Source: Bacteroidia bacterium (GTDB lineage Bacteria; Bacteroidota; Bacteroidia; J057). From it: a stretch of DNA of 64,000 nucleotides. Below, one piece after another: positions 1 to 64,000 of the stretch. Position 1 is the first letter of the stretch. Every line of letters begins with the position of its first letter. The stretch spans positions 1 through 64,000 of the forward strand of contig JALEFZ010000052.1 in the NCBI GenBank assembly GCA_022760475.1, in the 5' to 3' direction. The notes under the pieces were generated by a model. That model saw only the letters and a list, made by a program, of their open reading frames with translations. It had not been told where the DNA came from and did not search any database. A program made the translations under genes and the position numbers.

Positions 1-2
1 AG

Positions 3-125
3 GATGAAAGGCTTGCTGAGGAAGTCCTCAACCATGAACCTCAAAAGGCCAATCCCATCTTTTTGATTGTGGCAATTGCCCTCCTAGGAGCCATTCTCTT
101 ATTCACTTTTAAGTTAATCAAGTAA
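3..125 (+). CDS. C-terminal end of a small membrane protein (partial)
   Basis: An open frame enters from the left edge and stops at TAA 123-125, giving 40 residues. It has a charged stretch followed by one strongly hydrophobic segment (about residues 18-37: NPIFLIVAIALLGAILLFTF) and a short basic end, so it is a C-terminally anchored single-pass protein. The next gene starts 3 bases later in the same orientation and has the same layout (soluble N-terminus, TM at the C-terminus). This suggests one operon of small membrane proteins ahead of an amidase. Function is unknown; a phage lysis or membrane role is inferred from context only. Confidence 0.6.
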   Translation, partial: DERLAEEVLNHEPQKANPIFLIVAIALLGAILLFTFKLIK

Positions 126-127
126 GT

Positions 128-364
128 ATGGATCCCGTAACTGCCATCGCCCAAGCCCTAAGTTCAGTCTCAACTGCAGTTGGTTCCATTGTCTCAAGCA
201 GGAATCAAAGGCTCGCACAAGATGACATCAATTTGGGTAGAGCCATCCATGCTCAAGCAGAAGAAGAAAGGATCAGGGCAAGCCAGCAAAATACCATCCT
301 GATTCTGCTTACAGCCATGCTCATTGCCTTGATCATCGTCTTTGTACTTAAGAAAAGAAATTAA
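128..364 (+). CDS. Small protein with C-terminal transmembrane helix
   Basis: This 78-residue protein has an Ala/Ser/Gln-rich helical N-terminal part (about residues 1-53). A single TM helix follows (about 56-73, TILILLTAMLIALIIVFVL) and a KKRN end. It begins 3 bases after the preceding stop and ends 11 bases before the amidase start, so it is very probably co-transcribed. Small one-TM proteins next to an amidase are typical of phage lysis or internal-membrane phage modules, but no family was recognised. Confidence 0.7.
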   Translation: MDPVTAIAQALSSVSTAVGSIVSSRNQRLAQDDINLGRAIHAQAEEERIRASQQNTILILLTAMLIALIIVFVLKKRN

Positions 365-375
365 CAAAGTCTGTC

Positions 376-894
376 ATGATTCAGCTAATCCCCATGTTGA
401 TTGGAGCATCCTTGCCAGTTATCAGGCACTTGGCCTTTAAAGATCTGGTAGACAAGCTCCCAAAGGGTGCTGGCACCTACAGTACCCGAAGGATCTCTGA
501 TATCAAAACCCTTGTTCTACATCACTCAAGTGATCCAAATGGAGACCCTTTCAGCTATGCCACCTTCCACACCAGACCAGAGTTCTCCGGAGGAAGGGGC
601 TGGCCAGGAATCGGATACCACTACATCATCCAACCCAATGGAGTCATTTACAAATGTAATCGCCACCGAACCATCTCCTACCATGTCAAAAATGGAAACA
701 GCGATAAGCTGGGGATCTGTTTCACAGGGAATTTTAATGTGGGTCATCCTACCCAGGCACAGATCATTGCGGGCAAGTTCCTGGTGAACTACCTCAGGCT
801 GACCATTCCTTCAGTTAATCACGTTGGAGTCCACAGGGACTACACCAATACCTCCTGCCCTGGAGATAATTTTTCAGTTGACATGATAATCTAA
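376..894 (+). CDS. N-acetylmuramoyl-L-alanine amidase (amidase_2/PGRP fold), endolysin-like
   Basis: This 172-residue zinc amidase is predicted to cut the MurNAc-L-Ala bond of peptidoglycan. The fold is visible as TLVLHHSS (His49/50), GIGYHYIIQPNG (about 78-89) and GVHRDYTNTSCPG (about 151-163). The expected zinc ligands are His49 or His50, His153 and Cys161. There is no cleavable signal peptide; the first 20 residues are hydrophobic and could act as a signal anchor. The gene is nearly all catalytic domain, as in phage endolysins, and sits between small TM proteins and a holin-like gene. Lysis cassette of a prophage is the best reading; a domesticated cell-wall amidase is possible. Confidence 0.85.
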   Translation: MIQLIPMLIGASLPVIRHLAFKDLVDKLPKGAGTYSTRRISDIKTLVLHHSSDPNGDPFSYATFHTRPEFSGGRGWPGIGYHYIIQPNGVIYKCNRHRTISYHVKNGNSDKLGICFTGNFNVGHPTQAQIIAGKFLVNYLRLTIPSVNHVGVHRDYTNTSCPGDNFSVDMII

Positions 895-919
895 GCCAAA
901 AGCATTTAACTCAATACTC

Positions 920-1135
920 ATGAAAAACCTATACCTCAAACTGACCTCTCCCCTATCAGGAATCCTCAATGGACTTACTTCCTCACTCCTTGCAGGGACA
1001 CATTGGATGCTACAATGGAATACATGGGAAGTATTCTTCGTAAGAGCTGGGATTGTCATTACATTCCTGACGGCTGTCCTGGCACTTTGGGAGAGGGTGA
1101 AGGCTATTTTTTTTCCCAAAAACCCAAGGACCTAA
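920..1135 (+). CDS. Small holin-like membrane protein
   Basis: A 71-residue protein with a hydrophobic segment at about residues 40-58 (VFFVRAGIVITFLTAVLAL) and a weaker one at about 15-28. It ends in a basic tail (KAIFFPKNPRT). It starts 25 bases after the amidase. Size, topology and position suit a holin or spanin-like lysis partner, but there is no recognised family signature. It is the last gene of the higher-GC block; the next 490 bases are strongly AT-rich. Confidence 0.6.
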   Translation: MKNLYLKLTSPLSGILNGLTSSLLAGTHWMLQWNTWEVFFVRAGIVITFLTAVLALWERVKAIFFPKNPRT

Positions 1136-1624
1136 GTTCAATTGAAAAAAGGCCTTTCAACTGCCTGCTCAAAAAATTGTAATGTAAGAATTATCCCTTA
1201 ATTATATTTTAGGAGGTTAAAATATAGTTGATCTGACTTTATCATTGAGATTAAGCATTCTCAAAATAGACAGTTACCTATTTTATTTATCAGTTAAAAT
1301 CATGCAAATCAAAAAAATAATGAAGCAAATTATAACCTACTCTACTGAATTTTAGTATATTACCTCACGAAGGTTGTATACTTTTGTTTCTTATTGTCCT
1401 TAGTATTCATAACATGAATATCAAAAACTTCACATATCTAAACTTTCAGAAAAAAATCTGATGCATAATTTATTTCAAATAGTTTTCTTTACGATGATAC
1501 CTCACATTTTTTCAATTCCTCAAAAAAATTAGTTTTTCTTTATTAATTTTTTATTTTCATTTTCAATTAATAAATTCGCATTCGTCAGAAATTATTAATT
1601 AGAAATAGTTTATTTCAAAGTACT
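1136..1624. other. AT-rich non-coding stretch
   Basis: About 490 bases with no credible gene. Composition drops sharply compared with the lysis-like block to the left, with long A/T runs, and stays low through the following three genes. It marks a composition boundary inside the probable integrated element. Only a short TTGAAA/TTTCAA hairpin just after the holin-like gene was seen. Confidence 0.5.
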
Positions 1625-1837
1625 ATGGAGTCCCAAAAAAATCAAGATAGACTTAAAAACAAATATAAATCTTTGTTAGAAGATAGTGAATTCATAAATC
1701 ATGCTGAAAGGACGCTTCCAAATAAAGGAACCGAAACCAAAGAATCTAATTATAGGAGAAGATCAGTTGATTCTGTAAAGCCTACCTTAAAAGAATATTT
1801 AAGCCAGCAGAAATCGAGTTTAGAAAATGCCGATTGA
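1625..1837 (+). CDS. Small charged hypothetical protein
   Basis: A 70-residue hydrophilic protein rich in Lys, Glu, Asn and Ser, without Cys or a hydrophobic core; it is probably helical or disordered. Its last 11 bases overlap the start of the next gene in another frame, the usual sign of a translationally coupled pair. No family recognised. The AT-rich codon use matches the two neighbouring genes and differs from the rest of the window. It may be an accessory or antitoxin-like partner of the 173-residue protein, but nothing in the sequence proves that. Confidence 0.5.
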   Translation: MESQKNQDRLKNKYKSLLEDSEFINHAERTLPNKGTETKESNYRRRSVDSVKPTLKEYLSQQKSSLENAD

Positions 1838-2348
1838 ACCACATGAGTTTTCATTTGATGATGAAAACTTTTTAAATTCTGTTTTAGAAAGACTAGAAAC
1901 TTGGGAGGATATAGCTACGCAGTTAATTATTGATTATAACAATCAGTCAAGTAGTGTTAATCTTTTTCTCAATAGGAAGTTTCTCCTAATGGCTTCAAAA
2001 AGCTACTTTGATGATATATTAAAGTTTAAGGTCTATACTAGGAGCACAAGTGTTGAAACTGCCAAAAAAGCGGCATTTACTTTTAAATGGCTAAGTCGAT
2101 ATAAACCTATCCAGTTGTGTACAGATTCAGAGGAAGTCGGTATAGAAATCCTAGAAATTAATCAACTGTTTGCCTTGATTGCAGCATGTGGTTATTTTGA
2201 AAATTTCACCTCATATGATCTCCTTAGGAAGAGAGGTGATATCGTAGAAGAACTATTCTACAACTTAACCTATAGAGATGTTTGTGGAAAAACATATACT
2301 CTAATTTTTAGGCTGATATCTGAAATCATGGATTCTGAAATTAGATAA
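1827..2348 (+). CDS. Hypothetical protein, AT-rich cargo gene
   Basis: A 173-residue acidic, mostly helical protein (for example the segments VETAKKAAFTFKWLSRYKP and EINQLFALIAACGYFENF). No catalytic motif or known domain was recognised. It overlaps the upstream 70-residue ORF by 11 bases, and its end overlaps the end of the convergent SIR2 gene by 8 bases. The three genes share strong AT bias and lie next to an integrase, so they are likely mobile cargo. Whether it works with the SIR2 protein is open: they are transcribed towards each other. Confidence 0.65.
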   Translation: MPIEPHEFSFDDENFLNSVLERLETWEDIATQLIIDYNNQSSSVNLFLNRKFLLMASKSYFDDILKFKVYTRSTSVETAKKAAFTFKWLSRYKPIQLCTDSEEVGIEILEINQLFALIAACGYFENFTSYDLLRKRGDIVEELFYNLTYRDVCGKTYTLIFRLISEIMDSEIR

Positions 2349-3387
2349 TTATGTTATTTAATATCTCAGGAATATCGCTGTAATCATTTACCCAAATCGT
2401 ATTTACTCCAAGGGAAAGGGCATCATCTTGTAGAATAGTGTCATAGAACTTAGCAAGACTTGTTAACTCTTTTTTATTTAATGAATTTCCTTTTTTCAAA
2501 TTAATTTCATCAGGGTTTTGCCGCCTCCTGATTATAAAGTGAAATTTACTATCCTTCTCTGGTTTTTGCTTATGAGCAATATCTAAGAGTCTTCGGGTAT
2601 TTGGGTCGGTTAATGAAGAACCTATAAACAAACAAGGAAAGTATTTAAATTTTTCAAGTTGAACTAAATTTGTCCATTTATAAACATCATGATATTCATT
2701 ATGGTAAGTAGTTTCTCCTAATACAATCAAGTTGTCCTCTGTTATTTTTCCCTTTTCCGGGAGAAATCCATGAACATGATAAATAGGTATCATCCCTTTC
2801 CCAAAAACTTTATCATGACCGTAAATAGAAACAGTCTTCTTATCAGAAATTCCATTATCATCAGAATACTTCCCGATCTTATATTCAAGAATATCATCAA
2901 AATTGTAGGTAATAATACTATTTAACAGAGAACTATTGTCTTCGGGAAAGATATATCGCATAAGTTGATTAAAAAGAAGACTCTCCTTTTCCTTATTGAT
3001 TTTTTCATAAATCGTATCCCTAACTCTATTCTCAAATTCAAATTTCTTTTTACCACCCTTTTTTAAATTATTTGCAATATATCTTCCAATTAAAATAGGC
3101 GAAGGTTGAAAAATAGAATTCAGGTGTTTTGTGAAGTTAGATAAGTTCTGCTCATTTGACATATCCAGAGATCCTATCATTAATTCCTGAAGTAATAAAT
3201 CCCAGCCTGGCACCCCAAACTCAATCGAAACACCTGCCCCTAAGACCAGAACTAATTGCTTATCACTTGAAAATGCCTTTTTAAGAGAATCAATACTCTC
3301 TCTCTTGGATAACAGTTTATCACTACGATTTGAGATCCTTTTCTCATAAATCCTTATTAACTCTTGAATTTCTTTTCTGTAACTCAT
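2341..3387 (-). CDS. SIR2-like domain protein (putative NADase, defence-type)
   Basis: A 348-residue protein with the SIR2-like fold used in many anti-phage systems. The Rossmann glycine motif LVLGAGVSIEFGVPGW is at about 48-62. TYNFDD is at about 160-165 (Asn162 is the usual catalytic position). HVHG is at about 204-207 and FIGSSLTDPNTR at about 254-265. The family hydrolyses NAD+ on phage sensing; sensing usually sits in a second domain or partner. Here the N-terminal 40 residues are only a basic helix and no long C-terminal sensor exists, so a partner would be needed. The gene is AT-rich, convergent with two unknown genes and next to an integrase, which suits defence cargo. Confidence 0.8.
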   Translation of the reverse strand: MSYRKEIQELIRIYEKRISNRSDKLLSKRESIDSLKKAFSSDKQLVLVLGAGVSIEFGVPGWDLLLQELMIGSLDMSNEQNLSNFTKHLNSIFQPSPILIGRYIANNLKKGGKKKFEFENRVRDTIYEKINKEKESLLFNQLMRYIFPEDNSSLLNSIITYNFDDILEYKIGKYSDDNGISDKKTVSIYGHDKVFGKGMIPIYHVHGFLPEKGKITEDNLIVLGETTYHNEYHDVYKWTNLVQLEKFKYFPCLFIGSSLTDPNTRRLLDIAHKQKPEKDSKFHFIIRRRQNPDEINLKKGNSLNKKELTSLAKFYDTILQDDALSLGVNTIWVNDYSDIPEILNNIII

Positions 3388-3576
3388 GGATATATTTATT
3401 TTTATATATTCTATCTTAATTCTTTATTGGCATTAAAGAATGAATAATAACCAAAGTAGTCGGATTAATATAATTTTTCTATTTAAAACAAAATATAGTT
3501 CCCCAACTTAACTTTTGATATATATAATATCCAATGATTTTAATAAAATCGCAGAATCAAAAACGTCCTTTTATCC

Positions 3577-4740
3577 TTACCAATTAGTCTCCTTCAAATC
3601 CTTCGAAATTATACACCCCAATCCCCTCAAATAAGTCTGAGTCTGCTCCAACGAATGATGCCTATTCTGCTTCATGATTGAGTACACATCTACTCCAGCA
3701 TCGTAGGCCTCTTTATTCCCGGTATGCTTCCAGGAATAGAGGGTGTAATGCCCATCATATATACCAAGTTCTTTTAGAAACTTTGTATGATACTCCGTAA
3801 ATCCTTTCCTGAGTTTCATTTTTGCTCCTGCCTGGAAGTCTGCTTTGTATGTACCGAATACATAATAGTTACCGGGATATTGATCCAGATTTAGCTTGGT
3901 GAGAATTTTCTTGAATGCGGGGTTTATCACAGCAATTCCACCACGCTTATTCTTCGAATTGTCCCCATAGACGGTAATGATACCTCTTTTAAGATCTATG
4001 TCTTGTACCTGGAGGCGACAAACTTCCACGGGACGTAAAAATCCATAATAGACAAATCGAGTAAACACATAAAGGTTATGGTGATTTTTCTTCAAGTACT
4101 TCTCTAAGGTCGATTTCACTTCATCTCGATAGGTGGTATGACGCCCGGATGTAGCTCTCAATTTTTTGATTTTGCCCAAAGGATTTTTGGTAATGATCTC
4201 CTTATCCATCAAAACAGTCATCAGAGCATTCAAGTAAGTTTGGTAATTATTTCGGGTAATAGCTGCCACTCCCCTTTCTTCCATCAACCAGGTAAATAGA
4301 TCAATACAATGGCCCTGGGAAAATTTTTCGACGGGTAGGCTCTTAATTTGCCTCAGCTCCAAAAACTCACCAAATACCCTCAGATAAGATTGATAATGTT
4401 CCTTGTTCCGGGCACCGCTGCTCGCCATTCTGATCTTGGTCGCTTGTCTAAGGGCTTCCCAAATACTCAATTTGGTCCCTACCTTTTGAATAGGTTCATC
4501 CAAAGCGAATCCTTTCTTCAAAAGGGTATCAACTTCCAACTGGATACGACGCAACTCGTTTAGGTTTTCCTTTCTGGAATTGTAAGCATGATTCACATAA
4601 ATCCTTTTCCTTTTCAGCTCTCCGGAGGAATGTTCGTAAGCGTAATACTCCAGGAAAAGTTTCTTGCCGGTAGACAATCGGCAGGGAATAAATGGCAGGC
4701 CATTTTCGGCTGTATATACCTTCTTGTTACTTTTTTTCAT
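3577..4740 (-). CDS. Tyrosine-type site-specific recombinase (integrase)
   Basis: A 387-residue phage-type integrase with an arm-binding N-terminus (about 1-90), a SAM-like core-binding domain (about 93-190) and a catalytic domain (about 200-380). Active-site positions are Arg236 (FLRPVEVCR), Tyr335-Ser-Trp-Lys338-His339 in place of the usual HxxRH, His361/362, and the nucleophile Tyr370 (QTYLRG). The Lys for Arg change also occurs in other Bacteroidota recombinases as far as I know, so it need not mean inactivity. Downstream on the same strand lie the SIR2 gene and the lysis-like block. Upstream lies a tRNA-like unit, which suggests it integrates at a tRNA-type site. Confidence 0.9.
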   Translation of the reverse strand: MKKSNKKVYTAENGLPFIPCRLSTGKKLFLEYYAYEHSSGELKRKRIYVNHAYNSRKENLNELRRIQLEVDTLLKKGFALDEPIQKVGTKLSIWEALRQATKIRMASSGARNKEHYQSYLRVFGEFLELRQIKSLPVEKFSQGHCIDLFTWLMEERGVAAITRNNYQTYLNALMTVLMDKEIITKNPLGKIKKLRATSGRHTTYRDEVKSTLEKYLKKNHHNLYVFTRFVYYGFLRPVEVCRLQVQDIDLKRGIITVYGDNSKNKRGGIAVINPAFKKILTKLNLDQYPGNYYVFGTYKADFQAGAKMKLRKGFTEYHTKFLKELGIYDGHYTLYSWKHTGNKEAYDAGVDVYSIMKQNRHHSLEQTQTYLRGLGCIISKDLKETNW

Positions 4741-4800
4741 GGCAGTAGTTGTCGCTGTTTTTGTCGCTCTGTCCTAAAATAGCCATTTCCAAGCTCTAAT

Positions 4801-4832
4801 AAAACAAAAGTCTCCGATGTCACATCGGAGAC
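4801..4832 (-). terminator. Rho-independent terminator of the tRNA-like unit
   Basis: A perfect inverted repeat GTCTCCGATGT / ACATCGGAGAC around a single base. On the minus strand it is followed by CTTTTGTTTT. It sits about 35 bases beyond the 3' end of the tRNA-like fold and 70 bases before the integrase start, so it would end a short minus-strand transcript. Confidence 0.75.
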
Positions 4833-4844
4833 TAAATTAAAAGG

Positions 4845-4859
4845 ACTACTACTACTACT
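4845..4859 (+). repeat. (ACT)5 microsatellite
   Basis: Five tandem ACT triplets between the terminator hairpin and the tRNA-like fold. On the transcribed minus strand this reads as (AGT)5. It is short and may be chance or slippage. Confidence 0.6.
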
Positions 4860-4866
4860 CGCAAGT

Positions 4867-4915
4867 TGTTGAGGAAGGAGTCGAACCCTCTATTGGTGCC
4901 AGCCACCTCTCGACA
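4867..4915 (-). ncRNA. tRNA-like element lacking an anticodon arm
   Basis: Read on the minus strand, TGTCGAG pairs with CTCAACA (6 of 7 pairs) exactly where an acceptor stem would close. Inside it is a GGTG-GCTGG-CACC hairpin, then a canonical T arm GAGGG-TTCGACT-CCTTC directly abutting the 3' acceptor strand, as in real tRNAs. The total is 49 nt, so one whole arm is missing compared with a 73-76 nt tRNA. A promoter-like site lies about 35 bases upstream and a good terminator downstream, so it looks like an expressed unit. It may be a truncated tRNA left by integration, a phage or element tRNA mimic, or a small RNA. Confidence 0.45.
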
Positions 4916-4950
4916 ATGTTATTTCTTATCCTTTGTTTGTGTTTACATTA

Positions 4951-4982
4951 CAATAATAAGGAGCTTTTTATTAAGGTGCAAA
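4951..4982 (-). promoter_or_regulatory. Bacteroidota-type promoter for the tRNA-like unit
   Basis: On the minus strand TTTG is followed after 20 bases by TATTATTG, close to the Bacteroidota consensus TTTG-N19/20-TAnnTTTG. The expected start point is near 4945, about 30 bases before the acceptor-like stem. This gives a predicted transcript of roughly 145 nt ending at the 4801-4832 terminator. Confidence 0.45.
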
Positions 4983-5232
4983 TTTTTTATAAAAAAATAT
5001 GAATTTTTATTTTTTTCATAACACATGCGGTAAATTATTGAAAATATCTAAAAATGTACTCAGAAATTCATTTGCCCAGTGATCCTTAATTCTCCCCTTA
5101 CTAAAGTACTTCGCCAAATATTACGACAAAGATTTTATTTTGTTGTGTTTCCTACAAAAAAACAAGGATGATGCCATAAAGTAGGCCCAAGGAAAGAAAA
5201 TGACTGTTTGGTTGGATTGTCTTGCTCAGTGG
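4983..5232. other. Non-coding AT-rich spacer right of the tRNA-like unit
   Basis: No gene is visible here. Composition returns towards the chromosomal average near 5100. One end of the integrated element may lie in or near the tRNA-like unit. Confidence 0.4.
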
Positions 5233-6090
5233 CTAGCTTAGCTCCTGTTCAGAATCTAAAGGCCTCTCCTCATGCTCCGTTTGGCCATTGGATGCCTGGC
5301 CATTTTGATTTGCCAGCATCTTCATAATGTGGTTCATCTTTTCGTCCATCGCCTCAATCTTTACAATCAAATCATCATTATTGTCCCTCACCATTTCCTC
5401 CACAAAGATCGCATTCACAATGGACAAACCAAAGATTCCACCTGAAATTACGATTAAGATAAAGTAACCAATTGTAAAGAAAGAGTTAACTTCGTTCATC
5501 TCTGCCTGGGCAATAATGGCCTCAGGAACTTCAAACCATCCCTCAATGGTAAACACCTTAAACACATTGTATAAGGAACGAATCGGATCACCAAACATTT
5601 CAGGTGAGATGTGCTGAAATAGCCTGCAAGAAATCAACGATACAATAAAACAATAGACAAAGAAGGCCAACAAAACAAAGACCGATGCCTTTAGCGCCCT
5701 CCGGATTCCTGCCACCAACTCATCTATATTTGGAATAAACTTTATAAACTTGAAAAACCTCAGTACCCTGACTATCCTGAAGACAAATATCACCGCAAAG
5801 TCAGGCATATTTTCCATGAATAAAAGTATGACCGATGGAAGACTCAAGATGACAATCGCAAAGTCGAACTTATTCCAACCCGAGGATATATACTTCCTCC
5901 AACCCATCAAACGAATCTTAATAATCGCCTCCATTAGGAAATAAAAAAGAAATATCGCATCAAGGGTGGACAATAATCTATTGTGTATGTATTGCTCATA
6001 GGACAATATGAATAAAACAATAGCGTTCAACATAATCACAAAGGCAACAATCCTGTCCTCAGTAAATAACCTTTGTAATGCTTTCTTCAT
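5233..6090 (-). CDS. Voltage-gated ion channel, NaChBac/NavBac type
   Basis: A 285-residue single-repeat six-TM channel subunit. The S4 voltage sensor is at about 103-118 with regularly spaced basic residues (FRIVRVLRFFKFIKF). The pore loop and filter FTIEGWFEVPE are at about 180-190, and S6 at about 205-232 ends in NAIFVEEM. A short helical tail (about 240-262) resembles the C-terminal coiled coil that tetramerises these channels. Known bacterial sodium channels carry TLESW; here it is TIEGW, keeping the Thr, the key Glu183 and Trp185 but replacing Ser with Gly. It probably conducts sodium, though selectivity may differ. It is a single gene with no obvious operon partner. Confidence 0.88.
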   Translation of the reverse strand: MKKALQRLFTEDRIVAFVIMLNAIVLFILSYEQYIHNRLLSTLDAIFLFYFLMEAIIKIRLMGWRKYISSGWNKFDFAIVILSLPSVILLFMENMPDFAVIFVFRIVRVLRFFKFIKFIPNIDELVAGIRRALKASVFVLLAFFVYCFIVSLISCRLFQHISPEMFGDPIRSLYNVFKVFTIEGWFEVPEAIIAQAEMNEVNSFFTIGYFILIVISGGIFGLSIVNAIFVEEMVRDNNDDLIVKIEAMDEKMNHIMKMLANQNGQASNGQTEHEERPLDSEQELS

Positions 6091-6229
6091 CGGTAATTTT
6101 TCTTTGGGATAAAGATAAAAGAAATTCCAAATTCAGTATGCCGTAGATGTCGTTTAAGCGAATATTATTGGCCAAGCCCCATTTTTCAACTAATTTCAAT
6201 ACCTGAATTTTCTAATTGCTCTCTGTTCC

Positions 6230-6943
6230 ATGGCAAAGATTACAAACCCTCAGAAAGATCCTATGGGAATGGCATTGCTAGATTACCAAAAGGGTGTAAA
6301 AGGAGGGGTAATACATGTTAGCTCTGATATCGCTGTAAATGACCTCATACCTGTGGATTATATGTATAGAGATCAAAGAGCTATGCCCGAATGGGAGCTC
6401 CTTGCACTCGACCACTGTAGAGGAAAAATCCTAGACATCGGTGCCGGTGCCGGAAGTCATGCACTGATCCTCCAGGAAAGGGGAAGCGAAGTCCTCGCCA
6501 TGGACGTTTCTCCGGGAGCGGTTGAAGCCATGAAATGCCGGGGGCTAAACACCATACACGAAAATATATTCGACTTCCAAGGCCTAAGGTTTGATACGCT
6601 TCTCATGATGATGAATGGGATAGGCCTCGTAGGAGATATTCAGGGCTTGGAAAGATTTCTCGAGTCCGCCCATCAGATGCTCGAAGCTGGAGGCCAAATC
6701 CTCCTGGACTCATCAGATCTTTCTTATCTCTATGAGGACAAAACCATCCTTAAACCAGACAAGAGATATGAAGGGATCATCGAGTTTCAAATGAGGTATA
6801 AAAACATAAAAGGTGATCCCTTTTTCTGGATCTACATCGAGTATGAAAAACTAAAAAGCCATGCCCAAAGGCATGGCTATGTATGTTCTTTGATCAAAGA
6901 AGGGCCTCACTTTGAGTACCTTGCCAGCTTAACGCCTGCCTGA
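6230..6943 (+). CDS. Class I SAM-dependent methyltransferase
   Basis: A 237-residue protein with motif I KILDIGAGAGSHALIL at about 65-80 and the acidic end of strand 2 at VLAMDVSP (about 88-95). Motif IV-like FDTLLMMMNGIGLVGD is at about 123-138 and GGQILLDSSDL at about 162-172. This is a small-molecule-type Rossmann methyltransferase; the substrate cannot be told. Its stop codon directly abuts the stop of the convergent protease gene (TGATCA shared). Confidence 0.85.
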   Translation: MAKITNPQKDPMGMALLDYQKGVKGGVIHVSSDIAVNDLIPVDYMYRDQRAMPEWELLALDHCRGKILDIGAGAGSHALILQERGSEVLAMDVSPGAVEAMKCRGLNTIHENIFDFQGLRFDTLLMMMNGIGLVGDIQGLERFLESAHQMLEAGGQILLDSSDLSYLYEDKTILKPDKRYEGIIEFQMRYKNIKGDPFFWIYIEYEKLKSHAQRHGYVCSLIKEGPHFEYLASLTPA

Positions 6944-9187
6944 TCAGTGGAAAATGATCTTCTGGTTATCTATAGGGAAACCCTGCTGACGCATCTGAAG
7001 GATGTAAACACCAGCAGATACTGAAGGTATTTCCAATTCGAAAGGCTGATCCTCAGAGACAGGCTTCAATACCCAATTTGCAAGCTCTCTGCCCTGAAGG
7101 TCCAATAAGTTTAATTCAGCAACCTGATTCTTTAGGTTGAATAAGTTAACCTTTAACCTTGCTTCTGATGAACTCAAGTAATTGTCCACATTGAAGTAGT
7201 TCTCGTCAGAAAAAAGGACCTCTACCAAAGGTGAATGGCTAAAGCGCCCATCAAAATCTACCTGCTTGATGCGATATACCTGAGAGCCTGGCTTAGGGTC
7301 GCGGTCTACGAAAGAGTAATTCTGAACCTGAGTAGTGTTGCCCGCTCCTTTTACTTGAGCTAGAGGAACAAACAAATCCCCGGATTTTTTCTCAACCACA
7401 AATTTATCATTGTTTACCTCAGTTGCAGTCCCCCAGGTGATCTCAATGTTGTTGGCTCTTTGTTTGCCATCCACATACAGCCACTCTACAGGTAGCGAAT
7501 TTTCAGCAGCCTGGGCAGCCTGATTGGCATTTACAATTCCAAAACCGAACTCATTTGAGAATGTCACACCATTGACCAAAGATGTATTCTGTACCAAAAT
7601 GCTATTTACATCATTAGCATTGAGGTCAGGATTGATTGAAAGTACCAAGGCAGCCACTCCAGATACTGTAGCAGAAGAGGAGGAAGTTCCCCCAAACCAC
7701 ATGGTGTAATTTCTATTGAGATAATTCAAGGTAGAGGTAGTATCTGTGTTATATCCCAGATTACCCATACGATCAATTACAGAGATGTTGTTTAAAGTTT
7801 TATCTGGTGAAGATACTGACACAAGGTCAAGTTCAGCTCCATATCTTGCATAGTCAGGTAAAAGGCCTCTCGCAGAGATGGCTCCTACAGTCATAACTTC
7901 ATCCACAGATCCAGGATAATGGATACAGGTAGTTCCTGGCGTACCATCTCTGGTATCTCCACTCGCAAAAACAACCACACAACCTTTTCCATCTCTACCC
8001 CTAATCATGGCGCTATCAATAGCATTTTTAATGGCAGGATAGAAGTTGTCATTCGTGGTACAGAAACTAAATGTCCAGGAGTTGTTTATCACATCCGCTC
8101 CATTTCGCCATGCCCACGAGATTCCGTCTGCAAACTCCGCAGCAGTAGAGAAAAAGATGTTTACATGCACAGGTAAAATTTTCACCTTGGGCGCTACACC
8201 AGCAACTCCAACGTTGTTGTGCGAAGCAGCAATGATACCAGCAACCCCTTGGCCATGGCCATGATCGATGGAGTCGGCAGAAGGTTCTCCAAAAAGAGAT
8301 TGGGTAGGCGTAGAGGTAATCGTACTATATCCTGGCATTACCCTGCTAGGTGTGCCTGTAATGGAATCATTATTCAAATCCTCATGAGCTTCTACACCCT
8401 GATCTACGACCGCTACCACAATTCCCGTGTCTCCCTTGGAAATACACCAAGCCTCAGGCGCATCGATATCGATATCAGCTTCGGCAGCCTGATAGGGATA
8501 GTTGAAAAAGTCAATTCCTCCTTCATTGTGAAGGTAATATTGAACTCCATAATAGGGGTCAGTTGGAGCAGATGGGCAAGCCATCACCTCATTTTTAGCA
8601 CTTGGGCTGGTCAACTGAACTCCCAGATACATGTCCGGGTGAGCATAATGAAACATCTCGCTTTCATACATCTCATTGGCCAACCAAAGAGCCTCCTGAG
8701 CATCTGCGACTTCTACATACTTCAGCCCTCCACCCGTTGTTTTTAATTGGGCATCAGGATAATGAGTATCAAGGATTAAATTGAAAATGCCACTGTCGAA
8801 GTTATCGTTTTCGAGATACATGACCTTTTCTACCAAGAATAGATCTACTCCCTCATCAGAAACCTTTCCCCAGCTAACGCTTTTCAGCTTGCTGGCGTCA
8901 ATCCCAAATTTGCGGAAAAGATTTTCCTGCTTGGTACTTTGCTCTTTGTTGAATTCTACAAAAAACTTGTTGCCCGTCGCTTTTAATGCGGACACTTCGT
9001 CAGCCACTGAGCGAGATAGGTTCCTTTCAAAAGGGGTGGCAACCCTTTCATTGAATTCCAAAAGAAGTCTCTGACGGTTTTCCATCAAATATACCTTCCC
9101 TTCGGGGGTCCAATAGTACTCTGTCTGAGCCGATAGAGAGCCAGAAAAAATGAATACTGCTAGAAGGATTTTAATTAGGAGGCGCAT
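6944..9187 (-). CDS. Secreted subtilisin-like serine protease (S8) with T9SS sorting domain
   Basis: A 747-residue secreted endopeptidase counted from ATG at 9187; the longer frame begins at a TTG. It has a signal peptide (about 1-21) and an N-terminal prodomain-like region. The S8 domain runs about 240-545 with Asp262 (VVAVVDQGVEAHEDL), His311 (DHGHGQGVAGI) and Ser502 (GGTSSSSATVSG). A beta-rich region follows, then a type A T9SS sorting domain in the last 80 residues ending QKIIFH. The catalytic Ser motif is GTSSSSA where GTSMATP is usual. It is expected to be exported, moved across the outer membrane by T9SS and surface-bound or released, probably for protein breakdown. Confidence 0.9.
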   Translation of the reverse strand: MRLLIKILLAVFIFSGSLSAQTEYYWTPEGKVYLMENRQRLLLEFNERVATPFERNLSRSVADEVSALKATGNKFFVEFNKEQSTKQENLFRKFGIDASKLKSVSWGKVSDEGVDLFLVEKVMYLENDNFDSGIFNLILDTHYPDAQLKTTGGGLKYVEVADAQEALWLANEMYESEMFHYAHPDMYLGVQLTSPSAKNEVMACPSAPTDPYYGVQYYLHNEGGIDFFNYPYQAAEADIDIDAPEAWCISKGDTGIVVAVVDQGVEAHEDLNNDSITGTPSRVMPGYSTITSTPTQSLFGEPSADSIDHGHGQGVAGIIAASHNNVGVAGVAPKVKILPVHVNIFFSTAAEFADGISWAWRNGADVINNSWTFSFCTTNDNFYPAIKNAIDSAMIRGRDGKGCVVVFASGDTRDGTPGTTCIHYPGSVDEVMTVGAISARGLLPDYARYGAELDLVSVSSPDKTLNNISVIDRMGNLGYNTDTTSTLNYLNRNYTMWFGGTSSSSATVSGVAALVLSINPDLNANDVNSILVQNTSLVNGVTFSNEFGFGIVNANQAAQAAENSLPVEWLYVDGKQRANNIEITWGTATEVNNDKFVVEKKSGDLFVPLAQVKGAGNTTQVQNYSFVDRDPKPGSQVYRIKQVDFDGRFSHSPLVEVLFSDENYFNVDNYLSSSEARLKVNLFNLKNQVAELNLLDLQGRELANWVLKPVSEDQPFELEIPSVSAGVYILQMRQQGFPIDNQKIIFH

Positions 9188-9386
9188 ATTCAGCAAGAAT
9201 AAGTTATAGTCGATCCTGAGTTAGAATCTGACCAAAATTACGTTTTTTAGAGGGTGAAATACCACGTTTACTCCTCAACGGCCAAACATAAGGCCTAAGT
9301 TGATAAAATTTAGAACGAAGATTGGTCTAAATGTGACATTTGGACAACAGACTATCGAATAAGTTTTTTAGAGGAAACGTATTTTT

Positions 9387-9443
9387 TTAAACTTTACTTT
9401 GTCAAAATACAAAAAACATAATGATTTATTACGTAAAGTTTAA
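9387..9443. repeat. 11-bp inverted repeat with 35-base spacer
   Basis: TTAAACTTTAC at 9387-9397 and GTAAAGTTTAA at 9433-9443 are perfect inverted copies; the right arm overlaps the stop codon of the SGNH gene. There is no T-run after either arm, so a normal intrinsic terminator is not clear. It could be an mRNA-stabilising hairpin or an operator for the downstream protease gene. Confidence 0.4.
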
Positions 9444-10369
9444 TTTTCTATGTTCATAATTACCCCATTCAGATAGGAAGTAAACTTGCGCGCCCCCTCT
9501 TTGCCAAGATGATTGGCGTCCATGAAATCAGCACGCTCATAATCAGGTGATTCGGTGAGGTTCAAATAGGGAATATCGTTGACTCTGGCGAGTGAATCTG
9601 TTGTATTAACCATAAAGTCATATCTACTTTTTTTCATTTCTTTTTGGTAACTCTTATGCATGGGAGTAGAAACCAACACAGGAATCACATCAAATTTTTT
9701 ACAAACAGAAATAATGCTATCCAAAAGTGCCACATTATGGCTATGCAAAGATTCATCGTAAAACTGGTTGTGATAGGTACCCGATTGAATCCCATTATTT
9801 ATAAGTTGAGCAGTAGTCATGCTATCGTCCCAGAAGTACCAACCATCTTTGTTGAATTCCACCAGGGTATCCTGTCCCTTAAAATAGCGCATACTCCTAT
9901 CCACCGACCGTTTTACGGTGAGGAGAGATACAAGGCTGTAATTTTCCGGTTCATACCACTTCGTGAAGGCATTGGAACCAAAAAAATGCTTGAAATAGTA
10001 GGTTTTATTGTAAATGCCATCAAAAAGGTAGGCTTCAGATCCGTATGATGGGTAGGAAATGGGATAAATAATGTATTTAAGGGATGGCATTTGCTCCAGA
10101 TACTTCTCCAATAAAAAATAGTCGAAGGTAAATGTCTGGGCAGTATAAGCCAGGTTGAAACTCTTAAGGTCCAGGTATTCGGGATTTACTGCCAAATAAG
10201 AATGAGAACTTCCCAAAACAAGGCATTCCCAATCCCCAAGGCCTGCTTCCAATAGCTCTCGCTTCTGCTTGTAGTCATGTGGCAATTCGCGCTGGAGATA
10301 CTCCAATCCCCCCAACAAAAGAATGATAGGAAGAGCAAATAATGCGAATCTTATAATTATGGATCTCAT
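9440..10369 (-). CDS. SGNH-hydrolase-like membrane-anchored protein, partner of MBOAT
   Basis: A 309-residue protein with one N-terminal TM segment (about 5-22) and a periplasmic SGNH/AlgX-like domain. Block I is LVLGSSHSYLAVNP at about 51-64 (Ser of GSSHS as nucleophile). The late DxxH motif is DANHLGKEGARKF near residue 289. Such proteins move acyl groups delivered by an MBOAT protein onto a cell-surface polymer. It starts 2 bases after the MBOAT stop, so the two are one operon. The acceptor polymer is unknown; no glycosyltransferase lies nearby. Confidence 0.8.
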   Translation of the reverse strand: MRSIIIRFALFALPIILLLGGLEYLQRELPHDYKQKRELLEAGLGDWECLVLGSSHSYLAVNPEYLDLKSFNLAYTAQTFTFDYFLLEKYLEQMPSLKYIIYPISYPSYGSEAYLFDGIYNKTYYFKHFFGSNAFTKWYEPENYSLVSLLTVKRSVDRSMRYFKGQDTLVEFNKDGWYFWDDSMTTAQLINNGIQSGTYHNQFYDESLHSHNVALLDSIISVCKKFDVIPVLVSTPMHKSYQKEMKKSRYDFMVNTTDSLARVNDIPYLNLTESPDYERADFMDANHLGKEGARKFTSYLNGVIMNIEN

Positions 10370-10371
10370 GT

Positions 10372-11814
10372 CTAGAATTGAAAGTAAATAAAGGCTCTAC
10401 GTTCATAGTTAAAATACAGGATCGCAAGCGCAAACCCATAATACAAGGTCCACCTGACCCATACTGGCCATTTACCCACTTGCATGGGATGCTTTTTCTT
10501 ATTGTACATCTGTACCCACTCCATCGCCATAAATATGATCAACCAGGGGAGTTTCCGTAGAAACCTCTCCGGCATTTGAAACAGGCTGGAAGAGAACATT
10601 TTACTGAAATAGAAAAAGGCATATTTTACATTGGGACTCATAAAGAAGACCAGGGCAAAAAGATTCAATGCCCAGGTAATCCCCATTTGTAAAATAGCAG
10701 TTAATGTTCCCTTTACTGTAAAAGGAGGTCGCGTCTGCTGGACATTTGAGCGAAGTTTGGGGAAAAGTAAATATGGAATGTGGTAAAGTCCATGTAAAAA
10801 GCCCCAAATTACAAATGTCCAATTGGCTCCGTGCCACAAACCACTGATGGTGAAGGTTATGATATAGTTTCGGATGACCTTCCATTTGTTGGTGATCATT
10901 TTACCTCCACTGAGAGAAAGGAATACATAGTCCCTAAACCATGTTGTGAGGGAGATGTGCCACCTTCTCCAGAAATCCAGTATATCCCTTGCGAAATAAG
11001 GATAGTTGAAATTTCGCATTAGGTTGAAGCCCAATAATCTCGCTGTACCGATGGCGATGTCCGAATAACCAGAAAAGTCGCCATACAACTGGAAGGCAAA
11101 AAACAGGACTCCCATCAATAAAACCGCTCCCGAATATGATTCAGGATCTGAGATGATCCAACCGACAACTTCTCCCAGGGTATCTGCAACCAGAACTTTT
11201 TTGAACAAACCCCAAAGTATTTGCCGAAGGCCATCTTTGGCTTTCTGGGGGTCAAATTTCCTTCCCTTGTGAAATTGAGGCATGAGGTTGGACGCCCTTT
11301 CGATAGGTCCGGCAATCAACTGTGGGAAAAAACTCACGAAAGCCAGAAAGGAAACCAGGTCATTACTCGCCTTCAGCCTGCCCCTGTAAATATCAATGCT
11401 GTAACTAAGGGTTTGGAAGGTATAGAAACTGATACCTACAGGAAGGATGATCCGCAATGTTCGGTCTGACATTTCATATCCAAAGGCACGAAACATCTCT
11501 ATAAAACTGTCTACGAAAAAGCCATAGTATTTGAAAAAGCCCAGCAATCCAATATTGACCACCAGGGAAATGGCCAACCATGCCTTCTTTTTGCCCTTGT
11601 CTTCGGCCTTTTGAATCTGAATTCCTGTATAAAAGTCTGTGAGAGAAGAAATGACAACCAATGAAAGAAAACGCCAATCCCACCAGCCATAAAAGAAATA
11701 ACTGGCGCCCAATATGAGGAGGTTTTGCCACTTCAATCTTCCCTGGAAAACAAACCAGTAAAGCGCAAAAACCAGCAAGTAAAAAGCACCAAATTCAAAG
11801 GTGTTGTATAACAT
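10372..11814 (-). CDS. MBOAT family O-acyltransferase (AlgI/DltB-like)
   Basis: A 480-residue polytopic membrane protein. It contains the AlgI-type signatures RNFNYPYFARDILDFWRRWH (about 265-285) and SGLWHGANWTFVIWGFLHG (about 325-343), whose conserved His is the MBOAT catalytic residue. It also has LPVGISFYTFQTLSY (about 125-139) and LIAGPIERAS. It is predicted to carry acetyl or another acyl group across the inner membrane for transfer to an exported glycan by the downstream SGNH protein. No alginate biosynthesis genes are present, so the symbol algI is withheld. Confidence 0.9.
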   Translation of the reverse strand: MLYNTFEFGAFYLLVFALYWFVFQGRLKWQNLLILGASYFFYGWWDWRFLSLVVISSLTDFYTGIQIQKAEDKGKKKAWLAISLVVNIGLLGFFKYYGFFVDSFIEMFRAFGYEMSDRTLRIILPVGISFYTFQTLSYSIDIYRGRLKASNDLVSFLAFVSFFPQLIAGPIERASNLMPQFHKGRKFDPQKAKDGLRQILWGLFKKVLVADTLGEVVGWIISDPESYSGAVLLMGVLFFAFQLYGDFSGYSDIAIGTARLLGFNLMRNFNYPYFARDILDFWRRWHISLTTWFRDYVFLSLSGGKMITNKWKVIRNYIITFTISGLWHGANWTFVIWGFLHGLYHIPYLLFPKLRSNVQQTRPPFTVKGTLTAILQMGITWALNLFALVFFMSPNVKYAFFYFSKMFSSSLFQMPERFLRKLPWLIIFMAMEWVQMYNKKKHPMQVGKWPVWVRWTLYYGFALAILYFNYERRAFIYFQF

Positions 11815-11966
11815 AAAGGACTATTCCGTATTCAGAGGAAAAATTAGGGTGAGGAAGAACTGAGAAACAGGGGATTATTGTCGAAAGTTGACCATAGAAA
11901 TTTAATTTTTCAGGACAATTTTCCTCATCGGTTAATATCAGGGAAAAAATGGTTGGCCAAAGATCC

Positions 11967-12356
11967 TTACCTGCCCCTGAGGTACATATCCAATATGGGG
12001 AGATCTGCCTCCATCCAATCCAGGTCTACCAATTGTTCGGGATCTAACCATACAATTTTATCATGGTCAGTGTACACAGGCTCTCCACTGACCCATTGGC
12101 AAATAATCGGATAAAGCCTTACCACCTTATAAGGATAGGCATGGACAACTTCGGGTAGGCGCTGAACAATTCTGATTTGAATGGCTAACTCTTCGAATAT
12201 TTCTCTAATCAAGGCACTTTCTGCGGTTTCAAACGGGTCGAGTTTCCCCCCTGGAAATTCCCACTTACCTGCATAGGGCTTGTGAGAGGCCTTTCTGGCA
12301 GCAAGCACCTTCCCCTCCCTTTCGATGATTCCACAACTTACATCGATCATTTTCAT
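11967..12356 (-). CDS. mutT: Nudix hydrolase, MutT-type 8-oxo-dGTP diphosphatase
   Basis: A 129-residue Nudix enzyme with box GGKLDPFETAESALIREIFE continuing ELAI (about 36-59). This matches GX5EX7REUXEEXGU with Ala in place of the final Gly. The N-terminal DVSCGIIEREGKVLAARKA and WEFPGGK are typical of MutT, which clears oxidised dGTP and prevents AT to CG mutations. It is a single gene; assignment to MutT rather than another small Nudix enzyme rests on length and the WEFPGGK motif. Confidence 0.82.
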   Translation of the reverse strand: MKMIDVSCGIIEREGKVLAARKASHKPYAGKWEFPGGKLDPFETAESALIREIFEELAIQIRIVQRLPEVVHAYPYKVVRLYPIICQWVSGEPVYTDHDKIVWLDPEQLVDLDWMEADLPILDMYLRGR

Positions 12357-12443
12357 TCTTTTTCCACCTTCTGAAATTATATGATGTCTTTAGCATGTCA
12401 ACTGCCGCGAAGGCAGCAATATGTTAGTCTACCATTGTTTCCA

Positions 12444-12470
12444 GGGAGTCCGATCAATCATCGGACTCCC
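12444..12470 (-). terminator. Hairpin after the 124-residue gene
   Basis: A perfect 11-bp stem GGGAGTCCGAT / ATCGGACTCCC with a 5-base loop, starting 4 bases beyond the stop of the minus-strand gene. There is no T-run on the minus strand, so it may be a Rho-dependent end or an mRNA 3' hairpin. Confidence 0.5.
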
Positions 12471-12474
12471 CTAT

Positions 12475-12849
12475 TTATTCTACAGCCTTAGTCTCACTCA
12501 ACTCATTCTCAAACTTCTTCAAGATCTCGTCAGGATCTTGCCCTACCTTTCTCAATTCCAGCAAGGCTTGCAAAGTTAGAGAGGTCAAACCAGGAATCGG
12601 TAATAGACCCGTAATCTTGTAGCGTTTCTTAAGCTCCATTTTATTTTTGGCCAATAGAGACGAAATAATCCATTCTATAATCTCCTCCACCACAATAGAT
12701 GAACCAAAACTTGGTATGGCCAGGGCAATCTCTGCCGTTGAAAGGGCAACATCAATGCCTGAAGAAATGGCCATCAGGGTATATAGCCTTCTTTTATATC
12801 GTTTTAGAATGTCCTTTTCCTGTTGGGTTAAAGCGGGTTTGTCTGCCAT
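12475..12849 (-). CDS. Hypothetical protein with hydrophobic centre
   Basis: A 124-residue protein with a charged N-terminus and a moderately hydrophobic middle (about 27-66: MAISSGIDVALSTAEIALAI and then VVEEIIEWIISSLL). The C-terminal tail is acidic and helical. It may be peripherally membrane-associated. No family recognised. It is transcribed alone and followed by a strong hairpin. Confidence 0.6.
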   Translation of the reverse strand: MADKPALTQQEKDILKRYKRRLYTLMAISSGIDVALSTAEIALAIPSFGSSIVVEEIIEWIISSLLAKNKMELKKRYKITGLLPIPGLTSLTLQALLELRKVGQDPDEILKKFENELSETKAVE

Positions 12850-12972
12850 GATTTGGTTCTATTTGAGGAACAAAATTAAATTTTTTGGACAAAAGTTTGG
12901 TGATCTCGTCATCAAATTATCAATTTGTTCATTCCTCTAGCATAGCAACAATAAATACGTAACTTCGTCAAA

Positions 12973-13455
12973 ATGAACAGTCAATACTTTCAGGATTACA
13001 TGCCAGGCAATGTCTGCTTCGGTTGCGGGAATGAAAATCCCGATGGTCTTCAAATAAAAAGTTTTTGGGAGGGAGAAGAGGCCGTATGTATTTGGGATTC
13101 TGAGAGAAAGTATGAAGGCTGGAAAAACATCACCAATGGAGGCATCCTCGCTACCCTGGTAGACTGCCATTGCATGTGTTCGGCCATGGCTGCTGTTTAT
13201 AAGGCAGAAGGCCGTGGACTTGATTCCTCTCCTGAGTACCGATATGCAACGGGCACCTTGAGCATCAAATACCTGAAACCAACCCCAAATGATAAAACGA
13301 TGGAGCTTAGAGCTACCGTAAGTGAAATCAAAGGGCGAAAGGTGGTCATGCACTGCAAAATCTTTAGCGAAGGAATACAGACCGCAGAAGCTGATGTGAT
13401 CGCCATCCGAGTATTCGAAGGAAAGGCGGATAAAAACAATCCATTTGTCCATTAA
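12973..13455 (+). CDS. Hotdog-fold thioesterase (PaaI-like)
   Basis: A 160-residue hotdog protein. It opens with CFGCGNENPDGLQIKSFWEG (about 15-34), the start used by PaaI-type acyl-CoA thioesterases. ITNGGILATLVDCHCMCSAM (about 56-75) has the hotdog helix with Asp67 in the catalytic region, and LSIKYLKPTPNDKTMELRA follows. It likely hydrolyses an acyl- or aryl-acyl-CoA; the substrate is unknown. It is the first gene of a run (9, 14 and 4 bases apart) with lolD, a GNAT gene and a secreted protein gene. Confidence 0.8.
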   Translation: MNSQYFQDYMPGNVCFGCGNENPDGLQIKSFWEGEEAVCIWDSERKYEGWKNITNGGILATLVDCHCMCSAMAAVYKAEGRGLDSSPEYRYATGTLSIKYLKPTPNDKTMELRATVSEIKGRKVVMHCKIFSEGIQTAEADVIAIRVFEGKADKNNPFVH

Positions 13456-13464
13456 ATTACCCCC

Positions 13465-14112
13465 ATGCTGATTGCAGAAAATATCCATAAATCCTACGGC
13501 AAGGTAGAAGTACTCAAAGGTGTAGACATAAAGTTATCAGAAGGCGAAATTGTGGCCCTGGTGGGTACTTCTGGTGCAGGAAAAAGTACTTTACTTCAAG
13601 TATTAGGGACACTGGACAGCCCAGATCAAGGAAACATCTGGTTTGAGGGGCAAATGATTCACCAATTACCAGAGAAAATGCAGGCCAAATTCAGGAATGA
13701 AAGCCTGGGATTTGTTTTTCAATTTCACCATCTCTTGCCCGAATTTACTGCCCTTGAAAATGTCTGTATACCTGGATGGATAGGCAAGTCTTCCAAAAAT
13801 GAAATTGAAAACAGGGCCAAGGATCTGCTGGACAGACTGGGCCTGAGCCATAGACTTGACCACAAGCCTTCCCAACTTTCGGGTGGAGAGCAACAAAGGG
13901 TTTCCGTGGCCAGAGCCTTGATCAATCAACCCAGGCTGATCCTTGCTGATGAGCCCACCGGTAATCTAGATACCCAAAACAGCCAGGAGCTCTATGACCT
14001 GCTGTTTAGCCTAACCCGCGAAACTGGCGTTGCCTTCCTGGTCGCCACCCACAACATGGCCTTGGCCGAAAAAGCAGATCGAGTCATGCGGATTCAGGAT
14101 GGAATGATTTAA
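13465..14112 (+). CDS. lolD: Lipoprotein-release/MacB-type ABC transporter ATPase (LolD-like)
   Basis: A 215-residue ABC ATPase: Walker A VGTSGAGKST (about 33-42), Q-loop FVFQFHHLLPEFTALENV, signature LSGGEQQRVSVARAL (about 138-152), Walker B LILADEPTGNLD (about 158-169) and H-loop VATHNM. The QFHHLLPEFTALENV and DEPTGNLD forms are typical of LolD/MacB/FtsE-type ATPases, and LolD is the usual annotation in Bacteroidota. It would power LolCE-type extraction of lipoproteins from the inner membrane; the permease is not in this window. Confidence 0.8.
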   Translation: MLIAENIHKSYGKVEVLKGVDIKLSEGEIVALVGTSGAGKSTLLQVLGTLDSPDQGNIWFEGQMIHQLPEKMQAKFRNESLGFVFQFHHLLPEFTALENVCIPGWIGKSSKNEIENRAKDLLDRLGLSHRLDHKPSQLSGGEQQRVSVARALINQPRLILADEPTGNLDTQNSQELYDLLFSLTRETGVAFLVATHNMALAEKADRVMRIQDGMI

Positions 14113-14126
14113 TTTCAAATACAGCC

Positions 14127-14651
14127 ATGAACCTTCAACCCACCTTACAAAACGAGCTTGTTTTGTTGAGGCCCCTTCATATCGATGACAAGGAGGCCAT
14201 GTACCAAGTTGCCAAAGATCCCCTCATTTGGGAGCAACATTCCAATTGGGATCGATACAAAGCGGAAGTTTTTGACAAATTCTTCGAAGAATCCCTCGCA
14301 TCAAAAGGCTGCTTATTGATTTTTGAAAAAGAAGAAAAAAAACTGATCGGCAGTTCTAGATTTAAGAAAAGTCCACTCGACCCCAATGTCCTTGAAATTG
14401 GCTGGTCTTTCCTTGCCAGAGAGTATTGGGGGGGCACCTACAATCGCTCCTTCAAGCAATTGATGCTGGCACATGCGTTTCAATACGTGGACGCTGTCAT
14501 TTTTTATATCGCAAAAGAAAATTTCAGATCTCAAAAAGCTACCCAAAAACTTGGAGGAGAAGCTATCAGTAAAGGTTCATTTGATCACTTGGTCCGAAAT
14601 CCATTAGGTGAGCACACCTATATCATCCTTAAAAGGAAGAAAAAAGCATAA
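14127..14651 (+). CDS. GNAT-family N-acetyltransferase (RimJ/RimL type)
   Basis: A 174-residue acetyltransferase. It starts NELVLLRPLHIDDKEAMYQV, typical of RimJ/L-like GNATs. EIGWSFLAREYWGGTYN covers motif A and precedes the acetyl-CoA-binding helix, and ENFRSQKATQKLGGEAIS is the conserved NxxSxxxxxKLGF-like end. It would acetylate an amino group of a protein N-terminus or a small molecule; the target is unknown. It is co-oriented and closely spaced with lolD. Confidence 0.85.
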   Translation: MNLQPTLQNELVLLRPLHIDDKEAMYQVAKDPLIWEQHSNWDRYKAEVFDKFFEESLASKGCLLIFEKEEKKLIGSSRFKKSPLDPNVLEIGWSFLAREYWGGTYNRSFKQLMLAHAFQYVDAVIFYIAKENFRSQKATQKLGGEAISKGSFDHLVRNPLGEHTYIILKRKKKA

Positions 14652-14655
14652 AGCC

Positions 14656-15183
14656 ATGAAAACAGTTATATTCATACTAACGGGAATTATTTTCTCTGTT
14701 CAATCTGTCCATGCTCAAAGCAATTTCAGATGTTACAGGACTACCTACCATGATGACACAGATTATTTTTGGCAAATAACCATTAAATCATTTGGCAAAA
14801 GCCATAGCCCTGATAGTTTACTTATCCAAAATGATACAATTTCAAGAGATGATTTCACTTTTGAGGTTTGGGAAGGAGATTCAGTCTTCATAGAGCTGGT
14901 CAAAAACTTTGGTGATGAGGAGTTGGATGTCCAAATCAAAGGATCGGCAGAGATGCTATGGGAATGTGCCTTTTGTTCCCCTACCCGCATAAAGAAATTG
15001 GTAGGAGTGGAGAGTAGGTATGCCTTCTGCATGGCTAAAGATGTTCCCCCTTCATTAAAACGCCGTCAAATTCTGATCACATTTGAAAATACTGAGCTCG
15101 TGAAGGATGGTAAGAAATATGAGTTGGAGAAAAGCTGGGCCTTCAAACCTGTGAGAAAAGCATGGCGTTTTGTAGGGAAGTAA
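14656..15183 (+). CDS. Secreted hypothetical protein
   Basis: The start is placed at ATG 14656, 4 bases after the GNAT stop. This begins a clear signal peptide (MKTVIFILTGIIFSVQSVHA, cut before QSNF) and gives 175 residues. The mature part is mostly beta-rich with four Cys, including CAFC. No family recognised. It is the last gene of the thioesterase-lolD-GNAT run. Confidence 0.7.
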   Translation: MKTVIFILTGIIFSVQSVHAQSNFRCYRTTYHDDTDYFWQITIKSFGKSHSPDSLLIQNDTISRDDFTFEVWEGDSVFIELVKNFGDEELDVQIKGSAEMLWECAFCSPTRIKKLVGVESRYAFCMAKDVPPSLKRRQILITFENTELVKDGKKYELEKSWAFKPVRKAWRFVGK

Positions 15184-15276
15184 CGTTTGCCATTCTTCCT
15201 CAAAAAATACTTGTCAAAAAATCGGTTGTTGCAGGACTCATGAATGGGCATATTTGGATGAATCAAACGGATTATC

Positions 15277-16335
15277 ATGCCCATCACTGCCACAAAGACA
15301 ATCGATGCCTATTATCAGGCTTTATTGGATAGAAACTCCGAATACGTTGGTATTTTTTTCGCTGGCGTAAAAACGACTTCCATTTTTTGCCTACCCACTT
15401 GCCGTGCCCGGAAGCCCAAAAAGGAAAATGTCGACTTCTTCACTTCCTTTAAAGAGGCTCTCGATCATGGATTTCGTCCCTGTAAAATCTGCAAACCTAC
15501 AGAGAATGCTGAGGAAGCTCCTCCACAGGTAGAAAAAGCCATTGCTCTGGTCAAGCAAAACCCCAAAGAAAAGATTTCAGATCAAGTTTTACGACAAGAA
15601 GGCATCAGTCCGGAAACCATTAGGAGATGGTTCAAGAAGCATTATGGTCTAACCTTTCACGCCTATCAAAGAATGTACAGAATCAACGAAGCCTATCGCG
15701 AACTCAAAGAAGGCAAAAACACCACCCACACAGCATTTGACAATGGTTACGAATCTCTAAGTGGATTTGGATATACCTACAAGAAAATCATAGGGAAAGC
15801 CCCTTCTCAAAGTGCCGAAAAATCCATCATTCTGATCAGTAGAACCACAACTCCCCTAGGACCGATGTTCATCTGCGCCACCGAAAAAGGCATTTGCCTG
15901 ACCGAGTTTACCGACAGAAAGATGCTTGAAACCGAGTTTCGCGACCTTCAGCATCGCCTTCATGCAGAAATTCTGGTTGGAGAGAATGACCACATTCGAC
16001 AGGCAAAACAGGAGCTTCAAGAATATTTCGAAGGGAAAAGGCAGGAATTTTCCCTGGAACTGGATGCTCCTGGGACAGATTTTCAAAAGGCCGTTTGGGA
16101 TGCATTGTTGCAAGTCCCATTTGGAGAGACTAGAAGTTATCAGGGACAGGCAGAAATCCTTGGAAACCCCAAAGCCGTTAGAGCAGTAGCCAGGGCGAAT
16201 GGCATGAATAGAATAGCCATCATCATTCCCTGCCACAGAATCATCGGAAAAAATGGAAAGTTGACAGGATATGCAGGCGGATTGGAAAGAAAAAAATGGC
16301 TCCTCGATCACGAATCATCCCACAAATCCGCTTGA
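15277..16335 (+). CDS. ada: Ada: bifunctional methyl-DNA sensor/repair protein
   Basis: A 352-residue full-length Ada. The N-terminal zinc domain has Cys38, Cys42, Cys69 and Cys72 (FCLPTCRAR and FRPCKICKP); Cys38 accepts methyl from phosphotriesters. An AraC-type HTH runs about 85-180 (SPETIRRWFKKHYGLTFHAY). The C-terminal O6-methylguanine methyltransferase domain has IPCHRIIG with acceptor Cys319. It repairs alkylated DNA and, once methylated, activates its regulon. All catalytic residues are present. Confidence 0.93.
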   Translation: MPITATKTIDAYYQALLDRNSEYVGIFFAGVKTTSIFCLPTCRARKPKKENVDFFTSFKEALDHGFRPCKICKPTENAEEAPPQVEKAIALVKQNPKEKISDQVLRQEGISPETIRRWFKKHYGLTFHAYQRMYRINEAYRELKEGKNTTHTAFDNGYESLSGFGYTYKKIIGKAPSQSAEKSIILISRTTTPLGPMFICATEKGICLTEFTDRKMLETEFRDLQHRLHAEILVGENDHIRQAKQELQEYFEGKRQEFSLELDAPGTDFQKAVWDALLQVPFGETRSYQGQAEILGNPKAVRAVARANGMNRIAIIIPCHRIIGKNGKLTGYAGGLERKKWLLDHESSHKSA

Positions 16336-16414
16336 TATTTTAGCAACTCAGGAAGAAGAAGGCATTCGGAGAGTTACTTAAAATGAGGTAATTTTAGTTA
16401 AACAACCCTAACAA

Positions 16415-16873
16415 ATGAAAAACTTCATCTCGATTTTCCTGCTTTTAACTCTTCTTGGGTCTTTTTCTTCGGTATTTGCACAAGATTATTATGGTAAGGA
16501 AAAAGACATCCAACAAATCCTGAAAAACATTGAAGCCTTCTCGAAAGCCTTCATGGCCAACGATGTCCAAGGACTGGTGGACTCTTATACCGCAGATGGG
16601 AAGATATTCCCGGGAGGACGGAATATTACCGAAGGCAGGAGCGACCTGGAGAAATACTGGTTAGTTCCCGAAGGGGTTACTGTCCTTCACCACAAAGTTA
16701 CTCCCACAGAGATCCGAATTGTCAAGAAATATGCCTACGATTTTGGGTATTACGAGGGAAAAACCAAAGATGCCAAAGGTGAAGTAAATTCCTGGAAAGG
16801 GAAATATGTAATTGTGTGGCGGAAAGTCGGGAAGGATTGGAAAATCTACCTTGATATTTGGAATAACATTTAA
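16415..16873 (+). CDS. Secreted SnoaL/DUF4440-like (NTF2 fold) protein
   Basis: 152 residues. A signal peptide (about 1-22, ending SVFAQ) precedes an NTF2-like cone fold: KDIQQILKNIEAFSKAFMAN, DVQGLVDSYTADGKIFPGG and a C-terminal DWKIYLDIWNNI. This matches the SnoaL/DUF4440 pattern of periplasmic proteins. The role is unknown; ligand binding or a ketosteroid-isomerase-like activity is possible. A Crp/Fnr gene follows 52 bases later. Confidence 0.75.
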   Translation: MKNFISIFLLLTLLGSFSSVFAQDYYGKEKDIQQILKNIEAFSKAFMANDVQGLVDSYTADGKIFPGGRNITEGRSDLEKYWLVPEGVTVLHHKVTPTEIRIVKKYAYDFGYYEGKTKDAKGEVNSWKGKYVIVWRKVGKDWKIYLDIWNNI

Positions 16874-16925
16874 CACAAACCATCCAGGACTCCATCTTGT
16901 TTCAGATTAGACAAAAAGGAAAGAG

Positions 16926-17504
16926 ATGGAAAGACTAAAAGAAGTAATTCAGCAAATGATCAGGATTTCGGAAGAAGAACTTTCCGATTTCCTTGGCTTT
17001 TGCTATGAAGAAAATTACCCCAAAAAATCCATCATTTGTGGCCCGGGTTCCATACCTGATGAAATTTTTTTTCTGGAAAAAGGAATTATAAGGGTGATGA
17101 TAACAGACCCAAAAGGAAAAGAACACAGCCTTCACTTTACCCTTGAAAATCAATTTATTTGCGATTACACCCAGTACCTTTTAAGAAGGCCTTCCATCTA
17201 CACCCTGGAATGTCTTGAAGACAGCAAGGTAGTGGTTCTCCCCCGAAAGGCCATTGATTGGGGCTATGAAAACCTGAAGGAGGGTCAAAAATTTGGCAGG
17301 CTTATCGCCGAATTTTACTTTATCTATCTCGACACTCGCATCAACGACCAATATTCCCTGAGCTCAAAAGAACGGTATGACAACATAAATAAAACCTTTC
17401 CCAACATTCATAACCGTGTTTCCCAGCACATGATCGCTTCCTACCTGGGGATTAGTTCTGTCCACCTAAGTCGATTGAAGAAGGAAGACAAATTAAAAAT
17501 CTAA
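16926..17504 (+). CDS. Crp/Fnr-family transcriptional regulator
   Basis: 192 residues. A cNMP-binding-type beta-roll (about 20-125, including FFLEKGIIRVMITDPKGKEH) is followed by a long dimer helix. A compact HTH lies near the C-terminus (VSQHMIASYLGISSVHLSRL, about 165-184). No iron-sulfur Cys cluster is seen. In Bacteroidota these proteins often act without known ligand. It could regulate the neighbouring NTF2-like gene or the DUF2141/membrane gene pair downstream. Confidence 0.88.
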   Translation: MERLKEVIQQMIRISEEELSDFLGFCYEENYPKKSIICGPGSIPDEIFFLEKGIIRVMITDPKGKEHSLHFTLENQFICDYTQYLLRRPSIYTLECLEDSKVVVLPRKAIDWGYENLKEGQKFGRLIAEFYFIYLDTRINDQYSLSSKERYDNINKTFPNIHNRVSQHMIASYLGISSVHLSRLKKEDKLKI

Positions 17505-17656
17505 ACAAATGTTAACGTTTTTGAGGTATTTCATGAGTTAACTTTGGGTAAAATAAGGTAAGGCCAAAAAAAGCCTGAGAATTGAAAAATAGTTCGCTAT
17601 TGAGTCTAAGGGCCTTTTTTGTTGCCTTATTCCTTTATCACAAACACAGTTTCATT

Positions 17657-18088
17657 ATGACAAACAAAATGTTGTTCATTTTGCTGGCAATCCTATTGCC
17701 TGCCCTTAGCCTCGCACAAAGCGGGAAAGTAATCATCAAAATTGAAGGCATAGATGCTTCGAACGGGGGGAATATATCCGTAGGTATATTCACAAAACCG
17801 AACTTTCCCAAAGTAGGCAAGGCACTCTTTGGACGAGACCAGGCCGTGGGCAACGCCTCAAGTATGCAATTGGAATTCAAGGATGTACCTGTTGGCTCTT
17901 ATGCCTTTGTGGCATTCCACGACATCGACGGCAATCAAAAACTTAAGTCAAACCTTGTTGGTTATCCTACTGAACCCATTGGTTTTTCGAGGGATGCAAA
18001 AATGCGCTTAGGTCCCCCAGCCTTCTCCGATGCAAAAATGGATGTGAAGGCAAACCAGACATTAATTGTAAGGCTCAAACTGAAATGA
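17657..18088 (+). CDS. Secreted DUF2141 protein
   Basis: The start is set at ATG 17657, because it begins a proper signal peptide (MTNKMLFILLAILLPALSLA); a longer frame upstream adds an implausible lead. The 143-residue product has the DUF2141 pattern: GGNISVGIFTKPNFP, a VPVGSYAFVAFHDIDGNQKL segment and GPPAFSDAKM. The family is periplasmic and uncharacterised. Its stop overlaps the next start (ATGA), so the two are translationally coupled. Confidence 0.8.
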   Translation: MTNKMLFILLAILLPALSLAQSGKVIIKIEGIDASNGGNISVGIFTKPNFPKVGKALFGRDQAVGNASSMQLEFKDVPVGSYAFVAFHDIDGNQKLKSNLVGYPTEPIGFSRDAKMRLGPPAFSDAKMDVKANQTLIVRLKLK

Positions 18089-18861
18089 TCATGGAGTGGA
18101 TACTTTCGTTAAAAGAAAAAAACGAACTGCTATTTTGGTTTGGCCTGTTCAACATGGCATTGACATTGATCTTCTTGATCCTTAGCAGGGTTTACCCGAT
18201 TCAATTGGTAGGTACAAATGCATGGTTCAAACCCATTAAATTTTCTTCATCTATCACCATCTTATCCTGGACCATGGCCTACTTTACGGGCTACCTCAAT
18301 CCAGGCAGAGATATTGAGATCTACAATTGGGTGATGATCATTACCCTGGGCTTTGAAATCATCTATATCGGAATACAGGCTGGAAGGGGAATGCTTTCTC
18401 ATTTCAACCTTAGTAGTCCGGTTTATGCAGCATTGTACAGCTTGATGGCTATAGCTGCAAGCTTGGCTACCCTGGGGACAGCTTATATTGGTTTGAAATT
18501 TTTTACCGAGCCATTTCCTGACCTAGCCGATTATTATTTATGGGCCATAAGATTGGGGATCATCCTTTTCGTCATTTTCTCCTTTGAAGGTTTTGTCATG
18601 GGATCTCGCCTTTCCCATACCATTGGTGGACCGGATGGAGGCAGTGGCCTTCCCTTTCTGAATTGGAGCAGAAAATTCGGTGATCCAAGGGTAGCACACT
18701 TTATTGGGATGCATGCCTTGCAAATTTTGCCCCTTCTCTCTTTCTATTTCCTAAAGAATGTGAGGTTGACCTTTGCGGTAGGTCTTTTGTACCTGGCCAT
18801 TGCAGTATGGGTACTTCTTCAAGCCTTTCAAGGTAAGCCATTCTTGAAATTCATATCCTAA
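18085..18861 (+). CDS. Polytopic membrane protein, unknown function
   Basis: 258 residues with about seven hydrophobic segments, for example FWFGLFNMALTLIFLILS (about 17-34) and FLKNVRLTFAVGLLYLAIAV (about 220-239). A conserved-looking NAWFKPIKFSSSITILSWTM occurs between TM1 and TM2. It overlaps the DUF2141 gene by 4 bases and is closed by a clear terminator. A second Met lies two codons downstream of the chosen start. No transporter family was recognised. Confidence 0.75.
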   Translation: MIMEWILSLKEKNELLFWFGLFNMALTLIFLILSRVYPIQLVGTNAWFKPIKFSSSITILSWTMAYFTGYLNPGRDIEIYNWVMIITLGFEIIYIGIQAGRGMLSHFNLSSPVYAALYSLMAIAASLATLGTAYIGLKFFTEPFPDLADYYLWAIRLGIILFVIFSFEGFVMGSRLSHTIGGPDGGSGLPFLNWSRKFGDPRVAHFIGMHALQILPLLSFYFLKNVRLTFAVGLLYLAIAVWVLLQAFQGKPFLKFIS

Positions 18862-18885
18862 GAAGTAAGCTTAGGATTCATAAAG

Positions 18886-18917
18886 CCTCTGACCTGATGT
18901 GCTGGTCAGGGGTTTTA
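18886..18917 (+). terminator. Rho-independent terminator
   Basis: CCTCTGACC pairs with GGTCAGGGG (one G-U pair), with a 9-base loop and TTTTAT after it. It ends the DUF2141/membrane protein operon. Confidence 0.8.
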
Positions 18918-19061
18918 TATTTTTAGGAATTCACACAGAACTGCCCCCTACGATTAATAGAACAATCAAAGAGAATAATTGCTGCCCTATTTCGTTTAAG
19001 ATATGAATTTCCAGCACCTTCATCCTCCCCAACACTTTCTACCGTAAATCTTGTAGACAGA

Positions 19062-19092
19062 TTGACAAAAGTCTGTTGTACCCGTATATTAG
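19062..19092 (+). promoter_or_regulatory. Bacteroidota-type promoter
   Basis: TTG, a 20-base spacer, then TATATTAG (consensus TAnnTTTG, one mismatch). The expected start of transcription is near 19099, 17 bases before the lipoprotein ATG. This supports the shorter start of that gene. Confidence 0.5.
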
Positions 19093-19115
19093 GGTTGAAA
19101 CCAATATCAAATTTC

Positions 19116-20342
19116 ATGAAATACCTCATTCAAACTGTTCTTTTTTGCCTGGTTTTGGGACTTGTCTCATGCAAGGACTCTACTCAAACAAACCAGAAAG
19201 AAGAAGCTGTTGAAAACAAAGCTATAAATAACCGCATTGAGGGAGAGGAAACCGGATACCTGGATGGAAGCGACAAAAGGTTAAAGCCTTCAAATCAAGA
19301 AGGTGCTGGTGAGCGCCTTTCAGGTTTTGACATTGACCGAGATCTTCCTCTTTTGGCTCCAGAAATAAATTTTGACGATGCCATGAAGAAAATTATTTCA
19401 GAATATGGCACTTCAGTAATTACAGGAACTGGCATTTCTTCTGAGAAAGACATCCTAAGTTTGTTGGAATTACGTGATGAAAAACTGATTCCTTATTTCT
19501 ACAACCTGGTAGAGAGCATGGAGGAGGCAGAAGAGGGTTTTATCAATAAAAACTATGAACAGCTTGCAAAAGAGTTGAACCTACTGGGAATGGACATGAA
19601 TTTTGCAGAAGGTACATTCGTAGATATGGGGACATACCCAGTCATGGAAAACTGGATTGACAAATATGCCTCAGAAGGATTGAAGCTGTATACCCAATTC
19701 AGGGTAGCATCTTCAGAAGCCAACAATGGGGAATATCCCTACCTGAATATGGAACCCAGGATTCAAAAGGTCATCATCGGAGAAAAGCTCGCCAAATTGA
19801 AGGACAGCTCCTACTTCAACAAGATCAAGGATGAATATGAAGATGCCGTCATGTCCCTGACGGATATTCATAAGGTTTACAACCCCAACAACAGGCAGGA
19901 AGAGAGTTTTTTGGTTAATGGAATTACTACGGAAATGTATCCATTTGTAACGGAAAAAAAGACCCGTTCCAGCTTCGTAAGAAACCAGAAAAACTCCAGA
20001 TACAGCCAGTTGGTAGAGAAAATTCTTGAAAACCCATCTGAAATCTCAAACAAGCCTGAGCAAATTTACGTGATTGTAACTGAGTGGCTGGATACCGAAC
20101 AAATGGCCCAACGAAGGGTAATAGGTCACCTGGAACAAGGAGAGGATGTACCACACTATTTGCCAATCATTCGTGGTGATGGATCTACGAGATATGCAGT
20201 AACCTATCGTTTCTTCGAAAATGAAGAAAAGGCCAATGAGGCCTTGGGGAAAATCCAAAAGGAAATTCCTTCTGCGAACCTTATATATTGTAGCGTTAAG
20301 GGCAGCAACCTGTATCAGATTGGACCTGCAAATGATATTTAA
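19116..20342 (+). CDS. Predicted lipoprotein, unknown function
   Basis: The start is chosen at ATG 19116 because it begins a lipoprotein signal peptide with lipobox LVSC (lipidated Cys19); the longer frame starts at a TTG inside the promoter. The mature 390-residue protein has an acidic linker and a mostly helical body. Near the C-terminus is a segment with an SPOR-like look (YAVTYRFFENEEKANEALGK), where strands and a helix are followed by SANLIYCSVKGSNLYQIGPA. This suggests a small ligand-binding fold but no family is certain. Confidence 0.75.
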   Translation: MKYLIQTVLFCLVLGLVSCKDSTQTNQKEEAVENKAINNRIEGEETGYLDGSDKRLKPSNQEGAGERLSGFDIDRDLPLLAPEINFDDAMKKIISEYGTSVITGTGISSEKDILSLLELRDEKLIPYFYNLVESMEEAEEGFINKNYEQLAKELNLLGMDMNFAEGTFVDMGTYPVMENWIDKYASEGLKLYTQFRVASSEANNGEYPYLNMEPRIQKVIIGEKLAKLKDSSYFNKIKDEYEDAVMSLTDIHKVYNPNNRQEESFLVNGITTEMYPFVTEKKTRSSFVRNQKNSRYSQLVEKILENPSEISNKPEQIYVIVTEWLDTEQMAQRRVIGHLEQGEDVPHYLPIIRGDGSTRYAVTYRFFENEEKANEALGKIQKEIPSANLIYCSVKGSNLYQIGPANDI

Positions 20343-20440
20343 CAAATCCGTTTGATCATTACAGATTTAGTATTGAAAGACATTGCTATTATTGGGATAT
20401 TGCTCACATCAATGTCCCATTTTTGTTGGAATATTCTGCA

Positions 20441-21352
20441 ATGACACACATTTTACTTACCGGAAGCAACGGCCTGCTCGGACAAAAAATTGTCAATAAA
20501 CTCGTTGAAAGACCTGATGTTCAACTGACAGCTACTTCGCGTGGAGCAAACCGCCACCCCATACTTAATGGCTACACTTACCATTCCCTTGATCTTCTTG
20601 ATCAGGAAGCGGTAGCCCATGCCCTGGAATCATTTGCACCTGATGTGGTGATCCATACGGCAGCTATGACCCAGGTAGATGCTTGTGAGGATGAGAAAGA
20701 AACCTGTGATGCCATCAATGTAGGTGTTGTTGAGCAGTTGGCTGAGCTTTCAGCTCAAAGAGAATTCCACTTGGTCCATATCTCTACTGACTTCATTTTT
20801 GATGGAGCAGCTGGCCCATACAGTGAAGAAGCAGAAACGAATCCATTGAACTATTATGGACATTCAAAATTAAAGGCAGAAAATGCCATACTTGAATCAG
20901 GGGCTTCTGCGGCGATTTTGAGGACAATTTTGCTATATGGTATCACTCCTGCCATGTCCAGGTCAAACATTGTCTTATGGGTAAAGAAATCTCTGGAAGC
21001 CCAAAAGCCCATTCGTGTGGTTCATGATCAGGAAAGAAGCCCTACCCTGGTAGAAGACCTTGCAGATGCTTCAATAGAAGCAGCTGTAAGAAAAGCCAAA
21101 GGCATTTACCACATTTCTGGGCCAGAGGCCATGCGGGTGGTGGATATTGCCTATCGGGTCGCCGAGTTTTGGAAACTGGATAAATCCCTTATCAGTGAAA
21201 TTGATTCTGCTTCGTTGGGACAAAAAGCCAAAAGGCCTCCTATCACAGGATTTATCATTGACAAAGCGAGGAGGGAGCTGGATTACAAACCAAAAAAACT
21301 TGAGGAAGGACTAGCAGTACTGGACTCCCAATTGAAAGCACTTAGCATTTGA
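20441..21352 (+). CDS. SDR-family sugar reductase (RmlD/dTDP-4-dehydrorhamnose reductase-like)
   Basis: Counted from ATG 20441 this is 303 residues. The Rossmann motif TGSNGLLGQKI is at about 7-17. ARxDVVIHTAAMTQVDACE (about 66-82) and HISTDFIFDGAAGPYSEE (about 113-130) are the RmlD/MAT2B signatures. The catalytic YxxxK is YYGHSKLKAE (about 138-147). It likely reduces a 4-keto nucleotide sugar or related carbonyl. No other rhamnose genes are adjacent, so the exact substrate is uncertain. A good terminator follows. Confidence 0.85.
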   Translation: MTHILLTGSNGLLGQKIVNKLVERPDVQLTATSRGANRHPILNGYTYHSLDLLDQEAVAHALESFAPDVVIHTAAMTQVDACEDEKETCDAINVGVVEQLAELSAQREFHLVHISTDFIFDGAAGPYSEEAETNPLNYYGHSKLKAENAILESGASAAILRTILLYGITPAMSRSNIVLWVKKSLEAQKPIRVVHDQERSPTLVEDLADASIEAAVRKAKGIYHISGPEAMRVVDIAYRVAEFWKLDKSLISEIDSASLGQKAKRPPITGFIIDKARRELDYKPKKLEEGLAVLDSQLKALSI

Positions 21353-21374
21353 CATAAAAAAGGGTTGAAATTAG

Positions 21375-21404
21375 AAAGGGTCGGAATTGCTTCCGACCCT
21401 TTTT
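21375..21404. terminator. Bidirectional terminator
   Basis: A 12-bp perfect stem AAAGGGTCGGAA / TTCCGACCCTTT with loop TTGC, flanked by an A-rich left side and TTTTT on the right. It lies between the convergent SDR gene and the stress membrane protein gene. Confidence 0.85.
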
Positions 21405-21429
21405 AAATTTCTTTGAATCCAAGAACTCT

Positions 21430-21699
21430 TTACTTGGACTTTCCTTTTACCAGGAAACGGTAGCCAATCAGCAATACCAAAGATCCAACTACAGCACTGA
21501 TAATACCTGGAATTGACAGTTCTCCAAAGTTTCCATTTAAAAATGGTAAAACTGTAGAAAGAAAACTACCTAATAGAGAGCCTGCTACCCCGATCAGGAT
21601 GGTTACAATCCAACCCCCAGGATCTTCTCCTGGCAAAATCCATTTGGCCAAAGCACCGGCCACAAGGCCAAGTACTGCTAAAGCGATGATTCCAAACAT
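21430..21699 (-). CDS. GlsB/YeaQ/YmgE-family stress-response membrane protein
   Basis: The start is set at the Met giving FGIIALAVLGLVAGALAKWI, the standard N-terminus of the family; the upstream 13 codons are not conserved-looking. The 89-residue product has three TM helices and the family signature GEDPGGWIVTILIGVAGSLLG. It is an inner-membrane stress protein of unknown mechanism (transglycosylase-associated protein family). Confidence 0.88.
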   Translation of the reverse strand: MFGIIALAVLGLVAGALAKWILPGEDPGGWIVTILIGVAGSLLGSFLSTVLPFLNGNFGELSIPGIISAVVGSLVLLIGYRFLVKGKSK

Positions 21700-21827
21700 G
21701 GTGATGGTTCTTAAGGGTGAATAATCAATAAAATACAAAAAATATATGTGATTCCCATATCCACTTTTTGGACCTGGGATACCCTAGAAGTCACCCTTTT
21801 CATCCATAAGAGGTATTTCTTAAGCCA

Positions 21828-22754
21828 TCAACTGATGTCGTAATATTTGCCAAGCTCAAAATATTCGTCCACCACCCGCTGCTTGGTTTCCTGGATGAAA
21901 TTTAGCAACTCTGTGGTAGCTGGAGTAAGTTTCTTGTCGCGGTTATAAATGAGGTTCCATTGCGTGATGACAGGAAGTCCTTTGATGGGAAATACCTTCA
22001 TGCTCCCTAGTGCCAGCTCATTCCTCAAGCCAATGATTGGCATGATCGAAAAGCCAATTCCGGCATTTACCGCCTGTTTCACTGCCTCATTGGATACCAA
22101 TACCATGGATTTGAATCCTGAAATATTATGCTGGCTTAGAAAATTCTCCATGGCCATCCGGGTTGCAGAACCATTTTCCCTGAATATCAAGGTCAAGTCC
22201 TTCAGGTTTTTTAGTTTGATATTCATATTCTCAAATTTGGTGCTGCCCACCAGATATAGGATATTGTCCATTAACTCCACCCGCTTGATCGGGATATTGG
22301 CAGGAATCACTGATACCAAAGAGAAATCACTTTCATTGTTTACCAAACTCTCAACCACCCTGGATTTATTTGAAACATCAATGATTATTTCTACCCCAGG
22401 GTATTTTTCCATAAAACCCTGTAAAAAATAGGGTATTACATACTTTCCTGTGGAAACTACCGAGATTTTGATTTTACCTGTGATCAATCCATTGTAATTG
22501 TCCACTGTTGTCTTTAAAACCTCCGCCTCCTCAAGTATTCTTTTGCTGACTTCAGCAATTGTTTTTCCAAAATCTGTGATGTATAGCTGCCTTCCTATCA
22601 CTTCGGTCAATGGAATTTCAAACTGTTTTTGAAAGCTTTTTAGCTGAATTGAGACCGCTGGCTGGGTCAAATGCAACTCCTCTGAAGCCTTCGTAACACT
22701 CTTAAGCTCAGCGACTTTAAGAAAGACTCGAAGCTGGTGAAGGGTATAATTCAT
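21828..22754 (-). CDS. LysR-family transcriptional regulator
   Basis: A 308-residue full-length LTTR. The N-terminal winged HTH is YTLHQLRVFLKVAELKSVTK...LHLTQPAVSIQLKSFQKQF (about 3-43), and the substrate-binding domain runs about 90-300. It is divergent from a small gene and sbtA, with 91 bases between. That gap holds inverted repeats with the half-site ACTTA that fit LTTR binding (T-N11-A). By position it resembles CcmR/CbbR-type control of carbon uptake; the effector is unknown. Confidence 0.9.
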   Translation of the reverse strand: MNYTLHQLRVFLKVAELKSVTKASEELHLTQPAVSIQLKSFQKQFEIPLTEVIGRQLYITDFGKTIAEVSKRILEEAEVLKTTVDNYNGLITGKIKISVVSTGKYVIPYFLQGFMEKYPGVEIIIDVSNKSRVVESLVNNESDFSLVSVIPANIPIKRVELMDNILYLVGSTKFENMNIKLKNLKDLTLIFRENGSATRMAMENFLSQHNISGFKSMVLVSNEAVKQAVNAGIGFSIMPIIGLRNELALGSMKVFPIKGLPVITQWNLIYNRDKKLTPATTELLNFIQETKQRVVDEYFELGKYYDIS

Positions 22755-22762
22755 TTACAACA

Positions 22763-22812
22763 ACTTATACTAAGTATTAAAAACTTAAATAAAAACTTAT
22801 GGATTTTAAGTT
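22763..22812. promoter_or_regulatory. LysR-type operator region
   Basis: ACTTA-TAC-TAAGT at 22763-22775 is a 13-base palindrome, and AACTTA-N7-TAAGTT at 22794-22812 is a second one using the same half-site. A third lone ACTTA lies at 22783. This is a typical recall/activation site pair of an LTTR between its own gene and the divergent target. Confidence 0.65.
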
Positions 22813-22845
22813 ACAAATTTGTGCTTAGAAAAATCAAGTTCAGTT

Positions 22846-23127
22846 ATGATTAATAATCCAGTAGCAAATCAGACTAGCCCTAAGGCTAACGGAAGACCAG
22901 AGGATGACACCTTGGTATTGCCAAGCTCAAACTCCGAAAACACCGTGAAGGCAGTTTTCGATGATGCCTTGGGCGCGAATAATGACAAGGTAAACTGGTT
23001 GGATGAAAGTACATGTGAGTATGCAGGCATTCCTGACATGAATCTTCATAAGGCAGTACTTCAAGCTCAAGAAATGGGCAAAGAAGTTACTATCCTTAGA
23101 AAGACCATCGTAAAAATTTCTGAATAG
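22846..23127 (+). CDS. Small soluble protein coupled to SbtA
   Basis: The start is set at ATG 22846 (MINNPVANQ), giving 93 residues. The N-terminal 30 residues are polar and probably disordered. The C-terminal half (VNWLDESTCEYAGIPDMNLHKAVLQAQEMG...) looks like a compact alpha/beta unit. The stop overlaps the GTG of the sbtA frame, so it is probably translated together with it. In cyanobacteria sbtA is followed by the PII-like SbtB, but this protein lacks PII features. No family recognised. Confidence 0.65.
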   Translation: MINNPVANQTSPKANGRPEDDTLVLPSSNSENTVKAVFDDALGANNDKVNWLDESTCEYAGIPDMNLHKAVLQAQEMGKEVTILRKTIVKISE

Positions 23128-23132
23128 TGTTA

Positions 23133-24104
23133 ATGGATCTCCACGTAGTCTCGGACAATCTGACAAATCCGGCCCTCCTTTTTTTCCTGTTGGGTATCAT
23201 AGCAGTTAGAATCAAAAGTGATTTGGCTATTCCGGTAAGCTCCTCGAAATTCATATCAGTCTACCTACTGATGTCAATAGGGTTTAAAGGGGGACAAGAA
23301 TTGGCTCATAGTGGTTTAAACGGGGAGATCCTTTGGTCTATGGGATTGGGCGCATTTCTTGCATCCAGTGTTCCTATAGCCGCTTTTTTCCTACTGAAGC
23401 GGAAACTAAGCATCGCAAATTCAGGCGCAATTGCCGCATCCTATGGCTCGGTAAGTGCGGTTACCTTTATTACTGCCATATCCTTTCTGGATTTTGAAGG
23501 GGTAGGTTTTGGAGGCCACATGATTGCTGTCATGGCACTTATGGAGGCCCCTGCGATCATTGTGGGTGTAACCCTCGTAAACCTGTTCAAACAGGACAGT
23601 GGTTTGAAGGTCCAGAATTCGATGGGGCAAACTTTCCTACACTCCATTACAAATGGAAGTGTATTGCTGATACTTGGAAGTATGGTCATTGGCTTCCTTG
23701 CCAGCGAGCAGCAAGCCGAAGGCATTCGCCCCTTTACAACAGATATTTTTAAAGGCTTCCTTGCAGTCTTCCTCCTAGACATGGGACTTACCTGTGGCAA
23801 ACAAATCAATTCCTTGCTGAAGCAAGGCATCGTACCATTCATTTTTGCACTCGGAATGCCCTTCATCAATGGTTTACTGGCACTCTTGGCAGCTATGCAG
23901 ATTACGGACTCGCCAGGAAATCAGCTTCTTTTTGCCATCCTGGGAGCAGGTGCTTCCTACATTGCTGTGCCAGCAGCCATGAAGAATGCTCTGCCGGAGG
24001 CAAATCCAAGCCTTTACCTGCCTATGGCCTTAGGGATAACCTTCCCAATAAATGTCATGATTGGTATTCCATTCTACTACACACTGATCATCTGGATGGG
24101 CTAA
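23133..24104 (+). CDS. sbtA: SbtA-type sodium-dependent bicarbonate transporter
   Basis: 323 residues from ATG 23133; an in-frame GTG at 23127 overlaps the upstream stop. There are about ten TM segments in two inverted halves. Family features include LTNPALLFFLLGIIAVRIKS at the start, YLLMSIGFKGGQELAHSGL, AASYGSVSAVTFITAISFL and MALMEAPAIIVGVTL. In the second half are FLLDMGLTCGKQI and LGAGASYIAVPAAMKNALPE. SbtA imports HCO3- with Na+. In a heterotroph it may feed carboxylases. LysR control is likely from the divergent regulator and operators. Confidence 0.9.
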   Translation: MDLHVVSDNLTNPALLFFLLGIIAVRIKSDLAIPVSSSKFISVYLLMSIGFKGGQELAHSGLNGEILWSMGLGAFLASSVPIAAFFLLKRKLSIANSGAIAASYGSVSAVTFITAISFLDFEGVGFGGHMIAVMALMEAPAIIVGVTLVNLFKQDSGLKVQNSMGQTFLHSITNGSVLLILGSMVIGFLASEQQAEGIRPFTTDIFKGFLAVFLLDMGLTCGKQINSLLKQGIVPFIFALGMPFINGLLALLAAMQITDSPGNQLLFAILGAGASYIAVPAAMKNALPEANPSLYLPMALGITFPINVMIGIPFYYTLIIWMG

Positions 24105-24110
24105 AGCCTG

Positions 24111-24998
24111 TCAATAAGAATCAATTTGAATTTTTACTTTTGAGAAGTCGGACTCTTTTAAGTCGTCTTCATGAATGAAAAAGAATAGTCTCCCACCATC
24201 ACCAAACATACATTCAAGGGCAGGATCTGTATCCATTTGAAGAAGTAAACGCCATTTCAAGGCCTCATGGATATCTTGCAACCCATTACCCTTTACAATC
24301 CCATGCTCGTCAAACAACTCCAATTGAAGCATTTCATTTTGGATTCCCTTATAATGCCCTAAAAGATGGTGTTTGGGAGTTGTTTCAGGCTCATTCTCCC
24401 AATATTCTATTGTAAAATTTCCAAATGGATCGTTAAGTGATTCATGAGGTTCAAGATCAGTTTGGGACTCTCGATAAACTTTTTCGATAAATAGAGAATC
24501 CTTGGCAGGGATATGAAACTCTGTTCCAAATGCAATTTTCTGGGCCTCTAAAAGTTTTCGTTTGCCCTCTCGGGAACTGCTCTCTCCCACTCTTCTTCTT
24601 TTCCGCTTAAAGGCAGCAGGCAATTTCGGGACTTCAAACGGCAAGTCTTCATTAGCAAAAATTACAAGAGCCTGAAGGTCATTATCAAAATAGTCTTGTT
24701 CATAAAAGAAATACATGCGCCCTCTTTCTGGTAACAAATTTTCCTTATCCAAGGCCTTTATTTCAGAAATCGCTAGCTGCGCCAGAAAGGTAAATGGAAG
24801 ATTGGTCTCAGGATTGATGGGCCATTTTATTCCTTCTGGAAGTTCAGGAACTCCCCCAAGGCGAGAAAACATACTTCCATCAGGACGACCATCACAAACC
24901 AGCCTGATGGATTGCTTGATTTCTCTAAGATAAAACTCCTTATAGGGTTCAATGGCATAAGAGGATATCAAATCCTCAAGTTTTCTTCTATTTTTCAT
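24111..24998 (-). CDS. DUF1963 (YwqG-like) protein
   Basis: The start is placed at the Met of MKNRRKLEDLISSY (24998); the longer frame adds 65 residues without family resemblance. The 295-residue product shows the DUF1963 pattern SRLGGVPELPEGIKWPINPETN, then FLAQLAISEIKAL, RMYFFYEQD, and near the end LLLQMDTDPALECMFGDGGRLFFFIH. The family is cytoplasmic and functionally unknown. The gene is convergent with sbtA at a 6-base distance. Confidence 0.82.
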   Translation of the reverse strand: MKNRRKLEDLISSYAIEPYKEFYLREIKQSIRLVCDGRPDGSMFSRLGGVPELPEGIKWPINPETNLPFTFLAQLAISEIKALDKENLLPERGRMYFFYEQDYFDNDLQALVIFANEDLPFEVPKLPAAFKRKRRRVGESSSREGKRKLLEAQKIAFGTEFHIPAKDSLFIEKVYRESQTDLEPHESLNDPFGNFTIEYWENEPETTPKHHLLGHYKGIQNEMLQLELFDEHGIVKGNGLQDIHEALKWRLLLQMDTDPALECMFGDGGRLFFFIHEDDLKESDFSKVKIQIDSY

Positions 24999-25194
24999 TT
25001 TTATTGCTAGGACTCTGGTATCAGAAATTCGGTTTAATCTCCTAAAGGCGCTATAATTCACCCATTGGATTAGATGATGGCACAAACTCTTCCCCTTGAA
25101 TTCAAATTTAATTATTGATACATAAAAAAATGAAATACCCTTGTTAACAGATGCCGTCGTCAAAGTCGAAATGAAATCCAGTACCCGAATCAAA

Positions 25195-25620
25195 GAGGAT
25201 GTCCATAGAGGCCTGGAGAGGGTTCGGGGCAGCTGCGGGAAACAAGGCCAGATGACATCAAACCCGCGCTATCCATTGGCACCGATGCCATAGCTAAATG
25301 AGATCTCTTGCTCCCAAACAGTTTTAGGAATTTCATGGAAGTATGGGCAGGAATTGACAAAAACTTCCACAATGATATCCACACTTGGAAATATGGAGGC
25401 ATGGTCAAGGACCCTCAACCAAGGTTCCCGTTTTCTTCCTAGACCCCTGCAACATTGACCGAATCTAGGCGTAGTGGCAGATAGGGTTTCGTATTTTGAC
25501 AATTACCAGCTGAAGGAGGAAGTAGGTGATGGACTGGAAAATTATATGATTCCCATAAACGGACATAACGAAATGATGATGGTCAGTGATGGCCTTTATC
25601 ATCAAGAAAAATACAAATAA
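25195..25620 (+). pseudogene. Decayed tyrosinase/polyphenol oxidase fragment
   Basis: Three frames together rebuild the CuB half of a tyrosinase. FRNFMEVWAGIDKNFHNDIH plus TWKYGGM in one frame matches the HNxxHxWxGGM motif. After a frameshift, VPVFFLDPCNIDRI matches DPVFFLHHCNIDRL, with the HH pair changed to DP. It is followed by stop-A-stop-WQ where DRLWxxWQ is expected. A third frame gives the tail DNYQLKEEVGDGLENYM up to TAA 25618-25620. An in-frame TGA also lies at 25299. The CuA half is not visible, so the 5' part is gone. Confidence 0.75.
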
Positions 25621-25682
25621 GACTTATATGACGCCATCAGGCTACAAACTCTCGTATAATTTATTTCAAGCATAAACACCCC

Positions 25683-26411
25683 ATGAAAAAATTTATTCTC
25701 CTTTTTGTTTCATTTGGCTTTTTGAGCATTTCCATTGCCCAAAACAAGGATTTTTATCCAGAAATCCAGAAATCTCCCGATATCAGTGATAAGGGAGTCG
25801 CAGAATTTGAAAAGAATAAGAAGGAGTATGAAAGGCTCCTGCAAGAAGGGCCAGCCTATAAGGAGATGACTGAAGAACAGCGAAGCATCATTGACGATGA
25901 ACTCTATTATGATTTGGGGGCTTTTTCAACGGACATCCCAGGTTGTAGCTGGTATTGTGCCACCGGTCCCAAAGAGTTCAAAACAAGTAGCACACTTCCT
26001 GCGGGTAAGACTTCCAATTATAAAGCCGAAAACCTTCATGATTTCAAATTGAAAACAGCATGGGTCGAAGGAAAAGAGGACTATGGAATTGGGGAAGAAA
26101 TTGAAGTCTCTTTTGACTTTGGCAAGATGAGTCAACTTAGAATAACCAGCCTGATTATCTTCAACGGTTACTGTAAAAGTGAAAGCACCTGGAAAGCAAA
26201 TTCCAGGGTAAAAACTTTCGCAATTTCAGTGAATGGTACAGATATGGGAAAATTGCATCTCAAGGATACCTACCTCGGTCAACGCTTCGATATAGGCAAC
26301 TTTGCAGACAAGGTGAACATCAAATTGAAAATCCTCGAAGTATATCCCGGGAGCAAGTACAAGGATACAGCCATTTCAGAAATCAACTTTGACGGAACAG
26401 GAGATCATTAA
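25683..26411 (+). CDS. Secreted protein with NADase-type glycan-binding/discoidin-like domain
   Basis: 242 residues. The signal peptide is about 1-19 (ending SISIAQ), followed by a charged helical linker. A beta-sandwich from about 80 carries LKTAWVEGKEDYGIGEEIEV, LRITSLIIFNGYCKSESTW, NSRVKTFAISVNG and DTAISEINF. This is the pattern of NADase-type glycan-binding (F5/8C-like) domains found in secreted Bacteroidota proteins. It probably binds carbohydrate at the surface; no catalytic domain is attached. It ends 4 bases inside the convergent wzz-like gene. Confidence 0.75.
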   Translation: MKKFILLFVSFGFLSISIAQNKDFYPEIQKSPDISDKGVAEFEKNKKEYERLLQEGPAYKEMTEEQRSIIDDELYYDLGAFSTDIPGCSWYCATGPKEFKTSSTLPAGKTSNYKAENLHDFKLKTAWVEGKEDYGIGEEIEVSFDFGKMSQLRITSLIIFNGYCKSESTWKANSRVKTFAISVNGTDMGKLHLKDTYLGQRFDIGNFADKVNIKLKILEVYPGSKYKDTAISEINFDGTGDH

Positions 26412-27466
26412 GCCAAGTCATCTTCCTGTTCAAGCTCTTCCGATTTTTCATCCTCCTCGTCAAGTTTAAGTGCTTGCCGAACTATGGTTGTAATGTCCTC
26501 CCAAAGCAATTGCCTGGTAACAAGAAAAACCCCGATGAATACTCCTGCCAGTAAACCGATGGTTGCGTAAAGGTATTTCTTTGAGGAGATGCTTCTGTAA
26601 GGAGGCATGGGGGGGTCAAGCACCTGAATTACTGGAATGTTTTCCTGAAGTTGGGCGAGGGCTTGCTCCCTGCTGATGACCAATGAGGAGTAAATTTGGC
26701 TAAGGATAGCTTGTTGGTTTTCCAGATCTACAGGGAAAATTTCATCCCTCGCATAGATTTTGTATCGGCTTTTATCTACATAATTGGCTATCCTCCTATT
26801 GATCTTATCCAATTCATTCTTGACTGAATCAGCTCGGAAGGAAAAAAAACGTACATTACGGCCAGCCTTTTCTGTTTTTCTTTTGCTGTAATAGATGCCT
26901 AGCTGTTCGATATAGCTCTCACTAATGATGCCGGATAGCCTACTTTCATAGGCACTGATTCCAAGCTGGATAAATCCTTCTTCGGTATTTTTGATAGCCA
27001 GACTGGAGCGAATATATGATGCAGCTTGAATCACTTTTACCCTATGGCTTTTTTCTGTAGGTGCACCATTAACAGAGTATTGAAAAAAACTAACCAGTGA
27101 GGAATAATTGGGCAGGCTTTCAATGATCAAGTCTGCGAGTAGTCTTCTTTCCCCATCAATTTCTACGGTATCTGAAACTACCTGCTCGCTGAGGTTTCTA
27201 CTTTTAAGAATCCCCATCATAAACTGGTTAGAGCCCCCACCCGCCTGGGAGCCAAACAATAGATTGATGGGACTCATCCCTTCACCTTCCTGCTTACCTG
27301 TTTCAGGGTGGAAAGTGGTATAGGCTTGATAAAAGGTAGGCTTCAGCATGCTATTTGCCAATAGCAGGATTGCCAAGACCATTCCGCAGATTAAAATCAC
27401 AATCCAGCCCCGCTTTATGTGTTCCAGGTAAACACCCAGTCTTTGTAAGATACTTTTTATATCCAC
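26408..27466 (-). CDS. Wzz/chain-length-determinant-like protein (PCP)
   Basis: 352 residues starting at GTG 27466. TM1 is at about 20-38 (WIVILICGMVLAILLLANS), a long coiled periplasmic region follows, and TM2 is near residue 300 after the Pro-rich LDPPMPPYRSISSKKYLY typical of PCP proteins. The short cytoplasmic tail is acidic (DEEDEKSEELEQEDDLA). There is no fused BY-kinase. It lies 14 bases downstream of the SLBB export gene, so together they would form the periplasmic part of a Wza/Wzc-type exporter. No polymerase or glycosyltransferase is adjacent. Confidence 0.85.
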   Translation of the reverse strand: MDIKSILQRLGVYLEHIKRGWIVILICGMVLAILLLANSMLKPTFYQAYTTFHPETGKQEGEGMSPINLLFGSQAGGGSNQFMMGILKSRNLSEQVVSDTVEIDGERRLLADLIIESLPNYSSLVSFFQYSVNGAPTEKSHRVKVIQAASYIRSSLAIKNTEEGFIQLGISAYESRLSGIISESYIEQLGIYYSKRKTEKAGRNVRFFSFRADSVKNELDKINRRIANYVDKSRYKIYARDEIFPVDLENQQAILSQIYSSLVISREQALAQLQENIPVIQVLDPPMPPYRSISSKKYLYATIGLLAGVFIGVFLVTRQLLWEDITTIVRQALKLDEEDEKSEELEQEDDLA

Positions 27467-27480
27467 AGTAAGTCTTTTGG

Positions 27481-30400
27481 TTAATTGGTATTGTCAAGTG
27501 TTCGGTCGATCAGCAAATAGAAAGTCAAGATCGAGGTTAAACTCGCAATGGTATCTGAAAGATTAATCTTTGGTAGGCCATTGCTTTCCCTGTCAGGCTT
27601 GGCCGCCACCTGGATTTCTGCTCCTTGCTGGATTTTTGGATACTTCCTGAACATCAAAAACTTACGGGTCCCTTTTACTCGTCCATCTACATAGGTTACA
27701 GTAACCTCATTTTTCTTGGTACGCTTCGCAAATCCACCTGCTAACCTGGTATAGTACTTCAGGTTATCCTTGGAAGGCTCATAAAGAACCTTGATACCTG
27801 GACGCAGTACATTGCCTTCAATACTTACAATATCCACCCTTGCAGGTACTACTAATGTGTCTCCATCCAGAAGTGGGATATTGAACTTGGAGCCGGGGCG
27901 TTTCAGCGCGCGGTCAAGTTTGATAGCAATGTTACCGATATCGGGACGCCTGATGAATGCCCCTTCCAGATAGGCAAGTTCTGTAATGCCTCCCGAACGA
28001 GAAATCAGGGAGCTCAATTGCTCATCCTTTTTCGCTTTGTTGTACTCACCCTCTACCAGCACCTCCCCTTCAAGGAAGACGCTTTCTTGAAGACGGAAAT
28101 TAGGATTCTTACGAACGATGACCTGATCAAAGGCATTGACTTTGATGCTATCCAGGATGGGATCCAATTGCCAGTTTTGTGTACTGGTGATGGTATTGAT
28201 GGTGATGGGTACAGGAAGGATTTCCCCTGTCTCGGTTACAGACTCAAATACACGAGAAAGTTCGATGTTGTCGAAATCAGCCTCCATCTTAAGGCCTTCC
28301 GCCATAAAAATCAGATCCTTGAGGGTCATTTGTGGCAATACAGGGTAATTCCCCGGCTTATTCACAAGTCCTTTGATATCAACAAATCCTTGCTGGAAAA
28401 AGTCCTTTTCAGACCTGACGACCAACTTATGGTACTTTCCTATCAGGATGGAATCAGCAATCTTACTTTCCTGCCAAGTGGTATCCAACTTGATCCTGAC
28501 AATCTCTTTTTTGTCAGTCAGGGTGTTGAAATTTCCCCTTTCTTCATAATCTATATCCAAATGCAATTCAATCAGGTTTTTGGCAGCATCTTCCGCCAAA
28601 CCTCCTGCGCGGTAAATAGCATCTTTGAGGGTCATTCCTCTCTTTATCTGGTACCTGCCTGGATTGGCTACCGAACCTTCTATCTCCAGATACTTGAAGA
28701 AGATGAAATCATATTTGGAATAGACCTTAATCTGGTCGAATTGATAGACTTTAAGGGTATCAATCATGGGGTCGTCTTCCCAGTTCTTGGGAATAGAAAT
28801 CCTTTTGATCAATTCTACATCATCATCAACGGTCTCCAACTCTCCTTCACTTCCATCAGGACTACCATCTTTACCGGAAACAACTGCCGCGGGCTTGGTA
28901 TCTGTTTTGCCTCCATCATCCTTGGCCCCCTCACTGCCATCTGCAGTAGCTTTTTTGACCTCCTTATCGGACTTTTCTACCTCCCTCAAGTCCAGGTCTT
29001 CTGCGCGGGTGATGGTCGTCAATTCGATGTTATTGAAATCAGCATCATCCTTCAGGCCTCCTACCAGGTAGAGTACATCCTTCAGGGTGAGGGTAGGCGT
29101 ACTCTCAATAACCTGCGGATTTCTTACATGACCTGTGACCTCTAGCACCCTGTCATCGAGAAAGTCCTTTTGAGAAAAAATGATGATGCCATCAAAAAAC
29201 TGAAGATCAATGTTGTTGATGTTATCGTAATTGATTGTGTCCGCCTCCGTGGGGAAGATCTCTCCGAGATTGATCGGGATGTAGAGTAATTCGCTGGATT
29301 TGGGAATGATTCGGACCACGTATGCGCGTTCCCTGTAGGACTCGATGCTGAGCCCTCCTGCTTTCATGATCACATCGGAGATTTTATCTCCTTCATTTAA
29401 TTGATAGGTACCAGGATACTCAATATCTCCAAAGATCTGAATAATGTTGAATGCCCCTTTGTTTACTTCCCTTAAGATCAGTCTATCCCCATCCAGCAGG
29501 TTAAAATCTTTATTTGAGTTTTGAACGATTTCAGAAAGGTTGAAGTCGATGACTACCTCGCGCTCATTTTCCAATCTGGCAACCTGCGCTTCAGTTAGTT
29601 TGGCATCATAACTCAATCCTCCTGCAAAATTGATCAGGGTTTTCATATTTTCACCCTCTCTCAATTCATATTTCATGGGACGACGAACTGGTCCCGTAAC
29701 GGAAGCGATTTTGCCTTGAACAGGTACAAAGATAAAGTCATTGTCCTGGAGGTATATGGGTTCATTGATCCCGAAAAGAAGGTATTCATACAGGTCAAGT
29801 ACCTGGACAATTTTTCCTTCACGTTTGATCATGATATTCCTTACAGATCCAATGTCTGTGATTCCACCAGCAATAAATAATGCATTAAATGCCGGCGTAG
29901 CTGCATCCAGTTTATAGGCACCAGGCCTGGCTACCTCACCTACGAAGTTGACATTTATGGGTCTGGGATCAGCGGTAAGGCGCACCTCAATGGATGAGGA
30001 GGCTGAAAATATATTTCTGTATCGTCGGGCAATTCGCTTTTTGGCTTCACCAAAGCTAAGGCCAGCTACGTAAATTTTTCCGATAAATGGCCTAAGTACA
30101 GCCCCATCTTCTTCAACCGTGAGGCTCTCATATCGCTCTTCACGTCCTTGGATGGTGATGTTGAATATATCGCCCGGACCAATCACATAATTATCTGAAA
30201 CACTGGCTGTTGGTGTGAAATCGTATTTGGGGTTACCACCTACAAACAATTGATGGCCATACACAAAACTTTCCAGGGAATCTTCCACCAGGACCTCATT
30301 GATTTCCTTGGGTTTGTCCTGGTACTCCTTGTCTTCCTCATCCAAGACATCCTCTTTCCCTTCAAGGTCAATGTTGTCCTTATTGGGAAATTCCGGATTG

Positions 30401-30633
30401 GGGAATCCTGAATCTGCCGTAGTAGATGGCTTTACCCCACCCTGAGTAGGGATGGAAGGGGGTTTTATCCCAGCATCCTGAAGTTGTTTCAAACGATCCG
30501 AATACTCAGGTAGTTTATCACCTACATTTTTTGGCAAATTCTTTGGGATGGTAGTTGTTTGTCCTTTTGTAAGAACAGGCAGCAAACAACACAAAATAAG
30601 AATTACAATTTGTCCGGGATATATTCTCCTCAT
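27481..30633 (-). CDS. Polysaccharide export outer-membrane protein with eight SLBB repeats (Wza-like)
   Basis: The start is set at the Met before RRIYPGQIVILILCCLLPVL (signal peptide), giving 1050 residues. After an acidic linker comes the Poly_export domain (YVIGPGDIFNITIQGREE..., about 155-250). Eight SLBB-type repeats follow, each with a G.v..PG.y / L.dli..aGGl pattern (for example VNFVGEVARPGAYKL, VTGHVRNPQV and IEGSVANPGRYQI). A highly acidic, low-complexity insert lies between the fourth and fifth repeats. Typical Wza has two or three SLBB domains and about 380 residues, so this is a greatly extended periplasmic tube. It is paired with the Wzz-like gene. Confidence 0.88.
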   Translation of the reverse strand: MRRIYPGQIVILILCCLLPVLTKGQTTTIPKNLPKNVGDKLPEYSDRLKQLQDAGIKPPSIPTQGGVKPSTTADSGFPNPEFPNKDNIDLEGKEDVLDEEDKEYQDKPKEINEVLVEDSLESFVYGHQLFVGGNPKYDFTPTASVSDNYVIGPGDIFNITIQGREERYESLTVEEDGAVLRPFIGKIYVAGLSFGEAKKRIARRYRNIFSASSSIEVRLTADPRPINVNFVGEVARPGAYKLDAATPAFNALFIAGGITDIGSVRNIMIKREGKIVQVLDLYEYLLFGINEPIYLQDNDFIFVPVQGKIASVTGPVRRPMKYELREGENMKTLINFAGGLSYDAKLTEAQVARLENEREVVIDFNLSEIVQNSNKDFNLLDGDRLILREVNKGAFNIIQIFGDIEYPGTYQLNEGDKISDVIMKAGGLSIESYRERAYVVRIIPKSSELLYIPINLGEIFPTEADTINYDNINNIDLQFFDGIIIFSQKDFLDDRVLEVTGHVRNPQVIESTPTLTLKDVLYLVGGLKDDADFNNIELTTITRAEDLDLREVEKSDKEVKKATADGSEGAKDDGGKTDTKPAAVVSGKDGSPDGSEGELETVDDDVELIKRISIPKNWEDDPMIDTLKVYQFDQIKVYSKYDFIFFKYLEIEGSVANPGRYQIKRGMTLKDAIYRAGGLAEDAAKNLIELHLDIDYEERGNFNTLTDKKEIVRIKLDTTWQESKIADSILIGKYHKLVVRSEKDFFQQGFVDIKGLVNKPGNYPVLPQMTLKDLIFMAEGLKMEADFDNIELSRVFESVTETGEILPVPITINTITSTQNWQLDPILDSIKVNAFDQVIVRKNPNFRLQESVFLEGEVLVEGEYNKAKKDEQLSSLISRSGGITELAYLEGAFIRRPDIGNIAIKLDRALKRPGSKFNIPLLDGDTLVVPARVDIVSIEGNVLRPGIKVLYEPSKDNLKYYTRLAGGFAKRTKKNEVTVTYVDGRVKGTRKFLMFRKYPKIQQGAEIQVAAKPDRESNGLPKINLSDTIASLTSILTFYLLIDRTLDNTN

Positions 30634-30804
30634 AATCAATTTGTCCAAAACTCTGCCAAAGGTAGCAAATGATTGGCTTTTCCGTAGAACCTTTCTAAGC
30701 CATATAATGGTAAATCTTACGTACCTTTTTACTAAGGGCAAATTAACGACGTCAAAGATAGTCTAACAATCATTAATTTTCAGTTTTGCCTTATTTTTTT
30801 TACA

Positions 30805-31203
30805 TCAGGAAATACTCTGGCACAATTCCACCAACACCCCATTGCTATCTTTTGGATGTAAAAAGCAAACCATTTTGTTGTCAGCACCCATTTTAGGCTT
30901 GTCGTTGAGCAACCGAAAGCCTTCTCCTGCAAGCCTTTTCATCTCAGCCTCAATATCCTCCACCTCAAAAGCGATGTGGTGCATGCCTTCACCTCTTTTT
31001 GCAATAAATTTAGCAATAGGCGAATCTTCCTTACTAGCCTCCAATAATTCTACTTTGCTCTCTCCAAGCTGAAAGAAACTTGTAATGACCCCTTCACTTT
31101 CAACTGCTTCACGCTTGTAGGGTGCAACCTGAAAAATGCTGGAAAAAAGTGCGTCAGCTTTTTCAATGTCCTTGACTGCAATGCCAATGTGTTCTACTTT
31201 CAT
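30805..31203 (-). CDS. mce: Methylmalonyl-CoA epimerase
   Basis: A 132-residue VOC/glyoxalase-fold enzyme. MKVEHIGIAVKDIEKA (metal His5), ITSFFQLGESKVELLEA, GEGMHHIAFEVEDIEAEM and SNGVLVELCQ match methylmalonyl-CoA epimerase closely. It interconverts (R)- and (S)-methylmalonyl-CoA in propionate and odd-chain or branched amino acid breakdown. The mutase is not in this window. It is divergent from psd with 24 bases between starts. Confidence 0.92.
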   Translation of the reverse strand: MKVEHIGIAVKDIEKADALFSSIFQVAPYKREAVESEGVITSFFQLGESKVELLEASKEDSPIAKFIAKRGEGMHHIAFEVEDIEAEMKRLAGEGFRLLNDKPKMGADNKMVCFLHPKDSNGVLVELCQSIS

Positions 31204-31227
31204 AGTGAATTTATTATCCTTAAAAAC

Positions 31228-31878
31228 ATGGGCTTAAAAATACATAAAGAAGGGAAATTCATCATCCCAATTTCATTTCTGATTTTGGCTCTTTTATGGG
31301 TAGGTTTTTACGCTATACATCCATACGTGGGCTACCTCATGGCAATTCCGGGGCTTGTTCTGGCCTTTTTGATAGTATATTTTTTCAGAAACCCTGACAT
31401 AAAAAGCCCTACTGGCAAAGGAATCATTCTTTCTCCTTGTGATGGAAAGGTGGTGGTCATGGAGGAGGTCGAGGGACCGGAAGGAATTGATGAGAAGGTT
31501 CAACAAATCAGTATTTTCATGTCTCCTTTGGATGTCCATGTAAACAGAAATCCCATTTCAGGTACCATTAAGAAAATCCATTATAAAGAAGGTAGTTACC
31601 TTCCTGCTTACAATCCCAAATCTTCAGAATTGAATGAGCAGAACCTCATTATTACCGAAAACGAAGAGATGAAGGTAGGTTACAAGCAGATTGCCGGGAT
31701 CATGGCCAGGAGAATCTGTTCTTATGTTAAAGAAGGTGAAAGCCTCAAGCAGGGTGAGGCATATGGCTTTATTCGCTTTGGGTCTAGAATGGATATCTAC
31801 ATTCCACTGGAAGCAACACTAGAGGTAGAGCTTGGACAAAAAGTCAAAGCAGGTCAAGTCATACTTGCAAGGCTTTAA
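31228..31878 (+). CDS. psd: Phosphatidylserine decarboxylase (short, archaeal-type)
   Basis: The start is set at ATG 31228, giving 216 residues, the usual size of the short Psd class. There are two TM segments at about 13-50. LSPCDGKVVVME, QISIFMSPLDVHVNRNPISG and GSYLPAYNPKSSELNEQN follow. The C-terminal self-cleavage motif is RFGSRMDIYIP, whose Ser becomes the pyruvoyl group. It makes phosphatidylethanolamine at the inner membrane. The end lies 1 base from the convergent GH3 gene. Confidence 0.93.
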   Translation: MGLKIHKEGKFIIPISFLILALLWVGFYAIHPYVGYLMAIPGLVLAFLIVYFFRNPDIKSPTGKGIILSPCDGKVVVMEEVEGPEGIDEKVQQISIFMSPLDVHVNRNPISGTIKKIHYKEGSYLPAYNPKSSELNEQNLIITENEEMKVGYKQIAGIMARRICSYVKEGESLKQGEAYGFIRFGSRMDIYIPLEATLEVELGQKVKAGQVILARL

Positions 31879-31879
31879 T

Positions 31880-33409
31880 TTACAATTCTTTTTGTCCTAT
31901 CATTTCCAGTATATCTTCGACATATTTCCTATGGTTGGCAAGCCTTGGCACTTTGTTTTGTCCACCCAATTTGCCACGTTTTTTCATCCAATCATGGAAA
32001 GAGCCCCTTGGTAAAACATGAATGGTTGGAAATCCAATGGCAATATCTGCCTGTCTTTTTGCCTCATAATCTGAGTTGAGCCTTTTCATCTCCTCATCCA
32101 TGATTTCACCAAATCTTCGGATATTTTCAGGCTCTTTTTCAAACTCGATCAACCATTCATGCCCGCCATTCTTCCCATCCTTAAAATAGATCGGACCAGC
32201 AGTAAAGTTAGAGACAATGGCTCCAGTCTCATTACAAGCCTTGGTTATACCACGCTCGGCATTGTCCACCATCAATTCTTCTCCGTAGGCATTTATGAAA
32301 TGCTTGGTACGCCCTGTAATCTTAATGAGGAAGGGATATTTTGAGGTAAATGTAACTGTATCGCCAATAGAATATCTCCAAAGGCCTGCATTGGTACTGA
32401 TGACCATCGCATAGTTTTTCCCAATCTCAACTTCGTCCAGGGTATGGGTCTGGGGGAATTCATCATCCAGGTTTTCTGTGGGAATGAACTCATAAAAAAT
32501 ACCGTAGTCCAGTAACAAAAGTAGGTCTTTGCGATTCAGGTCATGCTGAAAGGCAAAATATCCCTCAGAAGCGTTGTAACAATCGAGGAAGTTCATCTCA
32601 CCAGGAATGAGCTTTTTAAACTGCTCTCTATATGGCTCAAAGCTGACTCCGCCATGAAGATAAAGCTCAATATTTGGCCAAATATCCCTGATGGTCGTTC
32701 CCTCTCCCCCCACTTTCTTGATCATATGTTGCAACAATACCATGGTCCAGGTCGGAACTCCTGCCATAGAGGTAATGTCCTCTTCCATGGCTTCATTGAC
32801 CATGGCTTCTATTTTTTCTTCCCAATTGGTCATGAAAGCAACCTCCTTGCGTGGAGTCCTCACCAATTCGTAAAAACGGGGAAGATTCTCGGTAATTACT
32901 GCGCTTACATCACCGTATTTGATGTGTTTTTTATCTGGATGGGGAAACAAAGATCCACCTATGGACAATCCCTTCCCTGTAAACAACTTACTATCAGGCT
33001 TTTGAGCCAGGTACATGGCAAGCATATCCTGCCCTGCCCTGAAGTGGCAATCCTCAAGAGCTTCCTCTGTTACAGGAATATATTTACTCTTGTCATTGGT
33101 TGTACCTGATGACTTGGAAAACCACTCTCTTTTTCCCGGCCAAAGGATACTTTTTTCGCCGTTGAATTCTCTTTCGATCCAGGGGCAAAGCTCCTCATAA
33201 GTGCTGATGGGTACACGTTCTCTAAACTGGTTGACACTCATCAGGGGATCATAAGCATGAGTTTTTCCCCATTCAGTATAACTTCCCTGGGTAACCAGGT
33301 TATGAAACACCTCTTGCTGCACTTCAATTGGGTTTTCCATGAAGTGAGAGACATGTTCGGTTCGCCGTTTTAAAATCCAACTGGCGATTCTGTGTACCAT
33401 CCGTAGCAT
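31880..33409 (-). CDS. GH3 auxin-responsive-promoter family protein
   Basis: A 509-residue protein of the GH3/ANL-related adenylating family. SKSSGTTNDKSKYIPVTEEA (about 104-123) is the phosphate-binding motif. YNASEGYFAFQHD (about 300-312), GLWRYSIGDTVTFTSKYPF (about 353-371) and FINAYGEELMVDNAE (about 382-396) are the other nucleotide-binding motifs. Plant GH3 enzymes join amino acids to acyl acids through acyl-AMP; the Bacteroidota role is not established. Its start overlaps the lptB stop by one base (TGATG), so translation is coupled to an envelope gene. Confidence 0.85.
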   Translation of the reverse strand: MLRMVHRIASWILKRRTEHVSHFMENPIEVQQEVFHNLVTQGSYTEWGKTHAYDPLMSVNQFRERVPISTYEELCPWIEREFNGEKSILWPGKREWFSKSSGTTNDKSKYIPVTEEALEDCHFRAGQDMLAMYLAQKPDSKLFTGKGLSIGGSLFPHPDKKHIKYGDVSAVITENLPRFYELVRTPRKEVAFMTNWEEKIEAMVNEAMEEDITSMAGVPTWTMVLLQHMIKKVGGEGTTIRDIWPNIELYLHGGVSFEPYREQFKKLIPGEMNFLDCYNASEGYFAFQHDLNRKDLLLLLDYGIFYEFIPTENLDDEFPQTHTLDEVEIGKNYAMVISTNAGLWRYSIGDTVTFTSKYPFLIKITGRTKHFINAYGEELMVDNAERGITKACNETGAIVSNFTAGPIYFKDGKNGGHEWLIEFEKEPENIRRFGEIMDEEMKRLNSDYEAKRQADIAIGFPTIHVLPRGSFHDWMKKRGKLGGQNKVPRLANHRKYVEDILEMIGQKEL

Positions 33410-34137
33410 CAGCGATTGAGTTGAAAGTTTTCCCCCAAGTACAACTTGCGTGCCATCTCATTATTGGCAAGCTCCTCTGGAGTTCCAGCTACTCTCAGCT
33501 TTCCCTCCGACAATAAGTATGCCCTGTCTGTGATCTTCAATGTAGTCTCTACATCGTGATCTGTGATCAAAATACCAATGTTCTTCTGTACCAGTTTGGT
33601 TACCAGGAACCTGATATCTTCTTTAGCAATTGGGTCAATACCTGCAAATGGCTCATCCAACAAGATGAATTTAGGATTGACTGCAAGTGCTCTTGCAATT
33701 TCTGTTCTCCTTCTTTCCCCGCCTGAAAGAACCCTTCCAAGGCTATTTCTTATATGAGTGATTGAAAATTCCTCCATCAACTCATCCACCTTGTCCTTTC
33801 GCTCAGCAGAGGTCATTTTTGTCCCCATTTCAAGGACAGCAAGGATATTTTCGGAGACGGTCATGTTTCTAAAGACAGAAGCTTCCTGGGCAAGGTAACC
33901 TATCCCCAACTTCCCACGCTTGAACATGGGATAGGTGGTGATATTCTTATCATCAAGGAATATTCGCCCAGAATTTGGACGAATCAGTCCGACAATCATG
34001 TAAAAGGTGGTGGTTTTTCCAGCCCCATTGGTCCCCAACAGCCCCACAATCTCTCCCTGGTTTACCTCAAGGGAAACATCATTAACAACTGCGCGTCTTC
34101 TGTAACGCTTAATTAGATTTTCTGCCTTCAATAGCAT
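33409..34137 (-). CDS. lptB: LPS export ABC transporter ATPase
   Basis: The start is set at [15 protein letters not shown] (34137), giving 242 residues, the standard LptB length. Walker A is [11 protein letters not shown], the Q-loop [17 protein letters not shown], the signature [15 protein letters not shown], and Walker [14 protein letters not shown]; the H-loop is [17 protein letters not shown] is diagnostic of LptB. It powers LptFG in moving lipopolysaccharide from the inner to the outer membrane; the permease genes are elsewhere. Confidence 0.93.
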
Positions 34138-34227
34138 AGCCCCAAAATTACAGTTCTCGGAAATATAAAAAAATAGCGATACCAAGAAAGGTATCGCTCA
34201 TATAGTTTTATTTTTTTATTTCAATCT

Positions 34228-36855
34228 CTAGGGAAGTAAAACTAATCTCCTTGTATAAGATTTATCATCCAATTGCACTTGAAGAATAAATACTCCAGCG
34301 TCCAAGTTTCCTAGATCTAGCTCAGTCTCGGTTCCAGGTGTGATACCATACACCCCCTTATGGTAAAGTATTTGTCCGGAAAGGTTGTACACATTGATAT
34401 TTGCGGAGGTATTTATCAGATTGTCTCCCCATGCAATTTTGACAATTCCCTTTGAGGGATTTGGATAAATCTTTAGTGCAGTCTCATCGCTTCCCCCTTC
34501 CCAATCTGCCAGAATCCCATTTTCTGCGTAGAGCAGCCCCAAGCCCGTGTTATTGGTCTGGTTTTTCTTCCCGGAAATGTATAAGTCATCCCCAAAGCGG
34601 AAGAAATCAAAGGAGTTGGAAATCTCAGCCTGGTTATTGGTTATGGATACCTGTTGCCAAAATCCATTTGCCTGACGATAAAACAACCTCAAGTCCTGGA
34701 TAAAAGTCTGGTAGTTATATAGAACCCAGGCTTGATTTTGATCATCCACCAGTAGGCCAATGGCATCTCCGCTGAAATCTGTAAACTCCCCTTCCAGGCG
34801 ATCTATATTCCAGGTTTGATTGACTGGATATAAATAGAATAAGGTATCTTTTTGTCCATCCGCAAAAACGATGTTAGGCGTTCCTAGGGTATCAAGTGCA
34901 ATGGCTACACTTTTGGGGCTGTACTGCCCTGAGTTGATCACATCCTGGCTTGTCCAAACGCCCCCTTTTGGCAGATAAGCATATTTGACGGTAAAATTGA
35001 TCAAGTCAATATAACTGACATGTAAGCCTCCATTTTCATCCAAAACGGCCTTTGCAGCAGACCCTACAATGCTGGATGAGCTGTCTACGATGGTTGATTG
35101 CCAGTTATTCTGTCCTGAAGCCCTATACAAATGCTCCAAATAACCTCCACTCAGGTTAAAAAAGATCAGATGGCTGTTTCCATTTTCATATAAGGCTGTA
35201 ATATCTTTTCCAAGACTGGTATCACTTACCACTTCTATCCCCCAATTTCCTTGAGAAAGCCTGGTAGCCAATCGGATTTCCAGGCTATCCTGTGCCATAT
35301 AGGCAATTGAAGGAGTATTTTGATCATCCAGGTACATGCTTGCTTCTGCCAGTCCTCCTTCAGTAACATCCACTTCTTCAAAATCCCAACTCGGTCCTGA
35401 GTTGGCTGCAAACAAAAGACGGTCTGTTTGATCTGTCTGGGTGGCGATGTACGTGTTCCTGTTTCCATTTTCTTCAAATACGACTGACGAAATGCCTTGC
35501 CCAGTTGTTTGGGTTTGAGTTACATCTTCCAAAATCCAACTTGAATCATCAAGGTCTCTTTTTGCCATGATCAAGCGGTCTCCAGGAGAAAAGTATGCCA
35601 TGATGTAAGCAGTATCACCCACCAAAGCCGACTGGAAGGGTGCATTGGTTGCAAATCCACTCAAGGTATCCAAATCCCAGGTTTGACCTCCATCTCTTGA
35701 ATTTGCAGAAAGGGCCAGGCTTTTTAAACGTTCAAAAAAGGCTACTGTAATATTTGAATCTCCTTTAACCAACAGGGTATTTTCAAAGGCTGCCAGCGTG
35801 GTAGGGCTATGGTTGTATATATATGGCTGGTAACCTACCTCATCCAATCGATTGATGTTGACCCTGCTATAGAAATAACTCAGTCGACTAAGGAATATCC
35901 TCCTGGCATAGCCATAATGATTGGAGATGTTGTAGGTCAAATGAAGGGTGCTGTCATTAGACATTTGAGCATCGATGTAGCCAAAAGTTTCATAAAAATG
36001 AGAATTCAGGATGGAAAACAACCTCGAAGTTCTGTCCAATACATGTCTTGACCAGGTCTTTAGGGAGTCATCTGTAGACCTGTAAAGCAGCAATTCATTG
36101 TTGTGCATGGAAGTAGTAATGGCCAGATAAGTCGAGTCATCTGCCTTGATGATGTTACAGTATTCTCCAAATCGATCCCCGTTTTCGACACAGGGCTGGC
36201 TACCAAAGTATGCCAGTTCTGGAAACTGAACTTCTTCCCATGCATTGGGTCCTCTTCGGACTGCCATGTTCATGTCCATCCTGTACTGGCTGTAGATCCG
36301 GTCGATATTGGGGTCATTTCTACAATCCTTGATTCTTGAATAAAAAGAATTGAAATACAGGATGACAGGCTCGTCAAATTGATCAAATTCCAGATCAATG
36401 GAGGGCTGAACCAGGGTTGGGAAACTGGCATCGTATCCGTATACACCTACCGTATTGCCTTCGGAAGCATCCTCAAACGTCCAATTGCTTCCATCATAAG
36501 TTGCAATACTCAAACTGGCATCCCCACCCTGATTTTTAAAGTAGGCAATGTAGACAATCCCTTGATTATTGACTTTAATAGCTGATTTATAGCCAAACGT
36601 ACCCGTATCTGGGACATCCTGAAAAATCCAGTTTCCGCTTCCATTCCTCCTGATTCCATACACCAATCGGTCCAGATTTTTTTTCCAATAAGTCAGGTGA
36701 AGGTTTCCCAGAGGATCAGCAATCAAGTGAGGATTTGCACCTGATTCTTCCAGGTCATCACTGATATTTTCGAACTGCCAATTTATAAATTGACCGAAGC
36801 CTGGAAGCCCCAGCCCTATTAGTACAAGGTATAGAATGATTGATTTAAGATTCAT
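34228..36855 (-). CDS. Large secreted beta-rich protein with T9SS sorting domain
   Basis: The start is at the Met of MNLKSIILYLVLIGLGLPGF (signal peptide), giving 875 residues. The body is made of repeated beta blades with phrases such as NPHLIADPLGNLHLTYWKK and GGLHVSYIDL, as in sialidase-like or integrin-like propellers. No catalytic residues were recognised. The last about 75 residues are a type A sorting domain (ALKIYPNPSKGIVKIAWG ... FILQVQLDDKSYTRRLVLLP). Export is by Sec then T9SS. Its start lies inside the 3' end of recJ (11-base overlap). Confidence 0.82.
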   Translation of the reverse strand: MNLKSIILYLVLIGLGLPGFGQFINWQFENISDDLEESGANPHLIADPLGNLHLTYWKKNLDRLVYGIRRNGSGNWIFQDVPDTGTFGYKSAIKVNNQGIVYIAYFKNQGGDASLSIATYDGSNWTFEDASEGNTVGVYGYDASFPTLVQPSIDLEFDQFDEPVILYFNSFYSRIKDCRNDPNIDRIYSQYRMDMNMAVRRGPNAWEEVQFPELAYFGSQPCVENGDRFGEYCNIIKADDSTYLAITTSMHNNELLLYRSTDDSLKTWSRHVLDRTSRLFSILNSHFYETFGYIDAQMSNDSTLHLTYNISNHYGYARRIFLSRLSYFYSRVNINRLDEVGYQPYIYNHSPTTLAAFENTLLVKGDSNITVAFFERLKSLALSANSRDGGQTWDLDTLSGFATNAPFQSALVGDTAYIMAYFSPGDRLIMAKRDLDDSSWILEDVTQTQTTGQGISSVVFEENGNRNTYIATQTDQTDRLLFAANSGPSWDFEEVDVTEGGLAEASMYLDDQNTPSIAYMAQDSLEIRLATRLSQGNWGIEVVSDTSLGKDITALYENGNSHLIFFNLSGGYLEHLYRASGQNNWQSTIVDSSSSIVGSAAKAVLDENGGLHVSYIDLINFTVKYAYLPKGGVWTSQDVINSGQYSPKSVAIALDTLGTPNIVFADGQKDTLFYLYPVNQTWNIDRLEGEFTDFSGDAIGLLVDDQNQAWVLYNYQTFIQDLRLFYRQANGFWQQVSITNNQAEISNSFDFFRFGDDLYISGKKNQTNNTGLGLLYAENGILADWEGGSDETALKIYPNPSKGIVKIAWGDNLINTSANINVYNLSGQILYHKGVYGITPGTETELDLGNLDAGVFILQVQLDDKSYTRRLVLLP

Positions 36856-38572
36856 ATGCAGCTTTGATGTCTTTGATTCTAAGGTCAATGCTCGTCCGGC
36901 CATTCCAATGGTTAAAACTTGGCTGATAGGCAAGGTCGACAACAGGAGCCTTTAATGAAAACCATTTTTCTGCCAAATTAAACCCAATTCCTTTGAAGAC
37001 CCGATCATCTTTTTCCAACATAAAACGAACGTGTACATCCTTCAGGATGTCTGCCTGAAGAACTTTTACGCCTTTGGTCTGAAAGATGGGTCTCCGGTTC
37101 TTTGGCCCAAAAGGTTCCATTCGATTCATCAAACGAATAAATCGTGCATCTATTTCTCGAAAACCCAAGGAAGTGTCAATCCAAAGTGTCGGGGATTTCT
37201 GTTCTTCCAATATTTTCTCCCTCACACTTCTCTCAAAGGCCTCTCGGAAGGCCTCAAGTTTTTCTGGCTTCAAGGTCAATCCCGCGGCATAGGTATGCCC
37301 ACCCCACTGTAAAATATGTGGATCACAATCCTCAAGAGCTGCGTAAAGGTCAAAGCCTGCAACCGAGCGAGCTGAGCCTACCAGATTTTCTCCTGATCGA
37401 GTAAGCATAATAGTTGGGCGATAATGCTTTTCGATAATTCGTGAGGCAACAATTCCGATGATTCCTTTGTGCCATTTTTCATCAAAAAGCACCTGGGTAG
37501 TAGCAGTCTCAAGGTCAGGAGCAGCTTCAATTTGAGCCAATGCCTCATCCGTAATGAGTTTATCTAGTTCCTTTCTTGCGTTGTTCGAATCTTGCAAAGC
37601 AAGGGCCAGGTCATTTAAGTCCTCAGACTCTCCCATGAGGACCTCCACCGCCGCAGATCCATGCTCAAGCCTTCCGGCAGAGTTTATCCTTGGGCCTAGA
37701 AAGAAAACCAGATCGGAAATATCCCAGTTACGGCTATGTTCAGCCTGCCTCTTTAGAATATCAATACCTGGACCAGGATTATGCCTGAGTTTCTCCAAGC
37801 CCAAATGGGCAAAAGTTCGGTTTTCGCCTATGATAGGCACAATATCACAAGCAATACTCAATACCAGAAGATCGGCATATTTCCGAATGGGATCATAGTC
37901 TTCATCAGGCAGATCAAGGCCTGTAACAGCCATTTGTTGGACCAGGGCTGAAGCCAACTTCAGACCGACCCCACATCCCGTCAACTCCTTAAAAGGATAG
38001 TCATCATTCGGCCGCTTGGGATCAAGGACTGCCAGAGCATCCGGCAACTCCGCCCCGGGAGTGTGGTGATCACAGATAATGACATCTATGCCTTTTTCAT
38101 TGGCATACCTTATTTTCTCAAATGCTTTTATCCCACAATCAAGGGTAAGGATAATGCTTGCGCCCATACGACCCGCATGATCCACCCCCTCATAAGAAAG
38201 TCCGTAGCCTTCCTTATATCTATCGGGAATGTAATAATCAAAACGAAACTCCAAATCCTTGAAAACCTGACACATCACAGCTACAGCAGTAGTTCCATCT
38301 ACATCATAGTCTCCGTAGATCAGAATGGTCTCTCCTGATTGCCTGGCACGGATAAGCCTGGCGACTGCGATATCCATATCTTTCATCAAGAAGGGATCAT
38401 GAATTTCACCTGAAGCAGGCTGGAAAAACTTCCTGGCCTGCTCAAAGCTTTGTATCCCCCTTTGAACCAGGATCTCTGCAAGGGAGTTCGGAAATTCTTT
38501 TTGAGTGGCAAGGCTTGCTGCAAGTACCTTCACCTCAGCCTGATTGGCTACAGGCTTCATTTTCCAATTCAT
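36845..38572 (-). CDS. recJ: Single-stranded-DNA-specific 5'-3' exonuclease RecJ
   Basis: A 575-residue DHH-family nuclease of normal RecJ length. Motif I is YGDYDVDGTTAV (about 86-97), then LTLDCGIKAF, and motif III is CDHHTPG (about 166-172). Further on are GCGVGLKLA, LGPRINSAGRLEHG and the DHHA1 block DEKWHKGIIGIVASRI ... GGHTYAAGL. It works in recombination and mismatch/base excision repair. It is divergent from the alpha-amylase gene. Confidence 0.95.
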   Translation of the reverse strand: MNWKMKPVANQAEVKVLAASLATQKEFPNSLAEILVQRGIQSFEQARKFFQPASGEIHDPFLMKDMDIAVARLIRARQSGETILIYGDYDVDGTTAVAVMCQVFKDLEFRFDYYIPDRYKEGYGLSYEGVDHAGRMGASIILTLDCGIKAFEKIRYANEKGIDVIICDHHTPGAELPDALAVLDPKRPNDDYPFKELTGCGVGLKLASALVQQMAVTGLDLPDEDYDPIRKYADLLVLSIACDIVPIIGENRTFAHLGLEKLRHNPGPGIDILKRQAEHSRNWDISDLVFFLGPRINSAGRLEHGSAAVEVLMGESEDLNDLALALQDSNNARKELDKLITDEALAQIEAAPDLETATTQVLFDEKWHKGIIGIVASRIIEKHYRPTIMLTRSGENLVGSARSVAGFDLYAALEDCDPHILQWGGHTYAAGLTLKPEKLEAFREAFERSVREKILEEQKSPTLWIDTSLGFREIDARFIRLMNRMEPFGPKNRRPIFQTKGVKVLQADILKDVHVRFMLEKDDRVFKGIGFNLAEKWFSLKAPVVDLAYQPSFNHWNGRTSIDLRIKDIKAAYES

Positions 38573-38717
38573 GAATTCTTCCTAATAAACTTCATAAAAA
38601 CTTAAGCTATCGAAATTAGAAAATTTTTCTGTCGTGAGCTGATCAATTCTTAAAAATGAATTTGAATATTAAACATTAGATTAAATCAATATCTTCATGC
38701 CGACCAAATGCAAAACG

Positions 38718-41303
38718 ATGAACAAAATACTCGCAACCATTTCCATCATTACCATTCTTTTTCCAGGATTACTCATGGCACAGAATGTTTCCCTAACCTT
38801 CCGTGTGGACATGAGCAAAGAAAATGTATCGCCGGATGGAGTCCATGTGGCTGGAAACTTCCAAAGTGACGCAGGGTTTGGGGCAAACTGGAATCCGAGC
38901 GGCAGTCAGTTGACCGATCCAGATGGGGATAAAATCTATGAACTAACAGTAATGGTTCCCCAGGGTGTCTACCTTTATAAGTTCGTTAACGGAGACGAAT
39001 GGTCTGAAAAGCCTGAATTACCTTCGGGAGATTGTGCAAAAAATGATGGAGGAGGAAATTTCAACCGTGAGGTCATTGTAGGAAATGGTGGCATCAATCT
39101 TCCACCGGTTTTCTTTGATTCTTGTAATGCCACCTTAAAATTGGCCGTCAACATGAGCCAGGAACAAGTTTCTGCAGCGGGTATTCACGTCATGGGAGAC
39201 TTCCAGACTTCAGCAGGCTATGCTTCTAACTGGGACCCAAGCAGTATCAAACTGACAGACGAAAACAACGACGGAACTTACGAAGTTTCTCTGAGCGTCC
39301 TCCCAGGATCTTACAGCTATGTCTTCGTGAATGGAAATACGAGTGGAGAAATGGAAATGCTTGGCGGTCCATGTGCAACCGATGATGGAAACTCTAATTG
39401 GTACAGGCCAATCAGCGCTTCGAATGGCCTCAATGAGGCCGATATTTACTGTTTTGGAACATGTACCCTCTGCGATCCCTCCATCACCACCAATTTTGAC
39501 ACCTATTGGTGGAATGAGGCTGTATTTTACGAGATATTTGTTCGGAGTTTCTATGACAGCGACGGCGATGGAATTGGAGATTTCCAAGGCATCATACAGA
39601 AATTGGACTACCTCAATGACGGAGATCCCACCACAGATGATGACCTGGGGATAACCGGAATTTGGCTGATGCCAATGATGGAGTCGCCATCTTACCATGG
39701 ATATGACGTTACGAATTATTATGCCACTGAGCCTGATTACGGCAGCATGGCTGATTTTGAGGAATTGCTGGACTCCTGTCATGCGCGAGGAATCAAAGTG
39801 ATCATCGACTTCGTTATGAACCACAGTTCCAGCCAACATCCCTGGTTTACCCAGTCTGCATCCAACCAAAACAACTATCGCGATTGGTACATTTGGTCTT
39901 CAAATAATCCTGGATTCCAAGGTCCATGGGGGCAGACAGTATGGCATCCCAATGGAGGAGACTATTACTATGGCCTCTTTTGGGGAGGAATGCCAGATCT
40001 GAATTACAGCAACCAAGCGGTCAAGGACGAGATGTTTAACATCACAAAGTTCTGGCTGGACAAAGGAATCGATGGATTTCGATTGGATGCTATCAAATAC
40101 CTTGATGAAGATGGAACTGTACTTGAAAATACCCCTGAAACCTTCACCTTATTAGAAGAGTTCAACCAACTCTACAAAAGCCGCAACCAGGATGCCTTTA
40201 CGGTAGGAGAAGTTTGGTCAAATACTTCTTCTATTATTCCCTACACCCAAAATAATCGCCTGGATGTTTGCTTTGACTTCGACATGGCTTATTCCATGAT
40301 CAATGCAGTCAATAGCGGAACGCCTGATCAAATAAGGAATCAAATAGATGTTATCCAGGATGGATATAGAAAACTGCAATACGCCACATTTTTGACCAAC
40401 CATGACATCGATAGAATTTTCAGTCAGTTTGGGCAGGATGAAAGCAAAATGAAGCTGGCCGCCTCCATTTACCTTGCACTTCCAGGAATTCCATTCATCT
40501 ATTATGGAGAAGAATTAGGCATGACCGGGACTGGAGCCCATGAAAATATCCGTAGACCTATGCAATGGAGCAATGGCACCCATGCAGGTTTTTCCACCAG
40601 CAGTCCATGGTTTGGAGTTGGTAATAATTATCAAACAAGAAACGTAACAAGCCTGGAAGCAAATCCGAATTCGCTTTTGAATCATTATAAAAAATGGATT
40701 CACATTCGAAATAATCACACTCCACTGACAAAGGGTTACCTCTTGGACTTGGAGCTCAGCCTTCCAAGTGCAGCCCTGGGCTTTGCAAGGATTCATGATG
40801 ACGAAGCAGTCTTATTTATCGCCAACATGGCTAATGGCTCCTCAGCCAGTCCTTCCATTTCACTTTCGCTCTCCTCTCTAGAACCTGGAACCTATGCTGT
40901 ACAAGACCTTATTTCTGGTCAATTGGTGGACAGCATGATCATAAATCAATCAGGTGGATTCTCAAACTGGTCGTTTTCTGGTGGGCTGGCTGCTCGAGAA
41001 AGCCGGGCTTATTTCATCAGTAAACAAATAGCCTTGAACAACGAAAAAGTCAAACTAGCTAGGCTTCCCTTGAAGATCTCTCCCAATCCAAACTCTGGAA
41101 TTTTCAAAATCAGCCTTCCAGAAGGAGAAAAATTCCACACAAAATTAAAAGTCATGGGAATAAGTGGGGCTGTTCTTCACCAACAAGGACTTCGTGCTCA
41201 GGAGCCTATCGTAGACTTATCTCATCTTCCTAAAGGGATTTACCTTCTGGAAGTTAGTTCGGGAGACAGAAGATATATTCAGAAGGTAGAGATACAGCCA
41301 TAA
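38718..41303 (+). CDS. Secreted alpha-amylase family protein (GH13) with two N-terminal modules and T9SS domain
   Basis: The start is set at ATG 38718, giving a signal peptide and 861 residues. Two homologous beta-sandwich modules (about 24-130 and 139-250; FRVDMSKENVSPDGVHVAGN and LAVNMSQEQVSAAGIHVMGD) precede the GH13 barrel. Catalytic Asp is near 456 (GFRLDAIKYL), Glu near 498 (FTVGEVW) and Asp near 563 (FLTNHDIDR). A type A T9SS domain closes the protein. It should degrade starch- or glycogen-like alpha-glucans outside the cell. No SusC/SusD-like genes are nearby. Confidence 0.9.
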   Translation: MNKILATISIITILFPGLLMAQNVSLTFRVDMSKENVSPDGVHVAGNFQSDAGFGANWNPSGSQLTDPDGDKIYELTVMVPQGVYLYKFVNGDEWSEKPELPSGDCAKNDGGGNFNREVIVGNGGINLPPVFFDSCNATLKLAVNMSQEQVSAAGIHVMGDFQTSAGYASNWDPSSIKLTDENNDGTYEVSLSVLPGSYSYVFVNGNTSGEMEMLGGPCATDDGNSNWYRPISASNGLNEADIYCFGTCTLCDPSITTNFDTYWWNEAVFYEIFVRSFYDSDGDGIGDFQGIIQKLDYLNDGDPTTDDDLGITGIWLMPMMESPSYHGYDVTNYYATEPDYGSMADFEELLDSCHARGIKVIIDFVMNHSSSQHPWFTQSASNQNNYRDWYIWSSNNPGFQGPWGQTVWHPNGGDYYYGLFWGGMPDLNYSNQAVKDEMFNITKFWLDKGIDGFRLDAIKYLDEDGTVLENTPETFTLLEEFNQLYKSRNQDAFTVGEVWSNTSSIIPYTQNNRLDVCFDFDMAYSMINAVNSGTPDQIRNQIDVIQDGYRKLQYATFLTNHDIDRIFSQFGQDESKMKLAASIYLALPGIPFIYYGEELGMTGTGAHENIRRPMQWSNGTHAGFSTSSPWFGVGNNYQTRNVTSLEANPNSLLNHYKKWIHIRNNHTPLTKGYLLDLELSLPSAALGFARIHDDEAVLFIANMANGSSASPSISLSLSSLEPGTYAVQDLISGQLVDSMIINQSGGFSNWSFSGGLAARESRAYFISKQIALNNEKVKLARLPLKISPNPNSGIFKISLPEGEKFHTKLKVMGISGAVLHQQGLRAQEPIVDLSHLPKGIYLLEVSSGDRRYIQKVEIQP

Positions 41304-41309
41304 TAAAAA

Positions 41310-41334
41310 CCGCCCCTTGCGGGGCGGCCCTTTA
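41310..41334 (+). terminator. GC-rich terminator hairpin
   Basis: CCGCCCC-TTGC-GGGGCGG, a 7-bp stem, followed by a second small CCCTT/AAGGG hairpin instead of a long T-run. It lies 7 bases after the amylase stop. Confidence 0.6.
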
Positions 41335-41535
41335 AGGGGGGATTTAGGAGAACTCGTAATTTCTTTTATATCCAGACTGACCATTCCATTGAAGGTCACC
41401 AGCAATTGTCATTTTTCTTCTTAATAAAAATCACTGGCCTCCCCCTTCCTAGATCAGTCATTTTCTCCTGTGGCTTAGGTAGTATTGTTTAAAAGCCAAA
41501 CAGAAGGTTTGCTTACCACCTAAAAAGCCAGTGCA

Positions 41536-42480
41536 ATGAGATACAATAATTATAATAGAATGATGGTTGGGATGGACCTGACTGACTTCGACCAGAAAAG
41601 CCTTGCTTATGTGAAAGATCAGGCAGGAGTCTTTCAACCTGAAGATGTGTACTTCCTTCACGTAAGCCCAGCATTGGATCTTCCCCTTTTCATGTCTGAC
41701 TCGTTCAGTAGTTTCCCCATGCCCATAGATGAGCAGGTCGAAATGAATATGGCTCAAGCTGTAGAACCTGTTCTGGGGAATCATAGCTTCCGGCGGCATT
41801 ATGATGTTCAGGAAGGAGGGGTAACCAAGCAACTCCTACATTGGATCAGGGTCAAGAGAATTGAACTGGCCATCATGGGCCATAGAGGACCACATTATGA
41901 ACATGCCCTCTCTGCACGCAGATTTGTTAGAAGGGCCGACTGTGATGTAATGTTTGTCCCATCTAATGAGCATGGTCCACTAAACAAGATTGTGGTTGCT
42001 ACTGATTTCTCTACAAATAGCCAATGGGCTTTGCAAAAAGCTGCTGCCCTAGCCAAAAATGCTGGTGGAAAGGTAAAGATTGAAGTGCTGCATGTATATG
42101 ACATTCCTACCAACCTTCACAATCAGATTGGAAGGGCAGAAGATCAATTTGACAAGTATTACAAAGACAGCTTGCAGGACTTTTTGGTAAGATTTCTGGA
42201 TGAAGAGCCTTCTATCGAGGGTTTGGATGTAGAGCCAATCTTACTTAGGAGAGGAGATACCACCTTGGCTCACAGCATCGTGAAGTATATGGAGTCTTCT
42301 GATGCAGATATGTTGATGATGGGTGCCAAAGGCCACAATGACCTCGATGTATTCTTTCTTGGAAGTTTTACTGAGCAGGTATTGAGCTTAAGTGCTTCTT
42401 TTCCATTGCTGGTCGTGAAGAACCCTGCACGGGAGGCACCAGAGACAATCGTCTCAGCTAAGGCGACCAAGCAATACTAA
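41536..42480 (+). CDS. Tandem universal stress protein (UspA)
   Basis: A 314-residue protein of two Usp domains (about 8-145 and 152-300). The second has the ATP-type motif MGAKGHNDLDVFFLGSFTEQ (G-2X-G-9X-G-S/T); the first has MGHRGPHYEHALSARRFVRR, which departs from it. The second domain starts KIVVATDFSTNSQWAL. The protein acts in stress, starvation or hypoxia survival. The next gene, 48 bases on, encodes a paralogue. Confidence 0.88.
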   Translation: MRYNNYNRMMVGMDLTDFDQKSLAYVKDQAGVFQPEDVYFLHVSPALDLPLFMSDSFSSFPMPIDEQVEMNMAQAVEPVLGNHSFRRHYDVQEGGVTKQLLHWIRVKRIELAIMGHRGPHYEHALSARRFVRRADCDVMFVPSNEHGPLNKIVVATDFSTNSQWALQKAAALAKNAGGKVKIEVLHVYDIPTNLHNQIGRAEDQFDKYYKDSLQDFLVRFLDEEPSIEGLDVEPILLRRGDTTLAHSIVKYMESSDADMLMMGAKGHNDLDVFFLGSFTEQVLSLSASFPLLVVKNPAREAPETIVSAKATKQY

Positions 42481-42528
42481 TCTAACTGGTACTGAAGGAC
42501 ATTTTTCAAAGCTATTAATTCTAAAGTT

Positions 42529-43365
42529 ATGGCAATTAACAAAATTCTGGTTCCAACTGATTTTTCAGCGTGTAGCAGGAATGCATCTGAATTTGCAATG
42601 GCGTTGGCTGCCAAGCTGAATGCAGAGACCCACCTGCTTTCAAGGGTACACCTTCATCCCCATTGGCATAGTTTATCGGATGAAGAAAAGCAGGAATTCC
42701 CTGAATCTGGTTTTTGGGAACAGATTGCCATGACTGAATTTACCAAACTAACTGAAGAATTTACGGAGAAAAATGTCCCGGTAAATATAGCTTATGGTCC
42801 AGGGGATATTGTTCCCCTGGTTCAAAACTATGTAGATGAAAATCAGATAGATCTGATGGTCATGGGTACCCATGGACTTGGGGGGTTCAATGAGTGGTTA
42901 TTTGGTTCCAATGCCCAGAAGGTGGTCAGAAAGGCCGCTTGTCCCTCCATTGTTTTGAAAAAACTACCTGCGGAGGTCAATTTTAAGAGGATCGTATTCG
43001 CAACAGATTACCACCCCTTGTCCAGCAAGGCCATGGTCTTTCTTAAACAATGGGCAGCCCTGTTTGACGCAGAGATACATGTGGTACATGTAAACATATT
43101 TATGAATAAGGCGACAACCAAGGAAAGGGTAGGCTGGAAAGCCTTAGCAGGTGATAAGGGGGATGTGTTGATACATGAGGTAAATGATATTTCCGCCGAG
43201 GAAGGAATCAGAGAAGCTGCAAAACGGCTTGGAGCAGACATGGTGGCCATAGCCAATTATCCAGATCACGTCCTGGATAGGCTGCTGCTGGGATCAGTTT
43301 CGGAAGCCCTCATTAACCACCTGGAAATTCCAGTATTGTCTATCCCGGTAGAATTGGAAAAATAA
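42529..43365 (+). CDS. Tandem universal stress protein (UspA), paralogue
   Basis: A 278-residue protein with two Usp domains. The first begins NKILVPTDFSACSRNASEFA and has MGTHGLGGFNEWLFGSNAQ (ATP-binding type). The second begins FKRIVFATDYHPLSSKAM and ends with LLLGSVSEALINHLEIPVLS. The adjacent tandem Usp gene suggests duplication, and the pair is probably induced together. A terminator follows. Confidence 0.9.
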   Translation: MAINKILVPTDFSACSRNASEFAMALAAKLNAETHLLSRVHLHPHWHSLSDEEKQEFPESGFWEQIAMTEFTKLTEEFTEKNVPVNIAYGPGDIVPLVQNYVDENQIDLMVMGTHGLGGFNEWLFGSNAQKVVRKAACPSIVLKKLPAEVNFKRIVFATDYHPLSSKAMVFLKQWAALFDAEIHVVHVNIFMNKATTKERVGWKALAGDKGDVLIHEVNDISAEEGIREAAKRLGADMVAIANYPDHVLDRLLLGSVSEALINHLEIPVLSIPVELEK

Positions 43366-43392
43366 AACCTATTTCATATATGCCTAGTCAAT

Positions 43393-43422
43393 AGGAATTG
43401 CCAAAAGGTAATTCCTCTTTTT
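43393..43422 (+). terminator. Rho-independent terminator
   Basis: AGGAATT / AATTCCT, a 7-bp stem with a 10-base loop, followed by CTTTTTG. It ends the Usp pair. Confidence 0.7.
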
Positions 43423-43501
43423 GTTTCAATTTTGGCGGAATAATGCCAACTTTATTGCCTCAAAACAAGTTATATAGACCTTTATTCATCTGAATTAGTA
43501 T

Positions 43502-44062
43502 ATGATTTTACCCATACTCAGCTTCGGTCATTATGGTCTCAGGGAAGAAACAAGGGAAGTGGAGAAGGATTATCCACAACTGAAAGAAATGATTTCGAAC
43601 ATGTTTGAGACCATGTACCATGCCAATGGTGTAGGACTGGCAGCTCCTCAGGTAAACATTCCTCTGCGCATTTTTGTGGTAGATGGCAGTCCACTTGATC
43701 CCATTGAAGATGAAAACATGGAAGGCTTCAAAAAAGTATTCATCAACCCGACAAAACTTAATGAAACGGGGGAAGAATGGCCTTATGAGGAGGGTTGCCT
43801 AAGCATTCCTGATATACGGGAGGATGTATGGAGGCCTGCAAATATACGACTGCGTTATTTTGACCAGGATTTTAATGAGCATGTAGAGGTCTTCAAAGGA
43901 ATGCAAGCCCGGGTAATTCAGCATGAGTATGATCACCTGGAAGGGGTATTGTTTACAGACTATCTCTCTGGCTTACGAAAAAAAATGGTAAAGTCGCGAC
44001 TTAACAAAATTTCGAAAGGTCAGATTAATGCCGAATACCCCATGAGGTTTCCTAAAAAATAG
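43502..44062 (+). CDS. def: Peptide deformylase
   Basis: A 186-residue metalloenzyme that removes formyl from nascent N-termini. All three motifs are present: GVGLAAPQ (43-50), EEGCLSIP (96-103, metal Cys99) and HEYDH (141-145, metal His141 and His145 with Glu142). The length is normal for the type common in Bacteroidota. It stands alone and is ended by a long hairpin. Confidence 0.95.
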   Translation: MILPILSFGHYGLREETREVEKDYPQLKEMISNMFETMYHANGVGLAAPQVNIPLRIFVVDGSPLDPIEDENMEGFKKVFINPTKLNETGEEWPYEEGCLSIPDIREDVWRPANIRLRYFDQDFNEHVEVFKGMQARVIQHEYDHLEGVLFTDYLSGLRKKMVKSRLNKISKGQINAEYPMRFPKK

Positions 44063-44080
44063 GCTTAGAATTATTTGATC

Positions 44081-44123
44081 AAATGCGATGAAAAAGCTTT
44101 TTCGGTTTTTTTCATCGCATTTT
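44081..44123 (+). terminator. Long terminator hairpin after def
   Basis: A perfect 15-bp stem AAATGCGATGAAAAA / TTTTTCATCGCATTT with a 12-base loop. The A-rich lower stem allows bidirectional use. Confidence 0.8.
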
Positions 44124-44233
44124 GATATTAACATATTTCTCAAAAATTGTTCATAATTATCAACATTACGTAATCGTTTTCGCCAAAATTGGAATATTCG
44201 TCAAAAAAAAGTCGTTTTTTTTCAATCTTTTAC

Positions 44234-44264
44234 TTGCGTTAACGGTAAATAAATACTAATTTTG
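44234..44264 (+). promoter_or_regulatory. Consensus Bacteroidota promoter
   Basis: TTG, 20 bases, then TAATTTTG, a perfect match to TAnnTTTG. The start point is expected near 44271, about 37 bases before the ATG of the 79-residue protein. Confidence 0.65.
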
Positions 44265-44307
44265 TTGTCACTTTAGGTTTAGTATGTCTTCAAATATCTG
44301 AGATTTT

Positions 44308-44547
44308 ATGAACGTGCAAGAGCTTCAGGCCAAAGTCCTGGCCACTAAGCAGTTTCTTGATAAAGAGATTGTTCGCAACAAAAGAGGAGAAACGTCTTTT
44401 CTGTCATTTAGAGAAATCGGAGATCGCATGGATATGATCCATGAGGCAGAGCGTGTAGGTGTTCGCAACCTTGGCGAAAGACAAAACCGCAAATTGACCA
44501 GGATGATCCGCCAACTCGAAGACATGACAAATGTCTCTATGAACTAA
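44308..44547 (+). CDS. Small basic helical protein, probably highly expressed
   Basis: A 79-residue, mostly helical protein with many Arg/Lys/Glu residues and no TM segment or signal. It has its own consensus promoter and a good terminator 25 bases after the stop, so it is a compact single-gene unit. No known domain; a role in nucleic-acid or ribosome binding could be guessed from charge but is not shown. Confidence 0.7.
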   Translation: MNVQELQAKVLATKQFLDKEIVRNKRGETSFLSFREIGDRMDMIHEAERVGVRNLGERQNRKLTRMIRQLEDMTNVSMN

Positions 44548-44571
44548 GGGCATTAAGATGGCAAAAAGAAA

Positions 44572-44601
44572 GGGGAGGCAAGAAGGCTTCCCTATTTTTT
44601 T
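44572..44601 (+). terminator. Rho-independent terminator
   Basis: GGGAGGC / GCTTCCC (one G-U pair) with a 6-base loop, then TATTTTTTTGG. It separates the small gene from nuoA. Confidence 0.8.
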
Positions 44602-44658
44602 GGCTTTTAATCAGATATGTAGATAAATTGCATCCAGATAATATGCAAAATCGATTTT

Positions 44659-45045
44659 ATGCTGTTGCTTAACTCTAGTGTAGCTAATTATTTGCCAATC
44701 ATTTTTATGCTTCTCGCCGCTGGCGGAACGGGCTGGTTGTTGGCAAATCTATCCCGATGGATGGGACCTCTTCGCCCCAACAACAAAAAGGGAGGAGCAT
44801 ATGAGAGTGGTATGGACCCTGTGGGAAGTGCGAGGGAGCGTTTTTCGGTAAAATTCTACCTTGTCGCCATGCTATTCATCCTTTTTGACATAGAGGTAGT
44901 ATTCATGTATCCATGGGCGGTACAGTACAAGCAATTGCTGACCACTTACGGAATTTTCCCATTCATTGAGATGATGGTCTTTGTATTGATTCTTTTTGTG
45001 GGATATATCTATGTATTCAAAAAAGGAGGCCTGAACTGGGGCTAA
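44659..45045 (+). CDS. nuoA: NADH-quinone oxidoreductase subunit A
   Basis: A 128-residue, three-TM complex I subunit. Conserved parts are the loop GGAYESGMDPVGSARERFSVKFYLVAMLF, shown in pieces as YESGMDP and RFSVKFYL, and FILFDIEVVFMYPWA. NuoA lies beside the quinone site in the membrane arm. It is followed 71 bases later by nuoB. Confidence 0.95.
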   Translation: MLLLNSSVANYLPIIFMLLAAGGTGWLLANLSRWMGPLRPNNKKGGAYESGMDPVGSARERFSVKFYLVAMLFILFDIEVVFMYPWAVQYKQLLTTYGIFPFIEMMVFVLILFVGYIYVFKKGGLNWG

Positions 45046-45116
45046 TCAGCAACATTATTTTTCTTAACTGGTTGTAAATATTGCAGGCTAAACCTCCTGC
45101 CAAGAATAAAAGACTT

Positions 45117-45599
45117 ATGGGAATAGAAAAAGCAATTGCGAAACAAGGATATCTGCTTTCTTCTGTAGACTTTTTGACCAACTGGGCCAGGTCCAACTCT
45201 GTGTGGCCTATGCCTATGGGACTTGCCTGCTGCGCAATTGAGATGATGGCCATGGCTGGCCCTCAATATGACGTTTCCAGGTTCGGAAGTGAGGTATTCC
45301 GTTTCTCCCCTCGTCAGGCTGACTTGATGATCGTAGCAGGATGGACTACCTACAAAATGTCTCACGCCATCAAGCGTATCTGGGACCAGATGCCAGATCC
45401 AAAATGGTGCATCGCCATGGGCGCATGTGCATCTACCGGAGGTATGCACCGTGTGTATGGAGTGGTGCAAGGGGTGGACCAGTTCCTGCCCGTAGACATC
45501 TACATTCCAGGTTGCCCTCCAAGACCAGAGGTCGTGATTCACGCATTGAATACCATTCAGGAGAAGATCAGGACTGAGCACTCTGTGGTGCAAGACTGA
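45117..45599 (+). CDS. nuoB: NADH-quinone oxidoreductase subunit B (N2 cluster)
   Basis: 160 residues from ATG 45117; an in-frame TTG at 45081 would add 12 residues. The N2 [4Fe-4S] ligands are all present: Cys38-Cys39 (GLACCAIEM), Cys104 (MGACASTGG) and Cys133 (PGCPPRPE). NuoB passes electrons to quinone. A terminator closes the unit after nuoB, so nuoC-N must lie elsewhere. Confidence 0.95.
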
Positions 45600-45619
45600 T
45601 CGAAAGATATATATTGGAC

Positions 45620-45653
45620 AGCCCGGAAGTGACGCGCTTTCGGGCTTTTTTTG
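45620..45653 (+). terminator. Rho-independent terminator after nuoB
   Basis: AGCCCGGAAG pairs with CTTTCGGGCT (one G-U pair) over a 7-base loop, followed by TTTTTTTG. Confidence 0.85.
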
Positions 45654-46083
45654 TGTCGGATTTGGCCGCTGGCCAGGATAATGAGACCTAGACATTCTCA
45701 GGGTAAACCCCCACCTTAGGTAGAAACAACTTCCCTCGAAAGGAATTTCAAATCCAAGCAAAATGCCATCTGGAGGAATGAGGCGATAGCCAAATGACGA
45801 AAGATCTTGCCTTCCTATTCCCTGCAAGCGGAAAACCATTCAAACATTAAAATTTACAACTCTAAATACATTCCTGCCCATTTAAACCGCCAACTTATTT
45901 CAATTCGGAATAATATTTAATTTCAATCAAACGTTTTTACAATCGAATAATCCCTAAACACATTTATTGGTTTAATGCTAAAAGGCCTAGGATAATTACA
46001 CCCTGCCCTAAAAAAGTTAAAACTTTTGGTAAAAATTTTCGTTTTTACCATTATATTTAGCAAACAAATTAAGCCACTGATTC
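45654..46083. other. Non-coding region left of the AT-rich island
   Basis: No credible gene between the nuoB terminator and the first small gene at 46084. Composition becomes AT-rich from about 45850. The last 60 bases hold an operator-like palindrome (46028-46049). Confidence 0.5.
46028..46049. promoter_or_regulatory. Operator-like palindrome
   Basis: GGTAAAAA-TTTTCG-TTTTTACC is a perfect 8-bp inverted repeat. It sits just ahead of a TATATTTAG element and 35 bases before the first small gene. This is a position where a repressor would act. Confidence 0.5.
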
Positions 46084-46233
46084 ATGAAAGATCCAAAAAA
46101 TCCTGAATTAATTCCATTCGCACCCATCCTTGCAGACATTACTCAAGAGCTAGAAACCCTTCTAAAGAACATTAAGTCCAAAGAAAACAAGAAGGGGATT
46201 CAATCTGTCAAGAAATTAATTGAGAAGTTATAG
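46084..46233 (+). CDS. 49-residue helical protein
   Basis: ATG 46084 to TAG 46231-46233, sequence beginning MKDPKNPELIPFAPIL with a C-terminal helix QELETLLKNIKSKENKKG. It resembles the next small protein in size and helix pattern, suggesting a related pair. No family recognised. Support comes from the operator-like site upstream and regular codon use. Confidence 0.5.
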   Translation: MKDPKNPELIPFAPILADITQELETLLKNIKSKENKKGIQSVKKLIEKL

Positions 46234-46261
46234 TTCTTTAAATCTTACTAAAAAAATTGTC

Positions 46262-46447
46262 ATGCCAAATATTCCAGGCAGTAATAAAATAATTAGAGAT
46301 GCGCTAAAAGAGATCAAGGGCAAGGTTACTACCGAAATGCGTAGACTCAAATCTTTATCCAAAGAAGAAATCAATCATGGTGATTTAGAGAGGAGCATAA
46401 AACAAATCTCCGCCAGTTTTGATTCTATTATTAATAGTCTGAGATAA
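46262..46447 (+). CDS. 61-residue helical protein
   Basis: The start is set at ATG 46262 (MPNIPGSNKIIRDALKEIKG), 28 bases after the previous stop; a longer frame overlaps it. The protein is basic and helical with no TM. It ends 28 bases before the end of the convergent EAD-like gene. It could be an antitoxin or accessory partner of that gene, but only position suggests this. Confidence 0.5.
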   Translation: MPNIPGSNKIIRDALKEIKGKVTTEMRRLKSLSKEEINHGDLERSIKQISASFDSIINSLR

Positions 46448-46475
46448 TCCCTTTTAATTCTAGGGATATAGAATT

Positions 46476-47249
46476 TCAGAAAGGATCTTTTTCAAAAGCT
46501 TTCAAGTAATTGATAAGTTCCTGCTCTGCAGGTTGGGTTAACTCACTTTTATCTATTACTTGAAGGTTTATAATTTTTAAAGCGAGGCCTTTAAAAAGCT
46601 CTCGATATACATGTACATATTCTTGTCTATAGATAATATTTCTTTCTTCGATATACTTTTCAATACTTTCTGAGTTTAAGTTGACACTAGGATTTTGCAT
46701 ACAATCCAAAATATGGTCTAAAATACATAGAAAGTATTCACGAGGATCCTTCTCAACTTGTTCAAAATATAATGGAAAGGAAACTTTAACATCTTCGATT
46801 ACAGACTGAACCAGTTCTATTTTCTTTGATTCTAGCCACTTACCTCCCACCCATCTATTTGACCGACTATCAAGACCCACACGAACTTTTTCCCAGGAGA
46901 TAAAACCCTTCCCTGTTACTTCCTCAGTTTTATCAATAATCTGCGAGAAATTTTCTTCAAGGATTAGAGAATCAACCTTAAATCCTTTATCGTCTTGTAG
47001 TTGATTTAATAAGTTTAGAAGGTCATCTGTAAGTTGGTTGTACCCAAGATTAGCTTCGCTTTTACTAATAATATGTCTTACTTCTTCTGACTTTAACTGG
47101 TGAAATCTTCTGGAAATAGCACTTGCCAATTTCCCATACTCAGATCCTCTATCAAAGATAAAAAGGCTTAAAAAGTCTTTAATACCTCCTTCAAGGTCAT
47201 TAACATCAATTTTATCTCTAATCTCATTTAGCTTTTCCAAAGTAGACAT
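46476..47249 (-). CDS. Protein with N-terminal effector-associated-like domain
   Basis: 257 residues. The first about 85 residues (LNEIRDKIDVNDLEGGIKDF ... SAISRRFHQLKSEEVRHIIS ... LLNLLNQLQ) follow the pattern of small helical effector-associated domains (EAD11-like). Those domains recruit effectors in bacterial conflict systems. The rest is helical, with SRNRWVGG-like and EYFLCILDHILDCMQN segments; no nuclease, protease or TM motif was recognised. It lies alone in an AT-rich island, convergent with two tiny genes. The EAD call is by eye and moderate. Confidence 0.6.
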   Translation of the reverse strand: MSTLEKLNEIRDKIDVNDLEGGIKDFLSLFIFDRGSEYGKLASAISRRFHQLKSEEVRHIISKSEANLGYNQLTDDLLNLLNQLQDDKGFKVDSLILEENFSQIIDKTEEVTGKGFISWEKVRVGLDSRSNRWVGGKWLESKKIELVQSVIEDVKVSFPLYFEQVEKDPREYFLCILDHILDCMQNPSVNLNSESIEKYIEERNIIYRQEYVHVYRELFKGLALKIINLQVIDKSELTQPAEQELINYLKAFEKDPF

Positions 47250-47684
47250 ATCGCCGACTCTATTTATCCAAGTTAGGCCTTAATTAAGTATTCCGGCCAA
47301 TTATTATCCTTAAAATATTACCGGATCAATTACTTTCTTTACTAGAAAATCACGTATAATCTTAATATGTGTAATATAAAGATATATTGCAATATTCATT
47401 GACCTATAAATTAATAAATTTCCTGACTTTTTTTAGTTAAAACGCAATTACCCAGGCTCTAAAATACTCCGAGAATCTTCTTACCATAGAGGAATTAGAT
47501 CCTTCGCTAACTAGCTCAGGATGGCTATTTGCATTGCCCTAGTTGCACAAGAAAAATAGCATTGAACTGGATAACTTAGCAGAAGATCTTAATCCAAAGC
47601 AATCTCCTCCCACCTTTTCCACTCTGCCAAAATCTTGCTAATTTACCAGTGCTTAAGTACACAAACACACCTAATCTACGATTT
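47250..47684. other. Intergenic region with a possible decayed ORF
   Basis: No intact gene. From about 47445 to 47640 one plus-strand frame reads NAITQALKYSENLLTIEELD ... SSGWLFALP, stop, LHKKNSIELDNLAEDLNPKQ. It is a 60-codon protein-like stretch broken by one TAG and lacking a start. It may be a remnant of an unknown gene. The left 150 bases are very AT-rich and probably hold the promoter of the EAD-like gene. Confidence 0.35.
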
Positions 47685-48479
47685 ATGGATATTGGAACCA
47701 TACTAAACCTGGCGTTTACCCTCCTGATGCTGGTCATGCTTCAGGCCGTACTGGGATTTGACAACCTGCTTTATATTTCGATTGAATCCAGGAAAGCACC
47801 CCAGGAAAGGCAAAACTTCGTGCGCCAAATGGGAATCGGTATCGCCATCGCCCTGAGAATTATCCTATTATTCTTTGTAGTACAGCTGGTTAAGGCATTT
47901 GAAGAGCCCTTTGCCCACTACGAATGGCCTGGAATATTCAAAGCTGCTCCAAACGTTGAGTCCATCATCGTGCTACTTGGAGGCGGTTTTATCATCTATA
48001 CTGCGATTAAGGAAATCTGGCACATGATGGCCATGGAAGAACACGAGAACGCTGAAGGTAAACAAACCAAATCCGAAGGCGCTGTCATTGCCATGATCGT
48101 CCTGATGAACATCGTCTTTTCCTTTGATTCCATCCTGTCTGCCATGGCACTTACCGACAACATCTACATTATGGCAACCGCCATCGTGATCGGAGGAATC
48201 CTGATGATCGTCCTCTCCGACAGGATCGCCAATTTCCTCGCCAAGAATAAAATGTACGAAGTTCTTGGACTCTTTATCCTCTTCCTGGTAGGCATCATGC
48301 TCGTCTCCGAAGGAGGGCACAAAGCGCACCTGGAGTTCTTCGGCTATGAGATTACCGCCATGAGCAAGGCAACCTTCTATTTTGTACTGATCGTACTGGT
48401 AATTGTAGATGTCGTTCAAAGCAACTACCAGAAAAAACTCCTGAAAGAAAAAGAACAGATGAAGCAAGGACATTCTTGA
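47685..48479 (+). CDS. TerC-family integral membrane protein
   Basis: The start is set at ATG 47685, giving 264 residues with seven or more TM segments. Both TerC acidic motifs are present: LQAVLGFDNLLYISI in TM1 and IVFSFDSILSAMAL in the middle. The family is linked to tellurite resistance and, more generally, to manganese efflux or metal loading of exported proteins. It is a single gene with a terminator. Confidence 0.9.
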   Translation: MDIGTILNLAFTLLMLVMLQAVLGFDNLLYISIESRKAPQERQNFVRQMGIGIAIALRIILLFFVVQLVKAFEEPFAHYEWPGIFKAAPNVESIIVLLGGGFIIYTAIKEIWHMMAMEEHENAEGKQTKSEGAVIAMIVLMNIVFSFDSILSAMALTDNIYIMATAIVIGGILMIVLSDRIANFLAKNKMYEVLGLFILFLVGIMLVSEGGHKAHLEFFGYEITAMSKATFYFVLIVLVIVDVVQSNYQKKLLKEKEQMKQGHS

Positions 48480-48498
48480 TACGTCCTTGCCAAAATAG

Positions 48499-48533
48499 AA
48501 AAAGCCCCGAAAATTAAATTCTGGGGCTTTTTT
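48499..48533. terminator. Bidirectional terminator
   Basis: AAAAAGCCCC / GGGGCTTTTT, a 10-bp stem with a 14-base loop, T-rich on either strand. It lies between terC and the convergent 490-residue protein gene. Confidence 0.85.
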
Positions 48534-48546
48534 CCATAAAACTACC

Positions 48547-50019
48547 TTAATTCAGTAGAATCTCTCCAAGTTTCATAAAGGGACTGTTATCCGTCGGACT
48601 AAGCACATCTACCATGAGGCTAATTTTATCCCTGTCAGCTGTTCCTTCAATAAGAACTTGAAGCCCTTCCAGCTTTTGCCACTCTTGCCCATAAACGGTA
48701 GCAAGCAGTGGCCAAAACTCCTTATCCACTCTCCCTTGAATCCACTTGCCCGGTTCTATACTCAGTTCGGAAATGAGATTCAGGTACTCGTTTATGTAAC
48801 TGACCGTATCAGGTTCATATATAACATGAGACTCATTGACCTCTTTGCCATCCCGCTCCGCCAACTCAATAAGTTTGACAAAAACTTCCTGATCCAGCAA
48901 ATCAACCAAGGCCATGTGTGATCCTTTTCTCTGGATAAAACCCGTCTCCACCAATGAATCCAGGCATACCTTGGTATTTTCCAAGTCAATACTTTGAAGG
49001 CTCGCAATCCAGTTGATGGTTTTCTTCCTGATGCTTTTTTGTACAGGTATTCTCTCGAAATTATCATCATATTCATAGGTAATGAGGCTACTTACCCTTG
49101 AGCCTGTATCCAAAACAGCTAAAGCTACATTCCCCTCAAGCATTTTCATCCATCTGTACAAGACAGAATTCTCGTAACCCAATTGGTCATCGAATTGGAG
49201 GTAATCATAAAATTTCAATGGGTCGATCGAAAAATGAAAGCTGGCAGGAAATTCAGATCCTTGAGCTTCCCTAAAAAGCCTACCCTTTGCCCAAGAACTC
49301 AAATCTATCCCATCTTTGCCTTCCAAGTCCAGTTTGACCTGCAGCCCGTCATTGGTCAGGTGGGCCTCAATCCAGGCATCTTTAAAATAGGAAGTATCCA
49401 AAGACAGGTATTGAACATCTATCCAGGCAAATACTTCAGAGTTTTTCCTTAGATCTCTTTTTTTAGAGGAAAATGTAGATGAACCAGGATTCTTGAAAAC
49501 TATATCTAAGTCATTTTTGAAAACCTCCCTTCCCTTTATGGGTAATATCAACAAGGCCTCAGCATTCCAAGCCAGGGCCAATTCAGAAGTCTCCGTTCGC
49601 AGGTAGCGATAGCCCTCAGCCAATTGAGGAATCTCTTCAAAACGCCTCGTTAATAATTCTTCTAGGCCAGCAGAGTCTTTTACAGCCAACAAAAGGCTAC
49701 CTTGACCAAGCTCAGTTCCATACATAAACAAGGGAGACTCCCAGAGATCGAGTATGCCCAAGCCACTATTGTCCTCCCCTCCTCCAAACTCAACACCGAA
49801 AACCTCCTCCGCTTTCTCAAGCAATTGATCAAACCTTTCGCCATCACCAAGCTTGGCCTTGGCTATTTGCTTGCCAATCGCAGTTCCATTGATAGAAGCC
49901 ACTACCAGAGTTCCTTCGGGTATGTACTCATATAGTACGCCCGAAGGCCTGGGCCAGAAATACCAAAGTAATCCCCCCACCAAAAGCAGGAGGATTACCC
50001 ATATTTTCCAGGATCTCAT
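48547..50019 (-). CDS. Membrane-anchored protein of unknown function (last gene of three)
   Basis: The start is set at ATG 50019 (MRSWKIWVILLLLVGGLLWY), one base after the upstream stop, giving 490 residues. An N-terminal TM anchor (about 5-22) is followed by a large extracytoplasmic domain: VLYEYIPEGTLVVASINGTA, then alternating strands and helices. This opening (P.gT..v..iN) recurs in the upstream neighbour (VPKEAMFIAEFNLGKM), so the two are probably distant paralogues. It is reminiscent of DUF3352/DUF4836-type proteins, but not assigned. Confidence 0.65.
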   Translation of the reverse strand: MRSWKIWVILLLLVGGLLWYFWPRPSGVLYEYIPEGTLVVASINGTAIGKQIAKAKLGDGERFDQLLEKAEEVFGVEFGGGEDNSGLGILDLWESPLFMYGTELGQGSLLLAVKDSAGLEELLTRRFEEIPQLAEGYRYLRTETSELALAWNAEALLILPIKGREVFKNDLDIVFKNPGSSTFSSKKRDLRKNSEVFAWIDVQYLSLDTSYFKDAWIEAHLTNDGLQVKLDLEGKDGIDLSSWAKGRLFREAQGSEFPASFHFSIDPLKFYDYLQFDDQLGYENSVLYRWMKMLEGNVALAVLDTGSRVSSLITYEYDDNFERIPVQKSIRKKTINWIASLQSIDLENTKVCLDSLVETGFIQRKGSHMALVDLLDQEVFVKLIELAERDGKEVNESHVIYEPDTVSYINEYLNLISELSIEPGKWIQGRVDKEFWPLLATVYGQEWQKLEGLQVLIEGTADRDKISLMVDVLSPTDNSPFMKLGEILLN

Positions 50020-50020
50020 A

Positions 50021-51850
50021 TCAGTCTTTATCTTCTTCTGGCATGAGCATTTCTTCATCCTGGTATTTCTTTGCACGACGCGAAGTTGCCAGGAAGGCGT
50101 CATTTACCAGATTGGCCATTTGATCCAGCGAATTTTTACCATTGTCTACCATCTTCAATGAGACAAAAGACTTGAAAGGGTCTTTTCGCTTGTAATTTCT
50201 ACTCCAGAGCTCATCCATATTTGCCAACATCAAGTCAAACATTTCCTGGGTTTTAGGATCTTGCATGCTCTTCCCAGGTAGTTTCTTTACAGTGGAGAAG
50301 ATATTCTGGAAATCAACATAAACAACCTGATTGCTCTTTCTCATGGCCTTGCGGTGTTTCTTTTCAATCATTTCGGCCTTCTCATATCCTGTACTCAGTT
50401 TGTTTTGAATGAGGTCTGCATTGTTAGAGATAAACAGGATTCCGTTTTGCACCGCCATCATCATGTCCATGCCCATTTTTTCCTTCACTGTCGGAATGGA
50501 ATAATAAAGACCTTCATTAGCAAATAAGGCTTCTCCTCCCTTTCTGTCTGCCGGAATTCTGGACAGTGCATCAAGGATCTTACGCATATCCCCCTCCCTT
50601 TTGGTAGAAAGCATAAAGGTAAATTCTGGCAGCATGTCCTTTTTTGTCCTGATTACTTCCTCTCTTTCAAATGTAGAGTCATTATAAATGTAGGAAGTGT
50701 ATTCCCTCTCATACTCCTTAAGCCCCGTGAATGCAAACATCATGTCGCCAGGGACCAATTCCGCGATGGCCTCTTCGTCAATAAAAATATCGAGGATGTC
50801 AAAAAGTGAAGAACCAAGTCCTGAAGGAAGTTGGGGAAAAGAATCCAAAAGAGGTGTCAGGTATTCCCTGTAGGCCTTCCCGGCATTGTAGGAATTGGCG
50901 GCAAAAGAAGCATAACCCATCAGATCATCCTGCTTCACATATCGAGAAAACTTCTTGTTGATCCTGGCTTTGGATACATCTTTGACCATTTCCATCATCT
51001 TTTCATTACCAAATGACTGGAAATCAAGCACCATCTCTCCATTGGCCAGCTTGATGGAACCTGTATTGTAGCTCTTTTTTGTCATGGACTCAATCTGTTG
51101 GTAGAAGCCCTTCAACATAGGGTTTCGCCTAATCATGCTCTTGTAAGAGCCCAAACCAATGGCAGAATTCATCCAAAGCCCTATATCTCCATCTTTTTTA
51201 TAATAGGTTTTGAAATCTGAATTGGTGCTAATGCTATTGATGCCAGAAAGAGCCATGATCTCAGCGATTTTTGCCTTACTGGCAATTTTTGCCTTCTTTT
51301 GGCGGTCCTGGTAGGACTCGCCAGGATCAATACCCATGTAGTCGGTAGATGGCATATCGCCAAAAAGCAGTAAGAAATTATTGTTGACGGCTCCAACCAC
51401 ATCCAGGCTATCGCCATAATAACTGTATTTCTTCTCTTCGATTTCGAAGTAATTTCCTGTCGACTTCAGGCTGAATTTACCTTCAGTCGCGTCTGACAGG
51501 CTTTTCATTTTCTCGATATCCTTAACCGAAATAAGCAGGGAAAAATAGTTGATCGTTTCTCCTGTGCCATAAAATAGCACTGCCTTTTGCTTGGTATCAA
51601 TGCCAAATTTTCCTGGATTTTTGATAAATGCAGGAGCTTTCCTTACAAAATCCTGAACAAAGGCTAAAGCTCCTAGGCTATCCAGGCTGGTCTTTTTATC
51701 CATTTTGCCCAGGTTAAACTCTGCGATGAACATGGCCTCCTTAGGGACATGGTTCATCAAATTTTGGCCAAATAGAGCCTGAAAGGATAAAAATAAGACA
51801 ATGGAAGTAAGGAGTTTCTTTAAAATAATTGGGGTTGTGTGTAACATCAT
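50021..51850 (-). CDS. Secreted protein of unknown function (DUF4836-like)
   Basis: 609 residues with a signal peptide (about 8-29, ending SFQALFGQ). The mature part begins NLMNHVPKEAMFIAEFNLGK and continues as repeated alpha/beta units: KAVLFYGTGETINYFSLLIS, KYSYYGDSLDVVGAVNNNFL and so on. It ends in an acidic MLMPEEDKD. The layout resembles Bacteroidota DUF4836 proteins, whose function is unknown. It lies between a lipoprotein gene (13 bases upstream) and the anchored paralogue (1 base downstream). Confidence 0.65.
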   Translation of the reverse strand: MMLHTTPIILKKLLTSIVLFLSFQALFGQNLMNHVPKEAMFIAEFNLGKMDKKTSLDSLGALAFVQDFVRKAPAFIKNPGKFGIDTKQKAVLFYGTGETINYFSLLISVKDIEKMKSLSDATEGKFSLKSTGNYFEIEEKKYSYYGDSLDVVGAVNNNFLLLFGDMPSTDYMGIDPGESYQDRQKKAKIASKAKIAEIMALSGINSISTNSDFKTYYKKDGDIGLWMNSAIGLGSYKSMIRRNPMLKGFYQQIESMTKKSYNTGSIKLANGEMVLDFQSFGNEKMMEMVKDVSKARINKKFSRYVKQDDLMGYASFAANSYNAGKAYREYLTPLLDSFPQLPSGLGSSLFDILDIFIDEEAIAELVPGDMMFAFTGLKEYEREYTSYIYNDSTFEREEVIRTKKDMLPEFTFMLSTKREGDMRKILDALSRIPADRKGGEALFANEGLYYSIPTVKEKMGMDMMMAVQNGILFISNNADLIQNKLSTGYEKAEMIEKKHRKAMRKSNQVVYVDFQNIFSTVKKLPGKSMQDPKTQEMFDLMLANMDELWSRNYKRKDPFKSFVSLKMVDNGKNSLDQMANLVNDAFLATSRRAKKYQDEEMLMPEEDKD

Positions 51851-51863
51851 TTATAATTGATTA

Positions 51864-52541
51864 TTAAAATTTGATGGTATTCTTCATGGGAACTCGCTGA
51901 TTCATCAGCTCTTTGACAGAGGCATGAAACATCATTGCCTTGCCATTTTTGGAAATTACTGCCCTTGGATTCGATGCTGACTGAATCGGTACAGGAAAGC
52001 GATAGATGGCTCGATACTCACCTGACTCAAAGATTTTCCTGTCTTCGAATTTCATTTTTTTGTAATCAGGTATCCTTTCTCTTTCAGGACCTATCCTGTT
52101 GAATGTGTTTCCTTTAAGCGAAAAATGTGTAAAGGGCTCAAAGGTAAAGGGGATCGCCCTTCTCTTGAGACTCGTCTCTACGACCCGATTGAGGGCATTA
52201 TTCAAAGAACTGACATTCGAGAAATTCCCTTCTACGGTGTATATAAAATTGTCGGAATCCAGGCTCAGTTTAACACCAGAAATTCCGCTCATGGCATTCA
52301 AATCTTTTTTTAGTTGAAAAAACTCCTGATTGATATCTGCTTTTGAAGGGACTACGTAGCCATTGATGCTATCCATAAGCATCACAGAATTTAGTTTATT
52401 TTTGCTTTTACTACCGTTAAAGGTAATAGAAACATGGCCTGAACCATCAGCATTAAGGCTGAGCTCTTCGATAAGTTCAAAACAGCCTGTACAGCAAGAA
52501 AGGACTATTAAGGAGCTAAAAATCAGAATATTGCGTTTCAT
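51864..52541 (-). CDS. Lipoprotein, first gene of the three-gene operon
   Basis: 225 residues with a lipoprotein signal (MKRNILIFSSLIVLSCCTGC; Cys17 or Cys20 lipidated). The mature part FELIEELSLNADGSGHVSIT resembles LppM-like lipoproteins that start with E.....dGsg.v.v. It continues through a helical middle to a beta-rich end. It would sit on the periplasmic face of a membrane and may form a complex with the two downstream products. Confidence 0.7.
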   Translation of the reverse strand: MKRNILIFSSLIVLSCCTGCFELIEELSLNADGSGHVSITFNGSKSKNKLNSVMLMDSINGYVVPSKADINQEFFQLKKDLNAMSGISGVKLSLDSDNFIYTVEGNFSNVSSLNNALNRVVETSLKRRAIPFTFEPFTHFSLKGNTFNRIGPERERIPDYKKMKFEDRKIFESGEYRAIYRFPVPIQSASNPRAVISKNGKAMMFHASVKELMNQRVPMKNTIKF

Positions 52542-52625
52542 GTAGGCCAGAAATTGTGTATGTCCGATACAAGCATACGGAAATATCTATGGCTTTGTTG
52601 GGGCGATTCATTATTGAAGTCCAAT

Positions 52626-53714
52626 TTATTCTTCAACCGCCACCTCCATCGTCATAAAATCCAGCGAGTCCTCTTTGACATAGTCATAGAGGCGTGTCCT
52701 GTTACCAGCTTTTTGAAGATACTGAATATCCTCCCTACTCAGGTTGGTGGCTGTCTTACCAATTTTAAAGCCTTCAAGGGTGGTTTCTGCAAAAAAGTAC
52801 CACTCTCCATCCCACATGAAGTTCATGTTGTTGCGCTTGGAAAACTTACCTGGTACCGCCACAAGGATATGCTGATCCATGTAAACTAATAGATAAGGCA
52901 GATCTAACTGCTCTAGCAAGGAAGCATAAAGCACCACTTTTCCACTACAATCGCTTTTTCGTCTGAGCAACACCTCATTGGGCTTAAAGAAAATCTCTTT
53001 ACCAGTAATGTACTCGTACTCAATCTCCTTACTGACAAAATCCAATAAGGCCTGGTATTGATTTTCCTGATTGCTTAAGTCCCCCACAATTTTTTGGGCG
53101 AAGTTGGTTAAACTACTTTCTCCTGATTTGGCTATCACTGCAGAGTGGTTCGCGATCCCATACCTTTGCCCATTCTCAACCAATTCGAAAATGGCCGGAG
53201 AATCATAAATGGCTTCTCGGTTATAATAGCGAGTCAATTCCTCCAGATTCAAATGATAGGTTCCTCGTTTATAATCAATGCTTAATGAATCATTTACTTG
53301 AGGCTTAAAAAGATGGGATGGAAATCGAAAAAGGGAGCTCTCCAATTTTCTGCTGCGGTATTTACCCAGATAAATAACTTCATCTATAACTTGTCCAAAC
53401 TCGATCTGCGAAGTATCCTCACAGATCAAGTCTAAATTTTCAAGTACTCCTGCGGTATCCTTGCTAAAATAAACCAGGGAATCCTCCATATCATACCTCA
53501 AAAACTTTGCTACAGGCGGAAGAACAAGTTCCTCAAACCCAATCCCCGTAAAGTCAGGAAAGGAAAGATAATTCAGCACAGCTTTCTGCAGGTCTGTGGT
53601 TTCAGGCCTGGCCATTTCCTCTTTTCTCTGCTTATTTCCCTCACAGTTCAAAAGAAAAAGTCCACATGCAAGGGCGAAAAGAAGAGATTTTGAATACTTG
53701 ACAACAACTCTCAT
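52626..53714 (-). CDS. Transglutaminase-like lipoprotein
   Basis: 362 residues with lipobox LLNC (Cys24). A transglutaminase-like core lies at about 220-315: Cys256 in RRKSDCSGKVVLYASLLEQL, His282 in MDQHILVAVPG, and Glu310 in WYFFAETT where Asp is usual. Such folds act as cysteine proteases or amide cross-linkers in the envelope. Its ATG overlaps the CHAT gene stop by 4 bases (ATGA), so the two are translated together. The Glu for Asp change may alter activity. The combination with a CHAT protease is unusual. Confidence 0.8.
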   Translation of the reverse strand: MRVVVKYSKSLLFALACGLFLLNCEGNKQRKEEMARPETTDLQKAVLNYLSFPDFTGIGFEELVLPPVAKFLRYDMEDSLVYFSKDTAGVLENLDLICEDTSQIEFGQVIDEVIYLGKYRSRKLESSLFRFPSHLFKPQVNDSLSIDYKRGTYHLNLEELTRYYNREAIYDSPAIFELVENGQRYGIANHSAVIAKSGESSLTNFAQKIVGDLSNQENQYQALLDFVSKEIEYEYITGKEIFFKPNEVLLRRKSDCSGKVVLYASLLEQLDLPYLLVYMDQHILVAVPGKFSKRNNMNFMWDGEWYFFAETTLEGFKIGKTATNLSREDIQYLQKAGNRTRLYDYVKEDSLDFMTMEVAVEE

Positions 53715-56569
53715 CCTGTTTGCTTAGATCCCAATTTATTCCTAAAAAATACAAAAGCGCCTAATAGAATAGGAAGCACTATTGCCAGAATAACATAGAT
53801 AGGCAAAAAAGGTTCCTTTTCATGCTTTTCACCTACCAGAACAAAGGCCGCCCAGTAAAAGGGATGCCCAAGATCTCTTTCCTCAAGATATGATTCTTTG
53901 GCCTTTTTGAGGGCAAGAGAGGCTGAATTGCCTTCCTTATAATACTCGAAGAACCTTTCCAATAATTGTGAAGTTGCTTTATCGTCGATTGACCAGAGTG
54001 TCATGAGGACTTCCTGGCAGCCTGCCTCTCGAAAATACCGGGCCATACTCAGGTTTCCTTCTCCTCTCTGATACTTTCCCAATGCGGTTTCGCAGGCAGA
54101 AAGTACCACCATCTCAGCCCCTAGAACAAGGTTGGAAACCTCGTAACCAAATAAGTCTTTCGCCCCCCCTTCCGTACCAAAGGCCAATTTGGAATACTGA
54201 GGTCTGTGTTCATCGATGTATCCATGCATCGCTAAATGCAAAATCCTTGCTTCAGGGGCATATTTAAGGAAACTGTCTTTAAGAGCCTCAGCCCCCAAAA
54301 AGCTATTTCCCCCCATGAGTTTACTGGCACTGGCTACCTCTTTTTTATTGTATTTCAATGTGTTTGGGCCATAACGTACGTCCAGCTTTTGCAGTACCTC
54401 ATTAGGCGCATAGCTTGGAGCAATTCCCAGGTAATTGGTACTAAAGTGATCTGATTTCTTGGTGGATTCCAGACCTTTGCCATAAGCATATTTGAATTCG
54501 GTTTTATACAATAAAAATGGCAATTCTGAATAATCGGAATAGCTCGATGGTTCATCCTCAATCAGACAAGAAAATGGCAGCCTGACCAGAGGACCGTCAG
54601 CCACAATTTCTACCTTCGGAGGCAGGTTTTCTCCTTGTGGACAAATTAAGCGGAACAATTTGGCCGAAGTATTGGCAAAGACTCCCTTTCCCTCCTGAGA
54701 AAAGGCAAATTCCTTTATCCATTGGGGGTTTCTGAGACAAGTCATGAAGGTATCTACGGCCTCTTCAATTTTCTCCACTTTGCCAATCTTTTGAGCCTCA
54801 ATTTTATCACGGGATACCCCAAATCGATAGACCTCATTCTTCCCCCAAAAATAATCCCAAATTACCTGATCTGGTTCGAGTTTAGTTTGAATTTGACCTG
54901 CTTTTATATCCAGGGAAGAAGACAATAACTGATTGAAATCGGGATTTCCTGCCCTCAAGCTATCCTGCCAGGCCCATAAAGTTTGCCTGACTTCAAGGAT
55001 TTTGGTTCGTAGTGAAGCAACTTTCTCAGGATCATCCTTCTCTGCAAGAATGAGCTCTTTTTGGAGCCTTGCCAGGCTTTGCTCTACCTCGGTTTCGATG
55101 AATAGCAGGTTTTGATTGGTTTTCTTGAAGCGAATAAGGATTCTTTTCATCAACTTTTCCTTCAAGGTGAATGCCTTCCCGGCATTAGAGAACTCATAGG
55201 CCTTCGCATTCCAAGTTTCATCTCCACTAAGGCTTTCCAATTCAAGACAAAGTTGGATAGACTCTTCTATGACTTCATGAAGATTTTCTCCCCAGAAATA
55301 TTTAGCAGACCTACTCTTTAGTTCCATCCGCAAGCTATCTATCGTTTGTAGGGCAACTTGATAGGTTTCATATGCCTGTATCAAATCTGTCTGATTTTGC
55401 CCCTGCTGAAACGACTGTTTCCAAGCGCGCGCAAGCCCCGTAAGTGTTTCGAAAAGAAAACGCCCATTTTCAAGGCTGGGGTTTCTGGGCAAATCGGTAT
55501 TTTCTTTTGGCTCATAATTGTCAATGAAAAACGAGAGGGCTTCCTGATAGGCTTCGATGGCCTTTCTACTTGATTGTCCTTGAGCAAGGAAACTACGGCC
55601 ACGCATTTGCCACAACCTTCCGATATAGCTCTTTCTTCCTGGGAAATTTTCGTAATAATGTCCCGCAGAATCCAAAACGCGATGGGAATTCTCCCACTCC
55701 TGCCTTGTCAGGTAGATTTCTCCCAAAAACCTGAAAGCCCTCCCTTTCTCCAATTCTCCTACTCCCTCGATAGAAAGGACTTTTTGAATAATCTCTTCTG
55801 CCTCTTGCAGATCTCCAAACTCAAGATAGGCACTGGCAAGATTCAAATAATCCCTGATTAGTCGGTCAGGTGAACTGAAAACCAACTTTCTACTTTCAAG
55901 GCTTTTATGATAATGAGATATGCTCAAGTCCTTTTTACCTTCCTCAAAATAGCTTTGTCCAATATTGGTGTAAATGGAAGCTTTGAGGTTCAGGAGGGCT
56001 CGATCCTTGGATTTCAACAGAATTTCCTCAAGGATATCTAGGGCATATCTGTAATTGACACGGGCCTCCTTATAATCCCCTACTTGGGCCAAAATCACCC
56101 CTCTGTTGACCAAGGCAGAAATGTTGATGTTGTCTTTTTCTTTCTTTGGGAAACTGTTTTTAACCCTTTGAATGACTCGCTGATAATAAAGGTCGGCCTT
56201 ATAGAGTTCTCCGATTTGCCGATAGGCATTTCCCAGGATGATCATCAATTCCAGCACATCGGGATGGTTCTCCTTGAAGAAGGGCAACATCTGCTTTTCG
56301 TAGGGAAGAAATTCTGTCAGTTTTCGTCGTACGCTCCAGGCATAGGCAATGTCCTGATAAGCAATGAGTACAACCTCTATGCTATCTGCTTCCCCAGCTT
56401 CTTGGGCAATCCTTTCAGCCAAATGGATGGCCTCATCAAACTTGTTCTCATCGTCCAGCAATTCTTCAACTATTTCGAGCCTTTGTCTAAAACTTTCCTG
56501 TGCCAAAGAGTTCAAAGAAGGTATTAGCAACAACAGCAGACAAACAAAACGAAGAATTTGAACAAGCAT
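53711..56569 (-). CDS. TPR-CHAT domain protease, secreted and membrane-anchored
   Basis: 952 residues from ATG 56569; the longer frame starts at a TTG. A signal peptide is followed by about ten TPR-type repeats (about 30-440), then a helical linker. The CHAT caspase-fold domain runs about 570-905 with His782 (ILHLAMHGY) and Cys826 (VVLSACETALG). A C-terminal TM segment (about 920-938) precedes a basic tail. It is thus a periplasmic protease tethered to a membrane. CHAT proteases are activated by bound partners and cleave specific proteins. Related ECF/TPR/CHAT sets are common in Bacteroidota, but the target is unknown. Confidence 0.9.
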   Translation of the reverse strand: MLVQILRFVCLLLLLIPSLNSLAQESFRQRLEIVEELLDDENKFDEAIHLAERIAQEAGEADSIEVVLIAYQDIAYAWSVRRKLTEFLPYEKQMLPFFKENHPDVLELMIILGNAYRQIGELYKADLYYQRVIQRVKNSFPKKEKDNINISALVNRGVILAQVGDYKEARVNYRYALDILEEILLKSKDRALLNLKASIYTNIGQSYFEEGKKDLSISHYHKSLESRKLVFSSPDRLIRDYLNLASAYLEFGDLQEAEEIIQKVLSIEGVGELEKGRAFRFLGEIYLTRQEWENSHRVLDSAGHYYENFPGRKSYIGRLWQMRGRSFLAQGQSSRKAIEAYQEALSFFIDNYEPKENTDLPRNPSLENGRFLFETLTGLARAWKQSFQQGQNQTDLIQAYETYQVALQTIDSLRMELKSRSAKYFWGENLHEVIEESIQLCLELESLSGDETWNAKAYEFSNAGKAFTLKEKLMKRILIRFKKTNQNLLFIETEVEQSLARLQKELILAEKDDPEKVASLRTKILEVRQTLWAWQDSLRAGNPDFNQLLSSSLDIKAGQIQTKLEPDQVIWDYFWGKNEVYRFGVSRDKIEAQKIGKVEKIEEAVDTFMTCLRNPQWIKEFAFSQEGKGVFANTSAKLFRLICPQGENLPPKVEIVADGPLVRLPFSCLIEDEPSSYSDYSELPFLLYKTEFKYAYGKGLESTKKSDHFSTNYLGIAPSYAPNEVLQKLDVRYGPNTLKYNKKEVASASKLMGGNSFLGAEALKDSFLKYAPEARILHLAMHGYIDEHRPQYSKLAFGTEGGAKDLFGYEVSNLVLGAEMVVLSACETALGKYQRGEGNLSMARYFREAGCQEVLMTLWSIDDKATSQLLERFFEYYKEGNSASLALKKAKESYLEERDLGHPFYWAAFVLVGEKHEKEPFLPIYVILAIVLPILLGAFVFFRNKLGSKQTG

Positions 56570-56663
56570 GGGGAGGTTTTTCCACAAGATAAATAAAGGG
56601 AGGGAGACTTATGTCCTTACAGACAAAAAGCCTCCCTGAAAAATAACCCCATTTGCATAAAAC

Positions 56664-57653
56664 CTACAGCCTGTACGGGTATTGGACAGAAAGCCTACTC
56701 CCACATACAGAATACAGGATGCTATATTTTTTGCTGGAATGATAGAAACCTTTTACAGTTCCATTCCACCTGGAATTGCATGCCCACCTACTCTTATTCT
56801 TAGACTTAAAATTTCTTGGCGATAGCTTCACCACTCTCCCATTTTTCAATTTCAGTTCCATCGCACTTACTAGCATTTGGGACCCTCTTTTCTGGATGGT
56901 TGCGTACACCTTAGTGCCAGACTTTGCATCTGTGTAAAGCAGTTTTTTTCCACTAGAAAGTTGGGTAGTCCTGTAAGCCTTGAATACTGTTTTGGTATTG
57001 GCCAATGTAGAGGAATTTGGCTTCCCTGTATTGATAGGCTTGTTGGGCTTGGCACTTATATTCGTAGGTCCTTCCTCACAATTCGGTTTTCTGAAACATC
57101 TCTTTTCATTTTTTGGAACCTTTCTCTGAACATAGAACTTGTAGTGTCCAAAGATTTTCCGATAGCTGGCAGGACTGGCAAGGGTTTGTCCAGGTCTAGA
57201 TCTACCTTTGGACGACACCGGCTCTTTCACCTTGACGATGAAGTTATGAGGTCGGTCGGTTGAATACGGAACATTGGTTGTTTTAAAGGTAATGGAAAAC
57301 ACCCGGGCAGTATTTTTAAAGACAACCATACTTCCAGCCCGCTTAGCTTTCAAAACACCAGATACCCAAACCTGCTTGTTATTTTTGTCAAATGCGTAGA
57401 CTTTTACCTCAATGTTATTTGTCTGTACAAAATTACTTGGGTTTAGCCCTCCATACCATCCTCCAAATTCAAGTTCTATTTCTTCTCCCTTCTTGATGAC
57501 ATCATTGCATACATAACATTGACCTGGTGGATCATTGATGTTGTCCAACTGTTGGACAAGGGTAACTTTTTTCTTGGCAAATGCATCCGGCATAAAAAGC
57601 ATCATGCCCCCCAGACACATTATAGTTAGCAATAAGTTTTGAAGCTTAATCAT
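56664..57653 (-). CDS. Secreted basic protein, unknown function
   Basis: 329 residues with a signal peptide (about 1-26, ending DAFAKKK). An N-terminal beta domain has two Cys (PGQCYVCNDVIKKG) and GGWYGGLNPSNF. A Lys/Asn/Pro-rich linker follows (about 200-225). The C-terminal module runs KLLYTDAKSGTKVYATIQKR ... RWACNSRWNGTVKGFYHSSK. It is very basic overall. It lies upstream of the CHAT gene on the same strand and divergent from the ECF sigma gene, so it may belong to the same regulon. Confidence 0.65.
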   Translation of the reverse strand: MIKLQNLLLTIMCLGGMMLFMPDAFAKKKVTLVQQLDNINDPPGQCYVCNDVIKKGEEIELEFGGWYGGLNPSNFVQTNNIEVKVYAFDKNNKQVWVSGVLKAKRAGSMVVFKNTARVFSITFKTTNVPYSTDRPHNFIVKVKEPVSSKGRSRPGQTLASPASYRKIFGHYKFYVQRKVPKNEKRCFRKPNCEEGPTNISAKPNKPINTGKPNSSTLANTKTVFKAYRTTQLSSGKKLLYTDAKSGTKVYATIQKRGSQMLVSAMELKLKNGRVVKLSPRNFKSKNKSRWACNSRWNGTVKGFYHSSKKYSILYSVCGSRLSVQYPYRL

Positions 57654-57797
57654 GAGTTGTAGGTTTTAAATGATTTTTCAAAGGGTGAGTCGTTTATTTA
57701 GAAACGTAATCAACAGTTAGATAGGATATTTTCAAAAAAATCTGAAGTTATCTCTCCTGAGAGCTCAATTTATTGGGGAACTTATTAATTTGGACAT

Positions 57798-58355
57798 ATG
57801 CAGGATGAAGTCTTCATAAAGCAGCTCATAGCGGGAGGCGGAAAGGCGGAAAAAGCCATTCAGACCTTTTTCAAGCTCCATAAGGGCATGATTGGTAAGG
57901 CTATTAAGCAACATCAACTCTCCGAGGAGGAATGCCTTGATGCCTACACAGATGCCATTATTTCTTTAAGGAGACAAGTTATCGAAGGAGTTTTTCGCGG
58001 GGAAAGCAAGATATCCACCTACTTTTACACCATTTTTTATCGTCGATGTGTTGATTTGATTCGAAAGAAGTCGACTCAAAAGGAAAGGCTTACAGAAGAA
58101 TATCCTGACCTAGCTGATGACAAGCCCATCGCATCGGATCGTATGCAAATCCAGGAGGCCTTCGAGGGATTGATGCAGTACATGGAGCAACTCAGTCAGC
58201 AATGCAAGGATATCCTTATGTACAGGTATTATTGGGGATATGAGGACATGGCGGAAATAGCCAGCAAACTGGGCATAAAAAACGCAAATACTGCCGGCAG
58301 TTTGCGCTATCGGTGCATGCAGCGACTCATGAACCTGCTGGCTAAGGGGAATTAA
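57798..58355 (+). CDS. ECF-type RNA polymerase sigma factor
   Basis: 185 residues. Region 2 is LDAYTDAIISLRRQVIEGVF and STYFYTIFYRRCVDLIRKK (about 48-93). Region 4 is LSQQCKDILMYRYYWGYEDM ... GSLRYRCMQRLMNLL (about 133-182) with a HTH. It starts a plus-strand run divergent from the secreted protein/CHAT/TGL genes. The TPR membrane protein directly downstream is the likely anti-sigma factor. It may control the divergent genes. Confidence 0.88.
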   Translation: MQDEVFIKQLIAGGGKAEKAIQTFFKLHKGMIGKAIKQHQLSEEECLDAYTDAIISLRRQVIEGVFRGESKISTYFYTIFYRRCVDLIRKKSTQKERLTEEYPDLADDKPIASDRMQIQEAFEGLMQYMEQLSQQCKDILMYRYYWGYEDMAEIASKLGIKNANTAGSLRYRCMQRLMNLLAKGN

Positions 58356-58366
58356 AATTGGGGAAC

Positions 58367-59101
58367 ATGGAAATACTAGAAGAAGATATAGCGCGTATTG
58401 AGGCCTATCTCCAGGAGGAACTGAGCCTGGAAGATGCCAGGGAGCAGGTCGTAGCGTTTGATGCGAAGTTGGCTACCTACGAACAGTCAAGGTTGGCCAT
58501 TAACGCATGGTCTGAACAACAGTTAAAAGAGCAGCTAAAAAAAAGTTATGAGCCTGCAACTGTAATACCTTTTTGGGCAAATAGACGTTTTCAGCTTATG
58601 GCCATAGCAGCAGGGATAGCTTTGCTTCTGGGGATTTTCCTTTGGCCCAAAGGCTCATCCAGTAGCTTCAGTACAGAGGAATACCTTGCTCAAAACTATA
58701 AAAAACCAGAATCGCCACTGTCTAATGTAAGAGGAGATAATCTCTTAGATTCCCTGCGCACCCTGGCGCATACCTACTATGAGTCAGGGAGATACGAAGC
58801 CTGCATTTCTACTGTAAATGAACTCAATAAGGTCTCGGACATAGGTGATGACAATGAGGTTCTGGCCCTTCTGGGCTACACCTACATGGAAACTAAAAAA
58901 TGGCCATTGGCAGAAACTTATTTGCTGCAAGTCAGTCCCTCCTACCCCGAGTATAACAAAGTTCAATGGAACCTGGTGCTGGTCTTTCTGAGACTCGAAG
59001 AGCTTGAGCTGGCCAAAGAGACCTTGGTTTTTCTCCAGGCCAAAAGCAAGGAATACAAAAACAAGGCGAGTGATTTATTGGATGAGTTACCCAAAGAGTA
59101 A
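58367..59101 (+). CDS. Membrane TPR protein, putative anti-sigma factor
   Basis: 244 residues from ATG 58367; a TTG at 58358 is an alternative. A cytoplasmic acidic helical region (about 1-65) is followed by one TM segment (about 80-97, LMAIAAGIALLLGIFLW). The periplasmic part has TPR-like helices (about 125-240: LRTLAHTYYESGRYEACIST, VLALLGYTYMETKKWPLAET). Gene order sigma then one-TM protein is typical for ECF/anti-sigma pairs, and the TPRs could sense the partner CHAT protein. It overlaps the thpR start by one base. Confidence 0.75.
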   Translation: MEILEEDIARIEAYLQEELSLEDAREQVVAFDAKLATYEQSRLAINAWSEQQLKEQLKKSYEPATVIPFWANRRFQLMAIAAGIALLLGIFLWPKGSSSSFSTEEYLAQNYKKPESPLSNVRGDNLLDSLRTLAHTYYESGRYEACISTVNELNKVSDIGDDNEVLALLGYTYMETKKWPLAETYLLQVSPSYPEYNKVQWNLVLVFLRLEELELAKETLVFLQAKSKEYKNKASDLLDELPKE

Positions 59102-59658
59102 TGGAAGGAAAACAGCTTAGAATGTTTCTTGGCACATCTTTGCCTGCGGAACTCCACAACGAATTCAATGAGTTTATCAGGGCAAACGGGGATTTACAGG
59201 CTGTGAAGTGGATTCCCGAAGTCAATTGGCACATAACCGTCTACTTTTTTGGTGGCATCACCATGGAAATGCTTGAAAATCTCCAATCCCTCCTGGAGTT
59301 AGGTCTAAAAGATGTAAAGGGCTTTGAGTTGGAATTGGAAAAAATTGCCTTTGGGCCTTCTACAAAATCTCCAAGGATGCTTTGGGCCAGGTTCAGGAAA
59401 ACAGATGAGTTTCGAATGCTTGTAAATAAAATCCATGAACTATTCCTTCAAATAAATCCCGAGCAGCAAATGCGGAAAAGCCCTTTGCCGCATGTAACCC
59501 TTGCTAGGATTAAAAATCCCTCAAATCCTGGAAAGATTAACTGGCCCTCGAACAATGACCCTAAAAAAATTTCGATAACTGAACTTTCCCTCTGGAGATC
59601 CATACTAAATTCGGAAACGCCTGAATACAAGCTTATAAGACAATTTCAACTACAATAA
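59101..59658 (+). CDS. thpR: RNA 2',3'-cyclic phosphodiesterase (LigT/ThpR family)
   Basis: A 185-residue 2H phosphoesterase. Both HxT/S motifs are present: NWHITVYFFGG (about 41-51) and LPHVTLARIKNP (about 129-140). FLGTSLPAEL at the start is typical. It opens 2',3'-cyclic phosphates on RNA ends. It is coupled to the TPR gene (TAATG). Confidence 0.88.
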   Translation: MEGKQLRMFLGTSLPAELHNEFNEFIRANGDLQAVKWIPEVNWHITVYFFGGITMEMLENLQSLLELGLKDVKGFELELEKIAFGPSTKSPRMLWARFRKTDEFRMLVNKIHELFLQINPEQQMRKSPLPHVTLARIKNPSNPGKINWPSNNDPKKISITELSLWRSILNSETPEYKLIRQFQLQ

Positions 59659-59727
59659 AACATTACACATTAAACCAATAGAAAATTATACGATTTATGA
59701 AAGAGACAAATCTGAGATCATTCACCC

Positions 59728-59758
59728 TTGTGAAATAGATTAATATCGCCTATATTTA
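59728..59758 (+). promoter_or_regulatory. Bacteroidota-type promoter
   Basis: TTG, 20 bases, then TATATTTA (one mismatch to TAnnTTTG). The start point is expected near 59766, 27 bases before the ATG of the PepSY-like protein. Confidence 0.45.
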
Positions 59759-59792
59759 GTTCAGAGTTTAGGGAATTAAATCACATTGAGGT

Positions 59793-60251
59793 ATGAGAAA
59801 ACTGCTTAGCTTTGCTATAATGCTATGTCTTTCTCTAGGTATGGCTGCACAAGGCCAAACGAGAGGAAATGGGACTCAAAACATCCCAAATCAGGTAGAG
59901 CAAAAATTTCAATCGGAATTTTTGAAGGCTCAAAATGTGAATTGGTTACAAAAAGACAACCGATTTATTGCAGTCTTTACCATGAATGGTTTTGAAATGA
60001 GGGCACTATATACTGCTGCAGGCCTTTGGGTAAATACCGACATTGATTTACCTATCGAGAAGATCCCTGCGAAGGCAAAAGATCACAGATCTACGAATTA
60101 CTCAGGTTTTTCAATCAAAAAGACAGGCTTCTTGGACTCTGAGAAAAATGGAAGCCACTATTATTTTATCGTTGAAAAGAATGGTGTCAAGTTTAAGCTA
60201 AAATACGACGATAAAGGTAATTTCCTCGGACAAGAAAGATTCAAGGGCTAG
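59793..60251 (+). CDS. Secreted PepSY-like small protein
   Basis: 152 residues with a signal peptide (about 1-20). Two beta-sheet units follow: VEQKFQSEFLKAQNVNWLQK with FIAVFTMNGFEMRALYTAAG, then GSHYYFIVEKNGVKFKLKYD with KGNFLGQERFKG. This is the PepSY-like (BLIP-like) pattern common in Bacteroidota periplasmic proteins; the function is unknown. It has its own promoter and terminator. Confidence 0.75.
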   Translation: MRKLLSFAIMLCLSLGMAAQGQTRGNGTQNIPNQVEQKFQSEFLKAQNVNWLQKDNRFIAVFTMNGFEMRALYTAAGLWVNTDIDLPIEKIPAKAKDHRSTNYSGFSIKKTGFLDSEKNGSHYYFIVEKNGVKFKLKYDDKGNFLGQERFKG

Positions 60252-60288
60252 GGGAAAAATATATTTTCTTACCCTTTCGATACAATAA

Positions 60289-60330
60289 AACAGGCCATTG
60301 TCATTTTGATATGACAATGGCCTGTTCAAT
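60289..60330 (+). terminator. Long perfect hairpin terminator
   Basis: A 16-bp perfect stem AACAGGCCATTGTCAT / ATGACAATGGCCTGTT with loop TTTGAT. It lies 38 bases after the PepSY-like gene. Confidence 0.75.
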
Positions 60331-60435
60331 TTCCTAGAATCGGAATTCCCCGAAGCCGGAAGTCTTTACCTTTTGTTGAAGATATTATCTAAATTGAGGC
60401 TAGACTTGAGTCTCCAATAATAGTTTCACACATAC

Positions 60436-61776
60436 ATGTATAGACACAGCATTGATTCCAAATACCTATTAGACTCTGAGCTCGCAGAAGAGCTTTATGG
60501 ACAAGTAAAAGACTTGCCAGTAGTTGATTACTATACAAGGTTGGATCCTGCTGTATTACAAAGAGACCAACATTTTACAGGTCTGGGACCTTTGTTTTTC
60601 AATCCGGACCCTCTAAGAATTTCTATTAATTCAGAAATCGATGAGGAGAAGGCGTTTAAGGAATGGGTAAAATCACTTCAATTTCAGATTCTACACCCGC
60701 TTTATTCGCAAACTCATTTGGAGCTCTTTCAAAACTGGGGCATTGAAGAATTTGTAACTCCTTCGAATGCAGGAGATGTTTATAGGAAGATAAAGGATCA
60801 ACTTGGAACAGCCTTATACAAGCCTTCCACATTCATAAAAAAATACCACCTGAAGAGCCTGTTTTTACCAATGGATCTCCTGGAAGCTCTCCCGAATAAA
60901 GACACTTTTGCACATATTCCTGCTGAGGTATTTCCTGTCTTTAGCCCCATTCAGGTCTTAATTGTAGATAATTCCAGAGACTTCAATTCATATCTGAATA
61001 GTTTGTCAGAGGTTACGGGCTTCCACCTTGATCATTATGTCGATTTACTGAATGCCTTGCACCATAGCATGGATCTCTTTTCCCTTGCAGGATGTAAAAT
61101 GGCACATCATAGATTGGAGCTGATGTACGCGGAGGACTTCACCCAGGAAGAGGTGAATTTCATTTTCCATAAGATTAGGCATGGCCATGAATTACTCCCT
61201 GTCGAAAAAGCAAAATATAGATCTGCATTGCTATTTCATTTAAGCGAAATGTACTTCGAAAGGGGTTGGATTCAGCAATTTTATCTTGGAACCATCCGCA
61301 AACTAAGGGGACAGGAGACAGGCTTTGATGCCATGGGCGACGATGAAACCGCCTGGTATTTGTTGCGTTATCTTCATGAGTTTTCTGGTAGCGATAAACT
61401 GCCCAAAACGATTTTTTATCACCCCAATAAATCTAGCCTCATTGCATCTATTGCTACAAAATTCAACCAAAAATGGGGAAAGGGATGGGTTCAGGCGAGG
61501 CCATCCTGGGAGCACTTGACCAGTATGGCGCAATTGGATCGCAGCTTCCAGGAAATAAATTTCCCGGATTTATTAAGGCACTTTGCAGGGATGCCATCTT
61601 GTGCATACACCTTCCCCTCCTTGGGTAGGCATGATTTCTTCAAACGAAGAATGTCCTCTTTCCTTGCAAGAGAAGCTGAATCTGGATTTTTTTCGGCAAA
61701 TGTAGCCCAACTCTTGCCACTGCTTAGGAAAATAGTTAGTGAAGGTCCATTGGCATATTTTGAAGAAAAGCCTTGA
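60436..61776 (+). CDS. Uronate isomerase (UxaC)-like protein, probably catalytically dead
   Basis: 446 residues aligning by eye along the whole of UxaC: LPKTIFYHPNKSSLIASIAT, GTIRKLRGQETGFDAMGDDE and HFAGM ... LGRHDFFKRRM are all recognisable. The metal and catalytic residues are changed. The N-terminal HCH of DYHCHL is YTR (DYYTRL, 31-36). The SDHG region reads AHHR (CKMAHHRLE), QLHIGA is QFYLGT, and the TDSRSFLSY loop is SCAYTFPSL. With no metal ligands, isomerase activity is very unlikely. No uronate pathway genes are nearby. The frame is intact, so it is probably a maintained pseudo-enzyme. Confidence 0.8.
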   Translation: MYRHSIDSKYLLDSELAEELYGQVKDLPVVDYYTRLDPAVLQRDQHFTGLGPLFFNPDPLRISINSEIDEEKAFKEWVKSLQFQILHPLYSQTHLELFQNWGIEEFVTPSNAGDVYRKIKDQLGTALYKPSTFIKKYHLKSLFLPMDLLEALPNKDTFAHIPAEVFPVFSPIQVLIVDNSRDFNSYLNSLSEVTGFHLDHYVDLLNALHHSMDLFSLAGCKMAHHRLELMYAEDFTQEEVNFIFHKIRHGHELLPVEKAKYRSALLFHLSEMYFERGWIQQFYLGTIRKLRGQETGFDAMGDDETAWYLLRYLHEFSGSDKLPKTIFYHPNKSSLIASIATKFNQKWGKGWVQARPSWEHLTSMAQLDRSFQEINFPDLLRHFAGMPSCAYTFPSLGRHDFFKRRMSSFLAREAESGFFSANVAQLLPLLRKIVSEGPLAYFEEKP

Positions 61777-61862
61777 GGGTAGAATAATTTGGCATAGGCA
61801 TGTTGATTGGCTTTTCCATGACTCGACTTACGAGAAAAACTACTCATCTCACAATATGTCTT

Positions 61863-63695
61863 ATGAAACAGCCTATCCAACTTTTAATTTTTTGCTGTCT
61901 GCTTGGGCAAGTCGTGCTAGGGCAGACCAACTTCTTCATTGCTCAAAGTAAGTATAGTGGCAAGCTTAGAATTTATTCCTCGGATGATGAGGCCAGACCC
62001 AAAATAATGACAGAGGAGTCCTATTGGGGATATGGATGGACTGACCTGGATATCTTTCAGACCATTCAAAGAAAAGATGGCAAGCAAAATCAAAGAATTT
62101 TCGTTGCTGCAGCGAAGTATGAAGGAGGACGCATAAAAATCCAACGAATCAATAGAAATGGAACCCTAGGAAGTACCAATTATCGTGAAAATGAAAAGGG
62201 ATTCAACCATGTAGAAATATTAAGGGGGCGAAGCTCTTCTCCACTGATATTCATGGCCAGAAACAAAACAAAGTCCAAAGAAGGGATATTTGAGTTATGG
62301 TCAGTAAATAAGGAAACAGGTGCACCAAGTAAAAAAATTGATCAGGATAAATTTGGTGCTTATACCCATGTTAGTTCTTACAAAGCAGGTCGAAATTACT
62401 ACTTGATGGCTTATCATTATGGAACGGGTAAGTTTGCCAGGTACCGACTTGGCAGCAAAGGAGGCTTAACCAAAATCAAAGTTGGGGTATGGCAAAAGGG
62501 ATGGACATCCTTGAGTTTTTTTGAATCCAAGGGCGTAAACTTTGTCATTTGCATGAATAAGGCAACTTCGGAGCATCAGATCATGGCCTTAAAAGCTGAT
62601 GGTTCTTTCGGAAAGAGCAAATTCCCAGGTGATGGTAAACGTAAGTTTAGCCTAGGTAAGGATGGAATAACTCCTGGTTGGAGTATCGTAGAACCTTACA
62701 GGAGTATTGCAGGCTCTAAGAATAAGCTATTTTTTTACAACGAAAGAAACAGAAAAACAGGATCAAAGAGTGTGTTGGATAACGGTTCTGGCGGGAACCT
62801 GGGTAGTAGTACCAATATAAGAACATGGTCAAAAGGCTGGACAAGCATTGAGTTTTTTCGAATAAATAAAGCCAGAAGTCTTAAGAAAAAAACTTGCTGT
62901 CCTCAAGCCAACCCTTCTCGAAAAGCACAAGCCAAAAAGGAAGCCGCACTGATGTTATTTTATACCGATGATAAGCCTACCTGGGAAATCGCACAACGGA
63001 TAGGTGTGGCAGAAGAACTTATGACCAAAAATTACAGTAAGTCTGTTTTACTGACCAACAAAAAGAGCCTTTCTTCCTTAGTAAAACCCAGTGTAAAAAA
63101 GTCTGCCAGCGTTTCGAACTTCTTTTTCTGGCTAAAAAAACTCGCTGCGGAAGGATATTATATAGACATTTATCTGATTGGGCATGGTGGACATGGGGGC
63201 TTTGAAGCACAAGGAGGTACGATTAGTTCTCAATCCATTATTGATGAGTTGGGACCTGTCTATGGTAAGGGGAAATTTCCTATTCGGATGGTTTATCAAA
63301 ACAATTGCTGGGGTTCTCACCTCAATCAAGCCTTCATTGATGTAGGTGCAAAATCAGTCATGGGCAGCCGCTATGTAAACTTTTTCATTTACAAATTCAA
63401 TCCCTTCATGGAAGCCTGGACTTCAGGAAGCTCGTTCAGGCAATCTATAGACAAGGCTAGTATCAATTTTCATGACAATGCCATCCGAAATTGGGTACTT
63501 CATCAAAAGAATGTCACGGTAGCTCAAAAAGGCTATAGTGAAACTACTTGGTACCGAAAAAAGTGGGGTTTATATAAGGCAGAGTACAATGAATACAAAT
63601 TTTATAATTCCAAGTCCCATCCCATCGATTGGAGTTCCCACATCATAGTTCAGGGAGACCGAAACCTGCGGAAGAACTCCAAACCTAGTTGGTAA
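61863..63695 (+). CDS. Secreted six-repeat propeller fused to a caspase-fold (clan CD) peptidase-like domain
   Basis: The start is set at ATG 61863, giving a signal peptide (about 1-21) and 610 residues. Six repeats spaced 46-60 residues apart have a Gly-Trp-Thr-x-hydrophobic core (GYGWTDLDIFQ, KGFNHVEILRG, GAYTHVSSYKA, QKGWTSLSFFE, TPGWSIVEPYR, SKGWTSIEFFR) and suggest a six-bladed propeller. The C-terminal domain (about 358-545) has YLIGHGGHGGFEA (His441 or His444) and RMVYQNNCWGSHLNQA (Cys482). This is the strand-HG and strand-xC layout of clan CD peptidases. The catalytic call is inferred. No known architecture was recognised. Confidence 0.75.
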   Translation: MKQPIQLLIFCCLLGQVVLGQTNFFIAQSKYSGKLRIYSSDDEARPKIMTEESYWGYGWTDLDIFQTIQRKDGKQNQRIFVAAAKYEGGRIKIQRINRNGTLGSTNYRENEKGFNHVEILRGRSSSPLIFMARNKTKSKEGIFELWSVNKETGAPSKKIDQDKFGAYTHVSSYKAGRNYYLMAYHYGTGKFARYRLGSKGGLTKIKVGVWQKGWTSLSFFESKGVNFVICMNKATSEHQIMALKADGSFGKSKFPGDGKRKFSLGKDGITPGWSIVEPYRSIAGSKNKLFFYNERNRKTGSKSVLDNGSGGNLGSSTNIRTWSKGWTSIEFFRINKARSLKKKTCCPQANPSRKAQAKKEAALMLFYTDDKPTWEIAQRIGVAEELMTKNYSKSVLLTNKKSLSSLVKPSVKKSASVSNFFFWLKKLAAEGYYIDIYLIGHGGHGGFEAQGGTISSQSIIDELGPVYGKGKFPIRMVYQNNCWGSHLNQAFIDVGAKSVMGSRYVNFFIYKFNPFMEAWTSGSSFRQSIDKASINFHDNAIRNWVLHQKNVTVAQKGYSETTWYRKKWGLYKAEYNEYKFYNSKSHPIDWSSHIIVQGDRNLRKNSKPSW

Positions 63696-63707
63696 TTGAA
63701 TGTAAGC

Positions 63708-63746
63708 AAAAAAGGCTTCAGGGGGATCCTGAAGCCTTTTTTTTGA
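63708..63746. terminator. Bidirectional terminator
   Basis: AAAAAAGGCTTCAGG / CCTGAAGCCTTTTTT, a 15-bp stem with a 5-base loop, T-rich on both strands. It separates the propeller-peptidase gene from the convergent gene at the window's end. Confidence 0.88.
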
Positions 63747-63758
63747 TACTTTTCTAAT

Positions 63759-64000
63759 TTAGAAAATGTCTGTAGTCGACTTTTTCTCGGCTACGAGGAA
63801 GAGGTAGTCTCCCTGGTTGTTTTCATATTTCTTTTGCACTTCCTCAAACCTTCCTGAGTCCATGTCAGCCCTTAGTTTCTCAAGGCCTTTTTGAACATCC
63901 TCAGGATTATGGTGGGTACTAAACACAAAAATCCCTGAACGGAAGCCTGACTCGAAATAAAGTTCAGGTCTGTGTTTACCCGAATAGAGAAAGAGGTCTT
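63759..64000 (-). CDS. C-terminal part of a probable SAM-dependent methyltransferase (partial)
   Basis: An open minus-strand frame runs from the right edge to a stop at 63759-63761. Its 79 visible residues include KHRPELYFESGFRSGIFVFS, EDVQKGLEKLRADMDSGRFE and GDYLFLVAEKKSTTDIF. The ending GDYLFLVAEK is what I would expect of class I SAM methyltransferases of Bacteroidota, but the SAM-binding part is outside the window. The assignment is tentative; the frame itself is secure. Confidence 0.5.
   Translation of the reverse strand, partial: DLFLYSGKHRPELYFESGFRSGIFVFSTHHNPEDVQKGLEKLRADMDSGRFEEVQKKYENNQGDYLFLVAEKKSTTDIF

Follow-up and report, generated by a model that had tools for sequence, protein, structure and literature searches.

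What would a protein do that appears to carry a repeat-built propeller and a caspase-like domain on one exported chain? The question is raised by an ORF in a 64,000 nt stretch from a Bacteroidia bacterium (the whole stretch analysed, hereafter the window). An earlier note, made from the sequence alone, had described the ORF as a propeller fused to a caspase-fold domain, and both folds are now supported by models and structural matches.

Layout of the protein and its propeller

The ORF was found at 61863-63695 on the plus strand and encodes 610 aa. An in-frame ATG further upstream (61800) would extend the product to 631 aa; a typical signal peptide starts at 61863. The protein is laid out as follows:

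61863..61922, plus strand: likely Sec signal peptide, residues 1-20 (MKQPIQLLIFCCLLGQVVLG), read from the translation
61923..62882, plus strand: predicted six-bladed beta-propeller, residues about 21-340 (blade profile, AF2 model, Foldseek, VIA)
62883..62933, plus strand: Lys/Arg-rich linker, residues about 341-357, with Cys345-Cys346 (sequence)
62934..63692, plus strand: predicted clan CD (caspase/legumain fold) peptidase-like domain, residues about 358-610 (AF2, Foldseek, VIA, invariant residues)

Reading of the sequence revealed no lipobox in residues 1-20 and no recognisable T9SS C-terminal signal in the 610-aa protein, and beyond the signal peptide no further membrane helix is apparent in the chain. 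The protein is predicted to be exported. The basic linker might, as a guess, be a site of processing, self-processing or activation; the first 12 residues of the C-terminal domain model are unstructured.

Repeats in the N-terminal half were evident from short motifs, with GW[TS] occurring four times (at 58, 213, 272 and 325; 0.14 expected from composition shuffles) and W..GWT three times (0.001 expected). A blade profile of 48 positions, built solely from three relatives of the propeller (L014, L015 and L017), scored 60.8 bits on this half, compared to 12.7 for the best of 500 shuffles and -8.8 for the reversed sequence. Five matches were obtained (55-104, 168-203, 209-251, 270-311 and 321-337), and the remaining degenerate blade, at about 113-160, was placed by eye and with the AF2 model. 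The match at 321-337 covers only the first strand of its blade, the other strands being supplied by residues 22-46, with which the C-terminal strand 325-333 pairs. Five whole blades and this composite one therefore add up to six, with the usual ring closure. The count of six repeats in the earlier note thus holds for the blades, while its GW-T-x-F motif does not hold throughout, since two degenerate blades lack GW and four carry GW[TS].

AlphaFold2 modelling of residues 20-346 with five relatives gave strands only (pLDDT 66, pTM 0.64), with low confidence for the last blade. The model matched solved propellers both in Foldseek (LGI1 EPTP, E 2e-8) and in VIA (Z 17-20), among them a putative isomerase from E. 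coli (1ri6, Z 19.9) and a PLL lectin (Z 18.6). Some of the matched propellers we take to be seven-bladed, so the fold search cannot fix the blade number, which is set by the sequence count. The predicted structure is a ring of four-stranded blades as expected of a beta-propeller, six in number according to sequence and model strands. No solved relatives were found by sequence search. Pfam hits of PF13661 and PF10282 to the propeller scored far under cut-off and were discarded, and protein A constructs that came up in the profile search of solved structures are helical and were regarded as chance matches.

Fold, candidate catalytic residues and relatives of the C-terminal domain

The HG and NCWG layout reported in the earlier note is present at residues 441-442 and 481-484, respectively. 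The AF2 model of the domain reached a mean pLDDT of 56 and a pTM of 0.64, with values of 67-89 in most blocks of ten residues between 11 and 120 and residues 528-610 poorly modelled. It shows the strand-helix order of clan CD: HG is followed by a short hairpin, and the Cys comes behind the next strand. In Foldseek the best match was a SAVED-CHAT protein (E 1e-4), and PIG-K (1.6e-3), caspase-4 (6e-3) and prolegumain (9e-3) were also among the best hits. VIA ranked legumains highest (Z 13.3 over 185 residues, rmsd 3.7). The structure check proposed in the earlier note thus returned a clan CD fold rather than a non-peptidase one: the model has the alpha-beta arrangement of caspases and haemoglobinases, albeit at modest confidence.

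By sequence, relatives of this domain are few. Genome searches yielded four. L011-L013 belong to a single genus, stand alone, look exported and lack a propeller (28-31% identity, E down to 2e-23). The fourth, L018, is a distant protein of 278 aa that a single-sequence search picked up at E 0.002. Across these five sequences, which represent three families with overall identity down to 21%, H441, G442, C482, G484 and D370 are invariant, and all five show the His (in HG) and Cys after adjacent strands that characterise a clan CD dyad. Position 444, which is His here, is occupied by T, T, T and E in the four relatives. Of the residues singled out earlier (Cys482 and a His441/His444 pair), His444 is thus not conserved, which leaves His441 alone as the catalytic candidate, and with Cys482 it forms a candidate catalytic dyad. 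Loss of Cys or His in homologues, which the earlier note had named as a refutation, was seen in none of the four relatives for this pair. Asp370 sits in the loop following the first strand and could, by analogy with legumain Asn42, be a third residue, perhaps orienting His441; the Asn42 position is occupied by Asp in gingipain K (PMC9604545). His441 and Cys482 are 41 residues apart, as are His148 and Cys189 of legumain (PMC9604545), and the spacing is 46-49 in the relatives.

The whole protein, the C-terminal domain alone and all relatives gave no match to the Pfam families of C13, C14, CHAT, C11 and C25 peptidases, and the C-terminal domain matched no Pfam, NCBIfam, PHROGs or PADLOC family. 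A profile comparison with Peptidase_C14 domains of the same genome reached only P 0.019, with HG in register. Searches with profile A1 added no other convincing relative from 244 genomes of the class of L011, 247 genomes at phylum level, 86 of the family of L018 or 277 of the class of the window. The earlier note did not recognise the architecture, and indeed the combination of propeller and clan CD domain was not found elsewhere among the genomes sampled; full-protein relatives were likewise absent from plasmids (one weak propeller match), phages, viral contigs and two genome-contig scans. Five weak genome matches were set aside: a frame with stops (L019), a signal peptide peptidase SppA-like protein (L020), a 45-residue alignment (L027), a short match within an 818-aa frame (L028) and a WD40/TolB-like protein (L041).

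Occurrence of the same propeller type with other domains

The six-bladed propeller type was also found fused to other domains, as in the following two proteins:

L014, 490-2283: propeller fusion with a possibly papain-like (C39-like?) domain
L017, 1189-2889: propeller fusion with a possibly papain-like (C39-like?) domain

The N-terminal domain of both has a Cys (GCG), GSHW and NNSS layout and weak C39 likeness (E 0.19), which hints at a papain-like fold. A different partner was seen in L015, L016 and L036, which carry HEIGHASGLAH (HExxHxxGxxH) and match M66 below threshold (E 0.001); one plasmid relative of this metzincin-like domain is annotated as M66 metalloprotease. In these three (L015 at 1198-2028) the domain is followed by six near-identical blades of ~48 residues each, which suggests recent repeat amplification or gene conversion. 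Stand-alone versions of the propeller occur in Burkholderia (L023) and Xenorhabdus (L042). The former, at 3605-4531 on a Burkholderia pyrrocinia plasmid, lies near R-body genes and adjoins genes for a metallophosphoesterase and a ferritin-like protein.

The propeller gives the impression of a part that is reused together with proteases, and its presence beside papain-like and M66-like domains argues for a general targeting role rather than that of a dedicated inhibitor. That a single propeller type recurs with three protease-like folds points to a targeting module that is portable. We tentatively raise the possibility, which we rate somewhat below even, of a new exported clan CD protease family together with an uncatalogued six-bladed propeller that serves as a common targeting head on caspase-like, papain-like and metzincin-like folds. 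Caspases, legumain and gingipains all belong to clan CD, and a divergent exported family with a propeller would add a case of aiming such an enzyme outside the cell.

Proposed function and comparison with known systems

The tool results support the two folds, which were predicted and compared with solved structures, as well as the conserved His-Cys pair and the fusion. Regarding function, we consider it probable, from models and sequence, that the single gene encodes an exported clan CD cysteine endopeptidase with a His441-Cys482 dyad that is aimed by its propeller. The protein would leave the cytoplasm, the propeller would bind a target there (a surface glycan or protein, or the substrate) and hold the protease at it, and the clan CD domain would cut proteins on site via the dyad, perhaps with Asp370 orienting the His. 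Export, proteolytic activity, substrate and the binding role of the propeller with its ligand are inferred.

The propeller could instead be a prodomain or inhibitor that covers the active site until the basic linker (341-357) is cut and the protease released. The Lys/Arg-rich character of the linker would fit, as several enzymes of clan CD cleave behind Arg and require the removal of a flanking region (PMC4357240). The protease domain does not need the propeller for folding or general control, however, as the close relatives L011-L013 manage without one, and the same kind of propeller is seen beside protease folds of unrelated types; we regard a prodomain as unlikely. Rather unlikely, too, is an inactive or non-proteolytic clan CD domain, acting as a scaffold or as a transamidase or ligase in the manner of PIG-K and plant legumain ligases. 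In favour of this, the top structural matches include PIG-K and peptide-ligase legumains, and the residue after the Cys is Trp/Tyr in this family, a position that is acidic in legumain and in most caspases. Yet both catalytic residues are invariant across very divergent relatives, and a scaffold would not need them.

The surroundings of the gene bear on a further reading, a cell-death or defence module formed with a nearby CHAT gene, which the earlier note had placed close by:

53711..56587, minus strand: TPR-CHAT protein, probably unrelated (Pfam CHAT E 1.3e-41, several TPR)

Its product contains both motifs, AMHG for the His and SACETALG for the Cys, and has a membrane segment at its C-terminus. 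Two clan CD genes inside 10 kb, as pointed out in the earlier note, would speak for such a module, but this is weak evidence because the genome holds 17 CHAT and 11 Peptidase_C14 matches; about 0.08 such genes would be expected by chance within 10 kb, and with 28 in the genome one chance neighbour is unremarkable. Moreover, the two genes lie 5.3 kb apart on opposite strands with several unrelated genes between them, the propeller-protease protein has no PADLOC match, and the relatives sit in unrelated neighbourhoods. The proximity is probably coincidental, a joint module is highly improbable, and a function shared with the CHAT neighbour was dropped for lack of support. Upstream, about 86 bases away and in the same orientation, lies a glucuronate isomerase-like gene, and downstream a methyltransferase-like gene on the other strand; together they suggest no system around 61863-63695. 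Beside the TPR-CHAT gene, 56664-57653 (minus strand) encodes an exported-looking 329-aa protein without Pfam match. Divergent from these two, 57798-59101 (plus strand) contains a gene resembling a sigma factor and, after it, one for a membrane TPR protein, which together look like a sigma/anti-sigma pair adjoining the CHAT gene.

Returning to the putative propeller-aimed protease, legumain (family C13, clan CD) is among its closest known counterparts, with which it shares the fold (VIA Z 13.3), HG, the Cys after the next strand, the His-Cys spacing of 41 and, by prediction, export. In contrast to legumain, identity is about 11%, there is no Pfam C13 match, no C-terminal prodomain was recognised and a propeller is present at the N-terminus. 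CHAT proteases (SAVED-CHAT 8tl0; PF12770) provide the best Foldseek match (E 1e-4) and the same His-Cys layout; the CHAT profile does not match here, however, and the known ones reside in the cytoplasm under the control of SAVED or TPR parts, whereas this protein is apparently exported with a propeller. Photorhabdus-type PLL lectins (5c9l), which are seven-bladed, and other solved propellers share the propeller fold (Z about 18.6), but not recognisable sequence, and sugar binding by the propeller described here is putative.

Fusions of caspase-like domains with WD40 propellers are known in bacteria, WD40 being the commonest partner of prokaryotic metacaspases (PMC3501461, PMC7475262), and toxin systems include exported proteins with a caspase-like domain at the C-terminus (PMC3482391). 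The metacaspase/orthocaspase-WD40 fusions (PF00656 + WD40) likewise join a caspase fold to a beta-propeller; here, in contrast, neither profile matches, and the propeller is N-terminal, of another repeat type and on one chain with a signal peptide. What is new are the families of both halves and the predicted exported, single-chain form.
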